Origin: an uncultured Oscillibacter sp.
Lineage (GTDB): Bacteria > Bacillota > Clostridia > Oscillospirales > Oscillospiraceae
Reading direction: 5' to 3'
NCBI GenBank assembly: GCA_947382875.1
Contig: CANDBG010000028.1
Coordinates: forward strand, 1-34,221
DNA: 34,221 nucleotides
A model generated the notes under the pieces. That model had not been told where the DNA came from and made no database searches. It was given only the letters and a program-made list of their open reading frames with translations. The translations under genes and the position numbers were made by a program. Below are positions 1 to 34,221 of this stretch, piece after piece. Numbering within the stretch: position 1 is the first letter of the stretch; every line of letters begins with the position of its first letter.

Positions 1-731
1 AACACAAGATCGCCGGGCTGAAGCTCGCTGATGCTGTATACCCGCGTGCCCAGGCCGCTCTGCCACTGACTCGTGGCGCTGTGGGGCAGGGAGTAACCGG
101 CCTTCTTGTAGACATACATGGTGAAGCCGGAGCAGTCAAAGCCTTTGGAGGATGCGCCGCCGTACACATAAGGAACGCCCAGATACTGGCTGGCAATGCT
201 TACGATGCCGCTGTTCGCGCCGCTGGATTTGGTGTTCGTCAAGTTCAGGAAATCGCTGCGGACGTAGCCGCTGCCATATGTATCAGAAGTTACGGAGTAC
301 CAGCCGTCGACCAGGCCGGTCACGTCCAGCACATCGCCCTCTTTCAGGGAGGCCAGAACCACACTTTCCGTAGTAGCGCTGTCCCGCAGGTTCACGCTCT
401 GGCAATTCACGCGGCCATAGCTCTTGCACTCGGTACCCTCGTTGATTTGCAGGTAATCGGCGGAAACAAAACCAGTGTTGCCGTTATAGGAAACCGCGTA
501 CCAGCCCTCAGTGGAGTCGTCCAGGACAGCCACCGTCACACCCTTTTCCAGCTGCGTCACCACAGAGGACTCGGTGGTCGGTTCCGACCGCATCCGTAAG
601 CCTGCGCCGGTGGTCACGCCGGTGGAAATGGCAATACCATCCTCCGCTGCGAACGCGGAGATGGACAAGAGCAGCATGGCAATGGTGAAAATCACCACAA
701 ATTTCGCGGTTTTTCCTGTAAAACGTATCAT
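1..731 (-). CDS. SH3-domain NlpC/P60 cell-wall hydrolase, 3' end missing
   Basis: Secreted peptidoglycan endopeptidase of the NlpC/P60 (C40) family, cut off by the window start after 243 codons. A signal peptide covers about residues 1-29 (hydrophobic core, AFA-A cleavage region). Two bacterial SH3 repeats follow at about 38-96 and 106-163 (GLRMRSEPTTESSVV and VNLRDSATTESVVL). The peptidase domain begins near 172. It contains GVPYVYGGASSKGFDCSGF, where Cys200 is the expected nucleophile; the His partner would lie outside the window. The start is set by GGAAAGGATG upstream of the ATG at 731. Only 55 bp separate it from the upstream small gene and no terminator was seen, so the two may be co-transcribed. 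The family cleaves the peptide stem of peptidoglycan outside the membrane; the exact bond is not inferable. Confidence 0.9.
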   Translation of the reverse strand, partial: MIRFTGKTAKFVVIFTIAMLLLSISAFAAEDGIAISTGVTTGAGLRMRSEPTTESSVVTQLEKGVTVAVLDDSTEGWYAVSYNGNTGFVSADYLQINEGTECKSYGRVNCQSVNLRDSATTESVVLASLKEGDVLDVTGLVDGWYSVTSDTYGSGYVRSDFLNLTNTKSSGANSGIVSIASQYLGVPYVYGGASSKGFDCSGFTMYVYKKAGYSLPHSATSQWQSGLGTRVYSISELQPGDLV

Positions 732-786
732 TGGTAAAAACATCCTTTCCAGATCATTTGTGTAAGCGGAGGAGTTGCGGGCCGGT

Positions 787-1092
787 TCAGATTTTACCGG
801 CCAGCGCGCGGTTCAGCCATACCTCGGCGAAATCCATCGCGGCGTAGAGGCTGTCTTTTTCGCTCCGTTTGACGATGCGCTCCCGGGAACGAAGTTCCGG
901 GTCCGTCAGCTGCAATTGAATGGAAACCTTTGTCGCAAGTTCCATATCCTGCACTTTTTTCGTTTCCAGAACCTGCATCATGATGATATATTTCTCTGCC
1001 ATCGTTCCGTAATAAATCAGGCTGCCGGCCCGACGGAGCGGATGGCCTCGATAAACAAGACCTTCGGTTTTAGTGTTTTTGCTTCCAGCCAT
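787..1092 (-). CDS. Small conserved-looking protein of unknown function
   Basis: A 101-residue basic protein that I do not recognise. It has no signal peptide or membrane segment. The N-terminus is polar (MAGSKNTKTEGL), the middle has MAEKYIIMMQVLETKK, and the C-terminus (EKDSLYAAMDFAEVWLNRAL) is probably helical. The ATG at 1092 is preferred over one 13 codons upstream because GGGAGGG lies 7 nt before it. A consensus promoter lies directly upstream, and a palindrome overlaps its -10 box, so the gene is probably regulated. The NlpC/P60 gene follows on the same strand. Confidence 0.7.
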   Translation of the reverse strand: MAGSKNTKTEGLVYRGHPLRRAGSLIYYGTMAEKYIIMMQVLETKKVQDMELATKVSIQLQLTDPELRSRERIVKRSEKDSLYAAMDFAEVWLNRALAGKI

Positions 1093-1112
1093 GAAAACCC
1101 TCCCTTGAAGTT

Positions 1113-1150
1113 TGTAACCAAATTGTAACATCTTTTTAACCTTTTGTCAA
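1113..1150 (-). promoter_or_regulatory. Sigma-A promoter with overlapping palindromic operator
   Basis: On the minus strand, TTGACA (1145-1150), a 17-bp spacer and TACAAT (1122-1127) form a near-perfect promoter for the small gene starting at 1092. The imperfect palindrome TGTTACAATTTGGTTACA (1113-1130) covers the -10 box, as expected for a repressor operator. A similar palindrome stands before the XRE regulator gene (26286-26303). Confidence 0.75.
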
Positions 1151-1228
1151 CAAAATCCACCAGAAAACTTATTGGTTATTTTCACGGAAAAACAGACGCA
1201 TTTTCCTCCACATCTACACAAAATACAC

Positions 1229-1288
1229 AAAAACCGGCAGAAAACCATCCATGCGCCCTCTGGCGCAGGACGGGTTTCCGCCGGTTTT
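1229..1288 (-). terminator. Terminator after ireB
   Basis: On the minus strand, AAAACCGGCGGAAA pairs with TTTCTGCCGGTTTT. An inner hairpin TGCGCC/GGCGCA sits in the loop and a T-rich run follows. It lies just downstream of the IreB stop codon. Confidence 0.75.
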
Positions 1289-1323
1289 GCTTTGAAAAGA
1301 GATACAAAGCTGTAACTATTTTG

Positions 1324-1569
1324 TTACTGGCCCAGATATTTCCGCACCAACACCTGTAACAATTCGTCCCGGTCAATCTTGCGGATCAGGGTCCGGGCGC
1401 TGTTATGGTTTGTAATATAGGTGGGGTCTTCGGACAGGATATAACCGACAATCTGGTTGATCGGGTTATAGCCCTTTTCCTCCAAGGCCCGATAGACGGT
1501 GGAGAGAATCTGGTGAATCTCCGCATCCTTTTCCATTGCGAGACTGAATTTCCTGGTGAAATCGTCCAT
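1324..1569 (-). CDS. ireB: IreB family regulatory phosphoprotein (UPF0297)
   Basis: An 81-residue protein matching the UPF0297/YrzL/IreB family at full length. The family signature [20 protein letters not shown] is present, followed by the C-terminal [21 protein letters not shown]. In Enterococcus, IreB is a substrate of the PASTA-domain Ser/Thr kinase IreK and its phosphatase, and it affects cell-wall antibiotic tolerance; it acts in the cytoplasm. The start at 1569 is supported by AAGGAAGGTGG. It has its own promoter and terminator, so it is a single-gene unit here. In many Firmicutes it sits next to ruvX and alaS; here its upstream neighbour is pheT. Confidence 0.93.
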
Positions 1570-1603
1570 CCGAACACCACCTTCCTTTCGCTTTCTACGG
1601 TCT

Positions 1604-1632
1604 AGTATACTCGATTTTTGCCGGACTGTAAA
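1604..1632 (-). promoter_or_regulatory. Promoter of ireB
   Basis: Minus strand TTTACA (1627-1632), 17-bp spacer, TATACT (1604-1609), about 35 bp upstream of the ireB start codon. Confidence 0.75.
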
Positions 1633-1673
1633 GAGCTAAACGCGGATTTTTATGAAAGATTTATACTTTCCGC

Positions 1674-4397
1674 TTACCGCAGCGTCACGCCATGCGCGGA
1701 TTTCAGCAGTTCCAGAATGCCTTGTACGTCCTCGTCGGCCTCCTGGGCGGTGAGGCTGCGGTCATCGGCCCGGAGCTCCAGGCGGAACGCGACGCTCTTT
1801 TTGTCCTCCGGAATGCCCTGGCCGGTGTAGACGTCGAACAGCTCCACTTTTTTCAGCAGGCCCTTCGCGCCGCGGCGGATGCATTCTTCCAGATAACCGA
1901 CCGACAGGTTCTTCCGGCACACCAGGGCGATGTCACGCGTCACCGCCGGGAAACGGGGCAGGGGCTGATAGACCGGCGTGCCGTCCATGTAGGCAAGCAG
2001 CTCATCGAAATACAGCTCGGCGGCGTAAAGCTCGCAGCCGACGCCGTAGTTCTCCGCCACCTTCGGGTGAATCTGGCCCATGCCGCCCAAGAGTTCGTCG
2101 CCGCTGTAAATGCGGGCGAAGCGTCCGGGATGGTAAGAGCAGTCGGGGATTTCCGGCCCGAAGTTTACATCCTTTATGCGCAGGCCCGTCAGCACCGCTT
2201 CGACGGCTCCTTTCAGGTCGTAGAAGTCCATTTCGCCGTATGCGCCTAGCGTCAGCACCTTGGGCTCGTTCGCCATGCCGGAACCGTCCTTTTTGGCCAG
2301 ATAGACCCGGCCAAGCTCATACAGCCGAACGGCTTTGTTCCGGTAGCGGTAATTCCGCGCCAGGATTTCCAGCATGGAGGGCAGCGTGGTTGTACGCATG
2401 ATGGACGTGTCTTCGCCCAGCGGGTTCAGAATCCGCATGGAATCCCGGTAGGGAGAATCCGCCGGAAGATTGATTTTATCATAGTAGGTCGGGCTGATGA
2501 ACGAATACGTGATAATCTCGCTGTAACCGGCGGCGCGGCACAGCTCCCCCGCCTTGTTTTCCGCTTTCTGAACCGGCGTCCAGCCGCCCCGCACCGTGTC
2601 GCCCCGCATGAGGGTATCCGGAATGTTGTTGTAGCCGTGGAACCGCGCCACTTCTTCCGCCAGGTCGGCCATACCCTCCACGTCGCCGCGCCAGGACGGC
2701 ACCTGAATCATGCCGCGCTCCTTTGTGGTTGTGAAGCCCACCTTTTGCAGAATGGTATACATCTCGTTTTCCGAAACGTTGGTGCCCAGAAGCGCGTTGA
2801 TTTTCTCCGGTTCCACTTTCAGCGTCCGGGTCTCCGGGACGTAATTCAAAATATCGATCACGCCGTCGACGACTTCGCCGGCCCCCAGTTCCTCCACCAG
2901 CTCGCAGGCCCGGTTGACGGCCGGTAAGGTGTTCAGAATGTCCAGGCCCTTTTCGAATTTGGCAGATGCCTCCGTCCGCATTCCCAGAGCCAGGGCTGTT
3001 TTACGGATGCACGCGCCGTCGAAGTTGGCGGACTCGAAGACCACATCGACGGTATCCTCTACGATTTCGCTGTTCTGTCCGCCCATAATGCCCGCCAAGC
3101 CTACGGCGCGGGTGTCGTCGGCAATGACCAGCATGTTTTCCGTCAGCCTGCGGACGATTCCATCCAGCGTGGTGATTTCCTCGCCGGTCCGGGCGCGGCG
3201 CACGATGATCTTTCCGCCCTGCACATAGCGGTAATCAAAGGCGTGCATCGGCTGGCCGTATTCCAGCATGACGTAGTTCGTAATATCGACAATATTGTTG
3301 ATTGGCCGTACGCCCATGTTCCGCAGCCGTTCCCGCATCCACGCCGGAGACGGCGCAATTTTTACGTTCCGTACCATGCGCGCCGTGTAGCGGGGACACA
3401 GGTCCGGGTCGGGCGTCTCTGCATCCAAAAGCTCCGGGAGCGTCCGGGCAAGGGGATTGTCCGCGTCCTCCGGGCAGCCTTTCACGACTGGCTCGTGCAG
3501 CTTGAGAGGCTTGTCGAACGTCGCCGCCGCTTCCCGCGCCAGACCGATTACCGACAGGCAGTCAGGCCGGTTGGGAGTGATTTCAAACTCAACGACGTGA
3601 TCATCCGCGCCGATAACAGGCCGGATATCGTCGCCAGGCTTGCAGTTTTCATGCAGGACGAAAATACCGTCGTCGATGCAGTGAGGGAACTCTTTCTGGT
3701 CCGCGTGGAGGTCCGCCAGGGTGCAGATGCTCTGGGATTTGGTGTTGTAGGCCACCAGATCCCCCTTATGAATGTTCTGAATCCGGACATTGTGGACGTT
3801 TCCCGTCCCCTCGCCCCAGTTCAGGCAGAACGTCCAACAGCCTCCGCCGTTGTTCATGATTTGAAGGACCTCCGCGGCCACCACCGGCCCGAAAATCTTG
3901 TGTCCGGGCTGTACGTCCGCCGGGATCGACGGCTTTTCCGGGTTCAACGGTTTGTAATCGTTCAGCAGCGCGGCGGCGGTGATGACCCCATACGGATAAT
4001 CATGTTCCGCTGTGAGGTTCAGCTCTTTCAGGGAACACATCATGCCGTCGGAGAGAACGCCGCGCAGCTTGCCGCTGTGAATTTCCTTGCCGCCGGGCAA
4101 TACCGCGCCGTCCCGGGCAACCGGAACCAAATCGCCTTCATGGATATTCCATGCGCCGGTGACAATCTGTACTGGCTCTTTCTCCCCTACATCTAATTGA
4201 CAAATCCACATATGGTCCGAATCCGGATGCCGCTCCATGGACTTGACACGGCCCACGACCACCTTTTGTATTTCTTTTCCCAGGTCCTCCGTGACCTCCA
4301 CCTTGGAACCCGAAAGCGTCATGGCTTCCGCGAAAGCCCGGTCGTCGATGGTCCTTGTATCTGTGAATTCCTGTAACCATTTACGGGATAACTTCAT
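1674..4397 (-). CDS. pheT: Phenylalanyl-tRNA synthetase beta subunit, with insertion
   Basis: Beta subunit of the alpha2-beta2 PheRS that charges tRNA-Phe in the cytoplasm. The N-terminal tRNA-binding (EMAP/OB-like) domain spans about residues 40-128 (VGRVKSMERHPDSDHMWICQ). The B3/B4 editing region includes FEITPNRPDCLSVIGLAREA and NIVDITNYVMLEYGQPMHAFD. B5 lies around 520-600, the catalytic-like core follows, and the C-terminal anticodon-binding FDX-ACB domain includes LPRFPAVTRDIALVC. At 907 residues it is about 100 longer than usual. The extra stretch is at about residues 129-242, between MMCSLKELNL and DDGIFVLHE, inside the tRNA-binding domain. GAGGAGT precedes the ATG. It is the last gene of the T-box operon, separated from pheS by an Imm51-like gene. 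Confidence 0.97.
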   Translation of the reverse strand: MKLSRKWLQEFTDTRTIDDRAFAEAMTLSGSKVEVTEDLGKEIQKVVVGRVKSMERHPDSDHMWICQLDVGEKEPVQIVTGAWNIHEGDLVPVARDGAVLPGGKEIHSGKLRGVLSDGMMCSLKELNLTAEHDYPYGVITAAALLNDYKPLNPEKPSIPADVQPGHKIFGPVVAAEVLQIMNNGGGCWTFCLNWGEGTGNVHNVRIQNIHKGDLVAYNTKSQSICTLADLHADQKEFPHCIDDGIFVLHENCKPGDDIRPVIGADDHVVEFEITPNRPDCLSVIGLAREAAATFDKPLKLHEPVVKGCPEDADNPLARTLPELLDAETPDPDLCPRYTARMVRNVKIAPSPAWMRERLRNMGVRPINNIVDITNYVMLEYGQPMHAFDYRYVQGGKIIVRRARTGEEITTLDGIVRRLTENMLVIADDTRAVGLAGIMGGQNSEIVEDTVDVVFESANFDGACIRKTALALGMRTEASAKFEKGLDILNTLPAVNRACELVEELGAGEVVDGVIDILNYVPETRTLKVEPEKINALLGTNVSENEMYTILQKVGFTTTKERGMIQVPSWRGDVEGMADLAEEVARFHGYNNIPDTLMRGDTVRGGWTPVQKAENKAGELCRAAGYSEIITYSFISPTYYDKINLPADSPYRDSMRILNPLGEDTSIMRTTTLPSMLEILARNYRYRNKAVRLYELGRVYLAKKDGSGMANEPKVLTLGAYGEMDFYDLKGAVEAVLTGLRIKDVNFGPEIPDCSYHPGRFARIYSGDELLGGMGQIHPKVAENYGVGCELYAAELYFDELLAYMDGTPVYQPLPRFPAVTRDIALVCRKNLSVGYLEECIRRGAKGLLKKVELFDVYTGQGIPEDKKSVAFRLELRADDRSLTAQEADEDVQGILELLKSAHGVTLR

Positions 4398-4431
4398 CTT
4401 GCAAACTCCTCTTTTCTACGAAAGTCATATA

Positions 4432-4791
4432 TCAATCCCAGGCGATTTCCCCGCCTTCTTCGCGGACAATTCGGCAGAGTTCTTCTGCATTCCCGGTCAG
4501 GTCCCGGATGATCTTCTCGAAACGCGCTGCCCGGGCTTCGTTTTCCGGACTCATCGTCCAATAGGCCACGTACATCCCCGCTTCCGGGTCGGTTTTCATG
4601 CCCGTCAGGATATCCGGGTCATGCTTTGCGAGGTAGTAAGCGAAAAACGCCTCCCAGTTGTAGCCGTTCATATAGGCGTCCGGACAGGCTTCCTCCATTT
4701 TCTGGCCGATGGAGAAAAGCGGTTCGTCCTCGGCGCCGAGGCACACCTCCACATAATTTTCCAGCTTGAGAATCTTTACAAAATCGGACAT
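4432..4791 (-). CDS. Imm51-like immunity-family protein between pheS and pheT
   Basis: A 119-residue acidic cytoplasmic protein. The pattern GYNWEAFFAYYLAKHDPDIL followed by DPEAGMYVAYW resembles the Imm51 family, predicted from comparative genomics to include antitoxins of polymorphic toxins; this assignment is from memory of the family pattern. No toxin gene is nearby. It has a good ribosome site (GGAGGAAAC) and sits tightly between pheS (15 bp) and pheT (34 bp), so it is translated from the same T-box-controlled messenger. Because of that position, a housekeeping role linked to PheRS is as plausible as an immunity role. No catalytic residues are evident. Confidence 0.65.
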   Translation of the reverse strand: MSDFVKILKLENYVEVCLGAEDEPLFSIGQKMEEACPDAYMNGYNWEAFFAYYLAKHDPDILTGMKTDPEAGMYVAYWTMSPENEARAARFEKIIRDLTGNAEELCRIVREEGGEIAWD

Positions 4792-4806
4792 ACGGCGGTT
4801 TCCTCC

Positions 4807-5832
4807 TTAAAATTGTTCCAGGAATCGAATGTCATTCTCAAAAATCAGACGCATATCGCTGATTTTATACTGTCCCAACGCCAGACGGTCCAGGCCGAAG
4901 CCAAAGGCAAAACCGGAATATTCCTCCGGGTCGACGCCGCAGTTCCGCAGCACCTTCGGATGCACCATACCAGCGCCCAGCAGTTCAATCCAGCCCTCGC
5001 CCTTGCAGGTGGAACAGCCCGTGCCGCCGCATTTGTGACACTGAATGTCCATTTCACAGCTCGGCTCCGTGAAGGGGAAATGGTGCGGACGGAAACGGGT
5101 CTGCGTATCGGGACCGTAGATTTCACGAATGATGGTGTTCAGCGTGCCTTTCAGGTCCGCCATGGTGATGCCTTTGTCGACTACAAGCCCCTCCACCTGA
5201 TGGAACATCGGGGAGTGGGTGGCGTCCACCTCGTCCTTGCGGTACACCCGGCCCGGAGAGATCATGCGAATCGGAACGCCGTGGGTCTCCATGGCCCGGA
5301 TTTGCACCGGCGAGGTCTGGGACCGCAGCAGAACGGACGAATCTTCCGTCAGATAAAAAGTATCGGTCCAGTCGCGGGAGGGGTGATTTTCGGGGGCGTT
5401 GAGCTTCGTGAAGTTGTATTCGGCCTGCTCAATCTCCGGACCATCGAAGATTTCAAAGCCCATGCCGATGAAAATTTCCTTGATATCATCCAGCACAGCG
5501 TACATTGGGTGTTTGTGTCCCTGGGCCGCTTTTCTGCCCGGAATCGTTACGTCCAGCGTCTCCGCTTCCAGACGCGCCGCCAACGCCCGCTCCGACACCA
5601 CCGCCGCTTGGGCCTCGATGGCCTTTTCCACGCTGGCCCGGACTTCGTTCGCCAGCTGTCCGATCACGGGCCGCAGCTCCGCCGACAAACCGCCCATCTG
5701 TTTCAATACGGCAGTCAGCTCGCCCTTTTTGCCCAGGTATTTGACCCGCAGGCTTTCCAAATGCGCTGCGTCCACCGCGCCGCCGATGGACTCCAAGGCC
5801 CCTTTGCGAATGGCTTCCAATTGCTCTTTCAT
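4807..5832 (-). CDS. pheS: Phenylalanyl-tRNA synthetase alpha subunit
   Basis: Catalytic alpha subunit of PheRS, 341 residues, normal length. An N-terminal coiled-coil tRNA-binding arm (about 1-80) is followed by the class II aminoacyl-tRNA synthetase core. Motif 2 is GRVYRKDEVDATHSPMFHQ and motif 3 is FAFGFGLDRLAL near the C-terminus. The Cys-rich stretch CHKCGGTGCSTC, common in Firmicute PheS, is present. The start at 5832 is supported by AAGGAGT. It lies 59 bp after the Nudix gene and 15 bp before the Imm51-like gene in the T-box operon. Confidence 0.97.
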   Translation of the reverse strand: MKEQLEAIRKGALESIGGAVDAAHLESLRVKYLGKKGELTAVLKQMGGLSAELRPVIGQLANEVRASVEKAIEAQAAVVSERALAARLEAETLDVTIPGRKAAQGHKHPMYAVLDDIKEIFIGMGFEIFDGPEIEQAEYNFTKLNAPENHPSRDWTDTFYLTEDSSVLLRSQTSPVQIRAMETHGVPIRMISPGRVYRKDEVDATHSPMFHQVEGLVVDKGITMADLKGTLNTIIREIYGPDTQTRFRPHHFPFTEPSCEMDIQCHKCGGTGCSTCKGEGWIELLGAGMVHPKVLRNCGVDPEEYSGFAFGFGLDRLALGQYKISDMRLIFENDIRFLEQF

Positions 5833-5891
5833 CTGCTTAACTCCTTTTCATTTGGATATCTTTTGCGCCCTTTTGCACCTTGCGTTGGGTG

Positions 5892-6521
5892 TCAGTCGAA
5901 CCAGGTTTCCCAGTGTTCGGCTTTCTCCGCCGCAAAACACATCGCGATTTGTTCCCGGGTGTTTTTCTCCTCCGCCAGCTCGGGAAGTTCTTCCAGAGCA
6001 AAATACCGGCTCTCCGTGGTTTCCGTGTTGGGCTGGAAGCGTCCGCCTTCTGCAGTGCATCGCACGAAAATTTTGCAGACCTTCCAGGGGTATATTGGAC
6101 GATTATGCTTCTCCCGGTCCTGGACCGCTATGACGAAATCGGCGGCTGCTTCCAGCCCCGCCTCCTCCCGGACTTCTTTTATGGTGTTCTCCTTCACCGA
6201 CCGGTTGACCTCCACCCAGCCGCCCGGCAAGGACCATTTTCCGCTGCGCTCCCGCACCAGAAGGATTTTTCCATCCCGGAAGATGGCGGCGCGGGTGTCG
6301 AGCTTTGGGGTTTGATAGCCGGTTTCACTGCAAAAGAGTTCCCGTACTTTTTCAACCGGAAACTCGGACTGATTCGCCAGCATCTCCGCGGAAATCTCCC
6401 GCAGACGTTCGTAACGTTCCTTGTCAAAGGGGTCCTTCGCATAGTACAGACCCGCCTGGGCCATGCTTTGCAGCTCTACCGCCCATTGCAGCCATTTTGC
6501 ATTCTGTTCCAATTGCTCCAT
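5892..6521 (-). CDS. Nudix hydrolase with N-terminal helical domain, first gene of the pheST operon
   Basis: A 209-residue Nudix protein. Residues 1 to about 60 (LQWAVELQSMAQAGLYYAKD) resemble the NUDIX_N domain seen in YjhB-like ADP-ribose or nucleotide pyrophosphatases; the Nudix fold follows from about 70. The Nudix box reads GWVEVNRSVKENTIKEVREE. The EVREE metal-binding core is intact, but the usual Glu of G-x5-E is Arg and the usual Arg before it is Lys, so the substrate may be atypical. The ATG at 6521 follows AAAAGGAGG and is only about 24 bp after the T-box terminator, so attenuation acts on this gene first. Members hydrolyse nucleoside diphosphates linked to another moiety. Because PheRS can form Ap4A as a side product, dinucleotide clean-up is a possible role, but that is inference. 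Confidence 0.87.
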   Translation of the reverse strand: MEQLEQNAKWLQWAVELQSMAQAGLYYAKDPFDKERYERLREISAEMLANQSEFPVEKVRELFCSETGYQTPKLDTRAAIFRDGKILLVRERSGKWSLPGGWVEVNRSVKENTIKEVREEAGLEAAADFVIAVQDREKHNRPIYPWKVCKIFVRCTAEGGRFQPNTETTESRYFALEELPELAEEKNTREQIAMCFAAEKAEHWETWFD

Positions 6522-6534
6522 GTTCCGCCTCCTT

Positions 6535-6783
6535 TTCTGCGAAAAAGAAAAACCCTTCGTCCCATGCGACGGGACGAAAGGCAAACCTTCCGCGGTACCA
6601 CCCAAATTCGCGCCCCTGCTTTGGACGCGCACTCTTTACCCGGATAACGGCGGGTCTCCGGTCATGTCTCCATGACGGCTCCCGGGCGAACCAAACGACA
6701 CGCCGCGGACAGGCTTTCAGCCGGTGGCCTGTCCTCTCTTGGCGGCGCAAACACGTTATTTTCCCGTTCATCGCTGCTTTCAG
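6535..6783 (-). ncRNA. T-box leader, phenylalanine (UUC) specifier
   Basis: A tRNA-sensing leader for the Nudix-pheS-Imm51-pheT operon. The minus strand shows the conserved stem I start GCAGCGATGAACGGGAAAAT, an AGAGAGG segment, and the apical GGCTGAAAGCC region. A TTC triplet in the specifier position (6688-6690) fits phenylalanine. The T-box sequence TGGGTGGTACCGCGG is at 6590-6604; its UGGU can pair with the ACCA end of an uncharged tRNA whose discriminator is A. The intrinsic terminator (6545-6581) comprises CCTTTCGTCCC / GGGACGAAGGG and a T-rich run. Uncharged tRNA-Phe should favour the antiterminator and allow transcription. The specifier call was made by eye. Confidence 0.93.
6545..6581 (-). 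terminator. T-box attenuator terminator
   Basis: Minus strand hairpin CCTTTCGTCCC-GTCGCAT-GGGACGAAGGG followed by TTTTTCTTTTT. It is mutually exclusive with the antiterminator formed by the T-box sequence just upstream. Confidence 0.9.
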
Positions 6784-6789
6784 CTTCTA

Positions 6790-6818
6790 TTTATAACACA
6801 CCTCCCGCCGGATTGCAA
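6790..6818 (-). promoter_or_regulatory. Promoter of the T-box operon
   Basis: Minus strand TTGCAA (6813-6818), 17-bp spacer, TATAAA (6790-6795). This places transcription start near 6783, directly before stem I of the T-box. Confidence 0.75.
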
Positions 6819-6898
6819 GAGGGAATTCCATTTGAAACGTCCGCCCCCGCACACGGAGGCGGAAACGCCCCCTCCTTGGTGACATTGGCTTTCACAGG

Positions 6899-6924
6899 AA
6901 AAGGGCGGACACATGTCCGCCCTT
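6899..6924. repeat. Palindromic hairpin, repeat copy 1; possible terminator of the ABC operon
   Basis: AAGGGCGGAC-ACAT-GTCCGCCCTT is a perfect inverted repeat. On the minus strand it is followed by TTTTCC, so it may terminate the ABC transporter messenger that ends at 7075. Its sequence belongs to the hairpin family seen at 12554, 14669 and 30118. Confidence 0.7.
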
Positions 6925-6955
6925 ACGGCCGCCCGTTTCAGAAGTGCCGGGCGTT

Positions 6956-6984
6956 TTGAACTGCAAAACGGCCTATGGTAAAAT
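6956..6984 (+). promoter_or_regulatory. Plus-strand promoter with no recognised downstream gene
   Basis: TTGAAC (6956-6961), 17-bp spacer, TAAAAT (6979-6984). It is followed by a ribosome site (AAAGGGGG) and an ATG at 7007, yet only a 33-codon ORF follows before reading into the antisense of the ABC lipoprotein gene. Confidence 0.6.
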
Positions 6985-7006
6985 CGGCGCAAAGGGGGAA
7001 TGCCTT

Positions 7007-7108
7007 ATGAATCCGCTGCGGAATTATTTGTTGAATTTTGGACGGATAACCGTACAAGCCAGGCGGAAACAGCGTTATTTTATTTTCAGAGTGAACCAGG
7101 TGTCGTAG
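7007..7108 (+). CDS. 33-codon ORF with promoter and ribosome site; gene remnant or small protein
   Basis: It encodes MNPLRNYLLNFGRITVQARR followed by KQRYFIFRVNQVS and a TAG. AAAGGGGGAATGCCTT stands before the ATG and a good promoter 23 bp earlier. The last third overlaps, antisense, the 3' end of the ABC lipoprotein gene. I do not recognise the peptide. It may be the leftover start of a gene whose remainder was lost, or a genuine small basic protein. Confidence 0.35.
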   Translation: MNPLRNYLLNFGRITVQARRKQRYFIFRVNQVS

Positions 7109-8781
7109 GAAAACGCGCCGTTACCGCTGCGGAAAGACCAGTCTGTATAATCCGCAATGTTATAAGGATAAAACATGCTCTCCACGCCCAGAGATATCGC
7201 GACCATCTCTTCCGCTAAATACCGCTGACTTTCATCCGCTGCCGCCGCGTATTCCTCCGGGTTTTTGGAGTCAATGATTTTCGAGAAAATTTCGACGTAT
7301 TCCGGAGTGTCGTTCGTACCATTCCAGGTCAGCGTACCGTCCGAACCGGCCTTTTCAACCAAGCCCTGGTTCACCGTGTCAATAATCGCCACGCCTTGCG
7401 AACAGGACGTAATCGCGATCTGAAAGTCCTTGTTCTGACTGAACCGCGCCTTCCAGGCGTCCGAATTCGATACGTTTTCATCCAGATAGGCGTTCAAGCC
7501 CACGTTTTGCAGGTCCCGCACCACCACTTCCGCCAAACGCTGGTACAGCGTCCCCTTTGACGCGCTGTACGCCGGACTGACCATGATCCGCATTTCCGCG
7601 CCGTCCCGGTTTTCCCGGAAGCCGTCCCCGTTTTGGTCCGTGTAGCCCGCCGCGTCCAGAAGACGCTTTGCCTCCTCCACGTCCTGACAGTTTGCCGGCA
7701 AATCCTCTGCGTACCCGATATTGCCCGGCGAAATCACACCCCTGCCTCCCGGCACGCAGTACTCGCCGCCGTTCGCCGCGGCCAACAGCTCATAGTCCAG
7801 GGCGCTGTATACCGCCTTGCGAAGCTCCAAATCCTGCGTCAGAGTGTCTTTGAAGTTGAATTCCAGAATCGGACTTCCCAGGTTGACCTCCTCGCCAATG
7901 TCCAGCCCGTCCAGGCCCTGCAAGGCCGGGACATATACGCCCGCAAGTCCCGCAGCATACTGGAACATACAGTCAATCTCCCGGTTCTTGTACGCCATGA
8001 CCACACTCTCCGGGCTCTCGTACAGGTGAAATGCAATCCGCTTCACGCTGGGCGCGCCTTCGTGGTAGTCCTCGAAACGATTGAAATAGGCAATTTTCGC
8101 CTCGCTGTCATAGGATTCGTACACATACGGGCCGCAGCCAATCATCGCCTCTTTGCCCGTGAACGACTTCAGGTCCTCCACACCTTCCCAAATGTGCTTC
8201 GGGTAAATGACGCAGCCCGCGCTGGACATGATCATATGACGCAGAAATACATACGCGCACGAGCTCTGCATATTTACCCGGATGCTGGTTTCGTCCAGAA
8301 CCTCCACGTCCTTCATATACCGCAGGGCAACCGACGGTTTCAATACGTTCAGCCACAGATTCAAACTGAATTCGATGTCCTCCATGGTTAACGGTTCGCC
8401 GTCGTGCCAGCGGATGCCGTCCTTGAAATAAAACGTGACGGCGGTTCCGTCTTCCGCAATCTCATACCGCTCGCACAGACACGGTACAACCTCGTTGTTC
8501 GCGTCATAACGGACCAGATTTGCGTACATAAAACTGTCGTAGCTCAAATATTTAATCAAATCGCAGTAGGGGCTTTCTACATCGAACTCGTAAATGCACC
8601 CTACGTTCAGCAGCTCTACTTCTGACCCGGAGACGGACGCGGCGTCCGGCGGTGTCTGACTTTCTTCCGGCGATGCGTCCGGTGAAGCCCCGCCCTCCTC
8701 CGACGGCGAACCGCAGGCCGCCAGGGAGACCATCAGCGCAATGCACAGCGCAAGTCCGAAAAATCGCTTCCATAGTTTCAT
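7075..8781 (-). CDS. ABC transporter substrate-binding lipoprotein (Opp/Dpp/Nik family, SBP_bac_5)
   Basis: Extracellular lipoprotein of 568 residues. The signal peptide MKLWKRFFGLALCIALMVSL ends in a lipobox (LAAC, Cys23), followed by an acidic Ser/Pro/Glu-rich linker (about 24-55). Family 5 solute-binding features follow: YFKDGIRWHDGEPLTMEDIEF, a GCGPYVYESYD segment, AVYSALDYELLAA, and AKRLLDAAGYTDQNGDGFRE. The ATG at 8781 gives proper spacing to AAAGGA; an ATG three codons upstream is too close. It is the last gene of the operon, whereas the binding protein is often first. Family members bind peptides, nickel chelates, heme or sugars. The ligand cannot be read from sequence, but the cobalamin riboswitch upstream points to cobalt, a corrinoid or something related. 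Confidence 0.93.
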   Translation of the reverse strand: MKLWKRFFGLALCIALMVSLAACGSPSEEGGASPDASPEESQTPPDAASVSGSEVELLNVGCIYEFDVESPYCDLIKYLSYDSFMYANLVRYDANNEVVPCLCERYEIAEDGTAVTFYFKDGIRWHDGEPLTMEDIEFSLNLWLNVLKPSVALRYMKDVEVLDETSIRVNMQSSCAYVFLRHMIMSSAGCVIYPKHIWEGVEDLKSFTGKEAMIGCGPYVYESYDSEAKIAYFNRFEDYHEGAPSVKRIAFHLYESPESVVMAYKNREIDCMFQYAAGLAGVYVPALQGLDGLDIGEEVNLGSPILEFNFKDTLTQDLELRKAVYSALDYELLAAANGGEYCVPGGRGVISPGNIGYAEDLPANCQDVEEAKRLLDAAGYTDQNGDGFRENRDGAEMRIMVSPAYSASKGTLYQRLAEVVVRDLQNVGLNAYLDENVSNSDAWKARFSQNKDFQIAITSCSQGVAIIDTVNQGLVEKAGSDGTLTWNGTNDTPEYVEIFSKIIDSKNPEEYAAAADESQRYLAEEMVAISLGVESMFYPYNIADYTDWSFRSGNGAFSYDTWFTLKIK

Positions 8782-8786
8782 TTGTA

Positions 8787-9572
8787 TCATCCTTTCTTTT
8801 CACGCCCGTCCCGCAGGGACAGAAAACAAAATACCGTCAGACTGATACACGCCGCCGGCGGCAGATACCACCACCAATAGCCGTTGAGTATGCCGCCCGC
8901 CCGGAAGGCGTCGTTCAGAATCGTTCCCCAGCTTTTGCTTGTCAGAGGACCCAAGCCCAGATAGCTTATGCTGGTTTCCGTCAGAATCGCCGACGCAACC
9001 GACAAGATGCCTTTGGTAAAAATCAATTCTTTCAGGTTCGGCAGAAGATGCCGCGTAATTGTATATAATGATCCACAGCCCATCGTACGGCAGCTGCGCA
9101 AAAAGCCCATTTCCCGCAGCTGCATCGCACGCGCCCGAACTACACGGGCCGTACCGGCCCAGCTGGTGAGGCAAATGCATAGGATCAAATTCCATACGCT
9201 GCGCTTCAAAAAAACCGACAGCACAATCACCAGCGGCAGCGACGGCACCGCTAACGCCATGTTGATCAATACCGTCGCACAGCGGTCAGCCCAGCCCCCG
9301 AACCACGCCGCGCACGCGCCGAAAAAACTTCCGAAGGCCGTCGTAACCAGCGCCGCCGCGACGCCAACCAGCAAAGATGTTCTTGCGCCGTAAAGCAATT
9401 CGCTTAGTATGTCCTGGCCGACGTCGTTTGTCCCAAGGGGATGCGCCCAGCAGGGCCGCAGAAAGGGAACCGTCATTTCCCACGGGTCCCAGGGGGCGAG
9501 CTGCCCCGCAAATACCGCCGTCAGAAGCAGTACCGCCAGCGGCCAGACTCGTTTGCGCCATTTACCCTTCAT
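8787..9572 (-). CDS. ABC transporter permease, DppC/NikC type
   Basis: Inner-membrane permease of 261 residues with about five or six membrane segments. The N-terminus carries HPLGTNDVGQDILSELLYGAR, the hallmark of the C-type permease of the dipeptide/nickel family. The EAA-like loop is ARAMQLREMGFLRSCRTMGC, and TETSISYLGLGPLTSKSWGT is a further family signature. The start at 9572 is favoured by GGAG six bases upstream; other ATGs at 9584 and 9602 are possible. It overlaps the upstream permease gene by 11 bp, indicating translational coupling. Slightly short for the family (usually about 280-300). Confidence 0.92.
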   Translation of the reverse strand: MKGKWRKRVWPLAVLLLTAVFAGQLAPWDPWEMTVPFLRPCWAHPLGTNDVGQDILSELLYGARTSLLVGVAAALVTTAFGSFFGACAAWFGGWADRCATVLINMALAVPSLPLVIVLSVFLKRSVWNLILCICLTSWAGTARVVRARAMQLREMGFLRSCRTMGCGSLYTITRHLLPNLKELIFTKGILSVASAILTETSISYLGLGPLTSKSWGTILNDAFRAGGILNGYWWWYLPPAACISLTVFCFLSLRDGREKKG

Positions 9573-10566
9573 CCCAGACTCCATCCCGTATCCGCGGGTC
9601 AAACAATGCGCACAGAACGTCCGACAGCAAATTGCTTAACACGACGCATACCGTCAAAACCAACAGGCTTCCCTGCAAAACCGGGTAGTCGTTCCCGTTG
9701 ATGGCTTTGTAGACCAGCAGGCCCATACCGTCCCAGTTGAAAAGCCGTTCCAGCATCATCGAGCCGGACACGATCAGGCCCAGCTGCATCGTATACACTG
9801 CAATCATTGGAACCGCCGCGTTCGGAAGCACGTGACAGAACAAAATTTGTGCGCTCCGCACCCCCTTCGCACGGGCCGTCAGGGTGTAATCGGCTTCCCT
9901 GGCTTCCAGGACGCCGCTGCGCATCAGGGGAATATTATAGGATAATTTGCTCAGCGTCAGCACCCCCGCCGGAAGTGCCATGTGCCATAGGGCGTCTTTT
10001 GCATAAGCCGCGCCGGTGAGTCCGCCGCTGCTGATTCCCCCAGTGGGCGCCCAGCCCAGCCAGAAGCAAAATATCATCAGACCCAGCATTCCCAGGCAGT
10101 AGCCCGGAATGGAATAGATAACCAGGGATATCCCTGAAATCCAGCGGTCCAGACGGCTCCCGGCCTTCCAGCCCGCCGCCGCGCCCAGTACGATCCCCAA
10201 CGCCCCCGCCAGCACCACCGCGGGCAGAATCAGACGAAACGTCCGCGCCAGACGCTGAAGAATCAGCGTCAGAACCGGTACGCCGTTTTTGTAGGACTGT
10301 CCCAGGTCTCCGCGGGCCAGATGAAACAGGTACGTCCGGTATTGCTGAAACAGACTTCCGTCCAGGCCGTACGCCGTTTCCAGTTCCGCCAAAACCTCCG
10401 GATGCGCCGTGGTCAGATACAGATAATCTTCCTCGCCGACAAGATGCTCCAATGGGTCCCCCGGCATGAAGCGTATTAGAAAAAAGTTGAAGCTGGCGAC
10501 AAACCAGATGGTCAGCGCGTACACCAAAAGCCGCCCGCCGTAACGTATAACATGGTTTCCGCTCAT
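9562..10566 (-). CDS. ABC transporter permease, DppB/NikB type
   Basis: Inner-membrane permease of 334 residues with six predicted membrane segments. The N-terminal helix is followed by FFLIRFMPGDPLEHLVG, typical of B-type permeases. The periplasmic-side segment AYGLDGSLFQQYRTYL and the phrase GDLGQSYKNGVPV are also standard. The EAA loop is EAREADYTLTARAKGVRSAQ. The start at 10566 overlaps the stop of the ATPase gene as ATGA and is preceded by GGAGGAGAAGG. Together with the C-type permease it forms the channel. Confidence 0.94.
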   Translation of the reverse strand: MSGNHVIRYGGRLLVYALTIWFVASFNFFLIRFMPGDPLEHLVGEEDYLYLTTAHPEVLAELETAYGLDGSLFQQYRTYLFHLARGDLGQSYKNGVPVLTLILQRLARTFRLILPAVVLAGALGIVLGAAAGWKAGSRLDRWISGISLVIYSIPGYCLGMLGLMIFCFWLGWAPTGGISSGGLTGAAYAKDALWHMALPAGVLTLSKLSYNIPLMRSGVLEAREADYTLTARAKGVRSAQILFCHVLPNAAVPMIAVYTMQLGLIVSGSMMLERLFNWDGMGLLVYKAINGNDYPVLQGSLLVLTVCVVLSNLLSDVLCALFDPRIRDGVWDEG

Positions 10567-11234
10567 GCCCCGACCTTCTCCTCCTTTACGACGGACCCGT
10601 TTTCCAGAAAATAACAGCGGCTGCACAGGCAGCGCATCACCGCCGGGTCGTGGGTGATGAACAGATATGCGGTCCGATGCTGCCGTTGGTAATCCCGCAG
10701 AATTTGCAGAACCTGCGCCCGCGATACGGCGTCCAGCATGCTGACCGGCTCGTCGAGAATCAGCAGCTTCGGGGCCATGGACATAACCCGCGCCAGCGCC
10801 GCCCGCTGAAGCTCGCCGCCGCTCAAGGCTCCCGGACGCCGGGAAAGGTGTTCTTCGTACAACCCCACCTGCGCCAGCCGTTGGACGAACTCCGCCTCAT
10901 CAAATGGAACTTTATGGATGCGGTACGGCTCCAAAAGGCTCTGCCGCAGGCTCCACAGCGGGTCAAACGCCTCCTCCGGGTGCTGGTACACCATCTGCAC
11001 CGTCCGCCGCAGCTCGCCGCGAAACGGATAACGTACAATTTCACCGTTCCAACGCAGCGTGCCGGAGTTCACGGGCAAAATACCGGCGAGCAAATTCGCA
11101 AGTGTAGTTTTTCCGCTGCCGCTTTTTCCAAAAATCCCCACCGTTTCCCCGGCATCCAGATGAAGATCCGTCTCATGCAGCGTAAAGCCCCCCGCGGAAT
11201 ACCGCTTTGTCAGCTTACTCGCTTCCAGCAGCAT
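10563..11234 (-). CDS. ABC transporter ATPase, DppF/NikE type
   Basis: Cytoplasmic ATPase of 223 residues. Walker A is GKSGSGKT, the Q-loop region is VYQHPEEAFDP, the signature is LSGGELQR, Walker B is LLILDEP, and the switch His is in FITHDP. It lacks the C-terminal oligopeptide/dipeptide (HPY) domain that its partner has, so it is short, as some NikE-like proteins are. The ATG at 11234 overlaps the end of the partner gene by 20 bp; the ribosome site is weak, so coupled translation is likely. Confidence 0.93.
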   Translation of the reverse strand: MLLEASKLTKRYSAGGFTLHETDLHLDAGETVGIFGKSGSGKTTLANLLAGILPVNSGTLRWNGEIVRYPFRGELRRTVQMVYQHPEEAFDPLWSLRQSLLEPYRIHKVPFDEAEFVQRLAQVGLYEEHLSRRPGALSGGELQRAALARVMSMAPKLLILDEPVSMLDAVSRAQVLQILRDYQRQHRTAYLFITHDPAVMRCLCSRCYFLENGSVVKEEKVGA

Positions 11235-12141
11235 ACCAGCACCGCACCTGCCTTTCTCCAAACTGTAAAAGAGGCGGAGATTTTCCGCACGCGTCTCCCG
11301 CCTCCGGACACCGTTCCGCAAACCGGCACCCCAAGCCCCCGTAATCCCGGTGGGACGGCGCGAAGCCTTTGGCGCTCTGAAACCCGTGCTCCGGCAAAGA
11401 ACGAATCATGCTCTTTGCGTACGGGTGAAGCGGGGCGTCGAAAAACGCAGCAGCAGGCGCGGTCTCCACGATTTGCCCTGCGTACAGAACCGAAATGCGC
11501 TCCCCGACGGCCCGCGCAAATTCCAGATCGTGCGTCACGCACAGAAGGGCCGTCCCCGGAAACTGCCGGAACCGCCGCGCCACTTCCTCCCGCCGGTCCG
11601 TGTCTAACCCCTTGGTTGGTTCGTCGGCTAAAAGGAGTTCCCCGCCCGCGATGGTCCCCATCGCCACCAAAACGCGCTGGCGCATTCCGCCGCTGAGGCG
11701 GTGCGGGTATTGCCGCGCCCAGTATTCCGGACTTTGAAAATCCAGCTCCCGCAGCGCCTCCACTGCCGCCGCAAGTGCTTCCTTCCGGCTCGCGCCGCGG
11801 TGGACTTGCAGCGGTTCGCCGATTTGACGTCCAATTTTCATCAGCGGGTTCAGACTTCCCGCGCCGTTTTGCGGAATGTACGCGATTTCACGCCCGCGGA
11901 TTTTGGCATATTCCGTTTCCGGAAGTCCGGCCAATTCCCGGTTTTTCCAGAAAATATGGCCTGTGATTTCTCCGCCGCTCAAGCCCAGCAGGCTTGTCAG
12001 CAGCACGCTTTTTCCGCTGCCGGTTTCCCCGATGAGCACATGACGTCCGCCCTTTTCCACTTCCAGCGACACCTTGTCCACCGGCTGTATGACGCCCCCG
12101 GCGGTGGGAAATGAAACGGATACCGATTCCAGTTTCAGCAT
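11215..12141 (-). CDS. ABC transporter ATPase, DppD/NikD type
   Basis: First gene of the transporter operon, 308 residues. Walker A is GETGSGKS, the Q-loop region is IPQNGAGSLNP, the signature is LSGGMRQR, Walker B is LLLADEP, and the switch region is VTHDLEF. The C-terminal oligo_HPY domain (HPYAKSMIRSLPEHG) ends in a Cys-bearing motif (GCRFAERCPEAGDAC). The ATG at 12141 follows CGGGAGG. The gene lies directly downstream of a cobalamin riboswitch with its own terminator. Confidence 0.94.
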   Translation of the reverse strand: MLKLESVSVSFPTAGGVIQPVDKVSLEVEKGGRHVLIGETGSGKSVLLTSLLGLSGGEITGHIFWKNRELAGLPETEYAKIRGREIAYIPQNGAGSLNPLMKIGRQIGEPLQVHRGASRKEALAAAVEALRELDFQSPEYWARQYPHRLSGGMRQRVLVAMGTIAGGELLLADEPTKGLDTDRREEVARRFRQFPGTALLCVTHDLEFARAVGERISVLYAGQIVETAPAAAFFDAPLHPYAKSMIRSLPEHGFQSAKGFAPSHRDYGGLGCRFAERCPEAGDACGKSPPLLQFGERQVRCWYAAGSE

Positions 12142-12183
12142 AACGGAAAACCTCCCGCGGTCTGTTTTTGGAAACAACCGCAG

Positions 12184-12217
12184 AAAAGCCCCCGCTTTCC
12201 GATGAAAAGCGAGGGCC
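12184..12217 (-). terminator. Riboswitch expression-platform terminator
   Basis: Minus strand CCCTCGCTTT-TCATCGG-AAAGCGGGGGC followed by TTTTC, about 45 bp before the first ATPase start. It is the likely OFF-state terminator of the cobalamin riboswitch. Confidence 0.75.
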
Positions 12218-12301
12218 GGGCGACACAAAACCAAGCCGGAGGAAACAGCAATCTCCCCAGGCTGTGCCGGACAGGGTGCTTTCTTCGGAAGTGACCTATC
12301 C

Positions 12302-12470
12302 ACGCCGCGGACAGCAGGTTTCCTGACTTACGGGTCTTCACTTCCCCCGCCTTCTCGCGTTCGCAATGGCTCTTGGGGGCGGCTCGCCGCTTACAGTGAC
12401 CGGATCGTTCGGGATTTTCACCCGATTCCCTATTATCCCCTCGCCTGAAAGCGGGGGCACTGTCCGTAGG
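12302..12470 (-). ncRNA. Cobalamin riboswitch
   Basis: Aptamer on the minus strand. The conserved core reads AATAGGGAATCGGGTGAAAA, then CCGGTCACTGTAAGCGG, and ends with the B12 box AAGTCAGGAAACCTGC (12312-12330). The closing stem P1 is ACGGACAG (12460-12467) with CTGTCCGC (12307-12314). A terminator hairpin lies downstream at 12184-12217. B12 riboswitches normally repress corrinoid synthesis or uptake genes when adenosylcobalamin is abundant; here the target is an Opp/Nik-type ABC transporter. Confidence 0.95.
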
Positions 12471-12487
12471 TATTTCCTTTTTTTCAC

Positions 12488-12516
12488 ATTATATAACCAA
12501 GGGGTTGTTTTGTCAA
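12488..12516 (-). promoter_or_regulatory. Consensus promoter of the cobalamin riboswitch leader
   Basis: Minus strand TTGACA (12511-12516), 17-bp spacer, TATAAT (12488-12493): a perfect sigma-A consensus, placing transcription start near 12481 just before the aptamer. Confidence 0.85.
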
Positions 12517-12553
12517 GCGTTTTCGTGTTCGCCTGTTCCCCTGTGACCCGGTC

Positions 12554-12593
12554 ATTTGAAAAGGACAGGCAGACACGCAGATCTGCCCCTGCA
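12554..12593. repeat. Hairpin repeat, copy 2
   Basis: A 40-bp element beginning ATTTGAAAAGGAC and ending CCCCTGCA, with stem GGCAGA/TCTGCC. It is identical at 32 of 40 positions (counted by eye) to the copy at 14669-14708, and stem differences are compensated. It ends 6 bp before the -35 box of the SUKH-like gene. Confidence 0.75.
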
Positions 12594-12599
12594 TCGCGC

Positions 12600-12628
12600 T
12601 TGCAAAGGCTTCGGATATCCTGTATAAT
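12600..12628 (+). promoter_or_regulatory. Promoter of the SUKH-like gene
   Basis: TTGCAA (12600-12605), 17-bp spacer, TATAAT (12623-12628), 55 bp before the start codon at 12683. Confidence 0.75.
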
Positions 12629-12682
12629 TGGGTTTGGCAACATCTTACACAAACGAAAAAATGGAAACGAGGTGCGGTAACT

Positions 12683-13510
12683 ATGGCGATCAATTGGGAT
12701 TTGCAGGCGGTGGAGGTTCTGGAAAAGCTCGGCTGTACCGGAAGCGGCGGACAGAAATATCTGGAAGAATTTCAGCAGGAAAACGGTGTGAAGCTCCCGG
12801 AAACGCTGTATACGTTTCTTTGCGCTGCGTGGCGCAGCCCCCTGCTCCGTACGGCGGACATTTGGACATACTCAGCGGAAAACCGGCCCATGATGTACTT
12901 TCTCTACGAGGAAGTTGACGAAATGATTGAATCCGACCATGAATATTGGGAGGAAGACCCGCAGGAATACGAGGACAACGATTATTATAAGATGTGGAAA
13001 CTCCCGCGTGAGGACTGGGGGACGGTCGTTCCGAACTACCTGGAAATCGGCAGCGACGCCGGCGCGGGCGTGGTGGTTTTCGGCATCCGGGCCGACGAGC
13101 TCTCCAAGACCGACCCGCCGGTTTATATGCAGCACGAGGCCGACCCGATTACGCTCTGGAATCCCATCAGCGACTCGGTGTCGGAATACGTCATGCAGGT
13201 TTTGTGCGACGTGTTAGTCTGTTCCGAGTACCACACCGCGAAAGGCGTCCTGGAAAAGACGGGCTGGAAGTTCCGGGAATTTCACCGGTCCCTCCGGGGC
13301 CTGCCGGAGTGCGGTACGCCGGAAGAGGGAACCGCGTTTCTGCAAGAACGTGGAATTGACATTTCCAACGTCAGAAAGCACCGCTCCCTGTATGGCGTGG
13401 ACGCTTACATCTGCTGCGGCTGGGAGGAAGACACGCAAACCCTTTACATCATCAAAGAGGATTTGGGCGCCCCGGAACAAAATGCCCTGGCGGTCTACAC
13501 AAAAGCGTGA
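12683..13510 (+). CDS. SUKH (SMI1/KNR4)-like protein
   Basis: A 275-residue acidic cytoplasmic protein. The N-terminal half carries a SUKH-like pattern: FQQENGVKLPETLYTFLCAA, then VPNYLEIGSDAGAGVVVFGI, the usual core of SMI1/KNR4 domains. Residues 180-275 are an additional region I do not recognise. SUKH proteins are often immunity proteins against contact-dependent or polymorphic toxins, but also occur as general regulators. No toxin gene is adjacent. GAGGTG lies about 9 nt before the ATG. It is a single-gene unit with its own promoter, converging with the MBL-fold gene at a shared terminator. Confidence 0.65.
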   Translation: MAINWDLQAVEVLEKLGCTGSGGQKYLEEFQQENGVKLPETLYTFLCAAWRSPLLRTADIWTYSAENRPMMYFLYEEVDEMIESDHEYWEEDPQEYEDNDYYKMWKLPREDWGTVVPNYLEIGSDAGAGVVVFGIRADELSKTDPPVYMQHEADPITLWNPISDSVSEYVMQVLCDVLVCSEYHTAKGVLEKTGWKFREFHRSLRGLPECGTPEEGTAFLQERGIDISNVRKHRSLYGVDAYICCGWEEDTQTLYIIKEDLGAPEQNALAVYTKA

Positions 13511-13540
13511 AAAAAGAGCGTCCGGCCGGACGCTCTTTTC
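13511..13540. terminator. Bidirectional terminator between convergent genes
   Basis: GAGCGTCCGGCCGGACGCTC (13516-13535) is a perfect palindrome flanked by A5 on the left and TTTTC on the right. It therefore works as an intrinsic terminator on both strands. It fills the whole gap between the SUKH-like and MBL-fold genes. Confidence 0.9.
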
Positions 13541-14491
13541 TTACTCGATTTCAAGATGCACCGACTCATGGTATTCCGGCTCCACGATGCCGGGAATGGA
13601 AACGGCGTCGGTAAAGCGGACGTCGGGGACGAACGATTGAATCAGAGAAACGATGTACGGATGCGGCCGGTCGTCGGGACGGTCGGCCGCCTCGGAAATG
13701 ACCGCAGTCTTTGGCCGCAGCAAATCCAGGAGTTTTTTCGTCGTCGATGCCAGCGACGCATGATGCGGCACCTTCAAAATGTCGCAGGGCGCAAGGGTAT
13801 CGTTGTCCCACACGGCGGCGTACATATCCCCGCCCAGAACGATTTCCTTGCCGTGGTAGTAAAGCCTCTGGCGAAGACTGGAAATGTTCATGCACTTGCC
13901 CCAGCGCATGAGGTCATAACGGTTGCGTTCCCCGCGAAAAGCAGCGTCGTAAACGGCCTTTTGCCGGGCGTAAAGAGCGGGTTCGCCGGGAATGATATCC
14001 ATACGCAGTTCCGGCGTCAGCTGAAGCGTTTCCACCGTTTGACAGGGCAGTTCCACCATTTCCGCAATCCGTCCGGGATGCTCCCGCAGCTGCCGGGCAT
14101 ACAAATCCACGCACCGCAGCAGATTGCGGGCCGCTTTCGGAAGCCCATTGTCACCGTCAGGTTCCAGAGGGCCGTTGTCCGCGGGCGGGATATAGCTGCT
14201 CAAAAGACGGTCTGCCTCAGCGGCTTCCAGCACTCGTCCCAAACTGCCGATATGGTCCCGGTGAAAGTGCGTAACCAGAAGGAGGTCCAGGTGAGAAATC
14301 CCATGTTTTTTCAGGAAATCTCCCGCATAAAGACGTTTCGATTTGGGGTCCGGCGGCCTGGGATGGTCGTCACGAATCAGGTTGTCGTGTCCGCAGTCCA
14401 CAAGCATGGCGAATTTCTGCGTATCGTTTTCCAGCTCCCGCACCAGGATGGAGTCGCCGTTTCCGACGTTGATGAAGTCCAAAGCAAGCAT
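13541..14491 (-). CDS. MBL-fold metallo-hydrolase
   Basis: A 316-residue metallo-beta-lactamase-fold protein with no signal peptide. Metal-ligand motif HFHRDH lies in LLVTHFHRDHIGSL, preceded by VDCGHDN; later ligands fit ILGGDMYAAVW-like and PHHAS segments (VLGGD, VPHHASLAS). The layout (FINVGNGDSILVRE at the start) resembles ComEC/Rec2-type MBL domains, which act on nucleic acids or phosphodiesters, but it lacks the membrane part. The substrate is unknown. The start may be the ATG at 14491 (better spacing to AGGGGG) or the one at 14497. A weak promoter, TTGCAA-17-TATCGT, lies at 14527-14555 on the minus strand. Confidence 0.85.
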   Translation of the reverse strand: MLALDFINVGNGDSILVRELENDTQKFAMLVDCGHDNLIRDDHPRPPDPKSKRLYAGDFLKKHGISHLDLLLVTHFHRDHIGSLGRVLEAAEADRLLSSYIPPADNGPLEPDGDNGLPKAARNLLRCVDLYARQLREHPGRIAEMVELPCQTVETLQLTPELRMDIIPGEPALYARQKAVYDAAFRGERNRYDLMRWGKCMNISSLRQRLYYHGKEIVLGGDMYAAVWDNDTLAPCDILKVPHHASLASTTKKLLDLLRPKTAVISEAADRPDDRPHPYIVSLIQSFVPDVRFTDAVSIPGIVEPEYHESVHLEIE

Positions 14492-14668
14492 ATCCATACC
14501 CCCTGTTAAATTGCGCCCTTTTGTATACGATATCACAGAAACAGTCTGGTTGCAATGAAAAGGGCCCGGACGCGCCGCCAAATTTTTTTACTGAATTTTG
14601 GCAGTTTGCTCAACGCCTCCGCGCGACGTCGGACAATTTTCGTCCGGCTGCACACTTGGGGAAACGGT

Positions 14669-14708
14669 ATTTGAAAAGGACGAGCGGGCACATAGGTCCG
14701 CCCCTGCA
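14669..14708. repeat. Hairpin repeat, copy 3
   Basis: A 40-bp element ATTTGAAAAGGAC...CCCCTGCA with stem GCGGGC/GTCCGC, matching the copy at 12554-12593. It lies just upstream of the FHA-SEDS promoter. Nothing else is recognisable in the stretch 14556-14668. Confidence 0.75.
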
Positions 14709-14736
14709 CAAGATGGTGGATTTTTTGTGAAAGATG

Positions 14737-14745
14737 TGCTATGAT
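14737..14745 (+). promoter_or_regulatory. Probable extended -10 promoter of the FHA-SEDS operon
   Basis: TGC followed by TATGAT (14740-14745) is an extended -10 element, 40 bp before the start codon. The matching -35 (TGGATT at 14717-14722, 17-bp spacer) is poor. Confidence 0.5.
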
Positions 14746-14785
14746 AACGGGAAACGGTTCTTGAGCCTTTGGAAAGGAGGCTTTT

Positions 14786-16513
14786 ATGGAGTTCTTTGCT
14801 GTTCTGACCGCTTTTCTTGCGGAACACTCCGTACTTTGCACCTGGTATACGGCATTTGTCCGATTTTTGTTTCCGGCGCTGGCGGTTCTGATTTTGCTGC
14901 GGGCCATCCGGTCACTTCTGCGCATTCCCCATACGCCGGAAACGTGGGGACAGCTCAGTTTGCCGAACGGGGCACCTATGCCCCTCACCCACTGGGAAAA
15001 CATCATCGGACGGGGCCGCACAGCGGACATCCGGTTAAATTATCCCAGTATTTCCCGTCAGCACGCGGCGCTCTGCCGCGGCGCGGACGAAACCTGGACG
15101 CTGTATGACTTGGATTCAAAAGGCGGCGTACAGGTAAATGGAACATGGGTGGAAGGTGCGGCAGGCGTACGCATGGGCGACACCATCCAACTGGGAGGCG
15201 TACCGCTGTTGTTTTTGCCGCAGACCGCCGGAGAACGAAAGGAGATGCTGGAAAAACGTTGGGCGGAGCGTCCGGCGACGGTGTGGCCATCGTTTTTGTG
15301 GCTGACGATCTTCCAGATTTTAGCTTGCTTACAGCTCCTCATAGCGGCAGGTGATTCCGCTTCGCCGGTCATCCCGCTGGCCTTTTTGGGGCTGACGGCA
15401 GTGATGTGGCTGTATTATATTGTGCTGCGTCTCAGCCGCTGCGTGGGGTTTGAGATGGAGACCATCGCGTTTTTTCTCTCGACGCTCTCATTGGCTGTAA
15501 CCGCGTCCAGCGCACCGGGCAGCTTGCTTAAGCAGCTTTTGGCGGTTTTGTTAGGATTGGCGTTGTTTTTGGTGCTGGGTCTGTTCCTGCGGGACTTGAG
15601 CCGTGTACAAAAAATCCGCTGGCTGATGGCGGCCATGGCGATTGGTTTGCTGGGCATTACGCTTTTGATTGGCAATTCCAAGTATGGCGCGGTGAATTGG
15701 ATATCGGTAGGCAGTTTTTCGTTTCAGCCCTCGGAGATTGCGAAAATATGTTATATATTTGCCGGTTCCGCGACGTTGGAGCGGCTTTTTCACAGACGAA
15801 ATCTCACGTTGTTCATTGTGCTGACGGGCATATGTATAGGCTGTTTAGGGTTGATGAGCGACTTCGGCACCGCGGCGATTTTTTTCGTAACATTTCTGGT
15901 AATTGCATATCTGAGGTCCGGCGATTTTGCAACGTTGTCTTTGATTTGCGGCGGAGCGGTATTCGGGGCGGGAATTATTGTGAAGTTCAAGCCGTATATT
16001 TTGAGTCGGTTTGCGTCCTGGGGCCACGCCTGGGAAGCGGCGTCCACAACGGGATATCAGCAGACGCGAACAATGTCGGCGGCGGCGTCCGGGGGCTTGC
16101 TGGGTATGGGCGCCGGGGAAGGCTGGCTGCATCGGATTGCGGCAGCGGACACCGATTTGGTATTTGGGATGTTATGTGAGGAATGGGGTTTGATCATTGC
16201 GGTGTTGGCGGTTGTGTCGATTGTGACGCTGGCGTTTTTCACGGTACGGGCGTGTCATGTAGGGCGGTCGAGTTTTTATACGATTGCGGCGTGTGCGGCT
16301 GGATCGCTGTTAGTGTTTCAGACGTGTTTGAATGTATTTGGGTCAGTGGATTTGCTTCCTTTGACAGGTGTAACGTTTCCGTTTGTATCGAACGGCGGGT
16401 CTGCGATGATATCCGCCTGGGGCCTGCTTGCGTTTCTGAAAGCCACTGACACCCGTGAAAACGCCAGTTTCGCAATCCGGCGTCAAAAACTGCGCTCCAC
16501 TACGCCCAGCTAA
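14786..16513 (+). CDS. FHA domain fused to SEDS glycosyltransferase (FtsW/RodA/SpoVE family)
   Basis: A 575-residue membrane protein. One N-terminal membrane helix (about 23-44) precedes a cytoplasmic FHA domain (about 53-148) with the phosphothreonine-binding motifs IIGRGRTADIRL, SISRQH and VNGTWV. About ten membrane segments of a SEDS polymerase follow, with WISVGSFSFQPSEIAKICY, LMSDFGTAAIFF, the loop ending TDLVFGMLCEEWG, and TGVTFPFVSNGGSAMIS. SEDS proteins polymerise peptidoglycan glycan strands from lipid II together with a class B PBP, which is the next gene. AAAGGAGG precedes the ATG. The stop codon lies inside a tandem repeat that supplies the last residues (KLRSTTPS). The 3' half uses TTG and GTG more than neighbouring genes do. 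Confidence 0.93.
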   Translation: MEFFAVLTAFLAEHSVLCTWYTAFVRFLFPALAVLILLRAIRSLLRIPHTPETWGQLSLPNGAPMPLTHWENIIGRGRTADIRLNYPSISRQHAALCRGADETWTLYDLDSKGGVQVNGTWVEGAAGVRMGDTIQLGGVPLLFLPQTAGERKEMLEKRWAERPATVWPSFLWLTIFQILACLQLLIAAGDSASPVIPLAFLGLTAVMWLYYIVLRLSRCVGFEMETIAFFLSTLSLAVTASSAPGSLLKQLLAVLLGLALFLVLGLFLRDLSRVQKIRWLMAAMAIGLLGITLLIGNSKYGAVNWISVGSFSFQPSEIAKICYIFAGSATLERLFHRRNLTLFIVLTGICIGCLGLMSDFGTAAIFFVTFLVIAYLRSGDFATLSLICGGAVFGAGIIVKFKPYILSRFASWGHAWEAASTTGYQQTRTMSAAASGGLLGMGAGEGWLHRIAAADTDLVFGMLCEEWGLIIAVLAVVSIVTLAFFTVRACHVGRSSFYTIAACAAGSLLVFQTCLNVFGSVDLLPLTGVTFPFVSNGGSAMISAWGLLAFLKATDTRENASFAIRRQKLRSTTPS

Positions 16514-16568
16514 AGCCGGGCACCGGCGTCGAAAACTGCACTTCGCTACGCCCGGCTAATGCCGGGCA
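16477..16568. repeat. Tandem 46-bp direct repeat overlapping the SEDS gene end
   Basis: Two abutting copies, 16477-16522 and 16523-16568, each running from CCGGCGTC to GCCGGGCA, differ at about 6 of 46 positions. The second contains the hairpin CCCGGC-TAAT-GCCGGG. Copy 1 holds the TAA of the SEDS gene. Confidence 0.85.
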
Positions 16569-16598
16569 TCCGTTCCGTTCCGTTTCCTCCGCCTCACG

Positions 16599-16624
16599 TC
16601 AAGGGGGAGCAGGCTCCCCCTTGA
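16599..16624. repeat. Long perfect hairpin in the SEDS-PBP gap
   Basis: TCAAGGGGGAG-CAGG-CTCCCCCTTGA is an 11-bp perfect stem. A second G/C-rich inverted repeat (CCCCCTCCCC / GGGGGGACGGGGG, 16629-16654) follows. No T-run suits a classic terminator, so this looks like dispersed palindromic repeat material; it may still reduce read-through into the PBP gene. Confidence 0.7.
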
Positions 16625-16694
16625 GCAACCCCCTCCCCTGCGGGGGGACGGGGGCCGAGGCTGTAAAATTATTGTTTTGGAAGGAGGAAAACCT

Positions 16695-18062
16695 ATGAAA
16701 AAGATTGAGAATCGGGCATTTGTGTGTTTCCTGTTAGCCTTACTGTTAGCGGCAGGCTTATGTTTCTTTTTGTTTCGCTATTTCACACGAGGCGGAAACT
16801 GGGCTTCCTCACCATTTAACCGCCATCTCTACAACACCAGCGGTCAATTGGCGAGCGGCACCATTTTAGACCGTGACGGCGACGTACTCTCCAAAATTCA
16901 AGACGGCAAACGGACCTACTACTCCGATGAAACGGTCCGCAAGGCCACGCTTCACGCCGTAGGCGACCTGCAAGGCAACATCGGCACGGGCGCCCTGAAC
17001 GCCTTCGCCCACAAACTGACCGGTTACAGTTTGTTAAACGGCGCCTTCGGCGCAGGCCGCGGCCGCGACCTGTACCTCACATTGGATGCGCGTTACAACT
17101 ATGAAGCCTACCGCGCTCTGAACGGACAGCCCGGAGCCGTCGGCGTTTACAATTACAAAACCGGTGAAATTCTGTGTATGGTGTCTTCACCCAGCTACGA
17201 CCCGCTGCACGTCCCGGAGGACATCGAAACAAATGACCGCTACAAGGGGGCCTATTTGAACCGGTTTCTGACAACAACTTTCACACCTGGTTCAGTCTAC
17301 AAGACGGTCACTCTGGCGGCGGCGATTGAAAACATAAGCGGCCTGGAAAGTCGTACCTGGAATTGCACCGGCAGCATCGGGCTGGACGGCGACGCCATTG
17401 TTTGTTCAGGCGTCCACGGAGAACAGCACATCGGGGACGCCTTTGCGAATTCATGCAACATTGCGTTTGCACAATTGGCGGTAGAGCTGGGAGCCGAAAC
17501 GATGAAACGCTATACAGAGCAAGCGGGCTTGTCTGCCAGCTGCTCCATCGACGGTCTGCCGACGGCCAAAGGCTCGTTTTCCTGGGAAAATATGGACAAG
17601 GGCCGCTTGGGCTGGGCAGGAGTCGGACAGGACCAGAATTTAGTAAATCCCTGTGCGCTGATGGTCTACATGGGAGCCATCGCAAACGGCGGCAAAGCAG
17701 CGGAACCATATTTGATTTTGAAGACAAAAAACGAGTTGGGCGTATCCAGTCTTCCCCGCGTCATCCGTCATACAAGCACATTGGTTTCCGCGCAGACCGC
17801 GGAAGTCCTCACGGAATTCTTAGCGGAAAACGTAAGCAAAAGCTACGGCTCCAAGCGTTTTCCGAACATGGACATATGTGCCAAATCCGGCACGGCCGAA
17901 GTTGGCGGCGGAAAAAATCCCCACGCCTGGTTTACAGGCTTTCTGCGAAACGAGGAAACGCCATATGCCTTTGTGGTTGTGGTCGAAAACGGCGGCAGCG
18001 GCAGCACGGTTGCGGGAACCGTCGCCGGACGCGTACTGGACACGATTGTAAACGGGTACTGA
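16695..18062 (+). CDS. Penicillin-binding transpeptidase, class B-like without the usual dimerisation domain
   Basis: A 455-residue membrane-anchored transpeptidase that crosslinks peptidoglycan outside the cell. One N-terminal membrane helix (about 9-28) is followed by a short linker with ASGTILDRDGDVLS. Catalytic motifs are Ser200-Val-Tyr-Lys203 (TPGSVYK), Ser253-Cys-Asn255, and Lys397-Ser-Gly-Thr400. The long N-terminal pedestal of typical PBP2/PBP3 proteins is mostly absent, which resembles the PbpA type paired with FHA/RodA genes in Actinobacteria. AAGGAGG places the start at 16695. It forms a pair with the FHA-SEDS gene upstream and is followed by a small membrane protein gene. Confidence 0.93.
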   Translation: MKKIENRAFVCFLLALLLAAGLCFFLFRYFTRGGNWASSPFNRHLYNTSGQLASGTILDRDGDVLSKIQDGKRTYYSDETVRKATLHAVGDLQGNIGTGALNAFAHKLTGYSLLNGAFGAGRGRDLYLTLDARYNYEAYRALNGQPGAVGVYNYKTGEILCMVSSPSYDPLHVPEDIETNDRYKGAYLNRFLTTTFTPGSVYKTVTLAAAIENISGLESRTWNCTGSIGLDGDAIVCSGVHGEQHIGDAFANSCNIAFAQLAVELGAETMKRYTEQAGLSASCSIDGLPTAKGSFSWENMDKGRLGWAGVGQDQNLVNPCALMVYMGAIANGGKAAEPYLILKTKNELGVSSLPRVIRHTSTLVSAQTAEVLTEFLAENVSKSYGSKRFPNMDICAKSGTAEVGGGKNPHAWFTGFLRNEETPYAFVVVVENGGSGSTVAGTVAGRVLDTIVNGY

Positions 18063-18075
18063 AAAAGGAGCTATC

Positions 18076-18381
18076 ATGAACCAGAAAAAGGAAAGAGATT
18101 TTCTCCTGCAAACAACAAAACAAATGAACTGTGGTGCGATATGCAGCGGCCTGGGCTTTCTGCTGTATCTGATCGCGGCAGCATTGAACCGACGCGGTTT
18201 TGCGGACGCAATCGCCATAATATTTGGACTCACCGCCCTTTACGTATATGCCTCCATTGCCGCGGGACGGAAGCGGGACAAAGAAGCGGTGAGTTACAAC
18301 CTGCTCTGGGGCCAGACCGCCCTGACCGTGCTTCTGACCGCCTGCGCCATCTTAGGCATCCGTCAGCGTTTGGGGTTTTGA
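18076..18381 (+). CDS. Small membrane protein of unknown function
   Basis: A 101-residue protein with three predicted membrane segments (about 19-37, 44-61 and 79-96) and charged ends. I do not recognise a family. AAAAAGGAG precedes the ATG, and it starts 13 bp after the PBP stop, so it is the third gene of the SEDS-PBP operon. It could be an accessory of that wall-synthesis pair; this is inference from position only. It converges with hemW, 7 bp away. Confidence 0.75.
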   Translation: MNQKKERDFLLQTTKQMNCGAICSGLGFLLYLIAAALNRRGFADAIAIIFGLTALYVYASIAAGRKRDKEAVSYNLLWGQTALTVLLTACAILGIRQRLGF

Positions 18382-18388
18382 ATGAAAA

Positions 18389-19513
18389 TCAGGACGTTGA
18401 CAAAAGGTCCAGCAGTTCGCCTATGATCGCGTTTGAGACGAGAAATCCCTGCGGCGTCAAGCGCCAGCGGCCATCGGTTTTCTGGGCGTAGCCGGCCTGT
18501 GCGCACCGTTGCAGAAACGGTAAAAAGGGTGCAAACGGTTTTTGAAACCGGGTTTCATAGCAAGCTGGGTCCAGACCGTAAACGGTACGCAAACCCAGCA
18601 TGAGCCATTCGGCGGCGCGTTCGTCGGGAGAAATCATCTGCTCCTCCGACAGCGTTGGACGCCTTGCAAGCCAACTCTCCAAATCCCGCGCCCAGGCGCG
18701 TCGTACGCCGCGAAAATCGGAATGGGCGCCCGGTCCAAAGCCGATGTATTCGTTCAGCGTCCAATATTTCAAGTTGTGACGGGACGCTCGTCCAGGCTTT
18801 GCAAAATTAGAAATTTCATACTGAAAATAACCTTTTTCTTCCAAAAAACGCACCGTCTCCAAATACATTTCCGCCTGGATTTCTTCCCCCGGCAGACGCT
18901 CTCTTTGCGCATAAAGAGGCGTGCCTTTTTCCGCTTTCAGGCCGTAACAGGAAAGGTGTTCCGGCAACAGCTTTACTGCTTCTTTCAGATTTTTCCGCCA
19001 GGAACTTACATTTTGTTCCGGCAGACCGTAAATCAAATCCAGGGAAAGGTTATCAAAGCCGGCATTCCGCGCCATTTCCACTGCTTCCCGCACCTGCTGC
19101 ATCGTATGCACACGCCTTAACGCCGCAAGTTCGGCGTCCGACGCCGACTGCATCCCTAATGAAATACGGTTAAAGCCCGCTGACCGCAGGTGTTCCAGAG
19201 CGCAGCGGTCTCCAACGGAATCCGGATTCGCTTCCAGTGTGATTTCGGCCTCCGGAACCACCGCACACGCCCTGTAAACGGTTTCCAGCAGAGCCGTCAG
19301 ACGGCGAGACCCCAAAAGACTGGGGGTTCCGCCGCCAAAATAGATTGTATCAACGGCGCAGCCGGAAAAATCCGTTTCCAATATCCGGGCTTGTAATGCC
19401 GCACAATAGGCGTCCATGTCGGCCTCACGGCCTGGACGCGAATAAAAGTCGCAATAGATACACTTCTGCTTACAAAATGGAATATGAATGTAAATGCCCA
19501 GCGGCTTCTGCAT
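18389..19513 (-). CDS. hemW: HemW-type radical SAM protein
   Basis: A 374-residue radical SAM protein. The cluster motif is Cys14-x3-Cys18-x2-Cys21 (PFCKQKCIYCDFYS). FGGGTPSLL and EANPDSV are standard for the HemN/HemW family. HNLKYW (in RHNLKYWTLNEYIGFGPGAHS) is the HemW motif, and the C-terminal HemN domain is present. HemW is a heme chaperone, often mis-annotated as oxygen-independent coproporphyrinogen oxidase. GAGAGGA precedes the ATG. It lies downstream of the groEL terminator on the same strand. Confidence 0.93.
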   Translation of the reverse strand: MQKPLGIYIHIPFCKQKCIYCDFYSRPGREADMDAYCAALQARILETDFSGCAVDTIYFGGGTPSLLGSRRLTALLETVYRACAVVPEAEITLEANPDSVGDRCALEHLRSAGFNRISLGMQSASDAELAALRRVHTMQQVREAVEMARNAGFDNLSLDLIYGLPEQNVSSWRKNLKEAVKLLPEHLSCYGLKAEKGTPLYAQRERLPGEEIQAEMYLETVRFLEEKGYFQYEISNFAKPGRASRHNLKYWTLNEYIGFGPGAHSDFRGVRRAWARDLESWLARRPTLSEEQMISPDERAAEWLMLGLRTVYGLDPACYETRFQKPFAPFLPFLQRCAQAGYAQKTDGRWRLTPQGFLVSNAIIGELLDLLSTS

Positions 19514-19550
19514 GGTGTCCTCTCTTTCTCAAAATGTTGAAACACACAAA

Positions 19551-19578
19551 ACCGGCGCTCCCTTGCGGAAGCGCCGGT
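19551..19578 (-). terminator. Terminator of the groESL operon
   Basis: Minus strand ACCGGCGCTTCC-GCAA-GGGAGCGCCGGT followed by TTTG; the opposite strand also has a T5 run a few bases later. It lies between groEL and hemW. Confidence 0.8.
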
Positions 19579-19628
19579 CGAACTTTTTGTATACCAAAAA
19601 CCGTAATTTTGAGGCTTTTGCTCTCTTA

Positions 19629-21278
<1,650 letters not shown>

Positions 21279-21584
21279 TCAATCTTGTTCAATTACTGCA
21301 TAAATAGAAGATTGATGAACCGTATAAAACTCTTCTCCTTTGTACTGCCATGTTGAACAATGATCCATATCAAAAAGAATCAAGTCACCCGGTTTGACAA
21401 CCATAGGAGTTTTTTGTATCAGCACCAGACCTTCTTCGGTGACAATTTGCTTGACATCTTCAAATCCGACCGTCACAACTTCACCACAAGCATAATCACG
21501 GGGAGAGAATTTCTTAAAATAACGTTTCGCATGATCGTTTGTCAACTTGACAGTGACATTGCCACGAAGCGGTTTCAGTTTCAT
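21279..21584 (-). CDS. Divergent GroES-like protein between groES and groEL
   Basis: A 101-residue protein sharing the GroES frame: MKLKPLRGNVTVKL at the start, GEVVTVGFED in the middle, VVKPGDLILFDMD, and SSIYAVIEQD at the end. The mobile-loop region, which in the neighbouring GroES reads TEETTKGGIILTG, is replaced by NDHAKRYFKKFSPRDYAC and lacks the hydrophobic tripeptide that docks on GroEL. It is also more basic and more AT-rich than its neighbours. Its ribosome site (AAAGG) is weak. It may be a specialised cochaperonin, a subunit of mixed rings, or a regulator of the chaperonin; no function is established here. Confidence 0.75.
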   Translation of the reverse strand: MKLKPLRGNVTVKLTNDHAKRYFKKFSPRDYACGEVVTVGFEDVKQIVTEEGLVLIQKTPMVVKPGDLILFDMDHCSTWQYKGEEFYTVHQSSIYAVIEQD

Positions 21585-21614
21585 ACCGTCAGCCTTTCAA
21601 TCTTCCGTAGAACC

Positions 21615-21899
21615 TTATTCTACAATCGCCAAAATGTCATTCTGGCGGACGATGACGTATTCGACGTCTTCGAGGGTGACTTTGCTGCCGGCGTATTGGC
21701 TCGTGATGACCTTGTCGCCGGGCTTTACCGTGATTTCAATGGTCTTGCCGTCTACCGTGCCGCCAGGACCGACCGCAATCACTTCCGCTACCGACGGTTT
21801 TTCCTTTGCCGTGCCTGTCAGGATGATGCCGCCCTTTGTGGTTTCCTCGGTCTCCACCATCTTCAGGATGATGTGATCTGCAAGCGGGATGAGTTTCAT
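21615..21899 (-). CDS. groS: Cochaperonin GroES
   Basis: A 94-residue 10-kDa cochaperonin that caps GroEL. It has MKLIPLADHIILK, the mobile loop ETTKGGIILTGTAKEKPS, VKPGDKVITSQYAG and the C-terminal NDILAIVE. The ATG at 21899 follows TTAAGGAGG; a longer upstream reading would run into the CIRCE operator. First gene of the heat-shock operon. Confidence 0.98.
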   Translation of the reverse strand: MKLIPLADHIILKMVETEETTKGGIILTGTAKEKPSVAEVIAVGPGGTVDGKTIEITVKPGDKVITSQYAGSKVTLEDVEYVIVRQNDILAIVE

Positions 21900-21941
21900 G
21901 GAATATTCCTCCTTAAAATATAAAAATGATAAAAACAAATT

Positions 21942-21978
21942 CACTGTTAGCACTCAATATCTCGGAGTGCTAACAGTG
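21942..21978 (-). promoter_or_regulatory. CIRCE operator of the groES operon
   Basis: TTAGCACTC-N9-GAGTGCTAA (21947-21973), the exact HrcA-binding consensus. The palindrome extends outward to 14-bp arms (CACTGTTAGCACTC). It lies between promoter and groES, so HrcA repression relieved by heat shock is expected. hrcA itself is not in the window. Confidence 0.97.
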
Positions 21979-21981
21979 CTT

Positions 21982-22010
21982 ATCATAGTACAGTCCATCC
22001 CATTTGTAAA
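21982..22010 (-). promoter_or_regulatory. Promoter of the groES operon
   Basis: Minus strand TTTACA (22005-22010), 17-bp spacer, TATGAT (21982-21987), directly upstream of the CIRCE element. Confidence 0.85.
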
Positions 22011-22092
22011 GAGGGTTTTTCGGAAAAGTTATGAAGAATTTGTAAATGTTGCCGTCCGGCTTCCAGAAAAAGGCATTTTATAGGGTCTCTCT

Positions 22093-22707
22093 TTACCGAA
22101 AATCCATCGTCTTTTCATCCTCCGACGCCGCCAGTTTGAGAAACGTTTCCCGGTCGTACAGCAAAGACGCCGCTTCCAGCAAACCGTTGGCGTTCAAGTG
22201 CTCCGGCAGGTCCAGACGCTTCAGCAGTCTGCGCCGCTTCGCCGCGCTGTCCGGACCTCCCGACAGCCCCAATGCATACAAATCCGCCTTTGTCAGCGGC
22301 TCCCCGCCAGAGGACGCTGATTCGTCCTCGAAGGTTGCGCCCGCCCGCCGAAGCGCGTCCAGCAATACTGCCGGCGTCATTCCCTCGACGCCCAGTTTTC
22401 CCTCTTTGCCCGGCGTGCGCTTCCGTCGCTCCTTGCCACGAATGTCCGGAATGTAGGCTTGCTTTACCCGATCCTTGGGCAGCGCGCCTTTCAGGTAGTT
22501 TCGCAGGACAAACCCCGCGCCATCGCTGTCTGTCAGGACGATTAAACCCTGTTTTTCCGCCAAACGCCGCAGAAATTCCAACTTCTCCTTGTTGTTGAAA
22601 ACTGCAAAGCCATTTAGCGTAACGATTGTTGCATCCACCACCTGCGACAAGGCGTTTTTGTCGTAACGGCCCTCAACGACGATCACTTCCCGTATTTTCT
22701 TTGCCAT
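22093..22707 (-). CDS. rnmV: RNase M5-like Toprim protein
   Basis: A 204-residue protein. An N-terminal Toprim domain has the acidic Glu in IVVEGRYDK and the DxD in VLTDSDGAG, as in ribonuclease M5, which matures the 5S rRNA precursor in Firmicutes. The family-like segment AYIPDIRGKERRKR and a C-terminal DUF4093-like part follow. RnmV is usually beside ksgA; here it follows holA, 11 bp away. Strong match to the family, though the exact substrate is inferred. Confidence 0.8.
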   Translation of the reverse strand: MAKKIREVIVVEGRYDKNALSQVVDATIVTLNGFAVFNNKEKLEFLRRLAEKQGLIVLTDSDGAGFVLRNYLKGALPKDRVKQAYIPDIRGKERRKRTPGKEGKLGVEGMTPAVLLDALRRAGATFEDESASSGGEPLTKADLYALGLSGGPDSAAKRRRLLKRLDLPEHLNANGLLEAASLLYDRETFLKLAASEDEKTMDFR

Positions 22708-22718
22708 ATTCTACAATT

Positions 22719-23783
22719 TCACCGCTTTCCTGCGCCCAGCTCCGCCAGCAGCAGCTTCAATTCCCCCGATGGGTCCACGCCCCGCTGGCTCTTGAATCGC
22801 CGGTCCAGCTCCTGACAGCGTTTCACCGCATTCGCACACCATTCCGCACTGGTCCGCTGCGCGGCGGAAAAGAGCATATTTGACACATACCCCGGCTTCA
22901 TCCCCCACAGGTCCATGGCCCAGGTTTTGCCGCGGCCGCTGTCCAGAGCTAAACGCGCCGTCCAGATGCGGCGCAGCTGTGCGCCTAACGCCGCAGCGAT
23001 CATGATGGGTTCCGTCTGCATTTTCAGAAGATCCGCCAGAATCGATGCCGCACGGTCGTATTTGCCCTGCGCCACTGCGTCGGACAAGCGGAACACCTCC
23101 GCCGACAGAACCGGGTCCGCTACAGCGTCAATATCTTTTTTCGTCACGACGCTCCCTTTGGTGTAAGACGCAATTTTGTTGATTTCCATCGCAAGGCCCG
23201 TCATCAGGTCGCCGCACACAAACACGAAATATTCTGCCGTGGGGACGTCGATGCTCTTTCCCAGCGCGGCAAAATGTGCTGTAATCCAGTCCGTCAGGCG
23301 GCTCCCCTGTGCCGGTACAAATTCTACCGCCTCTGCGTACGTCTCTACCGCTTTCGCCAGGGCCTTCTGCGCCTTGGTGGTCTTTAGCGGCTTATAGGCA
23401 ATCGTGTCGTAGACAAACACCACACAGCAATATGGCGGCACGTCTTCCAGAAACGCCGTTACCTTTTCCAGTGCGTCCTGGTTCAGCCGGAACAGGTCAT
23501 AGTCCGACACCACAATCAGCGTCCGCTCTGCCATCATCGGCATGGCTTCCGCGGTTTCGGCCAGCACATCGGGCGTCAAGCCCTGGCCTTCCAGCTTGTG
23601 GAAGTTGAACGCTTCCGCGCCGGACGGTATCAACACTTTTTGCAGCTCCTCCAGCGCCCGCTGCCGGAGATAGCTCTCCTCTCCATGGAAAATGTAGGCG
23701 GAACCCGGTGTGCCGGCCTTGAGGTCGCTCCGGAGTTTCTGGTACGCCGTGTCCTTTTTCGGCGTCTTTTTTGCATATGCCAT
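22719..23783 (-). CDS. holA: DNA polymerase III delta subunit
   Basis: A 354-residue clamp-loader subunit that opens the sliding clamp. The N-terminal RecA-like part starts with YIFHGEESYLRQRALEELQ; the middle has IVVSDYDLF; the helical C-terminal collar includes GDLMTGLAMEINKIASYT and SAEVFRLSDAVAQGKYDRA. The ATG at 23783 follows GGAGGG; it lies within 15 bp of the comEC stop, so the two are coupled. comEC and holA are neighbours in many Firmicutes. Confidence 0.93.
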   Translation of the reverse strand: MAYAKKTPKKDTAYQKLRSDLKAGTPGSAYIFHGEESYLRQRALEELQKVLIPSGAEAFNFHKLEGQGLTPDVLAETAEAMPMMAERTLIVVSDYDLFRLNQDALEKVTAFLEDVPPYCCVVFVYDTIAYKPLKTTKAQKALAKAVETYAEAVEFVPAQGSRLTDWITAHFAALGKSIDVPTAEYFVFVCGDLMTGLAMEINKIASYTKGSVVTKKDIDAVADPVLSAEVFRLSDAVAQGKYDRAASILADLLKMQTEPIMIAAALGAQLRRIWTARLALDSGRGKTWAMDLWGMKPGYVSNMLFSAAQRTSAEWCANAVKRCQELDRRFKSQRGVDPSGELKLLLAELGAGKR

Positions 23784-23797
23784 ATGTCCCTCCACTC

Positions 23798-26038
23798 TTA
23801 CGTGTTCCACCAAAGATGGATGTTGCCTTGCAGGTCCGTCCGGTAGATTTCACCGCCCGCGCGGGCAATCCGCAGAAGCGTTTCCTCCGACGGATGTCCG
23901 TAACGATTGCTGCCGGAACTGATGCAGACAATTTCTGGTTTCAGTGTCTGCAAAAGCTCCTCAGAAGTCGAATATTTGGAGCCGTGATGACCTGCGACGA
24001 ACGCTTCAATGTCCGGCAGGCTGTAGGTTTCCAGAAGCTCCCGCTCCACCGACGCGCTCATGTCGCCGGTGATGAGCAGGTCGTTTTCCCTGGCTGACGC
24101 CAGAATCGTTAAGCCTTTGTCGTTGTCCCCGCCTGCGCCGACCGGCGGGTAGACTTTGACCTCCGCTTTGCCAAGCGTAAGCGTTTCCGTCTCTGTGACA
24201 AACCGAACCGGTACGCCGTTTTTCTCCGCCGCCGCAAGCACTTCCTTACGCTGCCCCGTGTCGTCCTCGTAGTCCGGAAGCAGCAGTACACCTGCGTCCA
24301 GACGCGCCAGAAGACCGCGCAGGCCGTTTACATGATCGCTGTCGTAGTGGGTCAACAGGATGCAGTCCAGACGTTGACAGCCCATACTTTTTAACTGCCA
24401 TGCCGTCGTTTCGCCTGCCCGGAGCCACGTGTTCGCAGTGCCGCAGTCTGCCAGCGCGAAGTGTCCGCCGGACGCCAGAATGACGCCTTGCCCCTGGCCT
24501 ACGTTCAGGACAATGGCATCCAGATCGTTCGTGCAGCGGGCCGCGCCGGTTTTTACCGTCACAACCAGCGAAACCGCTGCTAAAACCGTCGCCAGGAGAT
24601 ATTTACGCTTCGGGGACTTCTTTGCCAGATAGGCGCATAAGAACAAAAGATAGACGAAAATTACCCAGAATTTCAGGTAAGGATTGCTGAAGTAAACGGC
24701 GTGATAGGGAATTTTTGCCATGAGCTCTGCTGCAAACAGGATGTAATTGGTCAAGAGTCCCGCTGGAATCGCCGCAATCACTCCAACCGGTACGCAGAGC
24801 ATTCCAACGCATACCGCCGCAAGTCCCAGGACAAACACGCCGCTGGCCGCCCACAAACACAGCAGGTTTGTCAGCGGACTGATCAGCGGCAGCGAGCCGA
24901 AATACCAGCCGGAAAGCGGGATCGTAAAGAGCATCGCACCCATGGTTGCCGAAAAACCCGATGCAAGGACGCGGTATCGTTTGCTGCGCTTTTTTCCGCC
25001 CAGGAGCAGCGCTTCCAGTTTTGGCGTCAGCCATAAGAGACCTGCCATCGCAGCGAAAGAAAGCTGTAAGCTCACCGACGCAGCCGCGTAGGGATTCGCG
25101 AGCAAAATCAGAAGCAGCGCCGACAGCAAAGAGGTCGGGCCGTCGCTCTCCCGACGGAAAAGCGGCCCTGCCGTGAAAATCGACAGCATGATACACGCCC
25201 GTACGACCGACGGATGCGCGCCGGTGAGGATCGCATAGAAAACCAGTACCGGAATGACCGCTAACGCCCGCAAACGACTGCGTTTTCCCGTCAGCAGCGA
25301 CACCAGGCCCAGCAGAAACATACAGTGCATTCCCGATACGGCCATAATGTGATAGATGCCCGCTTCGGAAAGAGCTATTTGCGCTTCCTCTGACAAGCTG
25401 GTACGTTCGCCTGTGAGGATGGATATAACAAATCCCGCCGTGTCTCCGGGGAAAATTTCGGCAATCGTCTCCTGCATCGCGCGGCACAGCCGGACCGGCA
25501 GCCATCGAATCGACCCCGCCGTTCCTGGTCCGACAACCGGTTCGCCGCGGGCGTAGGCCAACAGAAAAACGCCCTTTGATGTAAATGTTATGATATCTTC
25601 GTCTTCTATGCGCGAGGCGTCGCGCAGCAAAACCGTACCAGTCAGCGTCTGGCCCGGCGCGAGGTCCAGCAGCGTGTAATCTCCGTAATAAACCGCTTTT
25701 CCAGGCACGCCCTCCAGACGAACCGTCACCCGTGCGCCGAAACTGCTGGCCTCCGCGTAATCGCAAAGGGCAGCCGTGATTACTGGTTCCGTCTCCGTCA
25801 GCGCGGCGGCAGGCTTTTGTACCTGCCGGATATACAGCCGGTTATACCCGAACGCCAACGCCAGAGCCGAAAAGACCACCACAGCCCTGCGCCGACAATC
25901 CCAGGGCAATTTCAGCGAAATCACACCCAGAAACAGGCTCGCAAAGCCGCATGGAATGAGCCAGCTTTCCGGCAGCAGGTACTGACTCAGAAAAATTCCT
26001 GCCGAGAAAGCTCCGGCAAAAAATGCAAGACGTCTCAT
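23798..26038 (-). CDS. comEC: ComEC/Rec2 DNA-uptake channel
   Basis: A 746-residue membrane protein for single-stranded DNA import in transformation. It has N-terminal membrane helices, a DUF4131-like soluble region (about 60-150), the competence core with AVSGMHCMFLLGL and GAHPSVVRACIML, and a C-terminal metallo-beta-lactamase domain with LLTHYDSDHVNGL and VAGHHGSKYST. Length is typical. The start overlaps the stop of the XRE gene as ATGA, so the regulator and comEC are translated together. Competence in this clade is not established by this gene alone. Confidence 0.96.
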   Translation of the reverse strand: MRRLAFFAGAFSAGIFLSQYLLPESWLIPCGFASLFLGVISLKLPWDCRRRAVVVFSALALAFGYNRLYIRQVQKPAAALTETEPVITAALCDYAEASSFGARVTVRLEGVPGKAVYYGDYTLLDLAPGQTLTGTVLLRDASRIEDEDIITFTSKGVFLLAYARGEPVVGPGTAGSIRWLPVRLCRAMQETIAEIFPGDTAGFVISILTGERTSLSEEAQIALSEAGIYHIMAVSGMHCMFLLGLVSLLTGKRSRLRALAVIPVLVFYAILTGAHPSVVRACIMLSIFTAGPLFRRESDGPTSLLSALLLILLANPYAAASVSLQLSFAAMAGLLWLTPKLEALLLGGKKRSKRYRVLASGFSATMGAMLFTIPLSGWYFGSLPLISPLTNLLCLWAASGVFVLGLAAVCVGMLCVPVGVIAAIPAGLLTNYILFAAELMAKIPYHAVYFSNPYLKFWVIFVYLLFLCAYLAKKSPKRKYLLATVLAAVSLVVTVKTGAARCTNDLDAIVLNVGQGQGVILASGGHFALADCGTANTWLRAGETTAWQLKSMGCQRLDCILLTHYDSDHVNGLRGLLARLDAGVLLLPDYEDDTGQRKEVLAAAEKNGVPVRFVTETETLTLGKAEVKVYPPVGAGGDNDKGLTILASARENDLLITGDMSASVERELLETYSLPDIEAFVAGHHGSKYSTSEELLQTLKPEIVCISSGSNRYGHPSEETLLRIARAGGEIYRTDLQGNIHLWWNT

Positions 26039-26265
26039 CGCCGCTTCGCCGGAGAGGGCGGAGCCGGGTTGTCGGTGCGGCCCAGGAGGTAGTCCGTGCT
26101 GACTTTATAAAATTCCGCCAGCTTCACAACCACCCATGCAGGCGTTTCCCGTTCGCCGGTTTCATAGCGGCGGTATACGCTGCGGTGCATATTCAACTGT
26201 TCTGCGACTTTTTGCTGGGAAAGATCATGGTCTTCCCGCAGATCGCGCAAACGCTTGAGTTCCAT
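26035..26265 (-). CDS. Small XRE-family transcriptional regulator
   Basis: A 76-residue DNA-binding protein made almost wholly of one helix-turn-helix domain: LRDLREDHDLSQQKVAEQLN, HRSVYRRYETGERETPAWVV and YKVSTDYLLGRTDNP. It heads the comEC-holA-rnmV operon and overlaps comEC by 4 bp. Two palindromes upstream (26286-26303 and 26311-26325) make autoregulation likely. A palindrome like the first also covers the promoter of the small gene at 787-1092. Confidence 0.9.
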   Translation of the reverse strand: MELKRLRDLREDHDLSQQKVAEQLNMHRSVYRRYETGERETPAWVVVKLAEFYKVSTDYLLGRTDNPAPPSPAKRR

Positions 26266-26285
26266 TCTTGTATCACCCGGAAAAA

Positions 26286-26325
26286 TGTTACCAAACGGTT
26301 ACACTTTTTCGGGAATATTGTTCCC
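26286..26325 (-). promoter_or_regulatory. Candidate operators upstream of the XRE regulator
   Basis: TGTTACC-AAAC-GGTTACA (26286-26303) is an imperfect inverted repeat. GGGAA-TATTG-TTCCC (26311-26325) is a perfect one. Both lie in the short region before the XRE gene. The first agrees with the palindrome at 1113-1130 in about 14 of 18 positions on the matching strand. Confidence 0.55.
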
Positions 26326-26375
26326 ATGCGGGGCCGCAGAACCATTTTATCACAGCTGCAAAAAAAGCGCCAGAC

Positions 26376-26741
26376 CTATTTTTCCTTCTGCGGCCAGAGC
26401 AGGCTGACGCCCGACAACAACAAATATACTCCGAACGGCTTGCGCAGAAGCTCCACGTCTACCGCGTTGGAAATCCACGCCCCCGCCAGGGCCGCCGCTG
26501 CAGCAGCCGGTACGGCGCTTTTCAGCGTCGGCTTGTCCAGATACCCGCTTTTTGCGTGACAAATCAACGCGCTGGCTGCCGTCGGCAGGAAAAAGAGCAA
26601 ATTGACGCCCTGCGCCGTCCGCTGGTCCACGCCCAGAAAAAGCGTCATGACCAACAGCAAAAGCGTTCCGCCGCCCACGCCCCACGCCGAAATGATACTC
26701 GCCCCCAGGCCGCACAGAAACGGTAAAATCCAGTCCGTCAC
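26376..26741 (-). CDS. Half-size TauE/SafE (DUF81) membrane protein, second of a pair
   Basis: A 121-residue membrane protein with about four helices. WILPFLCGLGASIISAWGVGGGTLLL is the inverted-repeat half typical of TauE/SafE anion exporters, followed by DQRTAQGVNLLFFLPTAASAL. The start is a GTG at 26741 that overlaps the stop of the preceding half (CTGTGA). Full-length TauE/SafE proteins are about 250 residues with two such halves; here the halves are separate genes, implying a heterodimer. Substrate unknown (sulfite, sulfonates and other anions in characterised members). Confidence 0.85.
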   Translation of the reverse strand: MTDWILPFLCGLGASIISAWGVGGGTLLLLVMTLFLGVDQRTAQGVNLLFFLPTAASALICHAKSGYLDKPTLKSAVPAAAAAALAGAWISNAVDVELLRKPFGVYLLLSGVSLLWPQKEK

Positions 26742-27091
26742 AGCAGATATTTCACCCCCGCGTAAAATAAAAACGCCGCAAACAGCCATTTCAAAAACTT
26801 CGTGGAGACTTTTCCGTAGAGCTTTCCGCCGAGCCAGCCGCCAAAAAGTCCGCCTGTCAAATAGGGCAGAGCCGTCCAGAGCGACACGCCGCCTTTCCAC
26901 AGATAAACCGCCGCCGACACCAGACAGACCGGGAAAATCACGCCGACACAAGTTGCATAGAGCTTCCGCTGTGACAGCTTCCCCCAGCGGGACATCACCG
27001 GTAAAAATACCATGCCTCCGCCTCCGCCAAAGAGCCCGTTTGCCAGACCTGCCGCGCCTCCCGCAATCCGGGCGGTCCATTTTTCACGCAT
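26738..27091 (-). CDS. Half-size TauE/SafE (DUF81) membrane protein, first of a pair
   Basis: A 117-residue membrane protein with about four helices. GGAAGLANGLFGGGGGMVFLPV is the matching TauE/SafE half, followed by SQRKLYATCVGVIFPVCLVS and GGLFGGWLGGKLYGKVS. The ATG at 27091 follows AAAGGAGG. It is coupled by a 4-bp overlap to the second half. The region before it holds a G/C-rich hairpin (about 27115-27145) that may end the DUF1540 messenger, although no T-run follows. Confidence 0.85.
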   Translation of the reverse strand: MREKWTARIAGGAAGLANGLFGGGGGMVFLPVMSRWGKLSQRKLYATCVGVIFPVCLVSAAVYLWKGGVSLWTALPYLTGGLFGGWLGGKLYGKVSTKFLKWLFAAFLFYAGVKYLL

Positions 27092-27165
27092 TCCCCCGCC
27101 TCCTTTATGTACCCGCTCCGGCAGGCCGCGCGGCCGGTCGGAGCAGGGCGGAAGAACGCTTCCGC

Positions 27166-27357
27166 TTATTTCATCTGGAAGCTCTGGCAGTCCGTGCATT
27201 CCACCATGGTCGGATTGGTCTCATGGGTGCCGATCTGAATGGCGTTGAGTCCGCAGTAATTGGTGTCCTGGCAATGATGGGCGCAGTTGTTTACGGTGCA
27301 TTTAATGCTCTGGTTCGGCGTACAAGCGCAGCCGCTGTTGGTGCAATCCTTCGTCAT
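27166..27357 (-). CDS. DUF1540 Cys-rich small protein
   Basis: A 63-residue protein with nine Cys and two His. SIKCTVNNCAHHCQDTNYCG and a second Cys pair near the end (VECTDCQSF) are the DUF1540 pattern, likely metal-binding. Some DUF1540 proteins are spore-associated in Clostridia; function here is unknown. GGAGGG is about 8 nt upstream of the ATG. It is divergent from the dacF-type gene. Confidence 0.88.
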   Translation of the reverse strand: MTKDCTNSGCACTPNQSIKCTVNNCAHHCQDTNYCGLNAIQIGTHETNPTMVECTDCQSFQMK

Positions 27358-27521
27358 GGATAGACCCTCCTGCAAATTGAATGGATTTGGCGTGTTGCCG
27401 GTTCGTATTGTGGACCGTTTTCTGAAAAATATGCAGACAAAACGAAAATGCGTCCCGCTGGACAGGACGGGGATTTTTCCAGTCCCTGCTGCATATGCTT
27501 GGGCAGAAGGGGGAATTTGTT

Positions 27522-28649
27522 ATGAAAAAACTCATTGCGCCGCTGTGCGCCTTTGTGCTGCTCCTGACCGCGCCCGCCGCCCGGGCCGTGGAGGTTGCCG
27601 CGCCGTCGGCGCTGCTGATGGAAAAAGAAACCGGTACCGTTCTCTTTGCCAAGGATGAACATACCCAGCGCGAACCTGCCAGCGTCACCAAAATCATGAC
27701 GCTCCTGCTGACCATGGAGGCCGTGGACAGCGGTCAGCTCTCTTATGATACCATGGTGACGGCCTCCGCGCATGCCTGCTCAATGGGCGGATCGCAGATC
27801 TGGCTTAAAGAAAACGAGCAAATGTCAGTCAGCGATATGCTGAAAGCGGTTTGTGTGGTGTCCGCCAACGACTGCGCTGTCGCTCTGGCCGAACAGGTCG
27901 CCGGAAGCGAAGATGCATTCGTTGAGCGCATGAACCAGCGCGCTCAGGAGCTTGGAATGAACGATACGCATTTTTGCAATGCAACCGGTCTGCCCGCCGC
28001 CGGGCATGTCACTTCCGCTTATGACATTGCCCTTATGAGCCGGGAACTGATTTTGAACCATCCGGATATTCGTCAATATACCACAATCTGGATGGACACC
28101 CTCCGGGACGGCACGTCGCAGCTGGTGAATACAAACCGCCTCGTGCGCTTCTTCGACGGCGCAACCGGCCTGAAAACCGGCTCCACCGACAACGCTTTAT
28201 ACTGTCTTTCCGGCACCGCCGAGCGCGACGGGATGGAGCTCATTGCGGTCATTCTGAAAGACGCCACCTCAAACCAGCGCTTCGAAGACGCCAAAACGCT
28301 GTTAAGCCATGGCTTTTCCACCTACGCCCTGCGAAAAATCGCTCTGGACGCGCCCCTTCCGCCCGTGCCGGTGGAGCTGGGCGCACAGGCGACCGTACAG
28401 CCGGTTTTGAGCGAAGGCAGCGCACTGCTTCTGGAAAAAAACAAGGCCGGAAATCTGACGCAGTCCGTCGAACTGGCGGAAACCGTTGCGGCTCCGGTAT
28501 CTCCCGGCGACCGCCTGGGCGCTTTGACCGTCACCTCCGGCGAGGAGGTCGTGGCCGAGCTGCCGATTCTGGCCGGGGAATCCGTGCCGCGCGTGACCTA
28601 CGGTCAGATGCTCCTGCGTCTGTTCAAGACCGGTTTTTTGGCGGAATGA
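27522..28649 (+). CDS. D-alanyl-D-alanine carboxypeptidase (DacF/PBP5 type)
   Basis: A secreted 375-residue serine carboxypeptidase that trims the terminal D-Ala of peptidoglycan stems. A signal peptide (about 1-22, ending ARA) is followed by the catalytic motifs Ser54-Val-Thr-Lys57, Ser114-Ala-Asn116 and Lys218-Thr-Gly220. A C-terminal PBP5-like beta domain (about 275-360) is followed by a terminal amphipathic membrane-anchoring helix (VTYGQMLLRLFKTGFLAE). GAAGGGGG precedes the ATG. A weak hairpin AACCAA/TTGGTT with T4 at 28648-28670 may terminate it. Confidence 0.93.
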   Translation: MKKLIAPLCAFVLLLTAPAARAVEVAAPSALLMEKETGTVLFAKDEHTQREPASVTKIMTLLLTMEAVDSGQLSYDTMVTASAHACSMGGSQIWLKENEQMSVSDMLKAVCVVSANDCAVALAEQVAGSEDAFVERMNQRAQELGMNDTHFCNATGLPAAGHVTSAYDIALMSRELILNHPDIRQYTTIWMDTLRDGTSQLVNTNRLVRFFDGATGLKTGSTDNALYCLSGTAERDGMELIAVILKDATSNQRFEDAKTLLSHGFSTYALRKIALDAPLPPVPVELGAQATVQPVLSEGSALLLEKNKAGNLTQSVELAETVAAPVSPGDRLGALTVTSGEEVVAELPILAGESVPRVTYGQMLLRLFKTGFLAE

Positions 28650-28695
28650 ACCAAAGTCACCCCTTGGTTTTGGCGGCCATGGACGCGGTTTGCTC

Positions 28696-28724
28696 TTGCT
28701 ATCGGCGGGAAAAACTGGTATACT
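28696..28724 (+). promoter_or_regulatory. Promoter of pgi
   Basis: TTGCTA (28696-28701), 17-bp spacer, TATACT (28719-28724), 43 bp before the pgi start codon. Confidence 0.7.
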
Positions 28725-28767
28725 GGATATTGCAATCTGTCCGAACAAAAGAAAGGATGCGCATAGA

Positions 28768-30105
28768 ATGTTGAATGTCAAGCTGTTCCAAATGCAGAAG
28801 TTCCTGTCCGAGCCTTACGAGGACGCCCTCGCTCCCGCGCTGAAGGAAGCGCAGGTCAAATTGCAGACGGCCTCCGGCCTGGGCGGCGATTTCACCGGCT
28901 GGGTTCACCTGCCCCGTGACTACGACAAGGAAGAATTTGCCCGCATCAAAGCCGCCGCGGCGAAAATCCAGGGCAATTCCAAGGCGCTGGTCGTCATCGG
29001 CATCGGCGGTTCTTACCTGGGCGCGAGGGGCGTTATTGACTGCCTCTGCTCTCCCAACTACAACCTGAAAAAGAAAAACACCCCGAACGTCTATTTCATG
29101 GGCAACGGCCTTTCCGCCGACGCCATGCAGGAAGTTATGGACCTTCTGGACGGTCAGGACTTTTCCATCAACGTCATTTCCAAGTCCGGCACCACCACGG
29201 AACCGGCGGTGGCCTTCCGTTTCTTCCGCGCGGAGCTGGAGAAGAAGTATGGCAAGGCGGGCGCGAAGGAGCGCATCTTCGCCACCACCGACAAGGCCCG
29301 CGGAGCGCTCAAGTCCCTGGCCGACGCCGAGGGCTGGGAGACCTTCGTCGTGCCCGACAACGTGGGCGGACGCTATTCCGTCCTGACCGCCGTGGGCCTG
29401 CTGCCGATTGCCGTCGCCGGCATCGACATTGACGCCCTCATGGGCGGCGCGGCGCAGATGATGGAGGTCTGCGAAAAACAAGCCGATTATACATGCCCCT
29501 CCTGGCGGTACGCCGCGGCCCGGTTCGCGCTGTACAAGGCTGGTTATCCGATTGAGGTTCTGGCGTGCTATGACCCGGCGTTCCGGTTCATGCTGGAATG
29601 GTGGAAGCAGCTCTACGGCGAGAGCGAGGGCAAGGACGGCAAGGGTCTGTTCCCCGCCAGCGTGGAGTTTACCGCCGACCTGCACTCCATGGGTCAGTAT
29701 ATGCAGTCCGGCACCCGGAACATTTTTGAGACCGTCGTACGCCTGGGCGCGTCGGAAAATCAGCTCTGTGTCCCCCGCGACGAGGACGACGGCGACGGCC
29801 TGAACTTCCTGGCCGGCAAAAGCATGGACTACATCCGCGACCGCGCCATGGAAGGCACCCTTCTTGCCCACTACGAGGGCGGCGTGCCCAACCTGATCAT
29901 TGAGTCCGACGGCAAAAACGCCGAGGCCCTGGGCCAGCTGATCTACTTCTTCGAGTACGCCTGCGGCCTGTCCGGTTATCTGCTGGAAGTCAATCCCTTC
30001 GACCAGCCCGGCGTGGAGGCTTATAAGAAGAATATGTTCGCGCTTCTGGGCAAGCCCGGCTATGAAGACCGCAAGGCCGAGCTGGAAGCCAAGCTCAAAA
30101 ATTAA
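28768..30105 (+). CDS. pgi: Glucose-6-phosphate isomerase
   Basis: A 445-residue glycolytic enzyme that interconverts glucose 6-phosphate and fructose 6-phosphate. VVIGIGGSYLGARGV and VISKSGTTTEPAVAFR are the sugar-phosphate-binding SIS motifs. PDNVGGRYSVLTAVGLLP is the family signature, and HYEGGVPNLII and QPGVEAYKKNMFALLG carry conserved catalytic-region residues. The length suits the Firmicute type. The start is set by GAAAGGATG. It is a single-gene unit; a hairpin at 30118-30141 follows it. Confidence 0.97.
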   Translation: MLNVKLFQMQKFLSEPYEDALAPALKEAQVKLQTASGLGGDFTGWVHLPRDYDKEEFARIKAAAAKIQGNSKALVVIGIGGSYLGARGVIDCLCSPNYNLKKKNTPNVYFMGNGLSADAMQEVMDLLDGQDFSINVISKSGTTTEPAVAFRFFRAELEKKYGKAGAKERIFATTDKARGALKSLADAEGWETFVVPDNVGGRYSVLTAVGLLPIAVAGIDIDALMGGAAQMMEVCEKQADYTCPSWRYAAARFALYKAGYPIEVLACYDPAFRFMLEWWKQLYGESEGKDGKGLFPASVEFTADLHSMGQYMQSGTRNIFETVVRLGASENQLCVPRDEDDGDGLNFLAGKSMDYIRDRAMEGTLLAHYEGGVPNLIIESDGKNAEALGQLIYFFEYACGLSGYLLEVNPFDQPGVEAYKKNMFALLGKPGYEDRKAELEAKLKN

Positions 30106-30117
30106 ACCTTGTTCGCA

Positions 30118-30141
30118 GAGGGCGGGCCGTATGGTCCGCCC
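30118..30141. repeat. Hairpin repeat, copy 4; possible terminator of pgi
   Basis: AGGGCGGGCC-GTAT-GGTCCGCCCT pairs with one wobble or mismatch. It resembles the GGGCGGAC/GTCCGCCC hairpin at 6899-6924 and lies 13 bp after the pgi stop. Confidence 0.65.
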
Positions 30142-30210
30142 TTGTTGCGCCGGTAAATAAAACGCCCTTGGCGTAACCAGAACAATTTTGGAAAATAAAG
30201 GATGATAAGA

Positions 30211-30630
30211 ATGAAATTGGACGGATTTGGATTGTTCGTCAATGATATGGCGAACATGATCCGCTTTTACCGGGACGTGCTTGGCTTTGAAATCAAGGAA
30301 AGCGAAGACGCTGTAAATGTTTACCTCATAAAAGACGACACGCTGTTTATGCTTTACGGCAGAGAAAATTTTGAAAAAATGACAAGCCGAAAATACGAGT
30401 ACGTGAAAGGCATGAACGCACATTTTGAAATCGCCCTTTACGTCGACACATTTGACGAGGTTGACAAAGCGTTCGCCGCTGCTGTCTCCAAGGGCGCCGT
30501 TCCCGTTTTGGAACCCGCTGCGGAACCTTGGGGCCAACGCACTTGCTACATTGCCGACCCAGAGGGCAATTTAATTGAAATCGGCTCGTGGAACCAGCCG
30601 TTTCGCCAGTGGACGGACAAGGAGCAGTAA
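30211..30630 (+). CDS. VOC (glyoxalase/bleomycin-resistance) family protein
   Basis: A 139-residue protein with the two beta-alpha-beta-beta-beta modules of the vicinal-oxygen-chelate fold. Module 1 contains FVNDMANMIRFYRDVLGFEI and module 2 contains AHFEIALYVDTFDEV and CYIADPEGNLIEIGSW. The terminal Glu in NLIEIG and the His in AHFEIAL fit metal ligands of the fold. The substrate cannot be predicted. The ATG at 30211 has better spacing to AAAGGA than the one at 30202. Confidence 0.9.
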   Translation: MKLDGFGLFVNDMANMIRFYRDVLGFEIKESEDAVNVYLIKDDTLFMLYGRENFEKMTSRKYEYVKGMNAHFEIALYVDTFDEVDKAFAAAVSKGAVPVLEPAAEPWGQRTCYIADPEGNLIEIGSWNQPFRQWTDKEQ

Positions 30631-30719
30631 GACAACGTTTGGCCGTTTTGTCGGAGTCTGACAAAAATTCGTGCCTGCCTGCCTGCGCAGAGCGTAAGCG
30701 AAAGAATGAAAATTAGGAG

Positions 30720-30748
30720 TTGTTTTTTTCGCCAGGATGTGGTATCCT
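30720..30748 (+). promoter_or_regulatory. Promoter of the P-loop gene
   Basis: TTGTTT (30720-30725), 17-bp spacer, TATCCT (30743-30748), 45 bp before the start codon at 30793. Confidence 0.6.
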
Positions 30749-30792
30749 GTAAATGACCACCCAGGAAAATTGAAATGACAGGAGTGATTACT

Positions 30793-31203
30793 ATGGTTCG
30801 ATTGATCATGGGTACGAAGGGGTCCGGAAAGACCAAACGCCTTATCGAACTGATCAACAACGCGGCAAAGGACGAGCCCGGCCATGTGGTCTGCATCGAA
30901 GCAAACCGCAACATGACTTATGACATTCATTACAATATCCGTCTTATTGGCGCACACGAATATAAACTCAACAGCTACGAGGTGTACCGCGGCTTTATCA
31001 GCGGCCTTTACGCCGGAAATTACGACATCTCTCATGTCTTTATCGACAACCTCTGCAAAACCGTCGGTCGCGACGTGGACCAGGAGACGGAAGCCTTCAT
31101 CAATTGGCTGGACGCTTTCGGCGAACAGAACGATATCAAATTCACCGTCACCATCAGCGCCGACTCCTCCGCACTCAGCGAAGATATGCAGCGCTTCATG
31201 TAA
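30793..31203 (+). CDS. Small P-loop NTPase-like protein of unknown function
   Basis: A 136-residue cytoplasmic protein. Walker A GTKGSGKTK occupies residues 7-15 at the N-terminus; SHVFIDNLCK may be Walker B. The rest (AFGEQNDIKFTVTISADSSA) fits a compact P-loop fold. I do not recognise a characterised family. AGGAG precedes the ATG at 30793. It has its own promoter and terminator. Confidence 0.8.
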   Translation: MVRLIMGTKGSGKTKRLIELINNAAKDEPGHVVCIEANRNMTYDIHYNIRLIGAHEYKLNSYEVYRGFISGLYAGNYDISHVFIDNLCKTVGRDVDQETEAFINWLDAFGEQNDIKFTVTISADSSALSEDMQRFM

Positions 31204-31213
31204 GCGGAATGCC

Positions 31214-31244
31214 GGAGCCTCCATCCTGCGGTGGAGGCTCTTTT
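31214..31244 (+). terminator. Terminator of the P-loop gene
   Basis: GAGCCTCCA-TCCTGCG-GTGGAGGCTC followed by TTTTTC, 11 bp after the stop codon. Confidence 0.9.
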
Positions 31245-31248
31245 TCTC

Positions 31249-31277
31249 TTTTCATTTGGGAAAAAGCGTGCTATAAT
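31249..31277 (+). promoter_or_regulatory. Promoter of the Nudix-walRK operon
   Basis: TTTTCA (31249-31254), 17-bp spacer, TATAAT (31272-31277), directly after the preceding terminator. Confidence 0.75.
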
Positions 31278-31318
31278 AAGGAACACCAAAGGGAATCTAT
31301 GGAAAGGATGTGTTCGTT

Positions 31319-31861
31319 ATGTGCGACTGTCTGAAAGAGGAATTTATTCGCCGGGAAGATCATTTCCAGGGTAAAATTGTGACCGTACACGTGGATGACG
31401 TGCGCCTCCCCAACGGCCATATCGCCCAGCGGGAGGTCGTGGACCACAGCGGCGGCGTGGCCGTTCTGCCCCTGGACCACGAAAACAACGTCCTGGCCGT
31501 GCGGCAGTACCGCTACGTGTTTGGCCGGACTCTGCTGGAAATCCCTGCCGGAAAGCTCGACCCCGGCGAGGACCCCGCCGCCGGCGGCCTGCGGGAGCTG
31601 CTGGAAGAAACCGGCGCCGTGCCGGAAATTTTCCAGCCTCTGGGACACATTCTCCCATCGCCGGGCTGCTACGGCGAAACGTTATACCTCTTTCTGGCCC
31701 GCGGCCTGAATATGCAGGCTCAGCGCCTGGACCCCGACGAATTTTTACAGGTGGAACGGGTACCCTTTGACGAAATGGTTCACCGATGCCTCACCGGCGA
31801 GCTGGAGGATGCAAAAACCGTCGCCGCAGTGCTCAAGGCAAAGGTTCTGCTGAATTTATAA
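31319..31861 (+). CDS. ADP-ribose pyrophosphatase-type Nudix hydrolase
   Basis: A 180-residue Nudix enzyme. The box GKLDPGEDPAAGGLRELLEE is canonical, and the upstream QYRYVFGRTLLEIPAGK and downstream LPSPGCYGETLYLFLA are typical of ADP-ribose pyrophosphatases (NudF type). It cleaves ADP-ribose to AMP and ribose 5-phosphate in characterised relatives. GGAAAGG places the start at 31319; a GTG at 31310 is too close. It is 22 bp before the response-regulator gene, so it heads the two-component operon. Confidence 0.93.
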   Translation: MCDCLKEEFIRREDHFQGKIVTVHVDDVRLPNGHIAQREVVDHSGGVAVLPLDHENNVLAVRQYRYVFGRTLLEIPAGKLDPGEDPAAGGLRELLEETGAVPEIFQPLGHILPSPGCYGETLYLFLARGLNMQAQRLDPDEFLQVERVPFDEMVHRCLTGELEDAKTVAAVLKAKVLLNL

Positions 31862-31883
31862 TGTAGAAAAAAGGGGGATATCA

Positions 31884-32603
31884 ATGTCCAACGAAAAACC
31901 GGAGTCCCAAAAACTGGTGCTTGTCGTCGAGGACGAGAAAAGCATTGCCGATATTCTGCGCTTTAACCTGGAACTGAAAAATTACCGCGTCAGCACCGCT
32001 TACGACGGTGAGGAAGGTCTCGCCAAAGCCCGGGCCGAAAACCCCGATTTGATCCTTCTGGACATTATGCTCCCGAAACTGATCGGCTTTGATGTCTGCG
32101 AGATTCTGCGCGGCGAGGGAAATAATGTCCCCATCATTCTCCTGACCGCCCGCGAGGAGGAAGATGACAAGGTTCGCGGCCTGGAAATCGGCGCAGACGA
32201 CTATATCACAAAACCGTTTTCCATGCGGGAAGTCGTGGCTCGGGTAGAGGCCAACATCCGCCGTCACGCCATGCCCCAGAGGGCCGCCATCGACAGCGCC
32301 ATGGCCGTCTCCGGAGACCTCGCCATCAACACCGACAGCCACCAGGTCTTCCGCGCCGGACAGGCCATCAGCCTCACACAGCGGGAATATGAACTCCTCA
32401 CGTTCCTGGCCAGTCACCCAAACAAGGTCTATTCCCGTGTGGATCTCATGGAGCAGGTCTGGAACTACGGCTACGTTGGTGACGATGTGCGGACGGTGGA
32501 TGTAACGGTCCGGCGTCTGCGGGAGAAAATCGAAACCGACCCTGCCAATCCCCAGTATATCCTCACCCGCCGCGGCGCGGGCTACTACTTCGCGGTCAGC
32601 TGA
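31884..32603 (+). CDS. OmpR/PhoB-family response regulator, WalR/PhoP type
   Basis: A 239-residue regulator. The receiver domain (about 11-125) has the acidic pair in VVEDEKS, phospho-acceptor Asp60 (LILLDIMLP), Thr88 (ILLTARE) and Lys110 (DDYITKPF). The winged-helix DNA-binding domain (about 145-237) ends RLREKIETDPANPQYILTRRGAGYYF. The sequence layout is that of WalR (YycF)/PhoP regulators. AAGGGGG precedes the ATG. The cognate kinase gene follows after a 57-codon ORF. Confidence 0.93.
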   Translation: MSNEKPESQKLVLVVEDEKSIADILRFNLELKNYRVSTAYDGEEGLAKARAENPDLILLDIMLPKLIGFDVCEILRGEGNNVPIILLTAREEEDDKVRGLEIGADDYITKPFSMREVVARVEANIRRHAMPQRAAIDSAMAVSGDLAINTDSHQVFRAGQAISLTQREYELLTFLASHPNKVYSRVDLMEQVWNYGYVGDDVRTVDVTVRRLREKIETDPANPQYILTRRGAGYYFAVS

Positions 32604-32642
32604 ACAACACCATACATTAATGATAAGGAGGCTCTGCAAACC

Positions 32643-32816
32643 ATGTGGGAATATGAGATCCGTCACAAGCGAAATGGTCAGACCCGGAAAATTTACGGCG
32701 AGACCGCAGGCAATGCGTTCCGGCGGTTCGGACTGGAACAGGAACGCTGGATTCTGATTCAGAAAAAAGAAATCGAAAATATCCCCGGCGAATCGGAACC
32801 GAAACGCGATAAATAA
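32643..32816 (+). CDS. 57-residue protein between response regulator and kinase
   Basis: It encodes a small, charged, soluble protein starting MWEYEIRHKRNGQTRKIYGE, with RRFGLEQERWILIQKKEIE in the second half. An AAGGAGG site stands 11 nt before the ATG, and it fills the gap between regulator and kinase genes, so it is very probably translated. I do not recognise a family. Its position suggests a link to the two-component system, but nothing in the sequence shows what it does. Confidence 0.65.
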   Translation: MWEYEIRHKRNGQTRKIYGETAGNAFRRFGLEQERWILIQKKEIENIPGESEPKRDK

Positions 32817-32900
32817 AGGCGGTCCGGCCGGCCGGCGGAGGACGCACCCCCGATTTCTCCCCGCAAAACCGAAATCGGAATTCAGAAAGGAGGCGCCGTT

Positions 32901-34176
32901 TTGTTCCGCAGCCTGCACATGAAGCTGTCGCTCATCCTGCTGCTTTTGATTACTTCTTTGATGGCCGTCGTAGGGGCGTTTCTGACAATCAGCGTCTCCG
33001 GCTTCTTCACCGACACCTTTTATCAGCAAATCGACAGCGTTTTCGGGACAAATCAGCCGGAATTTGTGGCCTCGCTGCGCAGCGAGGCCGCCCAGTCCGA
33101 CGGCGCGACCCGTATTCGCGATATGCTGGACGTGACCGCCGGAAAACTTGGCATTGATTACCGTACCCGAAACTATTTCGTTCTCGACGGTGCAACCGGC
33201 TCCTATCTCACCGGCTCCGCCGACGAAACCGCCCTGCCCCGTGAGCAGAGTCCGAACCTGCTTACCGCCCGCAACGCCGTTGCCCAGGGCGACCCAACCA
33301 TCGTGGGAGATATCAGCGACATTACTGCCGATTACATGGATGCCGCCATTCCCATTTTCGGCGGGTCGAATGCCTTTATTATCTATATTCTCGACAACCG
33401 CGAAACGGTCTCCGGGCTCAACGGTCAGCTTTTTATGATTATTATGCAGTCGCTGGTCATCGGTCTGCTGATTTCCGTTTTGCTGAGCTTTCTGCTGTCC
33501 AAGACCATGGTGGGTCCCATCGAAAAACTTACCGTCGGCGCAGAACGGATTGCCTCCGGCAATTTCAGCAGCGCCTTGCCTGTGGAGTCCACCGACGAAA
33601 TCGGTATTCTTACCGGTACCTTTAACGAAATGGCGGGCGTTCTGCATGCAACCCTGGCCGCTGTGGAGAACGAACGCAACAAACTGGACACGCTCTTTCT
33701 GCACATGACTGACGGCGTTGTCGCCTTCGACTACGCCGGAACCCTTATTCACTGCAACCCCGCCGCAAACACCATGCTCCGCCGCACCGTCGGGGCGGAC
33801 TGCACCTATGAAGAATTGTTCGGGTCGCTGTACCCGTTTGAGGAAATGCTCGCGCTTCAGCGGCCCAACTACGCCGAAGGGGAACTGCTGGTAAAGGACC
33901 GGACATTGGAGGTCTTTCTGGCCCCCTTTTCCGACCGGGAACGCGGGGGCGTTCTGATTGTGCTGCACGATGTCACGGAACAACACCGGAACGAAGAACG
34001 CCGCAAGGAATTTGTCGCCAACGTTTCCCATGAGCTGCGGACCCCTCTGACCAACGTCCGAAGCTACGCGGAAACTCTCCGGGATGCGGAGGGGGCCATT
34101 CCACAGAACACCGCCAACAGTTTTCTGGACATTATCATCAATGAAACCGACCGTATGACGCACATCGTACAGGACC
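32901..34176 (+). CDS. WalK/PhoR-type sensor histidine kinase, 3' end missing
   Basis: Membrane sensor kinase, 425 codons present. TM1 is about residues 8-30, an extracellular sensor loop about 31-176, TM2 about 177-199, HAMP 200-252 (TMVGPIEKLTVGAERIASGN), a PAS domain about 260-360 (FLHMTDGVVAFDYAGTLIHC), and the HisKA phospho-acceptor His377 in FVANVSHELRTPL. The ATPase domain is absent because the contig ends. The start is a TTG at 32901 with AAAGGAGG 7 nt upstream; the ATG at 32919 is too far from that site. Genuine sequence stops at 34176, where adapter begins. It partners the upstream response regulator. Confidence 0.93.
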
Positions 34177-34221
34177 AGATCGGAAGAGCGTCGTGTAGGG
34201 AAAGAGTGTTCTCTACTGTGT
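34177..34221. other. Illumina adapter read-through, not genomic
   Basis: From 34177 the sequence is AGATCGGAAGAGCGTCGTGT and continues AGGGAAAGAGTGT, the reverse complement of the TruSeq P5-side adapter. It is followed by eight bases (TCTCTACT), which fit an index, and GTGT, which fits the next fixed adapter bases. The kinase reading frame is conserved up to 34176 and then loses similarity. Confidence 0.97.

Follow-up and report, generated by a model that had tools for sequence, protein, structure and literature searches.

Illumina TruSeq adapter sequences are known to contaminate the contig ends of public microbial genomes (Moeller et al. 2024, BMC Genomics 25:1033; PMC11536531). Among 15,657 MGnify species reference assemblies, that study reports 1110 with a significant adapter enrichment (p < 0.01), where about 157 would be expected. 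The adapter was concentrated at contig ends in both orientations, it breaks contigs, and trimming lets some of these merge; the universal adapter start is given together with two read-specific extensions. The window (the whole stretch of DNA analysed here, 34,221 nt) is contig C28 of a draft genome, G000, of 2.77 Mb in 113 contigs and 87.5% completeness. It has in common with the published account, as far as the latter's available text goes, the universal 12-mer AGATCGGAAGAG and the forward- and reverse-specific extensions, and in its genome, as in that account, adapter copies in both orientations are concentrated at the ends of contigs, and contigs are broken. Compared with that text there is no difference in kind, and the contig-end adapter is one ordinary instance of the contamination already described there; the significance of finding it is practical only. 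What is done here beyond the available text is to trace one split gene across the break, and to determine the index bases and set those of different genomes side by side.

Adapter sequence at the contig end

Read directly from the sequence, positions 34177–34221 of the window consist of AGATCGGAAGAGCGTCGTGTAGGGAAAGAGTGT, followed by TCTCTACT and GTGT, and extend to the end of the contig (Table 1). The 33-base fixed part is composed of the exact universal start and a read-specific extension, matches 34177–34209 with 0 mismatches and, with as many as 3 mismatches allowed, matches nowhere else in the window. At the same threshold it was not found in 100 dinucleotide shuffles of the window, and about 4e-16 matches are expected by chance from base composition. 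The last genuine base is 34176, and the adapter begins with its own first base directly behind it. For the tails described here we assume the names P5 and P7 and an adapter layout of a fixed part, an 8-base index and then GTGTAGATCT and onwards. The GTGT behind the index extends as GTGTAGATCT in tail L097, and is longer still in three viral contigs. A preliminary description of this DNA had identified the last 45 bases, beginning at 34177, as P5-side read-through with a fixed 33-base part, an 8-base index-like part and GTGT, and both the identity and the position are borne out. The terminal sequence is an untrimmed Illumina TruSeq P5-side adapter, a laboratory artefact rather than biology, and these 45 bases of the contig are not genome sequence.

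Table 1. Features at the right end of the window, and adapter tails of other genomes of the genus in which no index could be read.
Feature	Position	Strand	Observations
Response regulator, upstream of the kinase	31884..32603	+	Receiver and Trans_reg_C domains (Pfam)
Genuine 5′ part of the sensor histidine kinase, 425 codons + 1 base	32901..34176	+	HAMP, PAS and most of HisKA; continues on C42
Fixed 33-base part of the Illumina TruSeq P5-side read-through adapter	34177..34209	+	Exact and sole match in the window; two more contigs of the genome carry the string at an end
8-base index as read through, TCTCTACT	34210..34217	+	Same in 3/3 P5 tails of this genome reaching the index; other 8-mers elsewhere in the genus
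GTGT, with which the constant P5 part after the index begins; contig end	34218..34221	+	Tails in other genomes also have GTGT after their index
Tail without readable index, L092 (G078)			Stops 2 bases behind the fixed part
Tail without readable index, L093 (G085)			Passes into a row of G
Tail without readable index, L095 (G019)			Too short
Tail without readable index, L098 (G099)			Fixed part one base off; nothing index-like before the constant sequence

A sensor kinase gene divided over two contigs

The adapter interrupts a sensor histidine kinase gene. Its reading frame starts with a TTG codon at 32901, codon 425 ends at 34175, and 34176 is the first base of codon 426; since 34176 is also the last genuine base, 425 codons are genuine. 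By Pfam these contain HAMP, PAS and positions 2–56 (of 66) of HisKA. The frame stays open through the adapter to the contig end, and its final 15 residues, which begin with QIGRASCRERV, are not protein. Pfam assigned identical sets of four families to the sequence with and without these residues, the HisKA score being 58.0 and 57.6 bits, respectively. The 15 false residues give no false domain, and HATPase_c is what the kinase loses. The literature searched contained no mention of the adapter-derived peptide IGRASCRERV.

When the genuine part of the kinase was used as a DNA query against its own genome, it matched, besides itself, positions 1–54 of contig C42 at 100%. The first 54 bases of this contig are the genuine ones that stand just before the adapter in C28, and behind them it resumes the genuine sequence within the same assembly; the kinase continues in frame with LLTLSRLD and, after 177 further residues, reaches a stop. 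The C42 piece carries HATPase_c (Pfam, E 1.5e-33) as well as HisKA positions 40–66, the latter scoring, as a fragment, 22.8 bits and so below the Pfam cut-off of 26.9. Matches to the kinase DNA were found in 23 of 24 other genomes of the same genus, and in all 11 of the relatives' loci that were fetched and read, LLTLSRLD continues the gene at the same place and the stop follows after 172 to 177 residues. The kinase gene is divided by the assembly over two contigs and is not truncated, nor should the kinase predicted at the contig end be called so. The earlier description had placed the false residues after codon 425 and had warned of a seeming truncation; the codon boundary, the 15 adapter-derived residues and the real continuation on C42 agree with it.

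An antisense open frame (31881–34163, minus strand, 760 aa) lies opposite the response regulator and the kinase. It showed no Pfam family at E values up to 0.001, and is probably spurious.

Adapter tails in the same genome and the origin of the breaks

The 13-base start of the adapter has 8 matches in the genome, all of them at contig ends; the reversed adapter pattern, searched as a control, gave 0 matches in this genome and 0 in every control row listed. Four of the tails are P5-side (C26, C28, C90 and C107) and four are P7-side (C41, C54, C71 and C76), with between 16 and 52 bases of adapter each. The adapter reads forward where it stands at the end of a contig and as the reverse complement where it stands at the beginning (8/8). 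The P5 index is TCTCTACT in the three tails long enough to show it, and three of the P7 tails reach the index, which is AGCCTCAT in two and GGCCTCAT in one; the P7 index is followed by ATC or ATCT. The deviating GGCCTCAT is found at the end of C71 (L006), and could be a sequencing error or come from a second library.

At least three adapter-bearing breaks in the genome overlap another contig (C28/C42, C90/C13 and C26/C76). C90 and C13 share exactly 54 bases, two of these by coincidental agreement with the adapter. An equal 54-base overlap at independent breaks points to the fork of a de Bruijn assembler with k of about 55. The starts of C26 (L001) and C76 (L007) have 24 genuine bases in common, flanked by P5 and P7 tails at opposite ends, as if a 24-base insert had been read through from both ends and the assembly broken there. 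The search for partners covered C28, C90, C26/C76 and C54, and no partner contig was found for C54.

It is virtually certain that the tail of the window is untrimmed adapter from fragments shorter than the read, kept as a contig end. A read would pass the insert end at 34176 into the P5-side adapter, index included; the assembler would keep the adapter branch of the graph as the end of C28, and the true continuation of the kinase would be left as the start of a separate contig, C42. Directly observed are the adapter string, the location of its copies at contig ends, the presence of both adapter kinds, an index that differs from genome to genome, and the kinase continuation on C42; from these we infer a graph fork and short inserts as the cause.

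Adapter sequences in related genomes and in other assemblies

Among 86 genomes of the window's genus, the 13-base adapter start is present in 10, its own included. Sixteen of the 20 matches outside its own genome were read, and comprise 13 tails at contig ends, spread over 7 other genomes of the genus, one internal adapter and two chance matches. These last two (L090 and L091, in G014 and G065) lie inside contigs without adapter continuation, and were therefore rejected as chance 13-mers. The 8-base index between exact constant parts was readable in 9 of the 13 tails, representing 5 of the 7 genomes, and always differed from that of the window. The P5 indices were ACGTCCTG and GGCAGTAT, and the P7 indices were ATAGCGAC, TCGTAAGG, GTGTTCTA, CTAAGGTC and GTAGAGGA. 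Together with the P5 and P7 counts given above for the window's genome, this is the pattern of an index that is constant within a library and variable between libraries. The other tails are included in Table 1, where that of L098 reads as in an adapter lacking this index. Across the phylum, the 30-base P5 part was found in 2 of 398 genomes drawn, the window's own included; in the second (G162) it is 42 bases from a contig end and carries another index.

The exact 45-mer was found in 35 contigs of three MAGs in a search of the GTDB r220 collection, a count that may leave out the window's own genome. Two of these MAGs are bins of run ERR6760113 and one is a bin of SRR15730542, and in all 35 contigs the 45-mer lies no more than 3 bases from the contig end. 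The 13-base start occurs 96, 32 and 5 times in the three MAGs, with the 96 adapter starts held by bin G040. Thirty of these 133 matches were read (L060–L089), and from the adapter start it is never more than 51 bases to the contig end. A full index is present in 27 of the 30 tails, TCTCTACT in 13 and AGCCTCAT in 14, with none other, and in 3 of the 27 the P7 index is followed by ATCG instead of ATCT. A longer pattern, which includes the constant part behind the index, was found in 3 IMG/VR contigs, in each case at the beginning and with other indices.

The pair of TCTCTACT (P5) and AGCCTCAT (P7) might link the genome to ERR6760113 or SRR15730542 through a common library or sequencing set, and the tails of deposited MAGs might then serve as provenance marks, a connection we regard as possible but doubtful. 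No mention of run ERR6760113 was found in the literature searched. The same pair occurs in bins of two different runs, and is therefore not unique to one run.

Alternative origins of the terminal sequence

If the last 45 bases were genuine genomic sequence, the kinase would truly diverge at codon 426 and the adapter match would be due to chance or to a natural element. In its favour, the kinase frame stays open to the contig end. Against it stand the minute chance expectation, the occurrence of the 45-mer in 35 contigs of other MAGs, each time at a contig end, the presence of the genuine kinase continuation in the same genome, and a reversed-pattern control that is empty in every row listed; we consider this origin vanishingly improbable. 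A natural origin is likewise not supported by the matches read, all of which, except L090, L091 and L100, are adapter running to the contig end. Slightly less remote, though still very improbable, is that the adapter was joined to the contig by misassembly, as a stray adapter or as the bridge of a chimera, and not by simple read-through at the insert end. In favour of this, a relative, G009, has P7 adapter within a contig where the reading frame is open on either side of it (L100), an indication that assemblies of this kind do contain adapter-bridged chimeras. In the window, however, the genuine sequence is followed directly by the first base of the adapter, and the contig stops while still within the adapter, which is the picture of read-through.

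The internal adapter of G009, a genome of the same genus, is a 31-base P7-side stretch at positions 1483–1513 of L100 (near 11048–11078 of its contig C12). Read by eye, the open frame runs through the stretch as well as on both sides of it. The motif KTGGLGDV that precedes it is presumably that of a glycogen synthase, part of which seems to have been replaced, and the contig may be an adapter-bridged chimera of a kind that trimming of contig ends would miss.
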